From NCBI GenBank assembly GCA_016866305.1, contig VGMX01000016.1, positions 1-58,476 of the forward strand: 58,476 nucleotides of DNA, read 5' to 3'. This DNA is from Chlorobiota bacterium. Lineage in GTDB: Bacteria; Bacteroidota; Chlorobiia; Chlorobiales; Chlorobiaceae. Made by a program: the position numbers and the translations under genes. Each line of letters opens with the position of its first letter. The stretch's first letter is position 1. Below the pieces are notes generated by a model. The model was not told where the DNA came from. It saw only the letters and a program-made list of their open reading frames with translations, and made no database searches. Below, piece by piece: positions 1 through 58,476 of this stretch.

Positions 1-127
1 GCGAACTTTCGCTGCCGAGCAGACGGGATGCGTAAACCAGTTCCGCAAGTTCTGCAGGAATATCGCTTGCGCCGCACTGAACGCTTACAGAATGCTGAAA
101 ATCAGCATCGCTCCAGAGGTTTTGCAT
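1..127 (-). CDS. Bifunctional class II aldolase / short-chain dehydrogenase, N-terminal fragment
   Basis: Only the first 42 codons are inside the window; the gene continues past position 1. The visible part begins MQNLWSDADF and contains LAELVYASRLLGSESS, which resembles the N-terminus of RhaD-like bifunctional aldolase/dehydrogenases, where this stretch leads into the metal-binding aldolase domain. In that family an aldolase module is followed by a short-chain dehydrogenase module that acts on sugar phosphates or related aldehydes. The ATG at 125-127 is the only evident start. The call rests on a short stretch, so the substrate cannot be given and the family assignment is moderate. Confidence 0.55.
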   Translation of the reverse strand, partial: MQNLWSDADFQHSVSVQCGASDIPAELAELVYASRLLGSESS

Positions 128-199
128 GAAAAATACTGTTTTCTTGTACCGGTTCCCGGTTGTTGAAAAAAATGTCCGTGGCCATCGCCCGCTGTTATG

Positions 200-424
200 C
201 TACCCTTTTGTAGCTTTTTCCCTCTTTTTTTTGTGCCATCCCTCGATGAGAAATCCCGAAAGGTAGATGACGAGAAAACCGGGAATGACCACCGCGAGGT
301 AGGTCATCCTGTCCCCAACGGTCTGCAGTTGTCCTGAAGCCCAGATCATCCAGGCAAGCAGGAACCAGAGCGGTCCCACAAAGACGAAGGTGATGTTCCA
401 GAGCGTTGTAAAACTGTACTTCAT
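200..424 (-). CDS. Small two-helix membrane protein, unknown function
   Basis: A 74-residue protein with two hydrophobic segments, about residues 9-29 and 39-59, and a basic C-terminal tail (KKKREKATKG). I do not recognise a family. It begins 38 bp after the bchF stop on the same strand, so it is probably co-transcribed with bchF, though a role in pigment synthesis would be pure inference. Codon use looks like that of its neighbours. A short dyad (GCTAC/GTAGC) lies at its stop codon and could help termination. Confidence 0.6.
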   Translation of the reverse strand: MKYSFTTLWNITFVFVGPLWFLLAWMIWASGQLQTVGDRMTYLAVVIPGFLVIYLSGFLIEGWHKKKREKATKG

Positions 425-462
425 ATGCCGTTCATGATCAGGGTTATGCGAAACGGAGCCAT

Positions 463-936
463 TCAGATATGCCCATCAAGCCTCAGTTTACGCTCGTTGA
501 GTTTTTCAAGAATGATACGCACCAGATACTGAAGCGCATTGACCACATAGGTGAAATATGCCAGAAAAGCCTCCCATACCAGGACTTCCTCGGGATAACC
601 GAGATACGCCATCACAAAATACAGCAGATGAAACGTAGCCGCCACGGTGCTGCCGATATCCTCCCAGAGAAACTCTTTGGAGTAGACCCATTTGTTGAAA
701 ATCTCCTTCTCGAAAAACATGCCGGTAATGAACAGCAGGGCAAAGAAAAGCGTCTTGAAAAGAATCGCCACGCTGACCCAGTAGAAACTGGTAATGAACA
801 GCCCGTTTGCATAAAGCGCGGTAATGGTCACTCCCGTTACGAAAATCAGGAACTGGATAGGGGCCAGAATGATCTGTATGTCGGTCCAGACCGATGCATT
901 CCGTTTGGCAAGTTGCTCGGGAGTATAGCGCGGCAT
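463..936 (-). CDS. bchF: 2-vinyl bacteriochlorophyllide hydratase (BchF/BchV family)
   Basis: Product of 157 residues with four hydrophobic segments. The start [17 protein letters not shown], the early [11 protein letters not shown] segment and the later [10 protein letters not shown] stretch match the BchF family. These enzymes hydrate the C-3 vinyl group of (bacterio)chlorophyllide to a 3-hydroxyethyl group. Green sulfur bacteria carry two paralogues, BchF and BchV, for bacteriochlorophylls a and c/d/e, and the sequence alone does not decide between them. The ATG at 936 is preferred because it matches the family N-terminus; a GTG at 984 would add 16 unrelated residues. No other pigment gene is adjacent. 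The small membrane protein at 200-424 follows on the same strand. Confidence 0.8.
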
Positions 937-1129
937 AGGGAAACAGTTCTCCGTGACTGATGGAAAGGATGCTCCGCAATGCACGCGTCACACCCGAAAC
1001 ATAAAGCAGGGAATATAGTAAAATGGAGGGGAGAGAAAAAGCCGGAGCTCCGCAAAGCAGGAGGAATCGGCAACACGGCAAAGCATACGACAACAGTCCC
1101 TTCAGGTGAACAAATGGACACCTCAGGCC

Positions 1130-1206
1130 CCAGCCATCATTTCCTTCACATCAGCCTCACAACCGTTCCGATACTCTTGATGCCATACTTCTCCACCAGC
1201 ACTGCT
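1130..1206 (-). pseudogene. Decayed 3' fragment of a second hcp (hybrid cluster protein) gene
   Basis: About 77 bp align at roughly 80% identity, by eye, with the last 25 codons of the intact hcp gene (2046-2119). On the minus strand it reads [15 protein letters not shown], against [15 protein letters not shown] in the intact copy. A two-base insertion then shifts the frame to a premature stop, although the terminal EMMAG codons are still recognisable in the original frame. Similarity ends abruptly at about 1206, some 30 bp before the toxin-antitoxin operator. The intact gene lies only 0.8 kb away in the same orientation. Confidence 0.8.
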
Positions 1207-1238
1207 CAACCATTCAGAAAAATCCCTCTTGCTTTACA

Positions 1239-1253
1239 TACGGCATTGCCGTA
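1239..1253. promoter_or_regulatory. Palindromic operator candidate of the toxin-antitoxin operon
   Basis: TACGGCATTGCCGTA is a perfect 7-bp inverted repeat around a single central base, ending 10 bp before the toxin ATG. It fits autoregulation by the XRE-type antitoxin encoded second in the operon. A possible -35 (TTGCTT, 1230-1235) and -10 (TACATT, 1252-1257) flank or overlap it with 16-bp spacing. That would give a very short or absent leader, in keeping with the lack of a clear ribosome-binding site before the toxin. Confidence 0.55.
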
Positions 1254-1263
1254 CATTCATATT

Positions 1264-1629
1264 ATGCAGGTCGTCATAGAAACACCCGATTACCTCGCCG
1301 ATGCCAAAACACTCGGGCTAACGGAGGATGAGCGCCGATCGATTGTCGATTATGTGGCGCAAAATCCTGATGCTGGCGATGAAATGAAAGGCACGGGCGG
1401 AGCACGGAAAATCCGGTTTGCCGGCCGAGGAAAAGGAAAAAGCGGAGGGTATCGAGTCGTAACCTTCTTTTCCGGAAAAGATATTCCCGTGTTTCTGTTA
1501 TCGATCTTTTCCAAGGGGGAAAAAGCAAACCTTTCCCCATCTGAAAGAAACGAATTGAAAGAGGTTTTGGGATCAATAGCTGAAGCCTACAGAGAAGGAG
1601 TCAAACGCCATGTCAAAGGCAGGAAGTAA
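1264..1629 (+). CDS. higB: HigB-type (RelE/ParE superfamily) toxin
   Basis: Product of 121 residues. The central [21 protein letters not shown] followed by YRVVTFF, then [16 protein letters not shown], is the typical core of HigB-2-like RelE-fold toxins. These are usually ribosome-dependent mRNA endonucleases that are neutralised by a partner antitoxin. The ATG at 1264 gives the family N-terminus ([10 protein letters not shown]). The open frame extends upstream to 979, but that extension runs through the hcp relic and is not family-like. The toxin overlaps the antitoxin by 20 bp in toxin-first order, as in higBA loci. A perfect palindrome lies just upstream. The coding frame is intact; activity is inferred. 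Confidence 0.85.
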
Positions 1630-1900
1630 ACTGATTAAATCAGCCAGACAGGCTCTGGCCTACGCTCGCGGCGAAATCACGGAAGGCTTTGTTGCGCATG
1701 TTCCGGAAGAAGTCGATGTCAAGGCAATCCGGCTCGGCTTGGGACTGACGCAACCGGAGTTTTCCAGTCGATTCGGTTTTGATGTTCGGGCCGTACAGGA
1801 GTGGGAGCAGAAACGCCGCCAGCCGGAACGGTCGGCAAGAATTCTGTTGCAGGTTATCGCTCGTGAACCCGAAGCAGTCAAGAGGGCACTGGCAGAGTAA
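1610..1900 (+). CDS. higA: HigA-type XRE-family antitoxin
   Basis: Product of 96 residues with a helix-turn-helix of the XRE/Cro type at about residues 37-66 ([20 protein letters not shown], then [14 protein letters not shown]). HigA-2-like antitoxins bind and block the toxin and repress their own promoter. The ATG at 1610 lies inside the end of the toxin gene and is preceded by AGAAGGAG at good spacing, so translation of the two is likely coupled. The helix-turn-helix makes the palindrome at 1239-1253 its natural target. Confidence 0.85.
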
Positions 1901-1979
1901 CATGTAACCGCCTCTCGTCCCAGCCCGAACAGTCCGTCTCCGGGGCCTATTCCTCAAGCATAAAACCGAATAAATACAA

Positions 1980-2004
1980 ACGACGGGCAAATGCCCGCCG
2001 TCGT
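1980..2004 (-). terminator. Intrinsic terminator of hcp
   Basis: The hairpin ACGACGGGC...CCGTCGT (a GC-rich stem with a small bulge and an AAAT loop) lies 35 bp past the hcp stop. Read on the minus strand it is followed by the T-rich run TTTGTATTTATT. On the plus strand it follows the antitoxin gene and could also act there, but no T-run follows on that side. Confidence 0.7.
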
Positions 2005-2038
2005 AGATATGGTTAATGTATTGTTAAAAATGGGCGTC

Positions 2039-3667
2039 TTAAACACCAGCCATCATCGCTTCTACATCCTCCTCAACCGTACCGATACCCTTGATGCCAA
2101 ACTTCTCGACAAGCACCGCAGCCACGTTGGGCGTGAGAAACTCGGGAAGCGTCGGTCCGAGACGGATGCCTTTGACGCCGAGATAGAGCAGCGCAAGCAG
2201 CACGGTCACGGCCTTCTGCTCGTACCAGGCGATGTCGAAGGAGATCGGCAGGTCGTTGATGTCATCGAGGCCGAACACCTCCTTGAGCTTGAGCGCGATG
2301 ACGGCAAGCGAGTAACTGTCGTTGCACTGGCCGGCGTCGAGCACGCGCGGAATGCCGCCGATGTCGCCGAGCTGCAGCTTGTTGTAGCGGTACTTCGCGC
2401 ATCCTGCCGTAAGGATGACGGTGTTCTCCGGCAGCTCACCGGCCACGTCGGTGTAGTACTGGCGCGAGTTCTGCCGTCCGTCGCATCCGGCCATCACCAC
2501 AAACCGCTTGATGGCGCCAGACTTCACGGCATCGACCACCTTGTCGGCAAGGGCAAGCACCTGGTTGTGCGCAAAGCCGCCGACGATCTCGCCGTTTTCA
2601 AGCTCTTTGGGCGCCGGACAGGTTTTCGCCTGTTCGATAAGGGCCGAAAAGTCCTTCCGGCCTCCTTCGGGGCATGCCTCGATGTGCTTCAGGCCAGGAT
2701 AACCTGCCATGCCGGTGGTGTACATGCGGTTGCGGTACGATTCGCGAACCGGCACGATGCAGTTGGTGGTCATGAGAATGGGACCGTTGAACGACTCGAA
2801 CTCGCGATCCTGCGCCCACCAGGAGTTGCCGTAGTTGCCCACGAAGTGGCTGTACTTCTTGAATGCCGGATAGTAGTGTGCCGGCAGCATCTCGCAGTGG
2901 GTGTAGACATCCACGCCGGTGCCCTCGGCCTGTTTCAGGAGGTTCTCCATGTCGCGCAGGTCGTGACCGGAGATGAGAATGCCGGGATTCGTGCCGACGC
3001 CGGTTCTGACGGTGGTGATCTCCGGGTTGCCGTAGGTTTCCGTGTTGGCACGGTCAAGCAGGGCCATGGCTTTCACGGCGACGGCTCCGGTCTCGAGCAC
3101 CAGCGCCGTCAGCTCATCGGCACCGAGCGGCTTCAGCAGCGATGCGAGTCCCTTCACGCAGAATGCGTAGATCTCCTGATCCTCGTAGCCGAGCACGGCG
3201 GCATGGTCGGTGTAGGCGGCAAGTCCCTTGATGCCGTAGAGCACCAGACTCTTGAGCGAGCGCAAATCCTCGTTCTCGCCGAGATCCTCGATACCGCAGG
3301 TTACGGCTTTCTCGAAGAACTCCTCCCTTGTGCGCCCCGTCCAGCTGGCAGCATCGTGCGAGGGAACCGACGTCAGCATGGCCTTCAGCTCGTCGCGCCT
3401 GTCGAGCGTCAGGCATATCTGGCGGACGATGGCGTCGTCGTCGAAGTTGGTGTTGGTGACCGTCACGAAGAGCGACTCGCTGATGAGGCGGCCGTACTCT
3501 GCCGGAACAGTCCCTTCGAGCGCTTCCGCACAGAGCGCGAGCCCTTCGGCGGCGTACACCAGCACGTCCTGCAGTTTCGCGGTCATATCGTCCTTGCCGC
3601 ACACGCCTCGTGCGATGCAGCCGGTTCCACGGACGCTCTCCTGACACTGATCGCAATACATTCCCAT
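2039..3667 (-). CDS. hcp: Hydroxylamine reductase / hybrid cluster protein, class I
   Basis: Product of 542 residues, a usual length for this family. The N-terminal cysteines at 5, 8, 17 and 23 have CX2CX8CX5C spacing, which marks class I proteins of strict anaerobes and binds the cubane cluster. The hybrid Fe-S-O cluster ligands are visible in [25 protein letters not shown] and GQCND. Hcp reduces hydroxylamine in vitro and is now linked to NO reduction and nitrosative stress. The ATG at 3667 has GGAGG 7-8 bp upstream. It is the last gene after the Rrf2 regulator, ferredoxin-like protein and TPR protein, but 168 bp separate it from the TPR gene, leaving room for its own control element. Confidence 0.95.
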
Positions 3668-3687
3668 GTCTTTTCCTCCTGTTGCTG

Positions 3688-3829
3688 GGCGCCTAAAAAA
3701 ATTATTCCGCAACCTTATTGCTTCGTTGGTCGGTGCTCGAAATCCTCATGTACTGCGTGTACACTCCGGTTTCTCTGGCTCCGTCCGCCTCGCACCAAGA
3801 TCGCTCATGACTATTTACTTAGAGGCGCC
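3688..3829 (-). other. Structured intergenic element with nested dyads upstream of hcp
   Basis: The element fills the gap between the TPR stop and the hcp ribosome-binding site and is bounded by a perfect inverted repeat (GGCGCCT at 3688-3694, AGGCGCC at 3823-3829). Inside are GGTGC (3732-3736) with GCACC (3792-3796), GAAATC (3739-3744) with GGTTTC (3768-3773), and apical TGTAC (3749-3753) with GTACA (3759-3763) around a 5-base loop. In the hcp sense the apical part reads GAAACC-GGAG-UGUAC...GUACA-UGAG-GAUUUC; the GGAG/UGAG internal loop can form tandem G-A pairs. It could be a 5' leader RNA, a terminator/attenuator or a small repeat element. The dyads are seen directly; the function is unknown. 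Confidence 0.6.
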
Positions 3830-3835
3830 GGTTTT

Positions 3836-4243
3836 TTAAATACGAGGACACACCAGAGTGGCAATCTTTCTGTCACCCGCCGCACCCTCATGGTCCCCTT
3901 TTTTCTCTTTCAGTAAAGCCCTTTGCATGAACGCCGTATAGAGCAGGCGTTTGTTGTTCGGGCGGCGCTCGATGATCGCACTGCAATCCTCGATGGCGCC
4001 ATCGATCTCTCCCAGTTCGGCCCGTGCGATTGCCCGGTTGCCGTAAGCCGTCACCGCCTCGCGGAACCGCAGCCCGAGCTTCAGCGCCATGGTGTAGTCG
4101 GCCACTGCACCCCTGAAGTCCCCGGTGCTGCTCTTCGCGTTGGCACGGTCGTACCACCCTTCGGCATGTTCCGGATGCCGGGCAATAACTTTCGTGATCT
4201 CCTCGGCCGTGCCGCGATACCCTCCAAGCGCATCTTTCAGCAT
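3836..4243 (-). CDS. Tetratricopeptide repeat protein in the hcp operon
   Basis: Product of 135 residues with TPR-type helices: AEGWYDRANAKSSTGDFRGA, TAYGNRAIARAELGEIDGAI and LYTAFMQRALLKEKKGD. There is no signal peptide, so it is cytoplasmic and probably a protein-protein adaptor. The ATG at 4243 directly follows the ferredoxin gene stop, with GAGGAG about 7-10 bp upstream inside that gene, so translation is coupled. Small TPR proteins have no fixed function; a link to Hcp or the ferredoxin-like partner is an inference from operon order. Confidence 0.75.
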   Translation of the reverse strand: MLKDALGGYRGTAEEITKVIARHPEHAEGWYDRANAKSSTGDFRGAVADYTMALKLGLRFREAVTAYGNRAIARAELGEIDGAIEDCSAIIERRPNNKRLLYTAFMQRALLKEKKGDHEGAAGDRKIATLVCPRI

Positions 4244-4244
4244 C

Positions 4245-5129
4245 TCACACCCACTCCTCGCCAAGGGTATCGCCCTGTACGCTGACGACTATTTTCTTGA
4301 CCGGAACTTTTCGATTTGCGCGCTTCAGCGCTTCGGAAATGATCGACATGAGCCCGCCGCAGCATGGCACCTCCATGATGGCCACCGTGATGGTATTGAT
4401 ACGGGCATGGTCGATCATGGCCGTCAGCTTCTCCACATAAACGTCCATGCCGCTGTCGAGTTTCGGACATGCGACGGCAAGTGTTTTGCCGCGCAGCAGC
4501 CTGTTATGGAAATCGCCTGCCGCGAAGGCCACGCAGTCGGCGGCAAGAAGCAGGTCTGACCCTTCGAAATACGGTGCGAGCGGAGAGACCAGGTGCAGCT
4601 GAACCGGCCACTGGCGAAGTTCGCTGGGGGCATGAACAGAACCTCCGCCAGTCGATATCGGGGAGTGCCCGTTCGCGCTCCGGAAATCCATCATTTTGCT
4701 GCCTGGGCATCCTCCGCCGTGATGCGCATGTGCAGGCACCGGGGCTCCGGCCTCGACACTTTCCTCTGCCTGTTCGAGCGGGTTCGCAATACCCTCTTCT
4801 TCGAGGTATGCTATCGCCTCATGCAGAAAATCGTGCGCACCGTGGTCATGCAGATGGCGAAGGTGCGCAGCGATCACGTTCGGTCCTCCCCTGACGATGC
4901 TTTCCGCCATGACACGCCTCTCGTCGTAAGGCTCCGCCTCCCGCTCTTCGATGCGCATGGCTCCGGTCGGACAGTGCCCGATACATGCCCCGAGCCCGTC
5001 GCAGAAGAGGTCGCTGACCAGTCGGGCCTTGCCGTCTATCAGCTGAAGCGCACCCTCGGGACATCCCGGAATGCAGTCGCCGCAACCTGTACATTTGCGT
5101 TCATCTATCGTTATGATCTGTCGTTTCAT
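4245..5129 (-). CDS. Ferredoxin-like [4Fe-4S] protein associated with hcp
   Basis: Product of 294 residues. The N-terminal ferredoxin domain has one canonical motif, CTGCGDCIPGCP (residues 13-24). The second, CDGLGACIGHCP (about 43-54), has Leu where the second Cys is expected (C-x2-L-x2-C-x3-C). A His-rich linker (HAHHGGGCPG) leads to a C-terminal domain with CPKLD and PCCGG, which could hold further metal. Proteins of this build commonly sit beside hcp in anaerobes and are likely its electron donor. The start overlaps the Rrf2 stop by ATGA. A [3Fe-4S] or unusual second cluster is possible but cannot be told from sequence. Confidence 0.8.
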   Translation of the reverse strand: MKRQIITIDERKCTGCGDCIPGCPEGALQLIDGKARLVSDLFCDGLGACIGHCPTGAMRIEEREAEPYDERRVMAESIVRGGPNVIAAHLRHLHDHGAHDFLHEAIAYLEEEGIANPLEQAEESVEAGAPVPAHAHHGGGCPGSKMMDFRSANGHSPISTGGGSVHAPSELRQWPVQLHLVSPLAPYFEGSDLLLAADCVAFAAGDFHNRLLRGKTLAVACPKLDSGMDVYVEKLTAMIDHARINTITVAIMEVPCCGGLMSIISEALKRANRKVPVKKIVVSVQGDTLGEEWV

Positions 5130-5638
5130 TGTTTTTCTGTCCTTTCCGGTTTCTTTGTTGATACGCTCAGAGCATCGCTCTCCCCTCTTTCACCTGATGG
5201 AATACCCGCTGCGGCAATCCTGGCGTTCTGCGCATCGAGATCGGCAAGCAGCTTGCCGATGGTGACTTTCTCGAACTCCTGCTGCACCACCTGCTCGATA
5301 CGCATGATCTCGTGACGCAGAACGCACCGAGCCCGGTTCGCACAGATCTGCTTGCGGAACATGCACTCCGAGACCCTTACCGGGCCCTGATATATTCCGA
5401 TAAGTTCGGTGACCCTTATTGTATCGGGGTCGCGAGCTAGCCTGAATCCACCTGCAGCCCCTTCCTTCGAGCTGACGAGACCGTACCGGATCATCTCCTG
5501 TAGAAGCCGGCGCAGAAACTGGTAGGGAATGTCCTGCTCAAGCGAAATAGCCCTTGCCGAGACAAACTCCCCCTTCGCTCCCGCCAGCGACAGCAGCGCG
5601 CGGATTGCGTAGTCGGTATTTTTTGTCAGTACTTTCAT
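5126..5638 (-). CDS. Rrf2-family Fe-S transcriptional regulator (NsrR/IscR-like)
   Basis: Product of 170 residues starting MKVLTKNTDYAIRALLSLAG, the standard Rrf2 winged-helix opening; the recognition helix region includes ISLEQDIPYQFLRRLLQ and the wing GAAGGFRLAR. Three cysteines in ECMFRKQICANRARC (CX6CX5C) match the cluster-binding loop of NsrR and IscR relatives, so NO or redox sensing is likely. The ATG at 5638 is chosen over 5662 because it fits the family start and leaves the palindrome at 5654-5672 upstream. It is the first gene of the operon with the ferredoxin-like protein, TPR protein and hcp, and probably represses it. Confidence 0.88.
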   Translation of the reverse strand: MKVLTKNTDYAIRALLSLAGAKGEFVSARAISLEQDIPYQFLRRLLQEMIRYGLVSSKEGAAGGFRLARDPDTIRVTELIGIYQGPVRVSECMFRKQICANRARCVLRHEIMRIEQVVQQEFEKVTIGKLLADLDAQNARIAAAGIPSGERGESDALSVSTKKPERTEKQ

Positions 5639-5653
5639 AAGCGACGTTCTAAT

Positions 5654-5672
5654 TGATACCAATTTAGTATCA
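5654..5672. promoter_or_regulatory. Operator candidate for the Rrf2 regulator
   Basis: TGATACCAATTTAGTATCA is a perfect 6-bp inverted repeat (TGATAC/GTATCA) with a 7-bp AT-rich centre, 16 bp before the Rrf2 start codon. Size, symmetry and position fit an autoregulatory Rrf2-family site. I saw no second copy of this palindrome in the window, including in front of hcp. Confidence 0.65.
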
Positions 5673-5673
5673 G

Positions 5674-5703
5674 TTATTTGAAAACAAAATTATTTTCAAA
5701 TAA
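5674..5703. promoter_or_regulatory. Second, longer palindrome in the Rrf2 operon promoter
   Basis: Arms TTATTTGAAAA (5674-5684) and TTTTCAAATAA (5693-5703) form a perfect 11-bp inverted repeat with an 8-bp spacer, one base away from the TGATAC palindrome. The sequences differ, so a second DNA-binding protein may act here. A minus-strand -35 candidate, TTGAAA, lies in the distal arm. Confidence 0.55.
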
Positions 5704-5871
5704 TTCCTGTTAAAAAAATTTTTCGCTTTCCCGTCACCTTCCGCACAGGGGAACGCAAGCCGGTGCTGACCGGGTTTTCCGCATACCGTTTCCTGTTCGT
5801 ATATTGGATGGAGCAACCTTCCGCTCGCTGACGAAAAAACGGTTCAGGCAAAACCCGATACTCCCGATACC

Positions 5872-6807
5872 ATGCTGCAGCTCAGAACCGCCGGCTATAA
5901 AGCGCTTGACAACCTCCGTTCACGGAACCTTTTGCCGTTCCGGTGGAAAAACACGCAGGAGCTCGAAGAGGCGACCGACAGACTGATGCAGCTCTTTCTT
6001 GCCGAAAGGCGTGCCGTTTCCGCAGAACTCGGGGCCGGTTTTCTTCTGGCCGAGCTGCTCGACAGAGCCCTGCGGACCGATGAACCGGAGATCATGGACG
6101 ACGGAGGGCTCCCTGAAAGCGAAAAGCTGGAGCTGGTCAAAGCCCTCGACCGGCAGAACGACGCCATGGGCCTCTACTCCCGATATGCTTCCCTGCTGTT
6201 CCCGCTGATCGGCGATATTGCCGGAAAGAAACATCGAACGCCGAGACTGCTGGAACTGGCAAGCGGGTCGGGAGGGCTTGCGCTTGCGCTTGCCCGTGAG
6301 GCACAGCAACAAGGTGTTGGTCTCTCGGTAACGGGATCGGACATTGTGCCCCGCTATACGGAGGAAAGCAACCGCCGTGCCGCCGAAAAAAAGCTTCCGG
6401 TAACTTTCAGGACATTGAACGCCTTCACCATGGAAGCTTCGGATGACGAACCCTACGATATTGTACTCATCTCCCAGAGCCTGCACCATTTCACTCCCGG
6501 CCAGCTGGCCGTGATCATCGCAAAGTCGAAAGAACGCAAAGCTTCCGCTTTTGTAGGAATCGACGGTTACCGCGACCTCCTGCTCGGACTCGGCATGCCT
6601 CTTGTAGCAGGCCTTCAGCGCCCGGGGGCATTTGCACAGGACAGTCTGACATCGGCACGGAAGTTCTACTCGGAACCGGAGCTTCATCTTGTTGCCGAAT
6701 GTGCGGCAGGAGCCGGATGTCACGCAGTCGGCCGATCATGGCCGGTGACGGTGCTGAACGTTCGGTTCGACGGAGGCAAACCCGTGACCGGAGAGGGCTT
6801 CGGCTGA
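5872..6807 (+). CDS. Class I SAM-dependent methyltransferase, substrate unknown
   Basis: Product of 311 residues. The SAM-binding motif I LLELASGSGGLALALA lies at about residues 127-142, followed by acidic motif II (VTGSDIVPRYTEES) and motif IV (YDIVLISQSLHHF). The N-terminal 120 residues are helical, the C-terminus holds a WPVTVLNVRF strand, and there are no membrane segments. The substrate cannot be inferred. It stands alone between the divergent Rrf2 operon and the haem-binding protein on the same strand, 71 bp downstream. Confidence 0.75.
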   Translation: MLQLRTAGYKALDNLRSRNLLPFRWKNTQELEEATDRLMQLFLAERRAVSAELGAGFLLAELLDRALRTDEPEIMDDGGLPESEKLELVKALDRQNDAMGLYSRYASLLFPLIGDIAGKKHRTPRLLELASGSGGLALALAREAQQQGVGLSVTGSDIVPRYTEESNRRAAEKKLPVTFRTLNAFTMEASDDEPYDIVLISQSLHHFTPGQLAVIIAKSKERKASAFVGIDGYRDLLLGLGMPLVAGLQRPGAFAQDSLTSARKFYSEPELHLVAECAAGAGCHAVGRSWPVTVLNVRFDGGKPVTGEGFG

Positions 6808-6878
6808 AACATCCTCCGTACCCGTTCAGAACAGCATTCAGAGAGTTCACAACAACCATCCAGAGGAGACCGTAACCA

Positions 6879-7331
6879 ATGACTACAGGAAAACTCGCTG
6901 CAATTGCAGTCGTCGCCCTTGCCGCAATACAGATTGTGCCTTACGGCCGGGATCACCAGAATCCGCCGGTAACGGGTGAACCCGCATGGGATTCACCCAG
7001 AACCAGGGAGCTGTTTTTTCGCGCATGCAAGGACTGCCATTCGAACGAAACAACCTGGCCCTGGTACAGCAGCATCGCACCCGCTTCCTGGCTGGCCCAG
7101 ATCGACGTGAACATCGGCAGGAAAAAGTTCAACGTTTCAGAATGGGGACGCACGGGTAAAAACGAGGGGGATGAAGCCGCTGAAGAGGTGAGAGAAGGGA
7201 AAATGCCACCCTGGTTCTACCTGCCGGCCCATCCCGAGGCAAAACTGAACGATACGGAAAAGGAGGAACTGACCAGGGGACTTGTAGCGACATTCGGAGA
7301 AAAAAAGCAGGAAAAAAACGAGGCGCATTGA
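6879..7331 (+). CDS. Haem-binding domain protein (single CXXCH), exported or membrane-anchored
   Basis: Product of 150 residues with an N-terminal hydrophobic segment ([15 protein letters not shown], residues 5-19) as uncleaved anchor or signal. [17 protein letters not shown] holds one CXXCH haem attachment motif, and [15 protein letters not shown] follows. This is the layout of the small 'haem_bd' family found in Bacteroidetes/Chlorobi and others. It is expected to be periplasmic and covalently haemylated; the redox partner is unknown. The start has GGAG about 10 bp upstream. The C-terminal tail is Lys/Glu-rich. Confidence 0.8.
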
Positions 7332-7484
7332 TTCTCCTGGTCCGGAGGGCTGCCCGGTTATCCGTCGGCCTTCCATTCTCCCCTGAAAATCCTCTGGATT
7401 CCCGAACGGCGGCGCGGTTGGTTTTTCTTCGGAAAAGCGCATACCTTACAGATCAATCAATCCTGTTTCATCCTTAGGTGTTTT

Positions 7485-8513
7485 ATGAGCCCTGCGCCGC
7501 ACTCCAGAAGATTCATCCTTGCCGATCAGAATTATCTTCTGCACATCACCCTGCTGCTTGCCACTGTTTTCTGTACCCTCTGGGCCGGCGCTTTCTGGAC
7601 CGGGCATCAGGTAAGGCTCGACAGTCCGGCAATCATGGCCTCCGACCTGATGTACGGAAGCTCCTATAGCGCATCGCTGCTCCTCTTTCTCGGGGTTCAC
7701 GAATTCGGGCATTTTTTTGCCGCACTGCACCACCGCATACGGACCACCCTGCCCTACTTCATTCCCGTTCCTCCCCTGCCGTTTTTCCTGAACCTCGGCA
7801 CCATGGGTGCAGTCATTAAAATCCGTGAACGGATACCCGATACCAGAGCGCTGTTCGATACCGGTGCTGCCGGTCCGCTCGCCGGCTTCGTCATCTGCCT
7901 CGGTCTGCTGGTCTACGGTTTTTTCAATCTGCCTCCGGCAAGTTACCTGTACACGATCCACCCCGAATATCTCGCATCGGGCGGAGTTCCCGAGCAGATA
8001 CCGGAAGGCACGCTCTATCTCGGCAGAAACCTGCTCTGGATAGCGCTGGAACTGCTCATTCGTCCGGAGGGACTGCCTCCGATGACGGAAATGTACCATT
8101 ACCCGATCCTGTTTGCCGGATGGCTCGGATCATTTGTAACATCCCTGAACCTCCTGCCCGTAGGCCAACTGGACGGCGGACACATCATCTATGCCATGTT
8201 CGGCAGAAAAGGGCACAGGATAGCGGCAAAAACATTTTTATGGTTCATTTTCCTGCTCGCACTCCCCTCTTTCCTCGTCCTGATCTTCTCCCTGCTGTTG
8301 CCGGATGTGCAACTGCAGATTCCCGCGCACATCCAGCAATGGTCATGGCCCGGCTGGATATTCTGGTTCATCGTTCTCGTCCGCTTTATCCGCATCAGCC
8401 ATCCGGCGACAGCATTCGATCATTCGCTTGACAGGAAGCGAAAAACCGTCGGCTGGCTGGCTATCGTGATTTTTCTTGTTTCCTTCACACCGGTTCCGTT
8501 CGGCCTGACATGA
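7485..8513 (+). CDS. Site-2 protease family membrane metalloprotease (M50)
   Basis: Product of 342 residues with six or more hydrophobic segments. HEFGHFF (about residues 72-78) is the zinc-binding HEXXH, and NLLPVGQLDGGH (about 220-231) is the matching LDG motif that supplies the third ligand. These enzymes cut transmembrane substrates inside the membrane. There is no PDZ domain, unlike RseP; the compact build resembles M50 proteins of cyanobacteria, plants (EGY-like) and Chlorobi. It overlaps folP by ATGA, so the two are co-translated, though a functional tie is not obvious. Confidence 0.88.
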   Translation: MSPAPHSRRFILADQNYLLHITLLLATVFCTLWAGAFWTGHQVRLDSPAIMASDLMYGSSYSASLLLFLGVHEFGHFFAALHHRIRTTLPYFIPVPPLPFFLNLGTMGAVIKIRERIPDTRALFDTGAAGPLAGFVICLGLLVYGFFNLPPASYLYTIHPEYLASGGVPEQIPEGTLYLGRNLLWIALELLIRPEGLPPMTEMYHYPILFAGWLGSFVTSLNLLPVGQLDGGHIIYAMFGRKGHRIAAKTFLWFIFLLALPSFLVLIFSLLLPDVQLQIPAHIQQWSWPGWIFWFIVLVRFIRISHPATAFDHSLDRKRKTVGWLAIVIFLVSFTPVPFGLT

Positions 8514-9415
8514 AAAGAACAGCCACAGAACATTACCTGCTCAACTGCTCTGGCTGCACGCTTGACCTGCGCCGGAAACCCGCCGTCATGGGCATTCTCA
8601 ATCTCACTCCCGACTCATTTTCCGACGGAGGCGCGTTTCAGCGTCCGGAGGGAACACCCGAAATCGAACGTGCTGTTGCATACGCACTGTCGATGGTTCG
8701 CAATGGCGCTGCGATCATCGATATCGGCGGGGAATCGACCCGCCCTGGAGCGGAAAAAGTGTCGGCAGAAGAAGAAATCAGAAGAACCGTACCGGTCATC
8801 CTGGAACTGCGAAACAAGACCGATGCACTGATCTCCATCGACACCTACAAGGCGGAAGTGGCCGAAGCAGCACTGCGAGCCGGGGCACAGATCGTTAACG
8901 ATATTTCCGGTTTCAGTTTCGACGGCAACCTTGCCGCGGTCTGCCGGAAATATGGTGCTGCGGCAGTCCTCATGCACACACCGTCCGCTCCGCAGTCCAT
9001 GAAATGGAGCACTGAGATCCCCGGCAGTAAGCGCAATGTCACGGCAAGGGTATCGGCATTCCTGCAGCAGGCGGTTTCAAGGGCTCAGAACGCCGGAGTC
9101 GATGACATCATCATCGATCCGGGATTCGGCTTCGGCAAGAGCGTTGATGAAAATTTCACCCTTCTCGGGAACCTCGCCGAACTGCTGAAACTCCGGCGGC
9201 CCGTGCTTGCCGGTGTATCAAGAAAATCCTTTCTCGGCAGTGCCGTCAAGGAGGAGGGAAAACCCGAGCCACCTCCCGCAGAGAGATCGGAGGGCACAAC
9301 CGCAGCGCAAACCATAGCACTCATGAACGGCGCCGCAATTATCCGGGCACATGACGTCAGGGCGGCGGCTCACGCTGCAAGCATCGTGAGCGCCGTGCAA
9401 AACGCCATGACTTAA
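8510..9415 (+). CDS. folP: Dihydropteroate synthase
   Basis: Product of 301 residues. Signature segments are GILNLTPDSFSDGG (from about residue 27), IDIGGESTRPGAE, SIDTYKAEVAEAAL, IVNDISG, IDPGFGFGKSVDENF and PVLAGVSRKSFLG. It joins 6-hydroxymethyl-dihydropterin pyrophosphate to p-aminobenzoate in folate synthesis; the p-aminobenzoate would come from the PabBC fusion encoded at 16139-18001. A charged insert (KEEGKPEPPPAERSEG) near the C-terminus precedes TTAAQTIALMNGA. It starts inside the end of the M50 protease gene. Confidence 0.95.
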   Translation: MKRTATEHYLLNCSGCTLDLRRKPAVMGILNLTPDSFSDGGAFQRPEGTPEIERAVAYALSMVRNGAAIIDIGGESTRPGAEKVSAEEEIRRTVPVILELRNKTDALISIDTYKAEVAEAALRAGAQIVNDISGFSFDGNLAAVCRKYGAAAVLMHTPSAPQSMKWSTEIPGSKRNVTARVSAFLQQAVSRAQNAGVDDIIIDPGFGFGKSVDENFTLLGNLAELLKLRRPVLAGVSRKSFLGSAVKEEGKPEPPPAERSEGTTAAQTIALMNGAAIIRAHDVRAAAHAASIVSAVQNAMT

Positions 9416-9508
9416 CGGCCGCTTTTCCGTATTTTATGTGTACCCCATATATTGGTTTTTTTTGTTTTTCTTTCCGGCCGGAACTGGACCGATAAACGTA
9501 CCTCCCGC

Positions 9509-12500
9509 ATGTATCTTTCAAAAATCGAGCTCTTGGGATTCAAGAGCTTTGCCCACAGGGTGAAAATATCTTTCGACAAGGGGCTTACGGCCATTGTCGG
9601 TCCGAACGGCTGCGGGAAAACCAATGTCGTTGATGCCATCCGGTGGGTGCTTGGCGAACAGCGGACCTCCCTGCTCCGTTCGGCAAAAATGGAGAACATC
9701 ATTTTCAACGGATCGAAAAACCTCAAGCCGCTCAGCCTCACCGAAGTATCGATCACCATCGAAAACACACGCAATGTCCTGCCGACCGAATATACCGAAG
9801 TGACCGTTACCCGACGGCTCTACCGGAACGGCGACAGCGATTATCTGCTCAACCAGGTTCCCTGCCGGCTCAAGGATATTCTCGATCTGTTTACCGATAC
9901 CGGCATGGGCAGCGACGCCTATTCGGTCATAGAGCTGAAAATGATCGAGGAAATCATCAGCAATAAAAGCGAAGAGCGGCTGAAGCTGTTTGAAGAAGCT
10001 GCGGGAATAACCCGCTACAAGCAGCGCAGAAAACAGACATTCAAACAGCTCGAAAGTGCTTCCAGAGACCTTTCAAGAGTCGATGACGTTGTCACGGAAG
10101 TTGAAAAAAAGGTACGGAACCTGAAACTGCAGGTTAAAAAAGCCGAAAAACTCCGGGAACTGAAACAGGAGATCAAGGAGCTCGACCTGCTTCTGGGAGG
10201 TCTTGCGCTGCATGAACAGCTTGAAAAGCTTGAGCCCCTGAAAAAACAGATCGATCGGGAGGATACACTCTGCCATAAACTGGCCGCCGCCATAGCTCTC
10301 AGCGACAGCAACCTTCAGGAAGCCGAACTGCTTCAGATCCGTCGGGAGGAAGAGCTTTCAACTGCCCAGAAACAGCTCAACACAGGCAGTGCCATCATTC
10401 ACGACATAGAAAAAAAAATTCTTCAGCATGAAGAACAGCGAAAAGGACTTGAGGCGGCCCTGTTGAAGAACCGCTCCACGCTGCAGGAAAAGCAACGGTA
10501 TATCCTGGAGCTTGAAGAGCGGAACACCGGACTGTTCAAGGAAAAAAAGCCCGTCGAGGAAGCCTGCGCCCTGCGCCTTGAGGAGTACCGGAATCTTGCA
10601 TCGGAACAGCTGCGGCTGGATACGGAACTGCAGAAAGGCCGTTCACAAATAGCGGAACAGCGAAAGGAAGTATCGGAGACGGAAAAGAGGCTTTCAGCAC
10701 TGTTTCTGCGAAAAAACAGCCTTGAAAACCGGAAAGAACATCTTGGCACGTCACTGCAGAGAAGTGAAAAAACAAAGACGGCGACCCTCATGCAGATCGA
10801 GGAAAGCCGGAGGACACGCAGCCTGGCCGAAGAAAAAATCACGCTCCAGAAAGCACGGATCGATCAGGCAAGAGAGGAGGAGAGCCGCCTGAAACAGCAA
10901 CTGGAGGAGCTTGCCGGTTTCATTCAATTCCGCAGGGAGGAGCTGCTTTCCCTGAAAGCCCAGCGTGAAACCATCCATAACCAGATTGTGCTCGCCGATG
11001 CCGTGCTTGAGAATTTCGAGGGACTCCCCCAGGGCATTGCCTTTCTTGAAAAACAGAAGGCGCCGGGTACCGCTCCTGGCTGCCTGGCCGACCTGATCGC
11101 TCTGGACCCGGCACATCGCAAGGCAGTTCATGCGGCCCTCGGAGAAGCGCTCGGCTACTACATCACGGGCACGATTACGGAAGCCAAACAGTCGATGGAG
11201 CTGCTGCTGCGCTCGAAAAAGGGAAAACTGCATTTTCTCGTGCTTGATCTCATCAGGAAACTTCCGGAAAACGGAACACCGGGATTCCGGAACGCGACAA
11301 GCATCCTCAGCCTCGTTCATTTCCCCGAAAAACTCTCTTCAGCCATGCAGCTGCTGCTCGGGAACCACTATCTGGTCGATAACCTGGAAACCGCCGAAAA
11401 GCTCTCACGAGAGCATCCCGAGTCTGTGTTCGTAACGACGGCAGGAGAAAAATTCAATGCAAAAGGGGTGCTTTACGGAGGAAGTCCACATAGCGACGAG
11501 GGTCTTCGGCTGGGCAAAAAAGCTGAAAGGGACACGCTGCTGAAAAAAGAGCACGAGCTGCAGGAGCGCACCGGAGAGATGGAATCGGCACTCCTGCGGC
11601 TCCGGTGGGAACTCGATGCCGTATCGGAGAAAGTGAAGGAGGTCAAGACCGATGCGCTTCAGCAGGAGCTCAATCAGCTTGAAAAACAGCTTGCCCGTAT
11701 CGAAGCCGAAGAAAGCTCCCGCAGGGATACCATAGGACGTGCGGAGCAGGAAACCGCAGAAACCATTGCTCTGCTCCTGCAGCTCGACAACGAGATAACC
11801 GACCTGTCTCCGGATGTCGGCGTCCATGAAGAAAAACTGCGGCAACTCCGCACAGCGGCCATGCTTGCACAGGAAAAACTCACGGAAATCGAGAACCGAT
11901 ACCACCGATTGAATATCGATGTCCAGGAGCGTCAGAACATCCACCGCGACAAGCAGCTCGAACTGGAAAAGCTGCTGTTCAGCATCAACGCAACCGCTCA
12001 GACGCAGCGCTCGGTTCGCGAGGACATCCGGAGACTCGAGGAAGAGGCCGTCACGATCATGGAAAAGCTTGCAGAAACGGAAAAGATTGTTTCCGGTCTG
12101 AAAACCGAACTGGAAAACCTGCTCGTCGATGCTGCAGGCGCACAGGAATCTCTCGGGAAACTCGAAACCCGCTGCAGGGAACAGCAGGCCGCCAACCACG
12201 ATGCCCGAAACGCCCTGAGAGAACTGCGCCGAAAACATGACATCAGCCGGGAAATGGTTGGCGAACTGCAGAATGAACAGTTACGGGCAGAACAGCACCT
12301 CGACCATCTCATGACCGCCATCCGGGTGCGCTACGGCTGTGAACTCGATACCGCAAACCCCTCGACGCCTCCGGCTGATTTCGACAGAGCCTCGGCGGAA
12401 AACCGGCTCGATACCCTGCAGCGGCAGCGTGAGCAGTTCGGTGCGGTCAATGAGCTTGCTCTTGAAGAATATGCGGTCGAAAAGGAACGTCTCGATTTTC

Positions 12501-13045
12501 TGATCGCCCAGAAAGAGGATCTGCTTTCGGCGGAAACCCAGTTGCGCAACACCATCGAGGAGATCAATAAAACCGCACTCCGAAAATTCGAAGAAACATA
12601 CAGCGCGGTAAGAAAAAACTTCATCGCCATTTTCCATGAGCTGTTCGATCCTGAAGATGAAGTCGATCTTCTTTGCTCCAGCACCGAAGACCCGCTTGAT
12701 GCGCATATCGAGATCGTCGCCAAACCAAGAGGCAAGAAGCCGCTCTCGATCGAACAGCTCAGCGGAGGAGAAAAGGCTCTGACCGCACTGTCGCTGCTGT
12801 TTGCCATCTATCTGGTCAAGCCCAGTCCTTTCTGCATTCTCGATGAGGTTGATGCACCACTTGACGACGCCAACGTCGGGAGGTTTATTAAACTCTTGAA
12901 AAAATTTGAGAATAACACTCAATTTATTATTGTTACGCACAACAAGAAATCCATGGCGTCCTGTCAGGCGCTGTACGGAGTAACCATGGAAGAGGAAGGC
13001 GTATCAAAACTGATTCCTGTGCGGCTTGAAAAATCAGACCGCTGA
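9509..13045 (+). CDS. smc: Chromosome segregation protein SMC
   Basis: Product of 1178 residues, full length for the family. Walker A GPNGCGKT lies at residues 31-38 and the QRTSLLR region follows. Long coiled coils (about 170-500 and 670-1000) flank a hinge near 505-665. The signature LSGGEKALTALSLLFA starts near 1084 and Walker B ILDEVDAPLDD near 1109. With ScpA/ScpB (not in the window) it forms the condensin that compacts and segregates the chromosome. The ATG at 9509 gives MYLSKIELLGFKSF, the conserved SMC start; the frame is open back to 9452. The HAD gene follows after 12 bp. Confidence 0.97.
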   Translation: MYLSKIELLGFKSFAHRVKISFDKGLTAIVGPNGCGKTNVVDAIRWVLGEQRTSLLRSAKMENIIFNGSKNLKPLSLTEVSITIENTRNVLPTEYTEVTVTRRLYRNGDSDYLLNQVPCRLKDILDLFTDTGMGSDAYSVIELKMIEEIISNKSEERLKLFEEAAGITRYKQRRKQTFKQLESASRDLSRVDDVVTEVEKKVRNLKLQVKKAEKLRELKQEIKELDLLLGGLALHEQLEKLEPLKKQIDREDTLCHKLAAAIALSDSNLQEAELLQIRREEELSTAQKQLNTGSAIIHDIEKKILQHEEQRKGLEAALLKNRSTLQEKQRYILELEERNTGLFKEKKPVEEACALRLEEYRNLASEQLRLDTELQKGRSQIAEQRKEVSETEKRLSALFLRKNSLENRKEHLGTSLQRSEKTKTATLMQIEESRRTRSLAEEKITLQKARIDQAREEESRLKQQLEELAGFIQFRREELLSLKAQRETIHNQIVLADAVLENFEGLPQGIAFLEKQKAPGTAPGCLADLIALDPAHRKAVHAALGEALGYYITGTITEAKQSMELLLRSKKGKLHFLVLDLIRKLPENGTPGFRNATSILSLVHFPEKLSSAMQLLLGNHYLVDNLETAEKLSREHPESVFVTTAGEKFNAKGVLYGGSPHSDEGLRLGKKAERDTLLKKEHELQERTGEMESALLRLRWELDAVSEKVKEVKTDALQQELNQLEKQLARIEAEESSRRDTIGRAEQETAETIALLLQLDNEITDLSPDVGVHEEKLRQLRTAAMLAQEKLTEIENRYHRLNIDVQERQNIHRDKQLELEKLLFSINATAQTQRSVREDIRRLEEEAVTIMEKLAETEKIVSGLKTELENLLVDAAGAQESLGKLETRCREQQAANHDARNALRELRRKHDISREMVGELQNEQLRAEQHLDHLMTAIRVRYGCELDTANPSTPPADFDRASAENRLDTLQRQREQFGAVNELALEEYAVEKERLDFLIAQKEDLLSAETQLRNTIEEINKTALRKFEETYSAVRKNFIAIFHELFDPEDEVDLLCSSTEDPLDAHIEIVAKPRGKKPLSIEQLSGGEKALTALSLLFAIYLVKPSPFCILDEVDAPLDDANVGRFIKLLKKFENNTQFIIVTHNKKSMASCQALYGVTMEEEGVSKLIPVRLEKSDR

Positions 13046-13057
13046 AGCGGCCCTGTC

Positions 13058-13750
13058 ATGCTGAAAAAACTGGTGTTATTTGATATAGACGGAACCCTGC
13101 TCAAGGTCGGCAGTATCAACCGAAGGATACTGATCGATGCCCTGAGAGAGATTTACGGAACTGAGGGAAGCGCTGGTTCCCACGATTTTTCCGGCAGGAT
13201 GGACGGCACCATCATTTACGACGTGCTCGGTAAAACCGGCATTGAACGCAGGGAGATCGAGGAGAAGTTCGAAGCCGTCAAAGCCTCCTATATCAGGCGG
13301 TTCCGTGAAGAGACGCGGGAATCGGACATCACCCTTCTGGCGGGTGTGCGGGAACTGCTCCAGCGCCTTTCGGAAAGAACCGATCTCCTGCTCGGACTTC
13401 TTACCGGCAATTTCGAGGCATCCGGCAGACACAAGCTCCGTTTGCCGGGAATAAATAGCTACTTTCCCTTCGGCGCTTTCGCCGACGACGCCTTCCTCCG
13501 GACCGACCTGCCTCCGGTAGCGGTTGAACGGGCATTCCGGCTGACCGGAAAAAAATTTTCAGGCAAGGATATCGTTATCATCGGCGATACCGTGCATGAC
13601 ATTACCTGCGCAAGGGTTCTGCAGGCGCACTCCATCGCCGTGGCAACCGGCAATGTATCGATGGAGAAGCTGCGCGAAAACCGGCCCGGAAAACTGCTTG
13701 AAAACTTAAGCCGGACCGAGAGCGTTATCCATTCAATTCTCAACCCGTAA
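13058..13750 (+). CDS. HAD-superfamily phosphatase (phosphoglycolate-phosphatase-like)
   Basis: Product of 230 residues. The catalytic motif [11 protein letters not shown] lies at residues 7-17, with the nucleophile Asp in DIDGT. LLTGNFE supplies motif II Thr, the GRHKLRLPG region the motif III basic residue, and [13 protein letters not shown] motif IV. The helical cap lies at about residues 25-90. The substrate is undetermined; small phosphate esters such as phosphoglycolate are usual. It lies 12 bp after smc and 19 bp before nusB, so it is probably in one operon. Confidence 0.82.
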
Positions 13751-13769
13751 ATCAACCCATTGCTCTTTT

Positions 13770-14264
13770 ATGAAGACCTACCGAAGACAGATAAGGGAAA
13801 AAATATTACAGGCGCTCTATACCATTGAACTCCGTGATACCGATATAGACTCCGCAGCAGGATGGCTCCTGACCAAGGAGATACTCGACGACCCCAATGC
13901 CATGAAGTTTTTCAAGATGCTCATCGGCAACATCAAGGAACACATGAGCGAGATAGACCGCTATATCGCTCACCATACCTTCAACTGGGACATGAGCCGT
14001 ATCGCCATCATCGACAAGAATATTCTCCGCATGGCGCTTGCGGAAATCCTCTACTGCGAGGATATCCCTCCCAAAGTATCGATAAACGAGGCGATCGAGA
14101 TCGCGAAAAAGTTCAGCAGCACCGAAAAGAGCAGCAAATTCGTCAACGGCATTCTCGACGCGATTTTCAACGAACTGAAAACGCAGGGAAAAATCCACAA
14201 GAACGGAAGAGGGCTGATCGATCACTCGACGGCGAAACTCCAGAAAACGGAACCCGATAAATAA
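13770..14264 (+). CDS. nusB: Transcription antitermination protein NusB
   Basis: Product of 164 residues, all helical. It begins [17 protein letters not shown], then shows [20 protein letters not shown] and [18 protein letters not shown], with [11 protein letters not shown] near the end, all NusB hallmarks. With NusE (S10) it binds boxA of rRNA leaders and supports antitermination. The C-terminal tail (about 25 residues, basic) is longer than in E. coli. It sits in a run with smc, the HAD phosphatase and the phosphoesterase. Confidence 0.93.
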
Positions 14265-14285
14265 CTATAATCAGCCGGACAGGCG

Positions 14286-14978
14286 ATGCACCAATCTCTT
14301 TCGGAAAATCGCCGGATCATTGCCGTGGGGGATATCCACGGGTGTCTGCACTCCCTTGAGCGTCTTGTAGGGCAGATCGGTCTTCGCCATGACGATCAGC
14401 TGGTGTTTCTCGGGGATTATATCGACCGTGGACCGAGATCCGGAGAAGTTGTTGATTTTCTGATCTCACTGCGACAGTGCCACACCTGCTTTTTCCTGAT
14501 GGGAAATCATGAACTGATGTATCTTGATTACCTTGAGACACGCGATCCCTCCCTCTGGCTCTCCAACGGAGGCTGTGAAACCCTCCTCTCCTACGGGAGC
14601 CGCAACGGGCTCGATCTGCCGGAAGAGCATATCGGATTTATCAGAGCCTGCCGTCTCTATATCGAAACCGAACACTATTTCTTCACCCACGGGGGACTTG
14701 ATCCTGAACTGTCGGTCAGGGATAATCTCAGGAATCACAAACCGGAAAAGTTCTGCCTGCTGCGGCTGCATATGAACCCTTCCATTCTGGAAAACAGCGA
14801 TTTCCCCTGGGAAAAAACCCTGGTGTGCGCACACACCCCCATACCAAACCCGCTCCTGCAGGAACGTCTGATCGCCATCGATACCGGCTGCGTCTACCAC
14901 AACAATCCCCTGCTCGGCAAACTCACGGCAGTGATGCTTCCCGAAAGGCGGATTGTGCAAACAAACTATCTTGACTGA
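14286..14978 (+). CDS. Serine/threonine-type metallophosphoesterase (PrpA/ApaH-like)
   Basis: Product of 230 residues. The two-metal site motifs are in order: GDIHGC (residues 17-22), GDYIDRG (43-49) and GNHE (77-80), with later histidines in TEHYFFTHGG and CAHTP. This is the bacterial protein phosphatase/diadenosine tetraphosphatase fold. The target could be phosphoproteins or small nucleotides; sequence does not decide. It lies 21 bp after nusB and 5 bp before nth. Confidence 0.82.
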   Translation: MHQSLSENRRIIAVGDIHGCLHSLERLVGQIGLRHDDQLVFLGDYIDRGPRSGEVVDFLISLRQCHTCFFLMGNHELMYLDYLETRDPSLWLSNGGCETLLSYGSRNGLDLPEEHIGFIRACRLYIETEHYFFTHGGLDPELSVRDNLRNHKPEKFCLLRLHMNPSILENSDFPWEKTLVCAHTPIPNPLLQERLIAIDTGCVYHNNPLLGKLTAVMLPERRIVQTNYLD

Positions 14979-14983
14979 ATGCC

Positions 14984-15622
14984 ATGACATCAACCGTATC
15001 CGAAAAAATCAGTTACATCCGTGAAGCACTCGGCACGGTCTATCCCGAACCGAAAAGTGAACTGCTCTACGATTCACCCTTTCAACTGCTGATAGCAACC
15101 ATCCTTGCCGCACAGGCAACCGACAGGCAGGTCAACATTCTTACGAGGGAGCTGTTCAGGGTCTGCCCTGATGCAAAAAGCATGAGCACGATGGATCCGG
15201 AAACCATCACAGGCCTTGTGCGCTCGATCAACTATTTCAACAACAAGGCGAAAAACATTCTTGCCGTCAGCAGAAAACTGGTCGAGGAGTACAACGGAGC
15301 GGTTCCCGATTCGAGGGAAGCGCTGGAAAGTCTTCCGGGGGTAGGCAGAAAAACCGCAAATGTGGTGCTGAGCAACGCTTTCCGTCTGCCGGTCATGCCT
15401 GTCGACACCCATGTGCACCGGGTGTCGAACCGTATCGGACTGGTAAATACCACAAAACCCGAAGAGACGGAAACGGCGCTCGTCAATGTCATTCCGGAAG
15501 CATGGATCATCGATTTCCATCACTACCTGCTCCTGCACGGACGATACACCTGCAAGGCAAAAAAACCCTCATGCGCAGGTTGCGTACTCCGGGAAATCTG
15601 CGACTGGCCGGAGAAAAACTAA
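14984..15622 (+). CDS. nth: Endonuclease III
   Basis: Product of 212 residues. The helix-hairpin-helix ESLPGVGRKTANVVLSNAF carries catalytic Lys (in GVGRKTA), and PVDTHVHRVSNR carries the catalytic Asp. C-terminal CKAKKPSCAGCVLREIC (CX6CX2CX5C) binds the [4Fe-4S] cluster. It is a bifunctional glycosylase/AP lyase that removes oxidised pyrimidines in base excision repair. The stop overlaps by 4 bp, tail to tail, with the minus-strand gene at 15619. Confidence 0.96.
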   Translation: MTSTVSEKISYIREALGTVYPEPKSELLYDSPFQLLIATILAAQATDRQVNILTRELFRVCPDAKSMSTMDPETITGLVRSINYFNNKAKNILAVSRKLVEEYNGAVPDSREALESLPGVGRKTANVVLSNAFRLPVMPVDTHVHRVSNRIGLVNTTKPEETETALVNVIPEAWIIDFHHYLLLHGRYTCKAKKPSCAGCVLREICDWPEKN

Positions 15623-16068
15623 ACCAGTTCGGTCTTCCTGTCCACGGCATAAATCCACTCGCCTTCCGGTCGCTGCCGGTTTCCCGCCCAGAGTTCAAGC
15701 GTTATACCCCTGGACTCCGAAACGGGAGAGGTGAATATCTCGATCTGGTAGAACAACTCGTCGAGCAGATCGTCCCACACTCTCGATGGATTCGGGGCAT
15801 AAGCGGGCAGCGGCTTCAGTGCAGTCTCCCCGGAGAGAAAATAATCGGTGATGTAGATGAAGCTGTCCGGCATGAGGAATCCGCCCCGAAACGTTCCCCG
15901 TGAATGCTTGAGACCCGGAACCTCAACCCAGAATTCCAGCAGCGAATCGCCGACCAGTTTGCCGTCCGCCGCAAGTTTTTCAAGAAGCTGCTGGACGGTC
16001 TGACGGATAAGAGCTTTGTTCTCGCCTGAAAGCTCGTGCATTTTGAAGTCGGGCGTATGGTCTCGCAT
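15619..16068 (-). CDS. Conserved-looking soluble protein of unknown function
   Basis: Product of 149 residues (or 140 from the second Met, MHELSG). I do not recognise the family. The N-terminal half is helical (NKALIRQTVQQLLEKLAADG), followed by mixed strands with aromatic residues (LEFWVEVPGLKH, FLMPDSFIYITDYF, WIYAVDRK). There is no signal peptide, membrane segment or metal motif. It overlaps the nth stop tail to tail and lies 70 bp before the divergent-in-time pabBC end, so it is likely a single-gene unit. The coding bias looks genuine and the opposite strand carries no better frame. Confidence 0.6.
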   Translation of the reverse strand: MRDHTPDFKMHELSGENKALIRQTVQQLLEKLAADGKLVGDSLLEFWVEVPGLKHSRGTFRGGFLMPDSFIYITDYFLSGETALKPLPAYAPNPSRVWDDLLDELFYQIEIFTSPVSESRGITLELWAGNRQRPEGEWIYAVDRKTELV

Positions 16069-16138
16069 GGCGGCAGGATGTGTTGTGATGTCTGAAAAAG
16101 AAGGTTTCAGGTTAATATAAGCCTATTCTGTTTTGTTA

Positions 16139-18001
16139 TCAACCGTTACCTGCAACAACGGTTCCGTCGAAAACCGCCCTCCTCATCCCCCTGAGGGAAT
16201 TGCACACATAGAGGGCATCCGCGGCATGCAGATCGTGCGGAAAAAGCACTTTTTCCCGACAGTTGCTGCGGGTACGCAGGAAATAGCTCCGGAAAACGCC
16301 GTCAAGGAGACCGGAGGAAACCGGCGGAGTAAAGTAGTATCCCCTGCTCAGGACCATGATGTTGCTGATCGCTGCTTCGGCAACTTCTCCCCGTTCGTTG
16401 AGAAACAGCACCTCATCGAACCCTTCCTCAAGAGCCCGACGGAAAACCCGGTTGTACAGGGCTCGTGATGTGGTTTTATGATAGCGGCTCCGGTCGCCGG
16501 TCGTAATGCGCTCTCCGGCCAGCCCTATTCTGAGGGGTTGCGCCGGGAGCGTCACGATGAAAGCCTCATGTTCAAGAGCGATCGATCCATCCGGAGAAAG
16601 CGCCAGCCTGACCCTGAAACGCGTACCCGTCGAGAGCACGCTCGCTTCAAGCGACTCCAGCTCCTTTCGCGCAGAATATTCATCGAATGGAATGCCGAAC
16701 TCCAGGGCAGACTGGCGCATGCGTCCGATATGCTCATCGAACCAGAGATATCGTCCGGCCCAGAGCATGGTTTCAAACAGTCCGGGGGTATCCTGCCGGA
16801 GGGCTGCATCACCGAGAATACGCGCCTTGAGCATGCACTCGCGGAACTCTCCTGAAGGATCGGAATCCCAGACAATGCCGCTTCCCGAACCGTAAACGCC
16901 CTTGTTACCGGATAGCTCGACCGTCCGGATAGCGACATTGAACGTCATATCGCGGCCGGGCGTCATGAAACCGATAGTTCCCGTGTAGACCCCCCTGGGG
17001 GAGGTTTCCAGTTCCGCGATCAGCTTCATGGCCCTTATTTTAGGGGCTCCGGTAACCGAACCCGAAGGAAAGAGCGCACGGAAGATATCATACAGTCCGG
17101 CATCCTTCCTGAGCTGTCCACGCACGGTCGAGACCATCTGGTGCAGGGTCGGGTAGGTCTCGGTGGCAAAGAGGTCTGTGGCCTCCACACTGCCCGGCAC
17201 GCAGATGCGTCCGAGATCGTTACGCAGGAGATCGACGATCATGAGGTTTTCCGCGCGGTTTTTTTCGCACCGGGCAAGTCCATGTTTCCTTTCGGTGTCA
17301 TCCTCGGGATCAGCACCTCTGCAGGCGGTACCTTTCATGGGCATGGTTTCTACCAACCCGTTGCGGCATCGGAAAAACAGCTCCGGCGACACAGAGAGCA
17401 CGCTCCGGTCGCCGGTATTGAGAAATGCGGTATAAGCGGAAGGCTGGCTCCGGCGAAGCTTCATGAAAAGCGCCTGCGGGGAACCACGGAATGAAAACCG
17501 GTATCTGCCGGTAAAATTCACCTGGTAAACATCGCCGGCGGCAATACGCGCCCTGATTGCCTCGATAACACCGGCATAGCCGGCAGCAGTGCAATCGAAA
17601 CGGAGCGTGTCGACAGAAAACGGTTCGAACGCGGCCTGTCGGGAAAGAAAAGCCTCCACATCATCTCCGCTGAATCGCTGCGGCTCACGATACACCCCGA
17701 ACCATGCAAGGGGGCCGGCATCGGCAGAAGGTCGCAGCGGAAGCAGTTGCGGTTCAAACCCGTATCCGGCCTCGTATCCGATCCAGCCCGCAAGAAAAAA
17801 ACCCTCTGCGAGTTTCTTTTCGAGCAGCGAGAAGAAACCGGTGAGAGAGCGTCCGGCATGAAGCAACAGAATATCGAGCGGATCGGAAAAAAGCAGCGCC
17901 TCACTGACGGAAGAACCGGTTCCGGCAGTTTCGAACCAGAGGGTTCCCGGATTCAGGAACATCCTCAGGCCTGCGTCCTTGCTGGAACCGGAACTACGCA
18001 T
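16139..18001 (-). CDS. pabB: PabB-PabC fusion: aminodeoxychorismate synthase I plus 4-amino-4-deoxychorismate lyase
   Basis: Product of 620 residues. The N-terminal two-thirds is a chorismate-binding domain with VYQVNFTGRYRF, NLMIVDLLRNDLGR and the catalytic block SGSVTGAPKIRAM. The C-terminal third is a class IV PLP lyase with YHKTTSRALYNR (PLP lysine) and NERGEVAEAAISNIMVL. Together they turn chorismate into p-aminobenzoate for folate, feeding FolP; the glutaminase subunit PabA is not in the window. The ATG at 18001 lies in CAGGATGCGTAG and overlaps the ppx stop, pointing to translational coupling. A TTG at 18034 would be an alternative start. Confidence 0.9.
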   Translation of the reverse strand: MRSSGSSKDAGLRMFLNPGTLWFETAGTGSSVSEALLFSDPLDILLLHAGRSLTGFFSLLEKKLAEGFFLAGWIGYEAGYGFEPQLLPLRPSADAGPLAWFGVYREPQRFSGDDVEAFLSRQAAFEPFSVDTLRFDCTAAGYAGVIEAIRARIAAGDVYQVNFTGRYRFSFRGSPQALFMKLRRSQPSAYTAFLNTGDRSVLSVSPELFFRCRNGLVETMPMKGTACRGADPEDDTERKHGLARCEKNRAENLMIVDLLRNDLGRICVPGSVEATDLFATETYPTLHQMVSTVRGQLRKDAGLYDIFRALFPSGSVTGAPKIRAMKLIAELETSPRGVYTGTIGFMTPGRDMTFNVAIRTVELSGNKGVYGSGSGIVWDSDPSGEFRECMLKARILGDAALRQDTPGLFETMLWAGRYLWFDEHIGRMRQSALEFGIPFDEYSARKELESLEASVLSTGTRFRVRLALSPDGSIALEHEAFIVTLPAQPLRIGLAGERITTGDRSRYHKTTSRALYNRVFRRALEEGFDEVLFLNERGEVAEAAISNIMVLSRGYYFTPPVSSGLLDGVFRSYFLRTRSNCREKVLFPHDLHAADALYVCNSLRGMRRAVFDGTVVAGNG

Positions 18002-19556
18002 CCTGATGCGGCTCAAATACAATCCTGCATCCAAGAACCGTCTCGAGCCATGACTTCAGAAGATCTGCTGCCCAGATCTCGATATCGGGAGGAAACCTGC
18101 TTCCGACACCTATGGTGATCATCCCGTCGGCAACGGCAAGGTGAACCGAGCTGATGTTTTGACGGTGGCCTCGCTCGAGTCCGTTGGCAATGCGGAGAAT
18201 CCCGGAAAGCACATCGACGGCTCTGCGGTCAGCGGAACGAAGCTGGCTGTAAAGGGCATGCTTCTCCGAAGGTGGGGACTTTCGGTGGTAACGCGCCACA
18301 TTGCCGATAATGCCTGTTTCGGAAGGCGAAAATCCCCGAAGATCGCCGTTCATGATGATGTACTGGCTGTGCTTGTGATGCGAGGAGATGGATATGAACG
18401 TGCCGATGTTGTGCAGAAGGGCGGCATACTCCAGCAACTCCCGGTACCTTTTCTCAAGACCGTGCAGGGGAGCCAGCTGGTCGAAAAACCTGAGGCAGAG
18501 CATGGCGACCTGTTCCGAATGGTGCCGGTTCCAGTTGCAACGGAACCCGAGCTCATAAACACTTTCCCTTCGGATATCGAGACGTTCCTGTTTCTCCGCA
18601 ACCGGATTGAGCTTCCGCTGCAGATAGTGCAGCACCATCCCCTCGCGCAGTGCGGAATCGGATATGACGACCTCTTCGAGACCGAACGTCCTGAAAATGG
18701 TGTCGAACAGGACAAGTCCGGGAATGATCAGATCGACCCGTTTTTCGTCAAGCCCGGTCATCTTTCTGCGTTCGGCGGAACGCAGCGGAAGCACTGCCTT
18801 GTAGAGGCGACTGAATTCCCTGCGGGTAAACACACTGTTGTTTAGCGATGCTTCGCTATCGCCCCCCTGCAGTGAATGGATCATGCGGGCAATGTTCTCG
18901 GCGGTGCCTGAGGATGCAATACCACGCCTTATCTGCAGTTCCGCCGCCCGCTCGGCAGCACTGACCATTTCAGCGGCGAAAAACTGCTCGAGCAGCTTGA
19001 TCTCCTGAGCGGACACCGGATCGCTCTTGACAAACCGCTCGAACATTCTCGCGACACCGATCTTCCTGCTTTCAAGCAGTTTCACTCCGGAGCGATCCGC
19101 AATGACGAACTCGACCGATCCACCGCCAATATCGAAAATCAGGTCGCTCGACGCTCCGAGCCGCACCGCGTTTCTGACTCCATAATAGATGAATTCCGCT
19201 TCCTCCTTGCCTGAAATCACCTTCACTTTCAGGCCGGTCTCCTCCCTTACCCTCCGGATGAACTCGTCCCGGTTCATTGCCTCGCGTATGGCGCTCGTGG
19301 CGAAGGCAATCACGTTTTCCGGGGCGACACCGTGCTGCGAGGCAAGCACGAGAAAGTTTTTCAGCGCGGCGATGCCGGCCTGCATTGCTGACTCGTCAAG
19401 CATTTTTGTGGATATGCTCCCCTTGCCAATACAGATCATGTCCTTGACCCTGTCGATCTCCACGAGCCCCTTCTCCCTGCTCTCCTCGACAATCACCATA
19501 TGAAAAGAGTTGGTGCCGAGATCGACAGCCGCAACCCGAAGCGCATCCGATGCCAT
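17994..19556 (-). CDS. Ppx/GppA-family phosphatase with C-terminal HD-type domain
   Basis: Product of 520 residues. AAVDLGTNSFHMVIVE at residues 9-24 is the ASKHA phosphate loop, and DIGGGSVEF near 150 is the second phosphate motif. The C-terminal part (from about 310) has an HD-like helical domain with HNIGTFISISSHHKHS and SADRRAVDVLSGILRIANGL. The family hydrolyses polyphosphate or pppGpp. The ATG at 19556 gives MASDALRVAAVDLGTNS; the frame is open to 19724, but that runs through the icd terminator. The end overlaps pabBC by 8 bp. Confidence 0.9.
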   Translation of the reverse strand: MASDALRVAAVDLGTNSFHMVIVEESREKGLVEIDRVKDMICIGKGSISTKMLDESAMQAGIAALKNFLVLASQHGVAPENVIAFATSAIREAMNRDEFIRRVREETGLKVKVISGKEEAEFIYYGVRNAVRLGASSDLIFDIGGGSVEFVIADRSGVKLLESRKIGVARMFERFVKSDPVSAQEIKLLEQFFAAEMVSAAERAAELQIRRGIASSGTAENIARMIHSLQGGDSEASLNNSVFTRREFSRLYKAVLPLRSAERRKMTGLDEKRVDLIIPGLVLFDTIFRTFGLEEVVISDSALREGMVLHYLQRKLNPVAEKQERLDIRRESVYELGFRCNWNRHHSEQVAMLCLRFFDQLAPLHGLEKRYRELLEYAALLHNIGTFISISSHHKHSQYIIMNGDLRGFSPSETGIIGNVARYHRKSPPSEKHALYSQLRSADRRAVDVLSGILRIANGLERGHRQNISSVHLAVADGMITIGVGSRFPPDIEIWAADLLKSWLETVLGCRIVFEPHQDA

Positions 19557-19660
19557 ACCGCAAATGCTGGATAAGGTTGAAAAGCAGCTGTAAAGTAACG
19601 GATTTGCAGGGCAATATGCAACAAAGGCAGAAAGAAGCGCAGCCGGAAAACCCGAAACGA

Positions 19661-19702
19661 AAAAAAGCTGTCTCAGAAGCAACACTGAGACAGCCTTTTT
19701 TA
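19661..19702 (-). terminator. Intrinsic terminator of icd
   Basis: A perfect 10-bp stem (GCTGTCTCAG / CTGAGACAGC) with an 8-base loop lies between A-runs and T-runs, so on the minus strand it ends in a T-tract just 24 bp past the icd stop. The symmetry would let it work in both directions. It also separates icd from ppx, which must then have its own promoter between 19557 and 19660. Confidence 0.92.
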
Positions 19703-19725
19703 TTGCTCCCCACCGAAACAACACC

Positions 19726-22303
<2,578 letters not shown>

Positions 22304-23191
22304 TTAAGCCTCGGAGGACGGTTTGAAATCGTCAAGACCGACTTTTGCGGCAAGCTCACTGTCGTTGAGAACCTCATGGGCAAGCTTGATCATGGGAATG
22401 GTCGCTCCCATGCAACTGTAGCCTCCGTCGTGAAAAAGGTTCTGCATGGTGACTTTCCGGGAAAGGTCACTGAGCAGGGTCATGGTATATTCTGCACACT
22501 CTTCGGCAGAAGCGTTTCCGAGAGGGGACATGAGATCACTGTACTCGTACATTTTTTCAAAACCGGGAATTCCGCTTCCGGCCTTGGTGTACGTCGGACT
22601 CTGGGAGATCGTATTGATACGGATACCTCGCCTTGCAAGCCTCGGGCCGAAACTGCGCACGATCGATTCGAGCAATGATTTCGCATCGCCCATATCCGAA
22701 TAAGTCCAGTAGTTCCTCTGGGATGCGATATAGGAAAGTGCAAGGATGCTGCCTCCGTCGTTTATGGCCCCGTTTTTCAGGGCATAGGCGACAAGCCGGT
22801 GCAAAGACAGACCGGAAACATCGAGCGTCCTCATGAACCACTCGTAATTGAGGTCCTCATACGGTAACTGCTTGCGGATGTTCTGGGACATGCCGATGGA
22901 GTGCACGATGAAGTCAACGGGCCCGAGCTTTTCCTTCAGCTCCCTGAAGCAGGCGTCGACGTCCTCGTTTTTCGATGCGTCACACACGATAACAGGGGCG
23001 TTTCCGCACAGTGCAGCAAGCTCTTCGATATTGCCGAAACGCAGGGCGGTCGCAACATTTGAAATGGCGATCCCGGCACCTTCACGGTATGCATGCAGAG
23101 CGATCTGCCACCCGATACTGCTTTCATCAAGCGGACCGAAGACAATACCTTTTTTCCCTTTCAGTAAACCATAGTGCGTTTTGTCGGACAT
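22304..23191 (-). CDS. fabI: Enoyl-[acyl-carrier-protein] reductase (FabI type)
   Basis: Product of 295 residues with the short-chain dehydrogenase fold of FabI. KKGIVFGPLDESSIGWQIA is the nucleotide-binding start, VDFIVHSIGMSQNIRK the mid-domain and YWTYSDMGDAK the catalytic Tyr-x6-Lys. GIRINTISQSPTYTKAG follows, as in FabI-type reductases. It reduces trans-2-enoyl-ACP in each round of fatty acid elongation. The ATG at 23191 (MSDKTHYG) fits the family; the extension to 23332 does not. The sequence is divergent from E. coli FabI around the active site. It follows the arsA-like gene by 142 bp on the same strand. Confidence 0.85.
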   Translation of the reverse strand: MSDKTHYGLLKGKKGIVFGPLDESSIGWQIALHAYREGAGIAISNVATALRFGNIEELAALCGNAPVIVCDASKNEDVDACFRELKEKLGPVDFIVHSIGMSQNIRKQLPYEDLNYEWFMRTLDVSGLSLHRLVAYALKNGAINDGGSILALSYIASQRNYWTYSDMGDAKSLLESIVRSFGPRLARRGIRINTISQSPTYTKAGSGIPGFEKMYEYSDLMSPLGNASAEECAEYTMTLLSDLSRKVTMQNLFHDGGYSCMGATIPMIKLAHEVLNDSELAAKVGLDDFKPSSEA

Positions 23192-23333
23192 GATGCGAGC
23201 TGATTCTTTAACAAAGTTGGGGTGATTTTCCCGTTCGTTCAATAATTTAAACCAAGAAGATACAAGATTCCCGTGAAAACTTAAACTGTTCCTGGTAATT
23301 TTTACCGGATTGCGCACCGGATCCGGAAACAAC

Positions 23334-24635
23334 TCATATCTTCAGCCTTCTCATCGAACGGAGCTTGTCGAGCACGTTTTTATTGACGCTCAACTCCATT
23401 TCCCCGGTTTCGGCCGGCACCTCCCTGAACACGACCCGGAGCAGGTTGTCCTCACGGATATACTTTTCGAGCTCCAGGCTGTAAAGGGCGCGTGGCAGGG
23501 TGATGATGCGCTGTGCGCGGTCAACCGTCACCACGATATCGGTACCCATCCGTTCGACATTGACCTCTTCGGCATCCTTGAGGAAGGGAATCCTGATGCA
23601 GAGAATTTCGCGGTGATCTTCCGTCACGGCGTTCTTGCGGCTCTCGATCCAGAAGTTCTTTCCTGAGTAGAATATCTTGTCGGGAATCTGCTCCCCGAAC
23701 ACGAGCTTGCTGATCTCGTGCAGAGCATCCGGCCCGATCGGTTCGGTACGCTGCAGGTTGCAACGAAACACCGGCGTGGGATAGAAGGAGTTGTCGATCT
23801 CCATCAGGTACTTGCTGTGCAGATCGCTCCAGAACTCGAAATACTCCCCTACGGTCCTCGATGTCGGCAGAATCTTGTTGATGACGATACCATCGATGTT
23901 GATGCCGTAGAGGTGCACGAAGGTGTAGGCCCGCTTGGTTTCGAGAATTGAGAGCTTTTCGGGATTGAGCACGAGGCGGAACGTGACCTCGGGGCTGAGA
24001 ATGAATTTGTTGATATCCTCCATCTGCTTGAGCAGCACGTTCACCTCGTTGAAGAAATCCTCGTCGGGGATGGAGTTGCCGGAGAGCGGCCGTGCAAGCG
24101 AGGACATGCTCTTGTAGAGCTTGAAGAACTGCTTGCCCATGTTGCCGCCGATGATGATTTCCGGATAGGCCAGAAGCCGCAGTGTGTTGCCGGTCGGAGA
24201 GGTATCGAGCACCAGCGCATCCCATCTGCCGGACTGCGCTTCGTCGACAAGGCGGCTGAGCGCGAAAATCTCGTCGAGACCGGGCTGTGTGGTCAGCTCG
24301 GAAGCCATGCCGCTGTCGATGCCCTTGTTCTGGTAGGATGAGGAAACGAATTTCTGGAACCCGGACATGTTCTTTTTCAGCTCGTAGATCGTATCGACCT
24401 CGAGACCATACAGGTTCTTCTCGATTTTCTGGGGATCGTTGCGGCTGATCTGCGTATTGAAAACATCGGAAAGCGAGTGCGCCGGGTCGGAGGACATGAT
24501 GAGCACCTTCTTGTTCTGGCGGGCCAGCGCGACGGCAGTCGAGGAAGAAATCGTGGTTTTACCCGTTCCCCCCTTTCCGGAGTAGATGATGACCCTCGGC
24601 TGAGACTGGCTCTCCGTTAACTCTCTGGACAGCAT
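23334..24635 (-). CDS. ArsA/Get3-type ATPase with C-terminal HSP20-like domain
   Basis: Product of 433 residues. YSGKGGTGKTTISSS (about residues 18-32) is the deviant Walker A with two signature lysines; SSDPAHSLSDVFN is switch I and DTSPTGNTLRLL switch II. The last 90 residues (REILCIRIPFL, VTVDRAQRIITLPRAL, LLRVVFREVP) form the small beta domain typical of ArsA_HSP20 proteins. The CX2C zinc motif of eukaryotic Get3 is not evident. Green sulfur bacteria have several such ATPases; arsenite transport is unlikely without ArsB, and a targeting or chaperone role is more plausible. The ATG at 24635 has GGAG 8 bp upstream. Confidence 0.85.
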   Translation of the reverse strand: MLSRELTESQSQPRVIIYSGKGGTGKTTISSSTAVALARQNKKVLIMSSDPAHSLSDVFNTQISRNDPQKIEKNLYGLEVDTIYELKKNMSGFQKFVSSSYQNKGIDSGMASELTTQPGLDEIFALSRLVDEAQSGRWDALVLDTSPTGNTLRLLAYPEIIIGGNMGKQFFKLYKSMSSLARPLSGNSIPDEDFFNEVNVLLKQMEDINKFILSPEVTFRLVLNPEKLSILETKRAYTFVHLYGINIDGIVINKILPTSRTVGEYFEFWSDLHSKYLMEIDNSFYPTPVFRCNLQRTEPIGPDALHEISKLVFGEQIPDKIFYSGKNFWIESRKNAVTEDHREILCIRIPFLKDAEEVNVERMGTDIVVTVDRAQRIITLPRALYSLELEKYIREDNLLRVVFREVPAETGEMELSVNKNVLDKLRSMRRLKI

Positions 24636-24707
24636 AGACGACACTCCACGTTAAAAGCACACGGTTCTTTAAAATACAATATTGATGAAGGTACCATTTT
24701 TCCGGTT

Positions 24708-25292
24708 TTAGAGAAAGCTAATCTTTTTTCCCAGGGCGCGGTCGAGCTGGCGCAGGTACTCTTCGTGAGGCACATCGAGCGCGCCGAGTTTCCGCAGGTG
24801 CGGGTTCATGATCTGCGCGTCGAGCAGGAGATACCCCTTTGCGCGAAGGCGGGAGACAAGCCGGTCGAATGCGACCTGCGAGGCGTACGACCGACGATAG
24901 AACATGGACTCCCCGAAAAAAGCACCGCGCACGGCAAGGCCGTACAGGCCTCCGGCAAGTTCACCCTCATGCCAGCTCTCGACGCTGTGCGCAATACCGA
25001 GCCGGTGCAGCTTCACATAGGTTTCAACAATCTCCTCCGATATCCAGGTTTCACTCTCGTTCCTGCGGGGCGCCGCGCAGGCACGGATCACCCCCTCGAA
25101 ATCGGTGTTGAACTGCACCCGGAACTCGTTACGGCGCAGAAGGCGCGAAACATCCCGCGACGGACGGTAGGCGTCAAGCGGCACCACCGCCCTGTTATGC
25201 GGCTGACACCAGTACAGCTTCCCGTCCGAAGGGTCGGACATGGGAAAAAAGCCTTCGCGATAGGCTCTGAGCAGTTCTCCGATATCGATCAT
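24708..25292 (-). CDS. aat: Leucyl/phenylalanyl-tRNA-protein transferase
   Basis: Product of 194 residues. Family motifs are AYREGFFPMSD, LYWCQPHNRAVVPLD, TWISEEIVETYVKLHRLGIAHSVE, ELAGGLYGLAVRGAFFGESMF and LLDAQIMNPHLRKLGA. It adds Leu or Phe to proteins with N-terminal Lys or Arg and so marks them for ClpS/ClpAP (bacterial N-end rule). It is somewhat shorter than the E. coli enzyme. It is in a minus-strand run with the nitroreductase upstream (33 bp). Confidence 0.95.
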   Translation of the reverse strand: MIDIGELLRAYREGFFPMSDPSDGKLYWCQPHNRAVVPLDAYRPSRDVSRLLRRNEFRVQFNTDFEGVIRACAAPRRNESETWISEEIVETYVKLHRLGIAHSVESWHEGELAGGLYGLAVRGAFFGESMFYRRSYASQVAFDRLVSRLRAKGYLLLDAQIMNPHLRKLGALDVPHEEYLRQLDRALGKKISFL

Positions 25293-25325
25293 GATCGCAT
25301 GACTCTTTCCGGTTGCGCCCGCCCT

Positions 25326-25904
25326 TTACCGGAACTTCAGGAGCACTTCGTCAACCGTCCGCTTCGGAACATGATGCATGCCGTAACGATCCCGGTAGTA
25401 GCGGACATCGTCCCCTTCGGACATCTGTTCGATCACGACGCTTTCAACAGGTTTGCCGAGAGCAAGCACCAGTTCGATACGGAAGCGGGCGGGGATATCG
25501 AGAATGGAGCGCAGACGGTCACGATCGACGGAAGCCACGATACATCCGCCAAGACCTATCGAGGCCGCTCCGAGCAGGATGGTCTGCGCGGAAATGCCCG
25601 TATCGCAGGGCGCAGCGGAACTGATATCGAGGTCGCAGAGCATGACCAGAAAAGCCGAAGGAAGCTCGTTTTCAGCAGGTCCGGGCCAGTCGGCAAGGTA
25701 TCCCGCCCAGGAGAGGCATCCGGATACCTTCAGGCATGCCTCCCTCTCCGACACCGCCACGTACTTCAGCGGTTGCAGGTTTCCGGATGATGGTACGTAA
25801 CAGGCAAGTTCCACGAGGCCGCGCAGCAACTCCTCATCGAGCCTGAAAGAGGTGTCGAAGCGCCGGTAGCTCCGGCTGCGGGTAACGATATCCCTGAAAT
25901 TCAT
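25326..25904 (-). CDS. Nitroreductase-family flavoprotein
   Basis: Product of 192 residues. RSRSYRRFD at the N-terminus is the FMN-phosphate binding motif, YVPSSGNLQPLKYVAV the flavin contact, and GAASIGLGGCIVASVDRDRLRSIL with LALGKPVE the C-terminal half. The family reduces nitro compounds, flavins or quinones with NAD(P)H, and some members act in cofactor synthesis; the substrate is undetermined. The ATG at 25904 (MNFRDIV) fits the family and has an AGAGG-like site; the upstream extension to 25997 does not. Confidence 0.85.
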   Translation of the reverse strand: MNFRDIVTRSRSYRRFDTSFRLDEELLRGLVELACYVPSSGNLQPLKYVAVSEREACLKVSGCLSWAGYLADWPGPAENELPSAFLVMLCDLDISSAAPCDTGISAQTILLGAASIGLGGCIVASVDRDRLRSILDIPARFRIELVLALGKPVESVVIEQMSEGDDVRYYRDRYGMHHVPKRTVDEVLLKFR

Positions 25905-26033
25905 GGGTGCCTCTTTTTGTTTTCCCGAAGCCCTCCTGCTCGTGTCGGACGGGGCTCGAAATCTGCAAGGAGCATGATTCAGGCTTCTGGCGGACAAGAG
26001 ATCAGAAGCGCCTGAGTGCGCGGTTCCCTTTCG

Positions 26034-27065
26034 TCAGAAGGTCGCCTTCCATGCTGCTTCGGTGTAGCGGGGCAGGGCTTCCCAGTCGCCGCTGCCGATC
26101 CACTCGGCAATATAATCAACCGTGCGGGAGTAGTTCAATGGCTCACGGCAGGGAAGCTCCAGCCATCGTTTGAGAATCTCGGGATCGAGTGCGTGCATGG
26201 CCATACCGTAATGCAGCTCTTCCATGGCCAGCGCGTTCGATTCCTGTTCGATCTGGCCGTCGAGGGGCCGCAACAGCAGTTTCTTGCCGAGATGCAGCGC
26301 CTCGCCCGGCAACTCGAATCCGGCATTGCAGACCACGCCGTTCGACTCCATGAGATCCAGAAGAAACCCTTCGCGCGAATACCCCCGGTAGTGCAGATGG
26401 GCTTCGTCAAGGTCCTCCTTCACCTTGCCGTAGATGTGGAATTTGTAATCCGTGAAAGGGCGGACAAATTCCGCGACATCCTCCACCTCCTCGAACGGCA
26501 GGTATACCAGTATTTTCCCGGGAACCGTCGCCACGGCACGCTGTGCGTAAAGAGTCGCCGGAATGACCGGCGGAAAGATGGGCTGGTTGAAATGGGCCCA
26601 GTGCAGCCCTGCATTGTAACGCGCCGGGGCGAAATTCAGGAGGGTGTACTTCTCGAAAATGCTGCCCCTGGCCAGCGGAATGTCGTAACGGAACGCGTAC
26701 TGGTGCCCGAAACCCATGCTCGGGATGTTCCTGATCCGCGCGGCCATGGAGGTGATGGGTTCGAAATCGGTGATGATCAGGTCGATGCCCGTGGTATCGA
26801 GGGTCAGCACGTCGCTCATGAGCCTGGCAAGATCGAGCTGGAACATGGTTTCCATGTAGTTCATCCTGCCCTTGTAGGTCACCAGCGTCAGTCCCTTCAT
26901 GACGCGGCAGGGCGCGAAAACCTCAATCTCCTTCAGCTCCTCCTCTTTTCTGCCGCTGATGATCACCTCGACCTCGTGGCCGTCCTGCTTGAGCTTTCCG
27001 ACCAGTTCCCTGCTGCGGCTGATATGGCCGTTTCCCGTGCCCTGGACACCGAAAAGGATCTTCAT
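26034..27065 (-). CDS. Glycosyltransferase, MJ1255/VC2487 family
   Basis: Product of 343 residues in a GT-B-like fold. It begins MKILFGVQGTGNGHISRSRE, a glycine-rich opening shared with the MurG-like family annotated MJ1255/VC2487. Later segments are GIDLIITDFEPITSMAA, ILVYLPFEEVEDV and NGVVCNAGFELPGEALHLGKKLLLRPLDGQIEQ, where the donor nucleotide is expected to bind. The acceptor is unknown; cell-surface polysaccharide or lipid glycosylation is plausible. It lies 45 bp downstream of the pcrA helicase gene. Confidence 0.8.
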   Translation of the reverse strand: MKILFGVQGTGNGHISRSRELVGKLKQDGHEVEVIISGRKEEELKEIEVFAPCRVMKGLTLVTYKGRMNYMETMFQLDLARLMSDVLTLDTTGIDLIITDFEPITSMAARIRNIPSMGFGHQYAFRYDIPLARGSIFEKYTLLNFAPARYNAGLHWAHFNQPIFPPVIPATLYAQRAVATVPGKILVYLPFEEVEDVAEFVRPFTDYKFHIYGKVKEDLDEAHLHYRGYSREGFLLDLMESNGVVCNAGFELPGEALHLGKKLLLRPLDGQIEQESNALAMEELHYGMAMHALDPEILKRWLELPCREPLNYSRTVDYIAEWIGSGDWEALPRYTEAAWKATF

Positions 27066-27110
27066 GCTGCTTTGCGTTTAAGACTTCACTGGTTTGACGG
27101 ACATTGTGAC

Positions 27111-29378
27111 TCAACTGACGATTTTCAGATTGGCGTACTGCACCATCAGCGTTTTGTCGCCTGCTGAACGGAACCGTATTTTCACCTTCTGGGCCGACCC
27201 GGAACCCTGAACATCGAGCACCGTGCCGGGTCCGAAAAGCGCGTGATGCACCATGGCGCCTGCCCGGAGTCCTTTTGCCACCGCCCTGCTTTCCAGACGT
27301 ACGGGTGCTGCTTCCGCCGGAGAAACGGAAGGCATCCGCTGCTGAAACGTGCCGTGGAGGGCACTTCCGGATGAAGCCGGAATCCGTTCGGAAAGCAGCG
27401 CTCCCCCTTCGGTGCGGACGATCGAAGCATCGATCTCCCCGATAAACATCGAACGAAGGCACTGCTGCGGCTGACCGTACTGATAGCGCGAGCGCGCCCA
27501 CGAAAGAAAAATCTTCTCCTGTGCCCGGGTCATGGCCACATAGAACAGCCGCCGTTCCTCCTCCAGCTCGTCGTGCTCGTAGGTGTTGAGCGGAAAAAGC
27601 CGCTCCTCCATGCCGGTAATGAACACGACCGGAAACTCGAGTCCCTTGGAGGCATGCACGGTCATCAGCGAAACGTAATTGTCCGACTCCCTGGCCTCGT
27701 CGTAATCCGAAGCAAGCGAGATGTTCTCGAGAAAATCGCCGAGCGAACCGGAATCGGGATTGTGGTCGGAAAAATCCCTGGCCATCGAGAGCAGTTCCTG
27801 CAGGTTGTCGTAGCGCGCAAGCGATTCGGCAGTATTCTCGGCCTGCAGCAGGGCGGGAATGGAGGTGAGGCTGAAAAGCTCGCTGAGCACCTGATAGACA
27901 CTGCCGTACTCCGCAAGCTGCCTGAGCTGCTCGATCACCTCGCTGAACCCCCGGAGCGCATTGACAAGCCGCTGCTGGAAACCACCCTCTGCCGCATTGA
28001 GGATAGCGTCGTACAGCGACACACCGCGCTCGTCGGCAAACTCCTTCAGCCTTGCGATGCTCAATTCACCGATCTTGCGCGGCGGAAAATTGATGATCCT
28101 CAGGAGCGATTCGTTATCCCGTTCGTTGAGGATAAAACGCAGATAGGCCACCGCATCCTTGATCTCCTTGCGCTTGTAGAACGAGACACTTCCGAAAATC
28201 CTGTAGGGAATCCGGTTCTGGCGCATCACATCCTCGAGCACCCTCGACTGGGCGTTCGTGCGGTAAAAAACCGCGAAGTTCTGGAAATCGTGGCCGTTCC
28301 TCATGCGCATGGACCGGATATGCTCCACCACCTTTTCAGCCTCCTGCCTTTCGTTGTATGCCTCGATCAGGGTGACCGGTTCGCCTGCGCTGCGGTGCGA
28401 AACCAGCTCTTTCTTGATCTGGCGCCGGTTGTTGCGGATCACGCTGTTGGCTGCCTGCAGAATCGTTCCGGTGCTCCGGTAGTTCTCCACCAGCTTGAAG
28501 GTCAGTGCATCCTGGTAGTCGTCCTGGAAATTCAGGATGTTGGAGATATCGGCTCCGCGCCAGGAATAGATCGACTGGGCGTCGTCGCCCACGACGAAGA
28601 TGTTGCGGTGCCTCTGGCCGAGCATTTTCGCGGCAAGGTACTGCGCCCGGTTGGTATCCTGGTACTCGTCGATGAGAATGTAGCGGAAAGTCTCCTGCAA
28701 CTGCCCGAGCACATCCTCATGTGCCCTGAACAGTTCGAGCGGCTTGATGAGCAGGTCGTCGAAATCCAGCGCGTTGTTCTCGCGCAGCTTCCGGGTATAC
28801 AGCTCGTAGATCTTCGCGGCTTTCTGCTGGTTGTAGTCGCCGATCCTCGACTGGAACTCCGAGGGAAGCACAAAACTGTTTTTCGCCTTGCTGATGATCG
28901 ACTGCACGGCATTGACCGGCAGCGAATCGTGGGAGATGCCGAGCTCGGTCATGGACTGGCGGATCAGGCTGCGGCTGTCGTCGGAATCGAAAATCGAGAA
29001 GTTCCGGTCGTAACCGATCAGGTGAATGTGGCTCCGCAAGAGACGGGCGAACACCGAATGAAAGGTGCCGATCCAGAGCCCCGAGGTGCTTGCGCCTCCG
29101 AGCAGCGAGTCGATCCGGTGGCGCATCTCCCCGGCTGCCTTGTTGGTGAAGGTCAGGGCGAGAATATTGAACGGAGCGATTCCGTTATTGCGGATAAGAT
29201 GGGCGATACGGTAGGTGATCACCCTTGTCTTGCCTGATCCCGCTCCGGCAAGCACCATCACCGGTCCCTCGGTAGCGGTAACCGCTCCGCGCTGAATATC
29301 GTTGAGATCGCGTAGAAAATCCGTCAAAACACCCTGTACCGTTAACTGGTTAAACACCGCCGTTCTGCACATGGGCAT
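27111..29378 (-). CDS. pcrA: ATP-dependent DNA helicase UvrD/PcrA
   Basis: Product of up to 755 residues with all superfamily 1 motifs: Q motif LNDIQRGAV, Walker A AGAGSGKT, Ia TFTNKAAGEMR, DEYQDTN (motif II), GDDAQSIYSWRGA (III), VENYRSTG (IV), VHASKGLEFPVVF (V) and VAMTRAQEKI (VI). The C-terminal tail has a Tudor-like GAMVHHALFGPGTV as in PcrA. It acts in excision repair and clears replication blocks. The start is uncertain: ATG at 29378 has no ribosome-binding site, and a TTG at 29327 just before DFLRDLNDIQ has CAGGG upstream and would match the usual N-terminus. Confidence 0.95.
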   Translation of the reverse strand: MPMCRTAVFNQLTVQGVLTDFLRDLNDIQRGAVTATEGPVMVLAGAGSGKTRVITYRIAHLIRNNGIAPFNILALTFTNKAAGEMRHRIDSLLGGASTSGLWIGTFHSVFARLLRSHIHLIGYDRNFSIFDSDDSRSLIRQSMTELGISHDSLPVNAVQSIISKAKNSFVLPSEFQSRIGDYNQQKAAKIYELYTRKLRENNALDFDDLLIKPLELFRAHEDVLGQLQETFRYILIDEYQDTNRAQYLAAKMLGQRHRNIFVVGDDAQSIYSWRGADISNILNFQDDYQDALTFKLVENYRSTGTILQAANSVIRNNRRQIKKELVSHRSAGEPVTLIEAYNERQEAEKVVEHIRSMRMRNGHDFQNFAVFYRTNAQSRVLEDVMRQNRIPYRIFGSVSFYKRKEIKDAVAYLRFILNERDNESLLRIINFPPRKIGELSIARLKEFADERGVSLYDAILNAAEGGFQQRLVNALRGFSEVIEQLRQLAEYGSVYQVLSELFSLTSIPALLQAENTAESLARYDNLQELLSMARDFSDHNPDSGSLGDFLENISLASDYDEARESDNYVSLMTVHASKGLEFPVVFITGMEERLFPLNTYEHDELEEERRLFYVAMTRAQEKIFLSWARSRYQYGQPQQCLRSMFIGEIDASIVRTEGGALLSERIPASSGSALHGTFQQRMPSVSPAEAAPVRLESRAVAKGLRAGAMVHHALFGPGTVLDVQGSGSAQKVKIRFRSAGDKTLMVQYANLKIVS

Positions 29379-29566
29379 GCCGGCAGCGCACGAGGAAACC
29401 CCCTTGACAGAAAAAGGTTTCCGCCTGAAGTTCCTGTTGAATTTCGTATAAGTTTGTTCGAATTACAAACATGCCCCATGAAAAATCGTTTCGGTCTGAC
29501 TGCCGGTAATAGAGACATGTGGCTTTTTTCTTACCTTTACAGGCAAACGACAGGCAATTCGACAAT

Positions 29567-30856
29567 ATGAACGGACCGGCACTCAAGGCATATCAACTCC
29601 TCTCTCCCCTGCTTTTCAGGGCTGCAAGCCTGCTTGGAAGCTTCAACAAGCGGTTCGCAACCTTTTCTGCGGCCCGCAGGAACCTCTTCGAAGAACTTGA
29701 GCCAAAGATGCAATCCGCTGCAAAATCCTCTTTCCGGCTCTGGGTGCATGCGGCTTCGGTCGGCGAATTCGAACAGGCACGTCCGGTCATAGAAGCGCTC
29801 AAAAAAAAACACCCCGAAATCACGCTGTTCATTTCGTTTCTTTCCGATTCAGGCTTCAACGCACGCTGCAACTTTCCGGGAGCGGCAGCGGTCTTCTATC
29901 TCCCGGCCGATACGCCCGCAAACGCGAAACGGCTCGTCACGCTGCTCAAACCCGACCTGCTCCTGCTCATGCGGTACGACTTCTGGCCGAACCACCTGCT
30001 TGCGGCAAAGAAATCCGGCGTGCGCCTGGTACTGGCTGCAGCGGTAATCCAGAAAAACTCCCAGTACTTCAGCCCGCTGCTCAAGAGTTTCTACCGGAGC
30101 ATCTTCAATCTCTTCGACCACATCTATACCGTTTCGACAAAAGATACCCGGGCATTCCGCGACCGGTTCGGCTGCCGGCAGGCCGAGACAGCCGGCGATC
30201 CCCGCTTCGACCAGGTCTTTCTGCGCAGCCGCAATTCCGGCAAGGTGGCACATTTGAAACCCTTCTACGAAAACCGCAGCGTCCTCATCGCCGGCAGCGT
30301 ATGGCAGATCGACGAAACCCTGCTCCTCGGCGCATGGCAGCGGCTCGAAAACAGGCTGTCACTCATTCTGGTGCCGCATCAGGTGAACCCTGAAAACATG
30401 GAGCGGCTCTGCAGAACACTCGAAGAACGGAGTATCCCTTTCGGAAAAATATCGGCACTGGATTCAGCATTCGATCCCGAAAGGCAGGTACTCGTCGTCG
30501 ACGAAACCGGCTACCTTGCCGAACTGTACTCGATCGGCTCGATCGCCTATGTGGGCGGAGGGTTCGGAGTGAACGTGCACAACACCCTCGAACCGGCGGT
30601 TTACGGCATTCCGGTGCTCTTCGGGCCCCGCCACCACAACTCGCCGGAGGCCGAAGAGCTTGCCGCAAACGGAGGAGCAACCGTGGTCAATGATGAAGCC
30701 TCTCTCCTGTCGGCACTGAACCGCTTCATAAAAGACCCTGCCGCGCATGAACGCTCGGGTATGGCTGCCGGAACATTCGTGAAGGAACGTACCGGGGCAA
30801 CCTCCATCATTTGCCGGCGTATCGAGCAGTATTTCGGCGCGGCAGAACCGGCATGA
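29567..30856 (+). CDS. waaA: 3-deoxy-D-manno-octulosonic acid (KDO) transferase
   Basis: Product of 429 residues. LWVHAASVGEFEQARPVIEAL (about residues 57-77) contains the catalytic Glu of KdtA/WaaA, followed by PDLLLLMRYDFWPNHLLAAKKSGV and YVGGGFGVNVHNTLEPAVYGIPVLFGP. It transfers KDO from CMP-KDO to lipid A precursor at the inner membrane, so the organism makes LPS. The ATG at 29567 (MNGPALKAYQLLSPLLF) is chosen over upstream codons since it gives the membrane-associating N-terminus. It is divergent from pcrA. Confidence 0.93.
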   Translation: MNGPALKAYQLLSPLLFRAASLLGSFNKRFATFSAARRNLFEELEPKMQSAAKSSFRLWVHAASVGEFEQARPVIEALKKKHPEITLFISFLSDSGFNARCNFPGAAAVFYLPADTPANAKRLVTLLKPDLLLLMRYDFWPNHLLAAKKSGVRLVLAAAVIQKNSQYFSPLLKSFYRSIFNLFDHIYTVSTKDTRAFRDRFGCRQAETAGDPRFDQVFLRSRNSGKVAHLKPFYENRSVLIAGSVWQIDETLLLGAWQRLENRLSLILVPHQVNPENMERLCRTLEERSIPFGKISALDSAFDPERQVLVVDETGYLAELYSIGSIAYVGGGFGVNVHNTLEPAVYGIPVLFGPRHHNSPEAEELAANGGATVVNDEASLLSALNRFIKDPAAHERSGMAAGTFVKERTGATSIICRRIEQYFGAAEPA

Positions 30857-31087
30857 ACGTACTATCGCATTCCGGAGGCATATCGTTAACGGGGTTGAAA
30901 AATACCCTCTTTTCCCCTGTTGCCGGCACCTGAATTATGCTATCTTGTGCCCATCCGGCATCTTGTTCCACATTACCCGAATCCCTGAGCGATCCACTCC
31001 TGATTCTCCGAACTGCCGGATCCGGACGCCGTTGGAGTGCGGGAGCGAAATGAAGCTTCCCCGGTGTCCTCGATACCGATTTTTATC

Positions 31088-32365
31088 ATGACAAATACTG
31101 ATCCCATGCCATTTCGATCACTCTCAATCATTGAACCTGTCTTACAAGCATTGCAGGAAGAGGGCTATACCTCCCCGACCCCCATCCAGACAGAAGCCAT
31201 ACCGATCATTCTCGAGGGCAACGACCTGCTCGGCTGCGCGCAAACCGGAACAGGAAAAACCGCCGCTTTCGCAATTCCTATCCTGCAGTTGCTGGGTGCA
31301 GCAGAGAAGCGCAACGACAAAAAAAGGAAGATCCGTAGCCTCGTCGTCACGCCGACCAGGGAACTTGCCATTCAGATCGGAGACAGCTTCAGTGCATACG
31401 GCCGGCACACAGGCCTCAAAAACACGGTAATTTTCGGAGGAGTGAACCAGAATCCACAGATATCGGCGCTTCGCAACGGAGCCGATATCGTGATCGCGAC
31501 TCCCGGCCGGCTTCTCGATCTGATGAACCAGGGATTTTTGCACCTGCGCGATGTGGAGATCCTGGTGCTGGACGAAGCCGACCGCATGCTCGATATGGGC
31601 TTCATTCACGACATAAGGAAAATTCTGGCCGAACTGCCAAAAAAAAGGCAGTCGCTCTTTTTCTCGGCCACCATGCCACCCGAAATCGTCAAGCTTGCGG
31701 CAACCATCCTGCACAATCCCTCGAAGGTGGCCGTAACCCCGGTCTCCTCTACCGTGGAAATCATCAACCAGCAGATATGCTTTGTGGACAAGGGGAATAA
31801 AAACAGCCTGCTGGTGCACCTGCTGGAAAACCCGGAGATCAGGACGGCGCTGGTGTTCACCCGAACCAAACACGGGGCCGACAAAGTGGTGAAATACCTT
31901 CAGAAACACAACATCACCGCCGCTGCAATTCACGGCAACAAGGCCCAGAACGCCCGTCAGCGGGCACTTGCAAACTTCAGAGACCAGTCCATGCGGGTAC
32001 TGGTTGCTACCGATATCGCTGCACGGGGCATCGACGTGGACGACCTGGAATATGTGATCAATTTCGACATGTCGAACGTTGCCGAAACCTATGTTCACAG
32101 GATCGGACGCACCGGAAGAGCCGGAGCAAAAGGCACGGCGATCTCTTTCTGCGATGCCGAAGAGAAGGAGTATCTCCGCGATGTGGAAAAACTGATCGCA
32201 AAAAAAATCCCGGTCAATGACACGCACCCTTTTCCGATGATGGACCACAATCCGGTAAAAACGCCCGGACAGCAAGGCCGTTCAAACAACGGGCATCCCG
32301 GGCCGAAACCTCCTGCATCGGGAAAGCCCGGATGGGGCTATTCAAGATCCGGAAAAAAAAGATAG
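31088..32365 (+). CDS. rhlE: DEAD-box RNA helicase (RhlE-like)
   Basis: Product of 425 residues. The motifs are [10 protein letters not shown] (Q), [11 protein letters not shown] (I), PTRELAIQI (Ia), TPGRLLD (Ib), [13 protein letters not shown] (II), FSATM (III), [16 protein letters not shown] (V) and [10 protein letters not shown] (VI). The short basic/Gly/Pro C-tail ([20 protein letters not shown]) is typical of RhlE. It remodels RNA during ribosome assembly or decay. The ATG at 31088 (MTNTDPMPF) and the ATG at 31106 (MPFRSL) are both possible. It has a 230-bp leader with no other gene seen in it. Confidence 0.92.
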
Positions 32366-32421
32366 CCGGCGACCCCGCTTCGACGCGAATGCAGCCGAAT
32401 GAAGCAGGGCACTCTTGGTTT

Positions 32422-33033
32422 TTACCGGTCCGGTTCGGTTCCGAACCAGACCACTGCGTAAGCGCCTCTCATGCCTACACCGATCGCCTTCCAGTTCCTC
32501 CCTGCCCACTTGCCCTCATTGACAATCACGGCATGATGATCCGAACCCTCTTTCCATGCATCGAGCACATCCTCCGGTGTAAACGGTCCGCTTGAATAAA
32601 ATGCGATTTCATAGCCGTTCCCGCTGTACGAGGTCAGTTCCCGCGGCTTGCTCCACATGCACTCCGCACTGCTGTTGCCGCGGTAGCAGCAGGATTTCCA
32701 GGAACCGTATTTCGACCAGCTGTGCAGACCACAGGGTTCTGAAGGGGGATGCCGCGCAAGATCGCTCACATGCAGCCCGGCAACATGCGATAGATTTGCA
32801 GAGATCGGAATGGAGGGAAGTCCCTTGCTTCGCCGGTACTCCATGAGCAGGCGGTACAGGTGGGTTTCCCCCTGGGAGAGAGCCGGTTTTTGAGAAACTG
32901 CGGCTTCGGCAGCCGGACATAAAACAGAAAGCGACCCATTCCAGCCCGGGCCGAAGGGCCCTGCTGCCGCTGCAGAGACAAGCAGAACCCCCGTTACCAT
33001 ACCCTTCAGCACTTCGTACATCGCAACCATCAT
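32422..33033 (-). CDS. Secreted CAP/SCP-domain protein
   Basis: Product of 203 residues with a signal peptide-like N-terminus (residues 8-27, MVTGVLLVSAAAAGPF). The CAP fold is indicated by THLYRLLMEYRRSKGLPSIP, LSHVAGLHVSDLA and the C-terminal GNGYEIAFYS, EDVLDAWKEGSDHHAVIVNEGKW and WKAIGVGMRGAYAVVWFG. Cysteines (CGLHSWSKYGSWKSCCY) may form disulfides. Bacterial CAP proteins are exported and of unknown activity. The ATG at 33033 is preferred because the frame upstream to 33210 lacks a signal. It is convergent with the helicase and downstream of a secreted TPR protein. Confidence 0.75.
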   Translation of the reverse strand: MMVAMYEVLKGMVTGVLLVSAAAAGPFGPGWNGSLSVLCPAAEAAVSQKPALSQGETHLYRLLMEYRRSKGLPSIPISANLSHVAGLHVSDLARHPPSEPCGLHSWSKYGSWKSCCYRGNSSAECMWSKPRELTSYSGNGYEIAFYSSGPFTPEDVLDAWKEGSDHHAVIVNEGKWAGRNWKAIGVGMRGAYAVVWFGTEPDR

Positions 33034-33260
33034 CAGAGTTTCTTCTCTTTTCCGGAAAGAGAGCAATACGAGCCGTTTGTTTCCGGAAGACAACTGGCCT
33101 GTACAGAAAAGCCATCTCTGCCGACAGGTCAGGGCACCGGCAGTGGCTTGCCCTGAAATCCCGAGATCGGCCCGGGACCTCTTCAAGCGCAATCCGCCGG
33201 CATCGCCCATCGCGGTTTTTCAGTTGTTTTTATCAGGGGCCGCCCCGGGTATTGACTCCA

Positions 33261-34013
33261 TCATGAATCCCCGGCGGGCTCCGCTTCCCGAAGCCGGTCG
33301 ATGGCGCTTTGCTGACCGAGCCTGGCGGCTTTTCTGAAATCTTCAAGAGCCCCCTCACTGTCGCCCGCCTGTTCCTTTGCAAGTCCCCTGTCCCAGTAGG
33401 TCTCTCCGGATTTTCTGTCGAGACTGATTGCCCGGCTGTAATCCTCGATGGCTCCGGCATAGTCCTGCAGGTCATGTTTCGCATAACCCCGATGCTTGTA
33501 GGGAAGGGCGAAATCCGGCTCAAGCGATATCGCCGCCGTGAAATCCTTTATGGCATCCTGGTAGTTCCCGTTGATATACCTCAGCAGCCCCCTGTTGTCG
33601 AAAGCGAATGCATAGAGGGCATGCAGGTCTTCGGCAGTGATTCTGTGCAGATCAGGCGCGGCTTCTCCCCCGGCCTCATCGCCGACGCGCTCCCTCTCCC
33701 CGTCGGTAACAGCTGCCGCAAGCTCCGGCACAAGCTCGATCACCCTGATGAAATCGGCTATGGCTCCCGACCGGTCCCCGGTTTTCATCTTTGCGTTCCC
33801 CCGTTTGTCGAAAGCCCTTGCAGCTTTCGGATCAAGTTCGACGACTTTCGTGAACTCCTCGATGGCGCCCCGGTAATCGCCCGATTCGTACTTCGAGCTG
33901 CCGGCGGTGAAAGCGCCCGCGGCATCCTCTCCGGCAAAAACCGGAGCCGCGGCAAAAAGCGAAGCCGTCAATACGACGGGAAAAAACCTGGCGGAATTGT
34001 TCATCGGAATCAT
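33261..34013 (-). CDS. Exported tetratricopeptide repeat protein
   Basis: Product of 250 residues. The N-terminal signal ends in APVFAGEDAAG; the start may be ATG 34013 (MIPMNNSARFF) or 34004 (MNNSARFF). About six TPR units follow, e.g. SKYESGDYRGAIEEFTKVVE, RAFDKRGNAKMKTGDRSGAI, GLLRYINGNYQDAIKDF and HRGYAKHDLQDYAGAIEDY. It should be a periplasmic scaffold protein, target unknown. It has the same general build as the small TPR protein in the hcp operon but is clearly separate in sequence and location. The CAP-domain protein lies 227 bp downstream. Confidence 0.78.
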   Translation of the reverse strand: MIPMNNSARFFPVVLTASLFAAAPVFAGEDAAGAFTAGSSKYESGDYRGAIEEFTKVVELDPKAARAFDKRGNAKMKTGDRSGAIADFIRVIELVPELAAAVTDGERERVGDEAGGEAAPDLHRITAEDLHALYAFAFDNRGLLRYINGNYQDAIKDFTAAISLEPDFALPYKHRGYAKHDLQDYAGAIEDYSRAISLDRKSGETYWDRGLAKEQAGDSEGALEDFRKAARLGQQSAIDRLREAEPAGDS

Positions 34014-34200
34014 ATGGTGGATGGAGTTGCAGGGAACTGACATGGCCGATAGGTTCAAATAAAACGCTTTCACCGAAAAAAGCAAGCAGATCAGGCCTCA
34101 TGCGACCGGAACTGCCCGATGTCCGATTTCCCCCGGACTCTTTTCCGGTGATTATGTATATTGACCTACCTGTTTTATGGACCTCAACCATTCGAAAACC

Positions 34201-34665
34201 ATGTTAGCGAGAATCCAGTCCCTTTACCTCTTGATTGCCGCCGCGCTGGCCATGGGAAGCATGTTCGTTCCGTTCTGGAGCTTCAGCTCGAACGAGTTGA
34301 TCTGCTTTTCCGATTTCGGGGCGGTTCAGGCCGCAGGCATCCTGCAGATGACGGCAAGCTATGCCGCCGGCATCTTCTCTCCCCTGACCGCCCTGGTGTC
34401 GATCACGGCGATCTTTCTCTACAAAAACCGGACATTGCAGGGCAAACTGATTGTTCTGGCTCTTCTGCTGTTCGTCGGGGATCTCCTCTCCGGTCTGACG
34501 GCAGCGCACTTTCTGAAACAGTATTTTGAGAGTGTGAGCCCGGCGGTATCGCACAAGCCGGAGTCGGGGCTCTTCATGCTGCTTCCCGAGCCGGTGCTTT
34601 TCTGGCTGGCCCTTAACGGTATCAAAAAGGACGAGAAGATCGTCAATGCCTACAAACGGCTCTGA
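34201..34665 (+). CDS. DUF4293-like integral membrane protein
   Basis: Product of 154 residues with four hydrophobic segments. The opening MLARIQSLYLLIAAALAMGSMFVPFW and the arrangement of four helices with a short C-terminal VNAYKRL match the DUF4293 family of Bacteroidetes/Chlorobi. Function is unknown. The start at 34201 matches the family; an ATG at 34177 would add MDLNHSKT. It is 2 bp from pdxA and probably in one unit with pdxA and ftsE. Confidence 0.7.
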   Translation: MLARIQSLYLLIAAALAMGSMFVPFWSFSSNELICFSDFGAVQAAGILQMTASYAAGIFSPLTALVSITAIFLYKNRTLQGKLIVLALLLFVGDLLSGLTAAHFLKQYFESVSPAVSHKPESGLFMLLPEPVLFWLALNGIKKDEKIVNAYKRL

Positions 34666-34667
34666 AC

Positions 34668-35681
34668 ATGCGCATCGTTTTCTCCATCGGCGATCTCCAC
34701 GGCATCGGCCCCGAGATTATTCTGAAAAGCTTTCAGAAGCTTCGCCAAACCGGTCACACCTTTCTGGTGGCCGGTTCGTACAAGGCAATGGAATACTACC
34801 GGAAAAGGCTCGATCTGCCGGTAGAGCTCGAACTGGTAAACGATGTCGCCGCACTCGGCGTGCTTTGCGCCCCGCATTGCGGCGTGCTTTCCGTACTGAG
34901 CGTGGCCGAACCGGAAACGATAAGCCCCGGAACCGTTTCGGCCGATGCTGGCCGTATTGCCATGCTCTCTCTGGCCGCCGCTGCCGAACTCTGCCGCAGC
35001 GGGAGTTGCGACGCGCTGGTCACGGCGCCGATCCACAAGGAAGCGGTTGCCCTTGCGGGTTACAGAGAGACCGGCCACACGGGTTTTCTCGGAAAAATTT
35101 TCGGCGCAAGCTCCCCTACCATGATGTTTTTCGACCCGGTGACGGAACTCCGGGTGGCCCTTGCGACGATTCATGTACCGCTTGCAGAGGTACCGGGGCT
35201 CATCCGTGAGATGGATCTTGCAGGCTTTCTTGTAAACCTTGCCCGCTTCCTGAAAACCGATTTCGCCGTCGAGCGGCCGCGGATCGCCGTGCTGGGGCTC
35301 AACCCGCACGCTTCCGACGGCGGCATTATGGGCATCGACGAAAATGCGGTCATCCGCCCCTGCATCGAGAGGCTAGCCGGAAAGATGCGGGTGGAGGGCC
35401 CGTTTGCTGCCGACGGTTTTTTCGGTTCCGAACGGTATCGCAGCTACGATATCGTGGTGGCCATGTATCATGACCAGGGGCTGCTGCCATTCAAGGTGCT
35501 GGCATTCGATACCGGTGTGAACGTGACGCTCGGCCTGCCCATTGTCCGCACCTCGCCGGACCATGGTACGAGCTTCGATATCGCCGGAACCGGAAAGGCT
35601 TCCGAACGAAGCTGTTACGAAGCCGCACTGCTTGCCATCAGGATAGTCAGGAACCGAAAAAAAACGGAACATGCATCATGA
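34668..35681 (+). CDS. pdxA: 4-hydroxythreonine-4-phosphate dehydrogenase
   Basis: Product of 337 residues. The family start FSIGDLHGIGPEIILKSF, the middle ALVTAPIHKEAVALAGYRETGHT (a metal-binding His) and the late AMYHDQGLLPFKVLAFDTGVNVTLGLPIVRTSPDHGT are clear. It oxidises 4-phosphohydroxy-threonine in the DXP-dependent pyridoxal phosphate pathway. SIGDLHGIG replaces the common TxGDPAGIG, a small change at the substrate loop. It overlaps ftsE by ATGA. Confidence 0.94.
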   Translation: MRIVFSIGDLHGIGPEIILKSFQKLRQTGHTFLVAGSYKAMEYYRKRLDLPVELELVNDVAALGVLCAPHCGVLSVLSVAEPETISPGTVSADAGRIAMLSLAAAAELCRSGSCDALVTAPIHKEAVALAGYRETGHTGFLGKIFGASSPTMMFFDPVTELRVALATIHVPLAEVPGLIREMDLAGFLVNLARFLKTDFAVERPRIAVLGLNPHASDGGIMGIDENAVIRPCIERLAGKMRVEGPFAADGFFGSERYRSYDIVVAMYHDQGLLPFKVLAFDTGVNVTLGLPIVRTSPDHGTSFDIAGTGKASERSCYEAALLAIRIVRNRKKTEHAS

Positions 35682-36388
35682 TTTCATTTATCCAGGTTAA
35701 CCTCGAACTGAACAAAAAGCCCATCTTCCGGGATGTGAACCTCACCGTTCAATCCGGTGAACTGGTGTACCTTGTGGGAAAAAGTGGCAGCGGCAAAACC
35801 ACGCTGCTCAAATCGCTCTATATGGATATCCGCCCGAAAAAAGGTGAAATCCAGATAGCGGGCTACAGCTCCCGCACCATCAGGAAGTGGCAGATCCCGC
35901 TTCTGCGAAGGAAACTCGGCATCGTATTCCAGGATTTCCGTCTGCTCGAAGACCGGAACGTATACGACAATCTTGCATTCGTGCTGAAAGTGACCGGTAC
36001 GAAGGAGAAACTCATAAAGGAAAAGGTGATGCACGCCCTCCAGAGCGTGGGACTCGAGCATGCCGCAAAACAGATGCCGCTCTGCCTTTCGGGAGGTGAA
36101 CAGCAACGGGTGGCGATCGCTCGCGCCATCGTGCGTGAACCTCTCGTGGTGCTTGCCGATGAACCCACGGGCAACCTCGATCCCGATACCTCGATCGAGA
36201 TTCTCGAATACCTGAAGCGCATCAACCAGAAAGGGATTACGGTGCTGGTCGGCACGCACGACTACGAACTGGTGCGCCACTCCCCGTCGAGAACCCTGCA
36301 GATCGCCGACATGAACGTCATGGAGTCCTGTCTGGTGCAGTCGGAAACCGGCTATCGGCCAACGCCTTCGGCAGCCGCAGGGGCATAA
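35678..36388 (+). CDS. ftsE: FtsE-like ABC ATPase
   Basis: Product of 236 residues. Walker A VGKSGSGKTTLLK, Q-loop VFQDFRLLEDRNVYDNLAF, signature CLSGGEQQRVAIARAI, Walker B VVLADEPTGNLD and the HD loop VLVGTHDYEL fit FtsE, which with FtsX activates septal wall hydrolases through EnvC. FtsX is not next to it, but an EnvC-like LytM protein lies at 55293-56750. A LolD-type role is a weaker alternative. The gene starts inside the end of pdxA and is followed by a strong hairpin. Confidence 0.85.
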   Translation: MISFIQVNLELNKKPIFRDVNLTVQSGELVYLVGKSGSGKTTLLKSLYMDIRPKKGEIQIAGYSSRTIRKWQIPLLRRKLGIVFQDFRLLEDRNVYDNLAFVLKVTGTKEKLIKEKVMHALQSVGLEHAAKQMPLCLSGGEQQRVAIARAIVREPLVVLADEPTGNLDPDTSIEILEYLKRINQKGITVLVGTHDYELVRHSPSRTLQIADMNVMESCLVQSETGYRPTPSAAAGA

Positions 36389-36425
36389 ACCGTGCAACCC
36401 CCGGAAAGCCGGGGGTTGCACGGTT
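36388..36425. terminator. Strong hairpin between convergent ftsE and nrdJ
   Basis: Arms AACCGTGCAACCCCCGG (36388-36404) and CCGGGGGTTGCACGGTT (36409-36425) form a perfect 17-bp stem with a 4-base loop, beginning at the last base of the ftsE stop. No T-run follows on either side, so it may work as a terminator with a factor, or as an RNA end stabiliser, for both convergent genes. Confidence 0.75.
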
Positions 36426-36476
36426 CAGCGGCCGGCTCAAGGAAAACAGAAGCTTCTGTCGAGCACAACTCCCCTG

Positions 36477-39400
36477 TCAGGAACAGCCGGTCGTGGTGCC
36501 GCAATCCTCGCACACCTTGCAGGTTCCGTTCTGCTTCACCCGCATCGATCCGCAGTTCTCGCACTGCTCGCCGGTGTAGCCCTGCACCTTTGCCTGCAGC
36601 ACCTGGGTTTTCATGTTCGAGGCGTACTCCGATGATACATGCGGCTGTCCGGAAACCGCTTCGATGTCGTGCAGCGGCTCGTGAACAGCCGAACCGTTTG
36701 TCTTCGCCCTGTCGTCACCCTCAACCGGAGCAGGCACCTCGTCAACAGCCTTGACATGCACGAAATCCTTGCGGCCGAGGTAGTCGTAGCCGATCGAACG
36801 GAACACGTAGTCGAGGATCGAGGTGGAGTTCTTGATGGCATTGTGCCCCTGCACCGCACCTGCGGGTTCGAACCGGGTGAAGGTGAAGCTGTCCACCAGT
36901 TCCTCAAGCGGCATGCCGTACTGGAGAGCCTTGGAAGCAAGCACGGCGAAACAGTTCAGGAGGCCCTTGAAGGAAGCCCCCTCCTTGTACATGTCGATGA
37001 AGATTTCGCCCAGCGAACCGTCTTCGTATTCGCCGGTACGGAGAAACACCTTGTGCCCTCCGACATAGGCTTCGCGGATGTACCCCTTGCGGCGTTTCGG
37101 CAGCAGCCTGCGCTCCGAACGGTGGTAGACCCGTTCGACTATCCGCTCCTGCACTTCGCGAGGTCCCTTTGTCTCGTCGAGCGTCTCCTCGGTCCCGAGC
37201 ATGATGATCTCGTCGAGGTCCTTGTAACTGGAGATGTTCAGTGGCTGCGACAGCTTCGAGCCGTCGCGGTAGATGGTGATGGCCTTGACCATGTGCTGCC
37301 AGGCCGAACGGTAGACATCGCCGATTTCTGCCGTGGTGGCCGTGGCCGGCATGTTGACGGTCTTGGAGATGGCACCGGAAATGAACGGCTGCACGGCGGA
37401 CATCATGTGCACGTGAGCCATATGGCCGATGTAGCGCTCGCCTTTCTTTCCGCACCGGCTCGCGCAATCGAATACCGGCAGGTGTTCGAGCTTCAGGTGA
37501 GGTGCACCTTCGATGGTCATGGTGCCGCAGACGTAGTCGTTGGCGGCTTCGGCATCCTGCAGGGTTGCTCCGAGAGCCTGCAGCATGTCGAAATCGGGGC
37601 TGTTGAGCTGCTCGTCGGTGAAGCCGAGCGACAGGCAGAACTCCTCTCCGAGAATCCACTTGTTGAAGGCGAACCGGATGTCGAAAACGGTCTCGAGCTG
37701 GGACTCGACCTGCTCGATCTTCTCGTCGGTGAAGCCCCGGCTCTTCAGCCACTGCTTGTTGATGGTGGGACATCCGGCAAGCGTGCCGTGCCCCTTGCAG
37801 TACTTTTCGATGTCGTCAATCTCGCTGTCGTTGTAGCCGAGCTTTTCAAGAGCCTTGTGCACCGACTGGTTGACGATCTTGAAGTAGCCTCCACCGGCAA
37901 GTTTCTTGAACTTCACGATGGCGAACTCCGGCTCGACGCCGGTTGTATCACAGTCCATCACCAGACCGATCGTGCCGGTCGGGGCGATCACGCTCACCTG
38001 CGCATTACGGAACCCGTGCTTCCTGCCTTTTTGCAGCGCCTCGTCCCAGATTTTTCCGGCAGCTTCGAACAGGTCTGACGGACAGTATTCGGAATCGATG
38101 CCGCGCGGTTTCACCGTCAGCCCTTCGTACTCCTCTTCGGAGAGGTTGTGAGCGGCACGCCGGTGGTTGCGGATCACGCGCAGCATCTCCTTCGAGTTGG
38201 CTGCATATCCGGCGAAGGCACCGAGATCCCTGGCCATTTCAGCGGAAGTGACATATGCCTGGCCGGTGATGAGCGCGGAAATCGCACCCGCCATGGCGAG
38301 GGCTTTCGGCGAATCGTAGGGAATGCCGAGCACCATCAGGACGGTACCAAGATTGGCGAAACCGAGACCGAGCGTACGGTATTCATAGCTGAGACGGGCA
38401 ATGTCCCTCGACGGAAAATGTGCCATGAGCACCGATATTTCAAGCACCACGGTCCAGAGCGCCGAGGCGTGCAGCAGCTCCTTCGTTTTGATCCTTCCCG
38501 TGGCGTCATCAACGAAATGGATGAGGTTGAGGCTTGCAAGGTTGCAGGCCGTGTCGTCGAGGAACATGTACTCCGAACAGGGATTGCTGGCGTTGATCCT
38601 TCCGCTTTTCGGGCAGGTGTGCCATTCGTTGATGGTGGTATCGAACTGCAGCCCCGGATCGGCGCACTTCCAGGCGCTCATGAGAACTTTTTCCCACAGG
38701 TCGCGGGCTTTCACGGCCTTGGCGGTACGTCCCGTCGTGCGCTCGCGGAGCACCCACATCTCATCGTTCTCAACGGCTTTCATGAAGGCGTTGGTAACCC
38801 GCACGGTATTGTTCGAGTTCTGTCCTCCCACCGTCTGATAGGCTTCGGATTCATAATGCGTGTCGTACTCGTCGAAATCGAGAGCGGTGTATCCCTGATC
38901 GACCAGCGCAAGCACCCTGACCACATAGGTCATGGGAACTCCCCTGCCGAGCGCATTCCTGATGAGAAGCTGCAGTCTCGGGTTTTCGGTGCGATCGGAA
39001 CCGTTGGCTACAGCCTCCTCGACGATAGCCTTGAGAAAGCGGGAACAGATTCGGGAACCGGCAACAAGCGAAGCCACCTTGTCCTCCTCCCGGGCTTTCC
39101 ACTCGATGAACTTTTCCACATCGGGGTGGTCGATATCGATAATCACCATTTTCGCCGCCCTGCGAGTGGTCCCTCCCGACTTGATGGCTCCTGCCGCAGA
39201 GTCGAATATTTTCAGGAAACTCATCAGTCCGGACGAACTGCCGCCGCCACTGAGCTTTTCGCCGGAAGAGCGCAGATTGGAATAGTTGGTGCCGGAACCG
39301 CTGCCGAACTTGAAAACCCTCGCCTCGCGGACGGCAAGATCGAAAATACCCCCCTCGTTCACCAGATCGTCGCTGACCGACTGGATGAAACAGGCGTGCG

Positions 39401-39938
39401 CCTGGGGACGGGAGTAGGCGTCTCCGGACTCCCGGATCTCCTGCGTTGCCGGATCGACGTAGAAGTGGCCCTGAGCGGGACCGTCTATGCCATAGGCGAA
39501 ATTCAGCCCGGTATTGAACCACTGCGGCGAGTTCGGTGCACCCATCTGCCGGAGCAGCATATAGGCCACCTCGTCGTAAAATGCCCCTGCATCTTCTGAG
39601 GAATCGAAATACCCGTTCTTTTCGCCCCAGGCTCTCCAGCACCCCGCCAGGCGATGCACAACCTCCCTGACCGAACGTTCGCTTCCGGTCACCGGACGTC
39701 CTTCGCCATCGAGCAGCACCTTCCCCTCGGCATCTCGCAGGGGAACACCTGTCTTGCGGAAATATTTCTGCGCAAGAATATCCGCTGCAACCTGCGACCA
39801 GTGTTTCGGCACTTCGATATCGTTCATTTCAAACACTTTCGAACCATCCGGATTACGCAGCACGGATGAACGGAGGGTGTACTCGAAACGGTCATAGACG
39901 TTCTCTCCGGGAGAGGTAAAGAAGCGGGATATTTTCAC
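36477..39938 (-). CDS. nrdJ: Class II (adenosylcobalamin-dependent) ribonucleotide reductase
   Basis: Product of 1153 residues, the long form of NrdJ. Substrate-site motif NASNPCSEYMFLDDTACNLASLN, GSGTNYSNLRSSGEKLSGGG, and the glycyl-free radical barrel VSVIAPTGTIGLVMDCDTTG are visible. The C-terminus has a zinc-ribbon pair CENCGSMRVKQNGTCKVCEDCG and a final C-x-C-like tail used in re-reduction. It makes deoxyribonucleotides without oxygen and needs vitamin B12. The ATG at 39938 starts MKISRFFTSPGENVYDRFEY, as in relatives. A cobalamin riboswitch ends about 250 bp upstream on the same strand. Confidence 0.96.
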   Translation of the reverse strand: MKISRFFTSPGENVYDRFEYTLRSSVLRNPDGSKVFEMNDIEVPKHWSQVAADILAQKYFRKTGVPLRDAEGKVLLDGEGRPVTGSERSVREVVHRLAGCWRAWGEKNGYFDSSEDAGAFYDEVAYMLLRQMGAPNSPQWFNTGLNFAYGIDGPAQGHFYVDPATQEIRESGDAYSRPQAHACFIQSVSDDLVNEGGIFDLAVREARVFKFGSGSGTNYSNLRSSGEKLSGGGSSSGLMSFLKIFDSAAGAIKSGGTTRRAAKMVIIDIDHPDVEKFIEWKAREEDKVASLVAGSRICSRFLKAIVEEAVANGSDRTENPRLQLLIRNALGRGVPMTYVVRVLALVDQGYTALDFDEYDTHYESEAYQTVGGQNSNNTVRVTNAFMKAVENDEMWVLRERTTGRTAKAVKARDLWEKVLMSAWKCADPGLQFDTTINEWHTCPKSGRINASNPCSEYMFLDDTACNLASLNLIHFVDDATGRIKTKELLHASALWTVVLEISVLMAHFPSRDIARLSYEYRTLGLGFANLGTVLMVLGIPYDSPKALAMAGAISALITGQAYVTSAEMARDLGAFAGYAANSKEMLRVIRNHRRAAHNLSEEEYEGLTVKPRGIDSEYCPSDLFEAAGKIWDEALQKGRKHGFRNAQVSVIAPTGTIGLVMDCDTTGVEPEFAIVKFKKLAGGGYFKIVNQSVHKALEKLGYNDSEIDDIEKYCKGHGTLAGCPTINKQWLKSRGFTDEKIEQVESQLETVFDIRFAFNKWILGEEFCLSLGFTDEQLNSPDFDMLQALGATLQDAEAANDYVCGTMTIEGAPHLKLEHLPVFDCASRCGKKGERYIGHMAHVHMMSAVQPFISGAISKTVNMPATATTAEIGDVYRSAWQHMVKAITIYRDGSKLSQPLNISSYKDLDEIIMLGTEETLDETKGPREVQERIVERVYHRSERRLLPKRRKGYIREAYVGGHKVFLRTGEYEDGSLGEIFIDMYKEGASFKGLLNCFAVLASKALQYGMPLEELVDSFTFTRFEPAGAVQGHNAIKNSTSILDYVFRSIGYDYLGRKDFVHVKAVDEVPAPVEGDDRAKTNGSAVHEPLHDIEAVSGQPHVSSEYASNMKTQVLQAKVQGYTGEQCENCGSMRVKQNGTCKVCEDCGTTTGCS

Positions 39939-40041
39939 AATATTTCTCCGGTATCAGGATTTCGGATGGTAATCAGAACTGGTTTCAAAAAAAATAAGTT
40001 ACCGATAAAAAACAGCATGAATGCTTCCTGTTCAACAGGTT

Positions 40042-40058
40042 TTTCCGTATAACGGAAA
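40042..40058. promoter_or_regulatory. Palindrome in the nrdJ upstream region
   Basis: TTTCCGTATAACGGAAA is a perfect 7-bp inverted repeat with a 3-bp centre, 104-120 bp upstream of the nrdJ start. It does not resemble the NrdR box as I know it. It might be a protein site or a small hairpin. On the nrdJ side of it (about 40007-40034) lies AACAG..AGCAT..ATGCTGTT followed by TTTTTT on the minus strand, a terminator-like hairpin with an internal bulge. Confidence 0.4.
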
Positions 40059-40189
40059 TATAACATTTATACAAAAACACGGGTACTGAGATGCTTCGGC
40101 AATGATCACGATTTTGTTCAGGGGCAGATGATTTGCTTGTCGATTCCGTCATGTACAGGCCACCGGATTTTTTCCCGAAATCGCATGGC

Positions 40190-40438
40190 GGCTTCTTTCC
40201 GGCAGGTCTCCTGACTCTGGACGGCTGTCGGCTCATCGAGCAGACAAAAAGCAATGTCCGGCCTTCCCTCGCTTTCCCGGGAGGAAGAGGAACGAAGTGA
40301 CCTGGACATGCTGAACGGAAGCATATCGGCGGAGCCGCCGGCAGCTTTTTTCAGCGAACCGTCTCTTACAGTTGCGGGAACAGTGTACGACTTTCACGTA
40401 CTTCCCTATTATCCGGCTGCATCATGCATCCGGCACCA
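40190..40438 (-). promoter_or_regulatory. Cobalamin riboswitch
   Basis: The minus-strand RNA holds the conserved core AAUAGGGAA, GUGAAAGUC, ACUGUUCCCGCAACUGUAA (about 40410-40355) and, near its 3' end, the B12 box AGUCAGGAGACCUGCC (40201-40216), in the right order and spacing. The middle arm (about 40345-40230) is long. Just after it, GCCGCC (40187-40192) can pair with GGUGGC (40159-40164), a stem that covers an ATG at 40186; that codon opens only a 22-codon frame (to 40118). The next gene in this orientation is nrdJ. Such riboswitches normally lower expression when adenosylcobalamin binds. Confidence 0.9.
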
Positions 40439-40466
40439 GAAAGAAAAAAAGAACTGTTGAAAGTGT

Positions 40467-40582
40467 ACGGTTTTTCGCTGAAAAGGCAAAGGAAAAACCG
40501 TAATCATGAAACCGTGCACGCTGTTTCATGGTATGAAAACCACGGGATCAAACCGGTTTTATTGCGGCAAAAACCGCACCGG
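40467..40582. repeat. Three successive hairpins in the 776-bp gap between nrdJ and the pentapeptide gene
   Basis: The gap 39939-40714 holds no convincing gene. Apart from the riboswitch and the palindrome listed separately it contains: ACGGTTTTTC/GAAAAACCGT (40467-40501, 10-bp arms), CATGAAAC/GTTTCATG (40505-40530, 8-bp arms) and CCGGT/ACCGG around TGCGG/CCGCA (40553-40582). They could form the 3' end of the pentapeptide transcript (minus strand) or a small RNA. The stretch 40583-40714 shows nothing that I can name. Confidence 0.5.
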
Positions 40583-40714
40583 GAAACACGCATGCCTCAA
40601 GAAAAAAAAGGCGGTTCCTCCATCCCGAAAGTTTTTTCCTGCAGACGAAAGGACCTCGCCGGCCTGTTTGCCGAGACAGGAAATCGCTGGACCTGCCACT
40701 GAACAGCCTGCCTG

Positions 40715-41776
40715 TCAAAGCTCTTTTTCACGGCGCAGAAGAGCGGTCAGTGCAGCGATCTCCGAGGCCTGCGCTTCAACCGCATGGGCGAGCCGCTCCA
40801 TATCGGTACGCCGTTCCCTTTCGGTTGCCGTATCGAAAAGAATGGGTTTCTGGAATCCTTCCGAAAACCGGAAAATCCGCAGGCACAGCCTGAGAAGCAT
40901 CGCGTAGAAAATCGGCAGAAGCCATTCACCGAGGATAACGGGAAGCTGCTGGTAATGCGTGATCACTCCCGCCCAGTCACCGAGAAACAGCGCATCCCAC
41001 TTCACGAAAAAGTAGAGATAGACCAGCGGATGGAAGCTGAGAAAAAAACGAAGGATTTTCGATTCCCGCCTGACCGAAGGCTCCTGTTCGTATTTCGAAA
41101 GCAGCCAGGGAAAATACCCCACGGTCATGGCCGAACGGCGGTCGTTGAGATAGCGGGCTCCCTGCAGGGCGGATTCGATGAACGTCGCCACAAGGCTCAA
41201 CAGGCCGGTGGAGAGCAATGCGGCCAGAAAGGCGTAACTGAGATCGTCGAACTTGAACGAACCGGCCAGATAGGGCAGGGTGATCGACTTGGGCCTGATG
41301 ACAATGAACAGCAGGCCGATGCCGGCAAGGATCATCGAAAAGGTGTGCAGCTTCCTGGCGTGTTTCAGACTTTCGATCACCGCTTCCGCATTGGCTCCAT
41401 GCATGGAGTTGCCGGGCGGATCGAGCCGCATGAGCGCTGCGGAATCAGTATCCGCGGAATAAAAGCCGTTGACGCCGATATCGCACCCCCGGAGGCTGTC
41501 GTACCGGGTATTGATGTCGATGGTGCTCTTGCTGAGTCTTGCTCCGGCAAGGTCGGCATCGCCGAGATCAGCCCCCCGCAGGTCTGCCCCGCTGAGATCG
41601 GCATTGCGAAGGATCGCACCTGAAAGCCTTGCCCCCGAGAGATCCGCATCCCTGAGATCGAACCCCTGAAGGTCCGCCCCGGCAAGATCCGGCTGCACGG
41701 AGCCATGCTCCCGCCTCCACAGGTTCCATGAAGCCGCTCCTTCCAGAAGAAGCGAAAAATGTTCCTTGCTGGCCAT
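40715..41776 (-). CDS. Pentapeptide-repeat membrane protein
   Basis: Product of 353 residues. Residues 28-82 hold about eleven A(D/N)LxX-type pentapeptides (e.g. [20 protein letters not shown]), giving a right-handed beta-helix. The later half has hydrophobic segments ([49 protein letters not shown]) and a C-terminal coiled coil ([18 protein letters not shown]). Fusion of a short repeat domain to a membrane module occurs in several phyla, with no known activity. The S1/P1-type nuclease gene ends 14 bp upstream on the same strand, so the two may be co-transcribed. Confidence 0.8.
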
Positions 41777-41789
41777 AATAACAGGATCC

Positions 41790-42515
41790 TCAACAAGGGT
41801 TCCTGCCGACGTAGCGCAGAATGGCCCGAAAGAGCGATGCGCTGTGAATGACCTGCGTATAGGTTTCGGCCTGGGTCATGTTGCGGTTCTCCTTGCGGAT
41901 CTTCATGCCAAGTTTGCGTGCAGTCTCGGCAACCCGGGCGATTTCCCTGGCGAGATCCTGCTCGTTTTCAATATGGATATCGTAGATGCAGCGCTGGATA
42001 TAACCGATATTGTTCTGTACGTTGCACTCGATGATGCCGTCATTGGTGCTGTGCCGCTCCCTGTTGAAAGCGTCATAGACGGTGTTGTGCAGCGGCATCG
42101 ACAGATCGCCTGCGTAGTGCGCACAGAACACGAGGGGATAGTCGGCATATTTTCCGGAAGCCGACATCGACCTGAAATCCCTTACCGAACCGATGATCGC
42201 ACCGTACAGATGACCTTCCTCGTCATCGGGCCTGTTGTAGCGGTCCACCTGCTCCATCACCATCGCGGCCGTCACCTTGCGGTCCGCGTTGTTGTTGTAG
42301 TAGTGGTTCTTCTCCTCGGCAGCCCTGAATACATCCTTCGATTTGGCAACATCCGGCGCCGCAGCGCTGTACCAGCGTTCGAAACCCGCCGCCTGTGCAA
42401 TGGCAAGATGTGTCCTGTCATGCCAGCCATAGGAATCAGTCGCATGGAACAGAAGGACGACCAGGGCGGTCATGAACGAAATTCCCCGCGGCTTCCGGCA
42501 AATGGTGGTTTTCAT
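41790..42515 (-). CDS. Exported S1/P1-type zinc nuclease / phospholipase C fold protein
   Basis: Product of 241 residues. The signal peptide ([18 protein letters not shown]) would leave [14 protein letters not shown] at the mature N-terminus, where the first Trp and His are metal ligands in this superfamily. [29 protein letters not shown] and a downstream HSTNDG supply further His/Asp ligands for the three-zinc site. It may degrade nucleic acids or phospholipids outside the cytoplasm. The ATG at 42515 ([11 protein letters not shown]) fits a signal peptide better than the codon at 42539. Confidence 0.78.
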
Positions 42516-42566
42516 AACATGATTGTTTGAGGGGTTCACTCTATCGGCAAGAAACGGTCACGCCGC

Positions 42567-43523
42567 TCAGCGCGACAGGTCGAGCATGCGCCTTATCGGC
42601 AGCAATGCCGCAGTCCTGAGCTCTTCTGGCAGCGTCACTTCGGGCTTGCGCAGCTGCATGCACTCCACGAGCTTTTCAAGAGTGTTCTGCTTCATCTGCT
42701 TGCAGACACTGCGCGGATTCTCCGGATCCCTGGGCGCCGGGATAAACGTTTTTCCGGGCGAACGCTTCTGCATCTCGAACAGAATCCCCGGCTCGGTAGC
42801 CACCATGAAGCTCCGGTGGGGGCTCGATACCGTGAAATCGAGCAGTGCCTGCGTCGAACCGACAAAAACCGCATGGCGCAGCACCTCCTCCCTGCACTCG
42901 GGGTGGGCGATCAGCACCGCCTCCGGATGCAGCTTGCAGGCGTCAAGCACATAGCGCTCCGAAAAGGCTTCATGAACATAGCAGTAGCCCTGCCAGAGCA
43001 CCATCTCCCTTCCGGTCTTGTTCATGAGATAACCGCCGAGATTGCGATCGGGACCGAAGAGAATCTGTTTCCCTTCGGGTATGGAACGGATGACCCGTTC
43101 GGCATTCGAAGAGGTGCAGATCAAGTCGGACATTGCCTTGATCTCCGCCGAAGAGTTGATGTAACTGACGGCGACCGCCCCGGGATGCTCCAGGCGAAAC
43201 TGTCTGAACTCGTCGGCCGGGCAACTGTCCGCAAGGGGACATCCGGCGTATTGGTCAGGCACGAGCACCTGCTTTTCGGGATTGAGTATCTTGGCGGTTT
43301 CGGCCATGAAGTACACGCCGGCGAACACAATCACATCCGCTCCGGTTTTCTCGGCGCTCCGGGCAAGAGCCAGGCTGTCGCCGACGACATCGGCAACCAT
43401 CTGGATTTCCGGAACCGTGTAATAATGGGCGAGCAGAACGGCGTTCAGCTTTTTTTTCAACTGCCCGACCTGAAGAAACAACTCCTCTTTCGATGGTCTG
43501 TGCACTGCTGGTTCAGAAGTCAT
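42567..43523 (-). CDS. nadA: Quinolinate synthase
   Basis: Product of 318 residues. Signature segments are LNAVLLAHYYTVPEIQMVADVVGDSLALAR, VIVFAGVYFMAETAKILNP, DQYAGCPLADSCP, TSSNAERVIRSIP, DRNLGGYLMNKTG and IAHPECREEVL; the three conserved Cys that hold the [4Fe-4S] cluster include those in GCPLA and PECRE. With L-aspartate oxidase (nadB, 52192-53787) it makes quinolinate for NAD. The ATG at 43523 (MTSEPAVHRP) is preferred over the open frame to 43607. Confidence 0.95.
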   Translation of the reverse strand: MTSEPAVHRPSKEELFLQVGQLKKKLNAVLLAHYYTVPEIQMVADVVGDSLALARSAEKTGADVIVFAGVYFMAETAKILNPEKQVLVPDQYAGCPLADSCPADEFRQFRLEHPGAVAVSYINSSAEIKAMSDLICTSSNAERVIRSIPEGKQILFGPDRNLGGYLMNKTGREMVLWQGYCYVHEAFSERYVLDACKLHPEAVLIAHPECREEVLRHAVFVGSTQALLDFTVSSPHRSFMVATEPGILFEMQKRSPGKTFIPAPRDPENPRSVCKQMKQNTLEKLVECMQLRKPEVTLPEELRTAALLPIRRMLDLSR

Positions 43524-43607
43524 GATAATGTTTGCAATAAATTCGGGGTCCCGCAAGGACGGCGACTTGTGAGGTAACCGCTCAGCCGTCTCAGGAGGCT
43601 GCGGCAC

Positions 43608-43997
43608 TCACTTCAGATAATATTCGAGATCGTCATCCTCCCTGATAAGCAGGAGTATGGCCGAATTGGGCACGATGATATAGCGTTCATCCTCGTATTC
43701 TATCTCATAGGAACTGTTCTGGATAAAAATGGCAAGATCACCGACTTTTGCCTGAAGCGGAATATACTGGGCTCCGGAGACCTGTTCTTTCCAGGGTTCA
43801 TCCGATTCGGGAGGGGGACCCACCGGATACCCCGGACCGGTCTTGATAACATAACCGCTCTGGATTCTGGCTTTCTCCTGAATGCCGGGGGGAAGATAGA
43901 TGCCTGATTTCGTGCGTTCGTCGAGAGATTTCGGCTTGATGAGCACTCTGTCGCCGACAACAATAAATTTATCTGTTATATTTACATTTTGCACCAT
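43608..43997 (-). CDS. Divergent GroES-like co-chaperonin
   Basis: Product of 129 residues, longer than normal GroES (about 95). KFIVVGDRVLIKPKSLDERTKSGIYLPPG is the GroES-fold start, VGDLAIFIQNSSYEIEYEDERYIIVPNSAILLLI the rest. In between is an insert rich in Pro/Gly (PGYPVGPPPESDEPWKEQ) where the mobile loop or roof would lie. No groEL is near, so it is not the main chaperonin partner. Such proteins are seen in Bacteroidetes/Chlorobi genomes. The ATG at 43997 (MVQNVNITDK) is chosen; the extension to 44135 is not fold-like. Confidence 0.75.
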   Translation of the reverse strand: MVQNVNITDKFIVVGDRVLIKPKSLDERTKSGIYLPPGIQEKARIQSGYVIKTGPGYPVGPPPESDEPWKEQVSGAQYIPLQAKVGDLAIFIQNSSYEIEYEDERYIIVPNSAILLLIREDDDLEYYLK

Positions 43998-44134
43998 ATG
44001 TTTACAGCTTGAACATATTGACAGGAATAGTACCTTCCCTGAAACAGGAAAATGTAACAAAAATAACCGCTCAGGCAAACCAGTCGGGGCTGCGGGCCGC
44101 AAACACAGCAATCCGGCATGATCTGAGGGCAGCA

Positions 44135-44169
44135 AACCCTGTAACCGGAAACATCATGATAACAGGGTT
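44135..44169. repeat. Inverted repeat in the mreC leader
   Basis: AACCCTGT (44135-44142) and ACAGGGTT (44162-44169) are perfect 8-bp complements with a 19-bp spacer, in the 257-bp gap between the divergent GroES-like gene and mreC. It could be a leader hairpin or a protein site. Nothing else is evident in the gap. Confidence 0.35.
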
Positions 44170-44255
44170 CGGGTCCCGACGGCAGAAGCACGTCAACGTT
44201 CAGGCGCACGCCCGGCAAGCGGTGAACACGTGAGTTAATAAACGGAATTTGTGTC

Positions 44256-45116
44256 GTGCAGAAGTTTTTCAGATTTCTCGTTCAACATCATGCATATCTG
44301 CTCCTGATGCTTTACAGCAGCATCGCGCTCCTGCTGATCAGGTTCGAGCAGGAAGATATGCTTTCGAAAATCCGGAACGGCGGAATCGAACTGCAGGCGT
44401 CCGTCAATGAAAAAATATCGAGTTACGGTTACCTTTTCAATCTCCGGAGGGAAAACGACCAGCTCCTGAAAATCAATGCGGAGTTGCTTGCCAGAGCCAT
44501 GCGCAACGAAAACGCACTGCGTAACGAAAAAGCGCTGCATGCCCTGACTGCCGACTCCACCTTCGACTCGTCCGGCTATATCGTGGCAAGAGTGATCGAC
44601 AGAAAATTCAGTTCAAAGGAAAACATGCTGATCCTCGATGCCGGCAAAAACCGGGGAATAAGGCAGGATATGGCCGTACTCACCCCGCATGGACTTGTCG
44701 GAAGGGTGATATCCGTCAGCGATCACTATGCGAAAGTACTGCCCCTCATTCACAGTGATTTCAAGGTGAGCGTCAGATCGGAAAAAAGCAATGCCGCAGG
44801 AGTTCTCAGCTGGAACGGCGGAGCCGAACATCTGGCGCACATCGAGCACATCCCCATAAGCAGTCCGCTGAAAAAGGGAGAGCTCATGCTGACGACCGAT
44901 TACAGCACCTTCTCCCCCAGCGGGATCCCGGTCGGCAGGATTGTTCGGATCAAGCCGGACAAGCTGTTTTATGACATCGACATATCGCTTTCTGTCGATT
45001 TTTCGACACTCACGCATGTCCTGATCGCCCCTTCCAAAAAAGACCCGGACAAGTTTGAGATGCTCAACAGCGAGCTTCCCCAGGAACAACCCGCAATCAT
45101 CAACCCTGTGAACTGA
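44256..45116 (+). CDS. mreC: Rod-shape-determining protein MreC
   Basis: Product of 286 residues starting at GTG. One N-terminal membrane anchor (YLLMLYSSIALLLIRF, about residues 14-29) is followed by a coiled coil (LRRENDQLLKINAELLARAM) and the periplasmic beta domain with VIDRKFSSKENMLILDAGKNRGIRQDMAVLTPHGLVGRV. It links the cytoskeletal MreB to the cell-wall synthases. mreB is not upstream in this window; the neighbour is a divergent GroES-like gene. It is followed by mreD after 3 bp. Confidence 0.92.
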   Translation: MQKFFRFLVQHHAYLLLMLYSSIALLLIRFEQEDMLSKIRNGGIELQASVNEKISSYGYLFNLRRENDQLLKINAELLARAMRNENALRNEKALHALTADSTFDSSGYIVARVIDRKFSSKENMLILDAGKNRGIRQDMAVLTPHGLVGRVISVSDHYAKVLPLIHSDFKVSVRSEKSNAAGVLSWNGGAEHLAHIEHIPISSPLKKGELMLTTDYSTFSPSGIPVGRIVRIKPDKLFYDIDISLSVDFSTLTHVLIAPSKKDPDKFEMLNSELPQEQPAIINPVN

Positions 45117-45119
45117 GCT

Positions 45120-45611
45120 GTGAATAAAACCTTGACCCTTTCGCTTATCCTGCTGATTGCAGCATGCCTGGTGCAGGTTTTCGGCGTTTCCGGGCTGACG
45201 CTTTTCGGGGTTTCACCGGACATCGTAACGGTTTTTCTTGCCATCATATCGGTGTTCTCGGGCCAGCGTACGGGAATGACTTACGGTTTCGCGTCGGGCT
45301 TGCTCTGCGGAATGCTTGGCGGCAATATCGGCGTCGGCATGCTCACAAGAACAATCGAAGGATTCGTGGCGGGATACTGCCATATACCCGAAGACAGCCA
45401 CGCAACCCTGACGCAGAAATCCCGGATGCTCTACCTTGCCGTCATACTGGCATCCTTTGCGGGAAACCTGGTATTCAGCCTTGTGAAAAATCCGCTCGGA
45501 CAGCCACTCCTGTACCGCATCATTGTCTCCGGAGCCATTGCCGGCATAATGAATCTGTTTATCAGCGTCGCGATCAACAGGCTGATTCTGAGAAAAACCC
45601 TTTCCGAATAA
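45120..45611 (+). CDS. mreD: Rod-shape-determining protein MreD
   Basis: Product of 163 residues, about five hydrophobic segments, starting at GTG. LTLSLILLIAACLVQVFGVSG, GVSPDIVTVFLAIISVFSGQRTGMTYGFASGLLCGMLGG and a C-terminal IVSGAIAGIMNLFISVAINR are typical for MreD. It is a membrane part of the elongasome with MreC and PBP2. It lies 3 bp after mreC and 4 bp before mrdA. Confidence 0.88.
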   Translation: MNKTLTLSLILLIAACLVQVFGVSGLTLFGVSPDIVTVFLAIISVFSGQRTGMTYGFASGLLCGMLGGNIGVGMLTRTIEGFVAGYCHIPEDSHATLTQKSRMLYLAVILASFAGNLVFSLVKNPLGQPLLYRIIVSGAIAGIMNLFISVAINRLILRKTLSE

Positions 45612-45615
45612 CTTG

Positions 45616-47556
45616 ATGGATACCATCCAGCGGGGGGCGGCGCTCGTTACCTATATCGTCATTGCCCTGTTTTCGCTCCTGCTTGCCCGCCTTTTCTACC
45701 TGCAGGTTCTCAATTCCCAGGAACTCGGCTCCCTGTCATCCACCAACAGTATCCGGCGGATATGGGTCCAGGCCCCCCGCGGACGAATGATCGACCGGAA
45801 CGGCGTGATCGTCGTGGACAATCAGCCGCTCTATTCGGTCAAGGTGATACCTGCCGAGTTCCGCAAGGCGAAAACCGGTTTTCTTGCCCGGCTGATCGAC
45901 ATCCCGTCAGTTGAGCTCGCCGAAAAGATCCGCAAAGGCGAAGCGTTCAACCGTTTTTCCGCCGCAACCGTCACGAAAAACCTGGACCCCGTTTTGATAG
46001 CGCGCCTGAGCGAGAATCTCTGGCAGCTTCCGGGAGTGCTTATTGAATCGGACAACAAACGCAAATACACCGGTGATCTTTTCGGATCACACCTGTTCGG
46101 TTACCTTCGGCTGGTCCCGAAGGAACAGCTCGAGAAGCTCTCGGAGGAGGGGTACTCCCAGGAGGACAAGATCGGGTTCAGCGGCCTTGAGAAGGAGTAC
46201 GAGGAGCGGCTGAAGGGACAGAAAGGCGCCCGCTTCGAAATGGTCGATCCGCTCGGAAAGTTTGTCGGTAAATACGACGACGGCAAAAGCGACATTCCGT
46301 CCATCAGGGGGGACGATCTCTATCTGTGCATCGACGCCGGCCTGCAGCAGCTCGCCGAGGAACTGATCCGCAAAACCGGCAAATCGGGAGCTGTCGTGGC
46401 TCTCGATCCGTCTGACGGCGGAATTCTTGCCCTGGTCAGCGCGCCCGATTACGATCTTGATATTTTCAACGGATCGACAGATCCCGAAGGGTGGCGGAAC
46501 ATCATCACCGATCCTCAGAAACCGCTCTACAACCGCACAGTTCAGGCAGTCTATCCGCCGGGCTCCATATACAAGATGGTGCTTGCCATGGCGGCTCTTG
46601 AGGAAGGAAAGGCAGACCCGGAGGAAAAATTTCTCGACCGGGGGAGCTTCCGCTTCGGAAAACGGGTCTTCCGCAATCACGGCGGACATGCTCTCGGCAC
46701 CATCGACATGAAAAAGGCCATCATCCATTCGAGCAACGTGTACTTCTTCAATCTCATGCTCAAGACCGGTTTCGCCCACTGGACGGAGTATGGGCGGATG
46801 TTCGGGTTCGGCCTGGAAACAGGCATCGACCTTCCCGGTGAACGGCCGGGACTTGTGCCTTCGGCGGACTATTTCAACCAGCGGTACGGGCGCGACAAAT
46901 GGACCAAGGGATACCTGATCAGCCTTGCAATCGGCCAGGGAGAACTCGGCACAACTCCGGTGCAACTGGCTGCCTACACTGCGGCAATCGCGAACAATGG
47001 CAACTGGCGCCAGCCGCATCTGGTCAAGGGATACCGCGATACCGCCACTGGCCGCTATGTGCCGCTTTCCTACAGGGAGCACAAGCTGCCCTTGTCGGAA
47101 AAGAACATCGCTGTCATCAGGGAGGCCATGCTGGGTGTCGTGTTGCAGGGTACCGGTTCACTGGCCAATATCCCCGACATTCCCGTAGCGGGAAAAACCG
47201 GTACGGCACAGAATCCGCACGGCAAGGACCATGCATGGTTCATCGCTTTCGCACCGGCCGACAACCCGAAAATAGCCGTCACCGTGCTGGTCGAGAACTC
47301 CGGTTTCGGCGGGGCCATATCGGCTCCGATCGCCCGCGAGATGATAAAACACTACGTCTCCGGCGACAAGAAGCTTCGGCCGGAATCCAGACTTCAGACT
47401 ACCCCGAACCCCGGCTCTCCGACCGGCGTTTCCGATACGCTTCATCCTGCTGCGGAGAGCCCCGCAGTTCCTGATGCACTTCATGAGCCGGGCGGAGAAC
47501 CTCTGCCTCAGGAAAACGGTGAGGCTCAGACCGAAGCGACAAACACCGAACCATGA
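45616..47556 (+). CDS. mrdA: Penicillin-binding protein 2
   Basis: Product of 646 residues. One N-terminal anchor (VTYIVIALFSLLLARLFYL), the dimerisation domain (RGRMIDRNGVIVVDN), and the transpeptidase domain with the catalytic SIYK in YPPGSIYKMV, SSN (HSSNVYFFN) and KTGT (VAGKTGTAQNPHG). It cross-links peptidoglycan during elongation. The tail after about residue 585 is Pro/Glu-rich with a loose repeat and is probably unstructured. The ATG at 45616 is chosen over the TTG just before it. rodA, which often follows, is absent; the next gene, an FAD oxidase, overlaps by ATGA. Confidence 0.94.
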   Translation: MDTIQRGAALVTYIVIALFSLLLARLFYLQVLNSQELGSLSSTNSIRRIWVQAPRGRMIDRNGVIVVDNQPLYSVKVIPAEFRKAKTGFLARLIDIPSVELAEKIRKGEAFNRFSAATVTKNLDPVLIARLSENLWQLPGVLIESDNKRKYTGDLFGSHLFGYLRLVPKEQLEKLSEEGYSQEDKIGFSGLEKEYEERLKGQKGARFEMVDPLGKFVGKYDDGKSDIPSIRGDDLYLCIDAGLQQLAEELIRKTGKSGAVVALDPSDGGILALVSAPDYDLDIFNGSTDPEGWRNIITDPQKPLYNRTVQAVYPPGSIYKMVLAMAALEEGKADPEEKFLDRGSFRFGKRVFRNHGGHALGTIDMKKAIIHSSNVYFFNLMLKTGFAHWTEYGRMFGFGLETGIDLPGERPGLVPSADYFNQRYGRDKWTKGYLISLAIGQGELGTTPVQLAAYTAAIANNGNWRQPHLVKGYRDTATGRYVPLSYREHKLPLSEKNIAVIREAMLGVVLQGTGSLANIPDIPVAGKTGTAQNPHGKDHAWFIAFAPADNPKIAVTVLVENSGFGGAISAPIAREMIKHYVSGDKKLRPESRLQTTPNPGSPTGVSDTLHPAAESPAVPDALHEPGGEPLPQENGEAQTEATNTEP

Positions 47557-49040
47557 TCTTCAAGGACGACCAGGCATCCATACAGGCATTCCTTTCGGAT
47601 ACGAGCAATCTGAAAACCGGAAAAACTCCCGGCGTATACTTTCCTGAAAGTGCAACCGAAGCAGCCGGACTGCTCAGGGATGCATCGGGAAGCGGAAAAC
47701 GATTCACCATTGCAGGAAACGGCACCGGCACCACCGGGGGCAGGGTTCCTGAAGGGGACTACGTGATCTCCACACAAAACCTCCGGCATATCGGTGAACC
47801 GGTTGTGCTCACGGAAAACAAGGCGTATATCACCGTCGAGGCCGGCGCCGTGCTTGCCGAGATACAGCGCAAGACGGAAGCTTCCGGCTGGTTCTACCCC
47901 CCCGATCCCACCGAAAGCCTCTGTTTCATCGGCAGCACTATCGCAAACAACTCCTCCGGTGCACGCACCTTCAGATACGGTCCGACTCGTGACCATATCA
48001 TGCGGATTCTGGTCGCACTGCCGATGGGAGACCTGCTCGACATTCCGAGAGGACGCTATCTTGCCGACAAAAACGGAATGTTCCACCTCGACCTGCCCCT
48101 TGCCGGACCGCTATCGTTCCACAGACCGGGATATCAGATGCCGGAAACCAGCAAACACAACGCCGGTTACTACTCAAAGGAAAACATGGACCTGATCGAC
48201 CTTTTCATCGGCAGTGAAGGGACGCTCGGCCTGATTGTGGAAGCCGACCTGAAACTCATCCCCCTGCCGCGCCATGTTTTTTCCTGCCTCGTTTATTTCA
48301 CCTCCATTGATGATCTCTTCAGCTTCAATGCAGCGGCAAAAACCTCTGCCGGTGGAGTGAACCCGAGGGTGCTCGAATTTTTCGACGCGAACTCACTTGA
48401 TTTTCTGCGGAAAAACTATCCGGATATCCCCCGGAATGCGGCAGGAGCAATATTTTTCGAGCAGGAAACCGCACCGGAAAACGAGGAAAGCGACCTGCAG
48501 GCATGGCTTGACCTCATGGAGTCGTGCAATGCGCTCGTTGATCTGTCGTGGATCGCCCTCGACCGAGAAGAGCAGCGCAAACTCACAGCGTTCCGCCACG
48601 CGCTGCCCCTGCTGGTCAACGATTGGCTCGCCAGACAGCCGGAAAGCAAAATCAGCACCGACATGGCGGTGCCCGACCGTTCGTTCCGCGAACTGTACGA
48701 CTTTTACGATCATTCGTGCAGAAAAAACAGTTTTACCTTTATTATCTTCGGCCATATCGGAAACGCTCATGTGCATCTGAACATCCTGCCCCGAAACAGG
48801 GAGGAGTTTCTGCGGGCAAAGGCGCTCTATGCCGATTTCGTCGCGAAAGCCCTGGCGCTGGGAGGAACACTTTCGGCCGAGCACGGTATCGGCAAGCTGA
48901 AATCGGCTTATCTTGCCGCCATGTACGGAGAACAGGGCATCAGGGAGATGGCGGCAATCAAGAAGCGAGTGGATCCGTTCCTCGTACTCAACATCGGAAA
49001 CCTGATCCCGGCATCATACCTTGTAACTGAAAAACCGTAG
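47553..49040 (+). CDS. FAD-linked oxidase (GlcD/D-lactate dehydrogenase family)
   Basis: Product of 495 residues. The FAD_binding_4 domain shows [16 protein letters not shown] and [40 protein letters not shown] follows. The C-terminal domain has [22 protein letters not shown] and [18 protein letters not shown], with the His that binds substrate/metal. It oxidises a 2-hydroxy acid (glycolate or D-lactate type), but the substrate cannot be fixed. No Fe-S partner (GlcF) is adjacent. It overlaps mrdA by 4 bp, so it is in the same transcript. Confidence 0.82.
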
Positions 49041-49048
49041 GAGAGCCT

Positions 49049-49522
49049 TTGGCGAAAAAAACCGACAAACCACAGTATGTGCAGTCGATACAGAACAGAA
49101 AGGCACGTTTCGAGTACCATATTCTCGATACGGTGGTATGCGGTATCGAACTGCTTGGCAGCGAAGTGAAATCGGTACGACTCGGCAAGGCGAGTCTGAA
49201 CGAGAGCTTCGCCGTCATCCACCGCGGTGAGGTCTGGCTTGAAAACATGCAGATCACTCCTTACGAACATAACCATCTCGACAAGCTCGAACCGAAACGC
49301 AGCCGCAGACTGTTGCTGCACCGGGAGGAAATCCGCAGGCTCCAGTCGAAAATAAGCGAAAAGGGTCTGACGCTCATTCCTCTCAGGGCGTTTTTCACCG
49401 CAAAGGGCATCCTGAAAATCGAACTTGCTCTGGCAAAAGGAAAGAAGCTTTACGACAAGCGTGAGTCCATCAGGTCGCGGGAGAACGAACGCCAGTTGCA
49501 GCAGGTAAAAAAGAACTTTTAA
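49049..49522 (+). CDS. smpB: SsrA-binding protein SmpB
   Basis: Product of 157 residues. [37 protein letters not shown] and the C-terminal [23 protein letters not shown], with [29 protein letters not shown], are unmistakable. It carries tmRNA to stalled ribosomes. It starts at TTG with AGGAG five bases upstream; no better codon is near. The ssrA gene itself was not seen in the window. Confidence 0.96.
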
Positions 49523-49546
49523 GCATAACCATTGACAAAAACATCC

Positions 49547-50764
49547 ATGCGTTTTCCAACCGTACAGGAACAGCTTGATATAATTGCCGGCAATGTCGTT
49601 GAGATCATCAGCATCGAGGAACTTGAAAAAAAGCTGCAGCGCAGCCTGCAGACCGGAAAGCCCCTGAAAATCAAGCTTGGGGCTGATCCGTCGCGTCCCG
49701 ACCTGCATCTCGGCCACTCCGTGGTGCTCAGGAAGCTCCGGGAGTTCCAGGACCTCGGCCATGAGGCGATTCTCATCATCGGCGACTTCACGGCCATGAT
49801 CGGCGACCCTTCCGGAAAAAGCAGGACCCGCCCCCAGCTTTCGGCTGAAGAAGCCAGGGAAAACGGCAAAAGCTACTTCGAACAGGCCTCGACAATCCTC
49901 GACGCCGGAAAAACAACCATCTGCTACAATGCCGACTGGCTCGGCAAGATGAGCTTCGCCGACGTCATCAGGCTTTCCAGCCACTATACGGTGGCACGGA
50001 TGCTTGAACGGGACGATTTCGAGCGCCGTTACCGGTCGAAAGAACCGATCTCGATCCACGAATTCCTGTATCCGCTCGCACAGGGCATGGATTCCGTACA
50101 CCTGAAAAACGATGTCGAACTTGGCGGCACCGACCAGAAGTTCAACCTTCTGGTCGGCCGAGACCTGCAGCGGGAATATGGCATTGCGCCTCAGATCTGC
50201 ATCACCATGGAACTGCTTGTCGGCACGGACGGAAAGGAAAAGATGTCCAAATCGCTCGGCAACGCCATCTGCTTCAACGACACCCCCGGCGACATGTACG
50301 GCAAGATACTGTCCATTCCCGATACCCTGATCGAAACCTATAACCGGCTGCTCGTGCGGCAGAAAGCCGAAACCCGGAACAGAGTAATCGAGGCTGTCGG
50401 GAACAACCCGAGGGAGGCAAAACGAACACTGGCCAAAGAGATTGTCGCACAGTACTACTCCCCTGTTGCGGCCAGGGAAGCCGAGGAGCATTTCGACCGG
50501 GTGTTCGTACAGAAAAAAGCCCCGGAGCACATCGAGCTGTTCGAGTTCGAAAAAGGCATGGTGCTGCTGGTTGATATGCTGACAACGCTCGGTGCGGCGG
50601 CATCGAAAAGCGAGGCCAGGCGCATGATACAGCAGAACGCGGTAGCAATCGACGAGGAGAAAATCACTGATGTGAATGCGCTCGTAACGATCGATGATAC
50701 ACCGAAAACGCTCAAGGCGGGCAAAAGGAGATTTTACCGGATAACCGCGAAAAAAACGTTTTGA
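49547..50764 (+). CDS. tyrS: Tyrosyl-tRNA synthetase
   Basis: Product of 405 residues. The class I HIGH-type motif is HLGH (residues 54-57), KMSKS is KEKMSKSLG near 230, and the C-terminal S4-like RNA domain has [35 protein letters not shown]. It is the longer, TyrZ-like class with an internal [36 protein letters not shown] block. ATG 49547 is preferred over the TTG at 49532. It follows smpB by 24 bp. Confidence 0.95.
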
Positions 50765-50846
50765 ATGCCGGCGCTTTTTCCTATAATTGACCAACTCGGC
50801 AAACGAGCCAAAACATTCATACACTAACTCATCCGGAGGAACGGCA

Positions 50847-51392
50847 TTGTCATTCGTCCCGACAAAAGTATTCTTCACCAAAGGTGTCGGAAGACACAAA
50901 GAGTATCTCTCATCGTTCGAGCTTGCGCTCAGGGATGCCAAAATCGAAAAGTGCAACCTGGTCACCGTTTCAAGTATTTTCCCGCCCAAGTGCCAGCGCA
51001 TCAGCGTCGAGGAAGGTCAGCAGCTGCTTACACCCGGCCAGATAACCTTTGCGGTCATGGCGCGCAACTCGACCAACGAATATAACCGGCTCATCGCCGC
51101 ATCGGTCGGCGTTGCCATCCCGGCAGACGATACCCAGTACGGCTACCTTTCCGAACACCATCCGTTCGGAGAGTCCGATGAACAGTCCGGCGAATACGCC
51201 GAGGATCTTGCGGCAACGATGCTTGCCACGACGCTCGGCATTGAATTCGACCCCAACAAGGACTGGGACGAACGCGAAGGAATCTACAAGATGAGCGGAA
51301 AAATCATCAACTCCTATAATATCACCCAGTCAGCCGAAGGAGAAAACGGCCTCTGGACAACCGTGATCTCCTGCGCGGTTCTTCTGCCCTGA
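50847..51392 (+). CDS. pdaD: Pyruvoyl-dependent arginine decarboxylase
   Basis: Product of 181 residues, matching the family. [14 protein letters not shown] contains the Ser42-Ser43 pair at which the proenzyme is expected to cut itself, making the pyruvoyl group on the beta/alpha chain end. [29 protein letters not shown] and [33 protein letters not shown] complete the fold. It makes agmatine from arginine, the first step to polyamines. The start is TTG 50847 with GGAGGA seven bases upstream; an earlier TTG at 50787 lacks that support. Confidence 0.92.
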
Positions 51393-51490
51393 CAGGGGGG
51401 AGGAAACCCGCAAGGAATCCTGCCCCTTGCCGAACAGCAGGCAGGGGGAACACCGGAAATCTCCGGAACGGTTCGCCGTCAAGACCTGTA

Positions 51491-51528
51491 ACGGGGAACA
51501 GGGCCATCGGATCCTGCTCCCCGTTTTT
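51491..51528 (+). terminator. Intrinsic terminator after the arginine decarboxylase
   Basis: ACGGGGAACAGG and CCTGCTCCCCGT form an almost perfect stem (one mismatch) with a 10-base loop, followed by TTTT. It lies about 100 bp past the decarboxylase stop and 25 bp before the dedA start, so it separates the two units. Confidence 0.8.
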
Positions 51529-51552
51529 CAATGTCGCATCCATCGTCCGACT

Positions 51553-52167
51553 ATGCACTTCATGGTGTCCCTGCACAATATCCGAACCCTGGATGAGCTT
51601 ATTCTCTGGGGAGGTTATGTACTGCTTTTTGCCATTGTGTTCGCTGAAACCGGACTGTTTGCAGGATTTTTTCTGCCCGGAGACTCCCTGCTCATCACTG
51701 CAGGCCTGATAGCCGCGTCGGGAGGCCTCGATATCGGCCTTGTTCTTGCAACACTCACAGCCGGAGCGATACTCGGCGACTCCACCGGCTACCTGATTGG
51801 AAAGCAGTTGCAGAAAACCCTTTTCTCCAGAAACGAGACACTGTTTTTCCACCGTGACCACCTTCTGAAAACCGAAGCCTTTTACCGCAAGCACGGCGCA
51901 AAAACCGTCTTTCTGGCCCGTTTCGTGCCGGTTGTGCGCAGTTTTGCAGCAACCCTCGCGGGTGTCTCCTTTATGCCTTACCGCACCTTTCTCCTGTACA
52001 GCGTAACCGGAGCCGTGCTCTGGGTGCTTTGTTTCACGCTTGCAGGATATTATATAGCAAGTGTGTTCCCTGGGATCGTCAACTACCTGCACATCATCAT
52101 CATGGTCGGCATCGTCTTGATCGTGCTCAGCGCCGTGCGGCATCTCAGGCCGTCAAAACGTTCATGA
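51553..52167 (+). CDS. DedA-family membrane protein
   Basis: Product of 204 residues with five or so hydrophobic segments. [25 protein letters not shown] and [14 protein letters not shown], then [38 protein letters not shown], carry the conserved acidic and Arg residues of DedA (SNARE-associated) proteins, which act as lipid scramblases or undecaprenyl-phosphate carriers. The ATG at 51553 ([17 protein letters not shown]) fits; the frame upstream runs through the terminator. nadB lies 24 bp downstream. Confidence 0.88.
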
Positions 52168-52191
52168 ACAATTACACTCCTGACCCGAGTT

Positions 52192-53787
52192 ATGACTGAA
52201 TCGTTACAAACCGACGTCCTCGTCATCGGCAGCGGCATAGGCGGTCTGTACTTCGCCATCCATATGGCAGACCATGCATCCGTCACCATCATCACCAAAA
52301 AGGAAAGCTCAACGTCGAACACCAACTGGGCGCAGGGAGGTATTGCGGCAACCATCGACAGCAGCGACAGAACGGAACTGCACATCGAGGATACGCTGGG
52401 TGCCGGTGCGGGTCTCTGCAACCGTGACATGGTCTCCATCATGGTGGAGGAGGGGCCGGCGCACATCAAACGCCTGATCGAGCTTGGCGTCCAGTTCACC
52501 ACATCGGATCATGACAGGCTGCACCTCGGCAAGGAGGGAGGGCATTCCCGAAGCAGGATCGTGCACGCACAGGATTGCACGGGACGGGAAGTCGAAAAGG
52601 CACTGCTCGACCGGGTTAACAGCCATCCGAACATCACCCTGCTCGAACACCATTTCGCCATCGAGCTCCTGACTGAACATCATCTCGGCATCAAGACCAA
52701 TGATATCACCTGCTACGGCGCTTATGTGCTCGACTCCATGCAGCGCAAGCCGAAAAAAATTCTCGCCAGAATCACGATGGTTGCTTCGGGTGGACTCGGC
52801 CATGTCTACAAGCACACCACCAATCCCGATATTGCAACCGGAGACGGCGTGGCCATGGCATACCGGGCCGGAGCGGAAATCGCCAATATGGAGTTCATCC
52901 AGTTCCACCCCACCTCGCTCTACCATCCCAGGGCGAAATCGTTCCTGATCTCTGAAGCCGTCAGGGGTTTCGGCGGCATCCTGAAGCTGAAAAACGGTCA
53001 GGAGTTCATGCATAAGTACGACAAACGGCAGAACCTCGCACCAAGAGACATCGTTGCCCGGGCCATCGACTCCGAAATCAAGAAGTCCGGCGATGAATGC
53101 GTGTTTCTCGATGTCACCCACATCGATTCCGCAAAAACACGGGAGCACTTTCCGAACATCTATGAAACCTGCCTTCAGTACGGCATCGACATGACCAAAG
53201 AGATGATTCCGGTCGTGCCCGCCGCCCACTATTCATGCGGAGGCATCAGAACCGACGCCAGAGGCAGGACCACGCTCAACCGGCTCTACGCATGCGGCGA
53301 AACCAGTTGTACCGGGGTGCATGGAGCCAACCGGCTTGCAAGCAACTCGCTGCTCGAAGCGCTCGTTTTCGCATGGCGGGCTCATACCGACATCCTCGGG
53401 CAGCTCCCTCTCCTGCAGAACGACACGATCTTTCCCGACTGGGATGACAGCGGCACCGTCAATCCCGAGGAGTGGATCCTCGTGTCGCACAACAAGAAAG
53501 AAGCCAGGGAGGTGATGAACGACTATGTGGGCATCGTGCGCAGCGACCTTCGCCTGCAGCGGGCGAAGAGAAGGATCGATTTCCTGAAGGATGAAACTGA
53601 AGCGTACTACAAGAAAACCAAAATCACCACCCAGATCCTCGAGCTGCGCAATATCATCAAAGTCGCCAGCCTGATCATTGAAGGCGCCATCAAGCGCCGC
53701 GAATCACGGGGACTGCACTACACCACAGACTATCCCGAGCGGGACGAGAAGCATTTCCTTATCGACACGGTGCAGCGGTCGTTCTGA
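52192..53787 (+). CDS. nadB: L-aspartate oxidase
   Basis: Product of 531 residues. FAD-binding [18 protein letters not shown] is followed by [16 protein letters not shown]. The substrate region has [13 protein letters not shown] and [51 protein letters not shown]. It makes iminoaspartate, which NadA (42567-43523) turns into quinolinate. In an anaerobe fumarate is the likely electron acceptor. It follows dedA and is separate from nadA and nadE. Confidence 0.96.
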
Positions 53788-53853
53788 AGAGAGTATTCGG
53801 TTGCCAGGAAACGGAACTCAATCGAAATTCCCTCTATTTCAGTTTTTTTCAGA

Positions 53854-53876
53854 CTACTGACTACCGGCTACTGACT
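53854..53876. repeat. Short direct repeat
   Basis: CTACTGACT occurs at 53854-53862 and again at 53868-53876, after a T-run, in the 97-bp gap between the convergent nadB and nadE genes. It is too short to judge as more than a local repeat. Confidence 0.3.
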
Positions 53877-53884
53877 CCTTGCCC

Positions 53885-54721
53885 CTACTTTACCTCCTGC
53901 CAATCCCTCGCGTAGCGGAAGTCGATGCCGGGAGTGCGACCGGAGATTTTTGCGATAACAGGCATCATCCGTTTATACTGGTTGCGCACAACCATGGTTC
54001 TCACCCGGTCGTAAAATGCCGGGGCCACACCCGCCCCGAGAATCGACTCCCTGTCCATGCGCAGCTCGAGCATCATGTACAGCACAGAGTCCACCTCTTC
54101 ATAAGAAAAACCGAGATCGGCTTCGTCGCTCTGTCCTTCCCACAGGTCGGCGGAGGGGACCTTGGCAATGAGCGGTTCGGGAATGCCGAGATGACGGGCA
54201 AGACCGCGCAGCTGTGTCTTGTAGAGATCACCGACCGGATTGACCGCCGAAGCCATATCGCCGAAGAGGGTGCCGTAACCGAGCAGCAGTTCGGTTTTGT
54301 TGCTGGTTCCGATAACCAGTCGCCTGTCGCGCGCCGAAACGTCATACAGGTAAACCATCCGGGTGCGCGACATGATATTGCCCCGTCTCAGGCGCTGTTC
54401 CTCTGGAACATCGCGCACAAAGGCCTCGACGGCCGGAGAAATATCGACCGTCTCCGAACGGATTCCGAGTCTCGACACCATCAGTTCGGCATGCACGACA
54501 CTTTCCCGGCTGCTCGACCGGTACGGCATCATCAGTGCAAACACCTGTTCCGGACCGAAAGTCCGGGCGGCAAGCTCGCAGACCACTGCCGAATCGATGC
54601 CCCCGGAAAGACCGACAACCACCGAACGGAAACCGAACTTCTGAATTTCATTGCGCAGAAAAGCCTTGAGAATATCTTCGACGATCCGGTAGTCAAGATG
54701 TAAATGCTCGGCACGTATCAT
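53885..54721 (-). CDS. nadE: NAD synthetase (ammonia-dependent)
   Basis: Product of 278 residues. [20 protein letters not shown] is the P-loop of the PP-ATP-pyrophosphatase fold; [43 protein letters not shown] and [17 protein letters not shown] complete the site. No amidohydrolase domain, so it uses NH3 directly. It finishes NAD from nicotinate adenine dinucleotide. The start overlaps the upstream Yip1-like gene by ATGA. Confidence 0.95.
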
Positions 54722-55287
54722 ATCGGCAATCCATTAAATAAGCGGAGAAGAGCACGTTCAACAAAAAAAACCGCCGTACTGACGGTAACAAGCAGGAGCG
54801 CTGAATTGCGCATTGCCGAACGACCTGGCCGCATCGTCCGTCCGGCAAGGACAACCAATCCGCTTCGGCAGATCAGAAAAGCATAACAGATCGACAGCGC
54901 CGCAAAAAGCCAGTTCCAGCCTTCAATAAAAAAGAACGGCTCGACAAGCCAAACCGGCGTGAGCGAAAAACCTGCAAGGGCCGTCGCCTCTTCCGGAGGC
55001 TGGCTGCGGTTCCGCCCGTTATCGATAAAGCCCGACAGGCCTCCGGCAACAAGGTAGAGTGCCGCGACATCGACCAGAAAGGTCGCGATGGCCACGATCA
55101 TTGCCAGGCGGGGAACGCCGATGAGGGGAAATTTCACGAGCTGCATCATGGCGATGACAGGCACGGAATAATCCTTCAGAACATTTCCCTGCGGCACGTC
55201 GCTGCTCTGCGAGAAGAACTCCTCCCAGAACTGCCGGAAGGAAAACAGAATCGCTGCCATTGCGGAAAAAAGTTTTTTCAGGTCCAT
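54718..55287 (-). CDS. Yip1-domain-like membrane protein
   Basis: Product of 189 residues with four to five hydrophobic segments. The opening [20 protein letters not shown] and following [18 protein letters not shown] resemble Yip1-type proteins of Bacteroidetes/Chlorobi; the match is moderate. ATG 55287 has a strong GGAGG eight bases upstream, inside the space after the EnvC-like stop. It lies between the envelope protein gene and nadE with overlaps on both sides, but a joint role is not evident. Confidence 0.6.
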
Positions 55288-55292
55288 CTGAA

Positions 55293-56750
55293 CTACCTCC
55301 TGAGCCACCGTTCAGGGTTCTGCTTCGCCTTGCCCTTCCAGATTTCAAAATGCACCACCGAGCCTCCTTCGGGCATCTTGCCGGAAACACCGATAAGCTG
55401 TTGTGACTTGATGATCTCGTTCTTTGTCACGTTCAATGCGCCAAGATTCGCATAAACCGTCAGATAGGAGTTCGGATGACGAACGATGACGATGTTGCCG
55501 AATGTGGGAAGATAGGCGATCTGTACAACTTTTCCGCCCGACACCGCACGCACGGGAGTCCCTACCGGCACGGATATGTCGATACCGTTGTTCGTCGTCA
55601 CGATTTTCAGATCGCGATCCTCGGAAGTGCCGTATTTCTGGGAAACCACGCCACCCCGGACAGGCCAGGGCAGCGATCCGTACGCTTTATCGAAATCCGC
55701 AGAGACGGTTTCAATATCTTTCGAAGCATAATCCGGAACAATGGTAACCTCTCTGCGGGATGCATACGTCTCCGGTTGTTTCCTGACTCCTGCCGGCTCC
55801 GTTTTTCCCCTTGAGGGAAGACTGGATGTCCCCTGCTGTTTCTGCTCGGCAATGCGACGCTCCGCAAGGCGCTGCTGTTCGAGACGTTGCGCTGCCCGGC
55901 GCGCTTCAAGTAACTGCTGCCGGCGCTGTGTTTCGGCGGCAACGGCTTTCTGCTCGGCCGTGACCAGATTCTGTATTTTCGACTGCAACTGCTGACGTTT
56001 CGCCTTGACCGTATTCAGCTGCCTGGAGTACTGCTGCTTGTCCTTCTTGAGCTGCTCAAGCGTCACCTCCTTTTCTTTTTTGTTTTCGGCATAATATTTC
56101 AGCTGTCGCTCCTGATCCTTGACAACGGCGGCTTTTTCCTGGTACCTTTTCTGCAGTGCCATCCGGTTGTTTTCAAGCTTGACAGCATTCTGGCGCAAAA
56201 CCTCGACATTGCCCCCGACAGCCCTGGCGAAAAATCCCATATACTTCGATCTGACCAGAGCTTCGTTGATCGATCCGGAAGCGAAAAGATGTTCCGTTTC
56301 CCTGTTTCTGCCATACTTGTAGACCGACACCGCGGTTCTGCTGAAATCATCCGAAAGTCTGGCGTGCGTCTTGCGGTTGATGCTCAGTTCGTTGCCGAGG
56401 CTGTCGATATCGCCGTCAAGATCGACAAGATAGGCCTGGTTTTCACTGATCAGTTTTTCGGTAACGAGTATCTGACGGCGAATATTCTCCAGGGTTTTCA
56501 ACGACTGCTTTTCCTTTTTCGAGGCCGTATTGAGTTTCATCTGGTATGTCCTGAGCTCCTGCTGCAGTTTTTTCAGCGTCCGCTCGACCGACTGGCGCTC
56601 TTTTTTGATCCTGAGTATCTCGGTGCTGGAAACCGGTGCAGAAACGGCGGTCGCGAAAGAAACAACGGACAGCAGAAGCAGGAGAAACCCGGCAAGCGAT
56701 CGTGGAAGGCGTACTCTCTGTAACAGGTATTCTGGGGTCATATCGGACAT
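55293..56750 (-). CDS. EnvC-like coiled-coil protein with degenerate LytM (M23) domain
   Basis: Product of 485 residues. A signal-anchor (LAGFLLLLLSVVSFATAVSA, about 19-38) is followed by a long coiled coil (about 45-285), a linker, and a C-terminal LytM domain. The zinc ligands look changed: NNGIDIS where HxxxD is expected and YANLG in place of YAHL, though VVHFEIWKG keeps the last His. This pattern is known from EnvC, an activator of amidases rather than an enzyme. The final NPERWL also fits EnvC. It is divergent from murA. Confidence 0.85.
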   Translation of the reverse strand: MSDMTPEYLLQRVRLPRSLAGFLLLLLSVVSFATAVSAPVSSTEILRIKKERQSVERTLKKLQQELRTYQMKLNTASKKEKQSLKTLENIRRQILVTEKLISENQAYLVDLDGDIDSLGNELSINRKTHARLSDDFSRTAVSVYKYGRNRETEHLFASGSINEALVRSKYMGFFARAVGGNVEVLRQNAVKLENNRMALQKRYQEKAAVVKDQERQLKYYAENKKEKEVTLEQLKKDKQQYSRQLNTVKAKRQQLQSKIQNLVTAEQKAVAAETQRRQQLLEARRAAQRLEQQRLAERRIAEQKQQGTSSLPSRGKTEPAGVRKQPETYASRREVTIVPDYASKDIETVSADFDKAYGSLPWPVRGGVVSQKYGTSEDRDLKIVTTNNGIDISVPVGTPVRAVSGGKVVQIAYLPTFGNIVIVRHPNSYLTVYANLGALNVTKNEIIKSQQLIGVSGKMPEGGSVVHFEIWKGKAKQNPERWLRR

Positions 56751-56908
56751 GGTGTGCTTCCCGGCTTTTAAAAAGAAGAGAACTCGTTGGGAGTGTCAAT
56801 AAAAGGTAAAGCATAAATTCTGTCTTCCGAAAAAGGCCGGGAAATTTTTTTCTGTTTTTTTTGAATTGAAATCGGTAAATATGAGTTTTTTCATTACGCC
56901 ACAGTACC

Positions 56909-58183
56909 ATGGACAAGCTTGTCATCAGGGGCGGGAACCGCCTTGCAGGAAAAGTAACCGCCTCAGGCTCGAAAAACTCCTCGCTTCCGGTCATTGCCGC
57001 AACACTCCTCTCGGGCCAGGGCTGCTTCACGCTGCACAGAATTCCCGACCTTCAGGATATCCGGACTTTCACCCAGTTGCTTAACCATCTCGGCGCGGAA
57101 ACCTCGTTCTCCGGCAATACGCTTACCGTCTCGACCGGCAACGTCGAAAGTCTCCTTGCTCCTTATGAGCTTGTTAAAAAAATGCGTGCATCGATCTATG
57201 TACTGGGCCCGCTGCTGGCTCGGTTCGGAGAGGCGAAGGTTTCGCTGCCGGGCGGCTGCGCTTTCGGTCCTCGCCCGATAGACCTGCACCTGATGGCCAT
57301 GGAAAAACTCGGCGCGGAAATATCGATCGAGACCGGTTTCATCACCGCTAAAGCTCCGGGAGGACGGCTGAACGGCGCGTGTATCGAGTTCCCGACCTCT
57401 TCGGTCGGAGCAACCGGCAACGCCCTGATGGCCGCCGTGCTTGCCAGGGGCACGACAACCATCCTGAATGCCGCCGCGGAACCTGAAATCGAAACCCTCT
57501 GCTTTTTCCTTTCGGCAATGGGGGCAAGGATAGCGGGAACGGGCACCACAGAACTCCTGATCGAGGGAATCGATTCCCTGTCGTCCGTGGAGTTCACCAA
57601 CGTGTTCGACAGGATCGAAGCGGGAACCCTGCTTGCCGCAGCCGCCATCACCGGCGGATCGATCACCGTCGACGGGGTTGAACCGGAACAACTTCGCTCC
57701 GTACTGAAGAAATTCATCCATGCCGGATGCACCGTAACCCGCACGGAAGATAGCGTCACCCTTGCAAGTCCGGAAACACTGGTGGCGACAGACATCACTG
57801 CAAAACCCTACCCTTCTTTCCCGACCGACATGCAGGCCCAATGGACCGCGCTCATGACCCAGGCAGAAGGTACAAGCCGCATTACCGACAAGGTCTATCA
57901 CGAGCGGTTCAATCACATTCCCGAGCTCAACCGTCTCGGAGCGCACATCGATATCATAAAAAACCAGGCTGTTGTCCATGGCCCGAGGAAACTCTCGGGC
58001 ACAAAAGTCATGTCAACCGATCTTCGGGCTTCAGCCTGTCTGGTGCTGGCGGGACTTGTTGCAGAAGGGGTCACCGACGTGCTGCGGGTTTATCATCTCG
58101 ACAGGGGTTATGAAAAAATCGAAACGAAACTCGCATCACTCGGTGCGGAGATTGCCAGAGAGAAGTATCGGGAGTTCGACTGA
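56909..58183 (+). CDS. murA: UDP-N-acetylglucosamine 1-carboxyvinyltransferase
   Basis: Product of 424 residues. Lys22 in GSKNSSLP and the catalytic Cys117 in [15 protein letters not shown] are in place, so the protein should be fosfomycin-sensitive by mechanism. [44 protein letters not shown] and [17 protein letters not shown] match. It makes the first committed step of peptidoglycan. It is followed after 78 bp by tRNA genes with their own promoter. Confidence 0.97.
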
Positions 58184-58207
58184 AAAAAAGGAAAATTCAT
58201 TATTGTT

Positions 58208-58235
58208 TTGTCAATTACCAGCGAAACGTTATATT
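58208..58235 (+). promoter_or_regulatory. Promoter of the tRNA cluster
   Basis: TTGTCA (58208-58213) and TATATT (58230-58235) with a 16-bp spacer lie 26 bp before the first tRNA. It reads as a standard sigma-70-type promoter in an AT-rich stretch between murA and the tRNAs. Confidence 0.7.
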
Positions 58236-58260
58236 AACAGCCTCTAAAGCGAACGATTGA

Positions 58261-58334
58261 GGGCCCTTAGCTCAGTTGGTCAGAGCAAGCGACTCATAAT
58301 CGCTGGGTCGTAGGTTCAAGTCCTACAGGGCCCA
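58261..58334 (+). tRNA. tRNA with CAU anticodon, probably tRNA-Ile2 (or elongator tRNA-Met)
   Basis: All four arms fold: acceptor GGGCCCT/AGGGCCC, anticodon stem GCGA with loop around CAT, T arm GTTCAAGTCC. The anticodon arm GCGACTCATAATCGC and the T arm are very like E. coli tRNA-Ile2, whose C34 is changed to lysidine. An elongator tRNA-Met is the alternative. No CCA is encoded. Confidence 0.9.
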
Positions 58335-58354
58335 CAGAGAAATAAACAGATCAT

Positions 58355-58428
58355 GGCGTGTTCGTCTAGTGGCCCAGGACATCGCCCTCTCAAGGCGAAG
58401 ATCACGGGTTCGAATCCCGTACACGCTA
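58355..58428 (+). tRNA. tRNA-Glu (CTC)
   Basis: Acceptor GGCGTGT/ACACGCT (first pair G-U), D arm TTCGTCTAGTGGCCCAGGAC as in tRNA-Glu, anticodon stem TCGCC/GGCGA with loop CTCTCAA, so anticodon CTC; T arm CGGGTTCGAATCCCG. No CCA encoded. Confidence 0.93.
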
Positions 58429-58435
58429 CACTGTT

Positions 58436-58476
58436 GCACCCGTAGCTCAACTGGATAGAGCATCTGACTACGGATC
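58436..58476 (+). tRNA. tRNA-Arg (ACG), cut by the window end
   Basis: GCACCCGTAGCTCAACTGGA starts a normal tRNA 5' half; the anticodon stem TCTGA with loop CTACGGA gives anticodon ACG (read as ICG). The 3' half lies beyond the window. Confidence 0.9.

Follow-up and report, generated by a model that had tools for sequence, protein, structure and literature searches.

A probable IS5-type MITE with a conserved structured core in the TPR-hcp spacer of a green sulfur bacterium

A short intergenic spacer upstream of hcp in a green sulfur bacterium of the Chlorobiaceae (assembly GCA_016866305.1, contig VGMX01000016.1) harbors a copy of a dispersed repeat that is, very probably, an IS5-type MITE with a structured core. 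The whole stretch of DNA that was analysed, 58,476 nucleotides, is here called the window. Sequence comparison establishes a mobile repeat with defined ends and target duplications, covarying helices, a strand asymmetry in one of these helices (P2), and a core that recurs across phyla. As a non-autonomous repeat it would depend for its movement on a transposase of the IS5 family, one that recognises its inverted ends of ~12 bp and duplicates 4 bp. The folded core of ~73 nt, together with P2, would have been shaped by selection as the hcp-sense single strand, and would travel as a passenger whose structure is kept while the ends vary by host lineage.

The element lies in a series of genes, all on the minus strand, that runs from an Rrf2 regulator through a 4Fe-4S protein and a TPR protein to the element and hcp; their close spacing suggests a single operon. 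A sequence-only reading of this DNA described a 142-bp element that exactly fills the gap between the TPR gene and hcp, but alignment of copies places the limits at 3687 and 3830, inside a TPR stop codon that ends at 3836 and an hcp ATG at 3667, so that 19 nt, including the Shine-Dalgarno sequence, separate the hcp start from the element (Table 1). Having landed in this short spacer, the element is probably transcribed as part of the operon, and its RNA would probably fold in the mRNA beside the hcp ribosome-binding site. The outer, middle and apical helices are nested as that reading described and include the perfect inverted repeats GGCGCCT (3688-3694) and AGGCGCC (3823-3829) at a separation of 128 nt. 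Read in the hcp sense, the strand has a folding energy of -48.3 kcal/mol, versus -34.6 +/- 3.7 for shuffled sequences (z -3.69; 0 of 200 shuffles as good), and the other strand gives z -2.60 against its shuffles.

Table 1. Features of the element and its surroundings, in window coordinates
Feature	Position	Strand	Basis
Whole element, 144 bp, hcp sense	3687..3830	-	limits by alignment with 62 other copies; most copies 142-143 bp
Left terminal inverted repeat CGGCGCCTCTAA (consensus GGGCACCTCTAT)	3819..3830	-	end shared with intact IS5-family elements
Right terminal inverted repeat TTTTAGGCGCCC (consensus ATAGAGGTGCCC)	3687..3698	-	copy alignment and IS5-family elements
Middle helix P2, 5' arm GCGATCTTGGTGC	3792..3804	-	covariation and G.U/A.C asymmetry
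Middle helix P2, 3' arm GCAATAAGGTTGC	3709..3721	-	covariation and G.U/A.C asymmetry
Cross-phylum structured core, helices P3-P5	3718..3791	-	model R1 match, 82 bits; covariation
Apical hairpin GAAACC-GGAG-TGTAC...GTACA-TGAG-GATTTC, tandem G.A loop	3739..3773	-	fold, covariation, loop conservation
Rfam RF02228 (sX9) match, opposite strand	3748..3796	+	29.9 bits, below gathering 44; E 4e-4 to 9e-4
hcp, hydroxylamine reductase / hybrid cluster protein, downstream of element	2039..3667	-	NF003658, 821 bits
TPR gene, upstream of element	3836..4264	-	gene reading

That the element might be a small mobile repeat had been offered as one possibility by the sequence-only reading, and this is borne out by dispersed copies, by 4-bp target duplications and by ends in common with IS5-family elements. 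A DNA search found more than 10 copies in the organism's own genome and many in its congeners; searches with the model counted 12 copies in the own genome and 60 and 54 in two others of the genus. The copies are multiple and dispersed, ~142-144 bp long, with inverted ends of ~12 bp (GGGCACCTCTAT/ATAGAGGTGCCC) and without a transposase gene of their own. Among the 63 copies that have both ends, 27 are flanked by a perfect 4-bp duplication (2.1 expected), with no enrichment of any other length; in the window copy the duplication is not intact (flanks AAAC/AGCA). Copies occur in both orientations relative to their neighbours, often at gene ends or within operons and in some cases precisely at a stop codon. 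An exploratory count found 18 copies with a stop codon at the right end and 5 with one at the left end (p = 0.011), with a distance window picked after the data were viewed and a bias that fades in wider windows, so it supports no claim. In six Chlorobiaceae copies an open frame flanking the left end enters the element and ends 24 nt into it, the stop probably being the UGA of the conserved GUGAG motif. A scan of viral contigs gave a single match, with no surrounding element, that looks like chance.

The same reading also proposed a leader of hcp that senses redox or NO state, that is, a riboswitch-like cis-regulatory element. Such a leader would fit a structured element that immediately precedes hcp in the same sense and is present as a full copy at this site in four genomes of the genus, the own one included. 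The distribution of the element largely refutes this idea and leaves it very improbable: at least 12 relatives have the same gene pair with an empty gap of 25-45 nt, and the element is not conserved before orthologous hcp genes. The genes next to other copies, which the reading had suggested checking, are unrelated (nifK/nifE-like, transporter and TrbI/conjugation genes in the own genome, named by reading their translations), and a promoter and terminator scan found no signal at the element. An hcp-specific leader was rejected on the empty TPR-hcp sites of most relatives. Because of these empty gaps, of full copies that differ in sequence in the four genomes (the own one, G001, G007 and G015) and of a collapsed copy in G027, the spacer has probably received more than one insertion, and the element does not qualify as a conserved leader of hcp. 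The collapsed copy (L110) is ~41 bp (GGGTATCTCTATAAATCGCGTAACAGATTTATAGAGATACC) with only the outer ends left, as if the core had been deleted between short ATCG repeats, and G015 (L111) has a similar decayed hairpin alongside its full copy. A further copy in the own genome (L007, G000:C1:33327-33420) sits between the nifK- and nifE-like genes, near the upstream stop codon, and a similar copy is present in G001 (L054).

The mover of the repeat is likely to be an IS5-family transposase, because the repeat's ends are also found on intact elements of that family within the genus. A scan for an autonomous partner by exact end pattern found no end pairs at IS distance, and the partner came instead from transposase searches. 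A DUF772 search returned decayed transposase genes with ends similar to those of the repeat, and a search of the genus with the transposase protein returned three intact elements, L270, L271 and L274, whose ends are nearly identical to the repeat's. L270 is 1314 bp, with flanks CTAA/TTAA, and encodes a transposase of the IS5 family (NF033581 at 270 bits, cut-off 140; domains PF05598 and PF01609). L271 (TCAA/TCAA) and L274 (TTAA/TTAA) are flanked by 4-bp duplications, the same length as in the repeat. In the copy-rich genomes G007, G015 and G027 the 88-aa transposase query had no match, and a search of the IS5-family elements with R1, the covariance model of the core, found no core inside them. 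The repeat thus resembles MITEs of IS5-family elements in being short, in needing no open reading frame, in having the same ends as intact members of that family, and in its duplication of 3-4 bp; it differs from them in a conserved structured core that is common to lineages with different ends and duplication lengths.

Selection on the fold is apparent from compensatory change, which the sequence-only reading had proposed to look for and which was found, above shuffles, in each alignment. Across the 63 Chlorobiaceae copies, two-sided changes occur in 25/39 pairs versus 15.0 in shuffles, and 94% of cells pair, falling to 30-44% once the partners are slid. For the core alone the count is 9/18 pairs versus 3.6 shuffled, in an alignment where many rows were chosen by an exact core pattern that hides variation there; it rises to 13/18 versus 5.2 among 25 diverse members found by, and fitted to, the model. 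These compensatory changes recur on the tree. The tandem G.A internal loop of the apical hairpin (GGAR/UGA), likewise taken at first sight as a mark of RNA structure, is strongly conserved in the same 25 members, with the key G, A, G and A present in 22, 24, 25 and 25 of them.

Helix P2 is highly variable in sequence, with its pairing retained, and shows which strand is likely to be under selection. Its cells include 100 G.U versus 4 A.C combinations; on the tree, 28 events lead from Watson-Crick pairs to G.U and 3 to A.C, compared with 22 and 13 in the outer inverted repeats, and the ratio is 14:1 for P2 of betaproteobacterial copies. The core, which changes rarely, has no such asymmetry (12:12), so the strand argument depends on P2. 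Because the copies face both orientations relative to their neighbours, replication or transcription mutation bias hardly explains the asymmetry, and we take it as a sign that selection acts on the single strand of the hcp sense. That strand need not be RNA: the fold could have been selected as a hairpin of single-stranded DNA, for example in lagging-strand synthesis or transposition, where G.T is likewise tolerated, A.C is not, and the same P2 asymmetry could result. The collapsed G027 copy also resembles a hairpin deletion. We regard a DNA hairpin as unlikely, though with an appreciable share of the probability, given that the ends act as ordinary duplex inverted repeats with fixed duplications of 3-4 bp and that many copies lie in operons or at gene ends, where transcription would cover them. 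With the fold read as one of RNA, the core may act in cis on the mRNA, on its stability, its processing or the tolerance of insertions, a guess to which we give somewhat less than an even chance, and a host factor would bind the conserved internal loops of the core.

The vague impression in the sequence-only reading of similar hairpins in distant bacteria proved to be well founded. The core is matched at intergenic places in 5375/5426 E. coli genomes, in many Enterobacterales, in Aeromonas, and in Burkholderiales and Methylophilales; R1 matches 74/229 gammaproteobacterial genomes, about a third of those sampled. Within the window's own phylum (148 genomes, 82 genera), R1 matches two genera of one family only, and the named genomes that carry the repeat's own ends are Chlorobiaceae, which suggests a host of that family. 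E. coli K-12 MG1655 has an unannotated core copy between cysP and ucpA (L415:3683-3755, 86 bits), at about 2543682-2543754 in the K-12 coordinates. Repeats with other ends also contain the core, together with its tandem G.A loop. In enterobacteria most copies measure 143-146 bp and carry the ends GAGCCTATCCCA, and 14/24 of them have a 3-bp TTA or TAA duplication versus 7.75 expected for this strongly biased target; at two loci of a betaproteobacterial genome, read by eye, CTAG flanks ends of the CAGGCTGTTG type. One gammaproteobacterial copy (L413) has Chlorobiaceae-like ends. Literature searches by core sequence and for Chlorobium MITEs turned up no description of the repeat family in the library covered, an absence that does not establish novelty; the papers listed for the enterobacterial end sequence were all unrelated. 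Older names for E. coli repeats exist, RSA for example.

An Rfam search of the element gave no family at gathering score; elsewhere in the window, Rfam searching recorded a cobalamin riboswitch (40184-40455, minus strand, 75 bits) and a tandem pair of tRNA genes at the window end (58261-58428). Below its gathering score of 44 bits, RF02228 (sX9, a Xanthomonas sRNA) matches the complement of the element's left half, here (29.9 bits), in E. coli (29.0) and in Comamonas (40.9). These opposite-strand matches would suit an sX9-type sRNA gene expressed from that strand, but we consider such a gene improbable: all scores are under the cut-off, sX9 spans just half of the element's length, the asymmetry in P2 speaks for the other strand, and high copy number with target duplications marks a transposable repeat. 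Prevalence argues the same way, since the rank of sX9 among the most prevalent sRNAs in a review (PMC9029176) is what a repeat would give. The sX9 family, which has the same core sequence, seems to represent the complementary strand of half a mobile repeat, and its high counts would follow from that; it differs in being defined as an opposite-strand sRNA of half the element's length, and the repeat nature is absent from the family definition as seen.

A close comparison among known repeats is with ERIC (IRU), the 127-bp enterobacterial repeat, also an imperfect palindrome at gene borders whose central hairpin has a GGAG/TGA loop. In Yersinia, ERIC is reported to adopt an RNA fold and to be able to influence the genes beside it (PMC2267715). 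In all 17 of 17 tested ERIC loci the best model match is this central hairpin, in the same register (GGAG-stem-TGA); AAGGCGG, GGAG-hairpin-TGA, GAGC and CCAACG align in order; and consensus alignments were equalled by 14, 9 and 38 of 2000 shuffles (p~0.005-0.02). Against kinship stand model scores of only 10-14 bits, differing ends and central sequence, and the failure of the core model to recover ERIC: no ERIC copy was among the E. coli matches in a whole-genome scan that scored only 150 first-look candidates. Membership of ERIC by core model or common ends was therefore rejected, leaving a weak in-register similarity. That the two belong to one superfamily, which is compatible with an IS5-type MITE, is suggestive only and falls a little short of an even bet. 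QMITE1 and QMITE2 of Coxiella are likewise MITEs at gene 3' ends and give rise to small RNAs; compared by description rather than sequence, they differ in length and have direct repeats of 2-3 nt and 7-11 nt (PMC5896051).

The usual definition of a MITE rests on the ends that it has in common with its mover. In the present case the ends differ and an RNA-like fold inside the repeat is conserved across phyla, a pattern suggestive of selection on a mobile repeat's RNA. More speculatively, and on balance doubtfully, a cross-phylum superfamily of mobile repeats, with ERIC as a distant branch, may spread one RNA module (P2 with P3-P5) whose ends are swapped to suit the resident transposase, so that the module rather than the ends would last and a widely conserved host factor would recognise it. 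A mobile repeat would explain why sX9 ranks so high in prevalence among annotated sRNAs, and the unannotated K-12 copy makes the core directly testable in E. coli.
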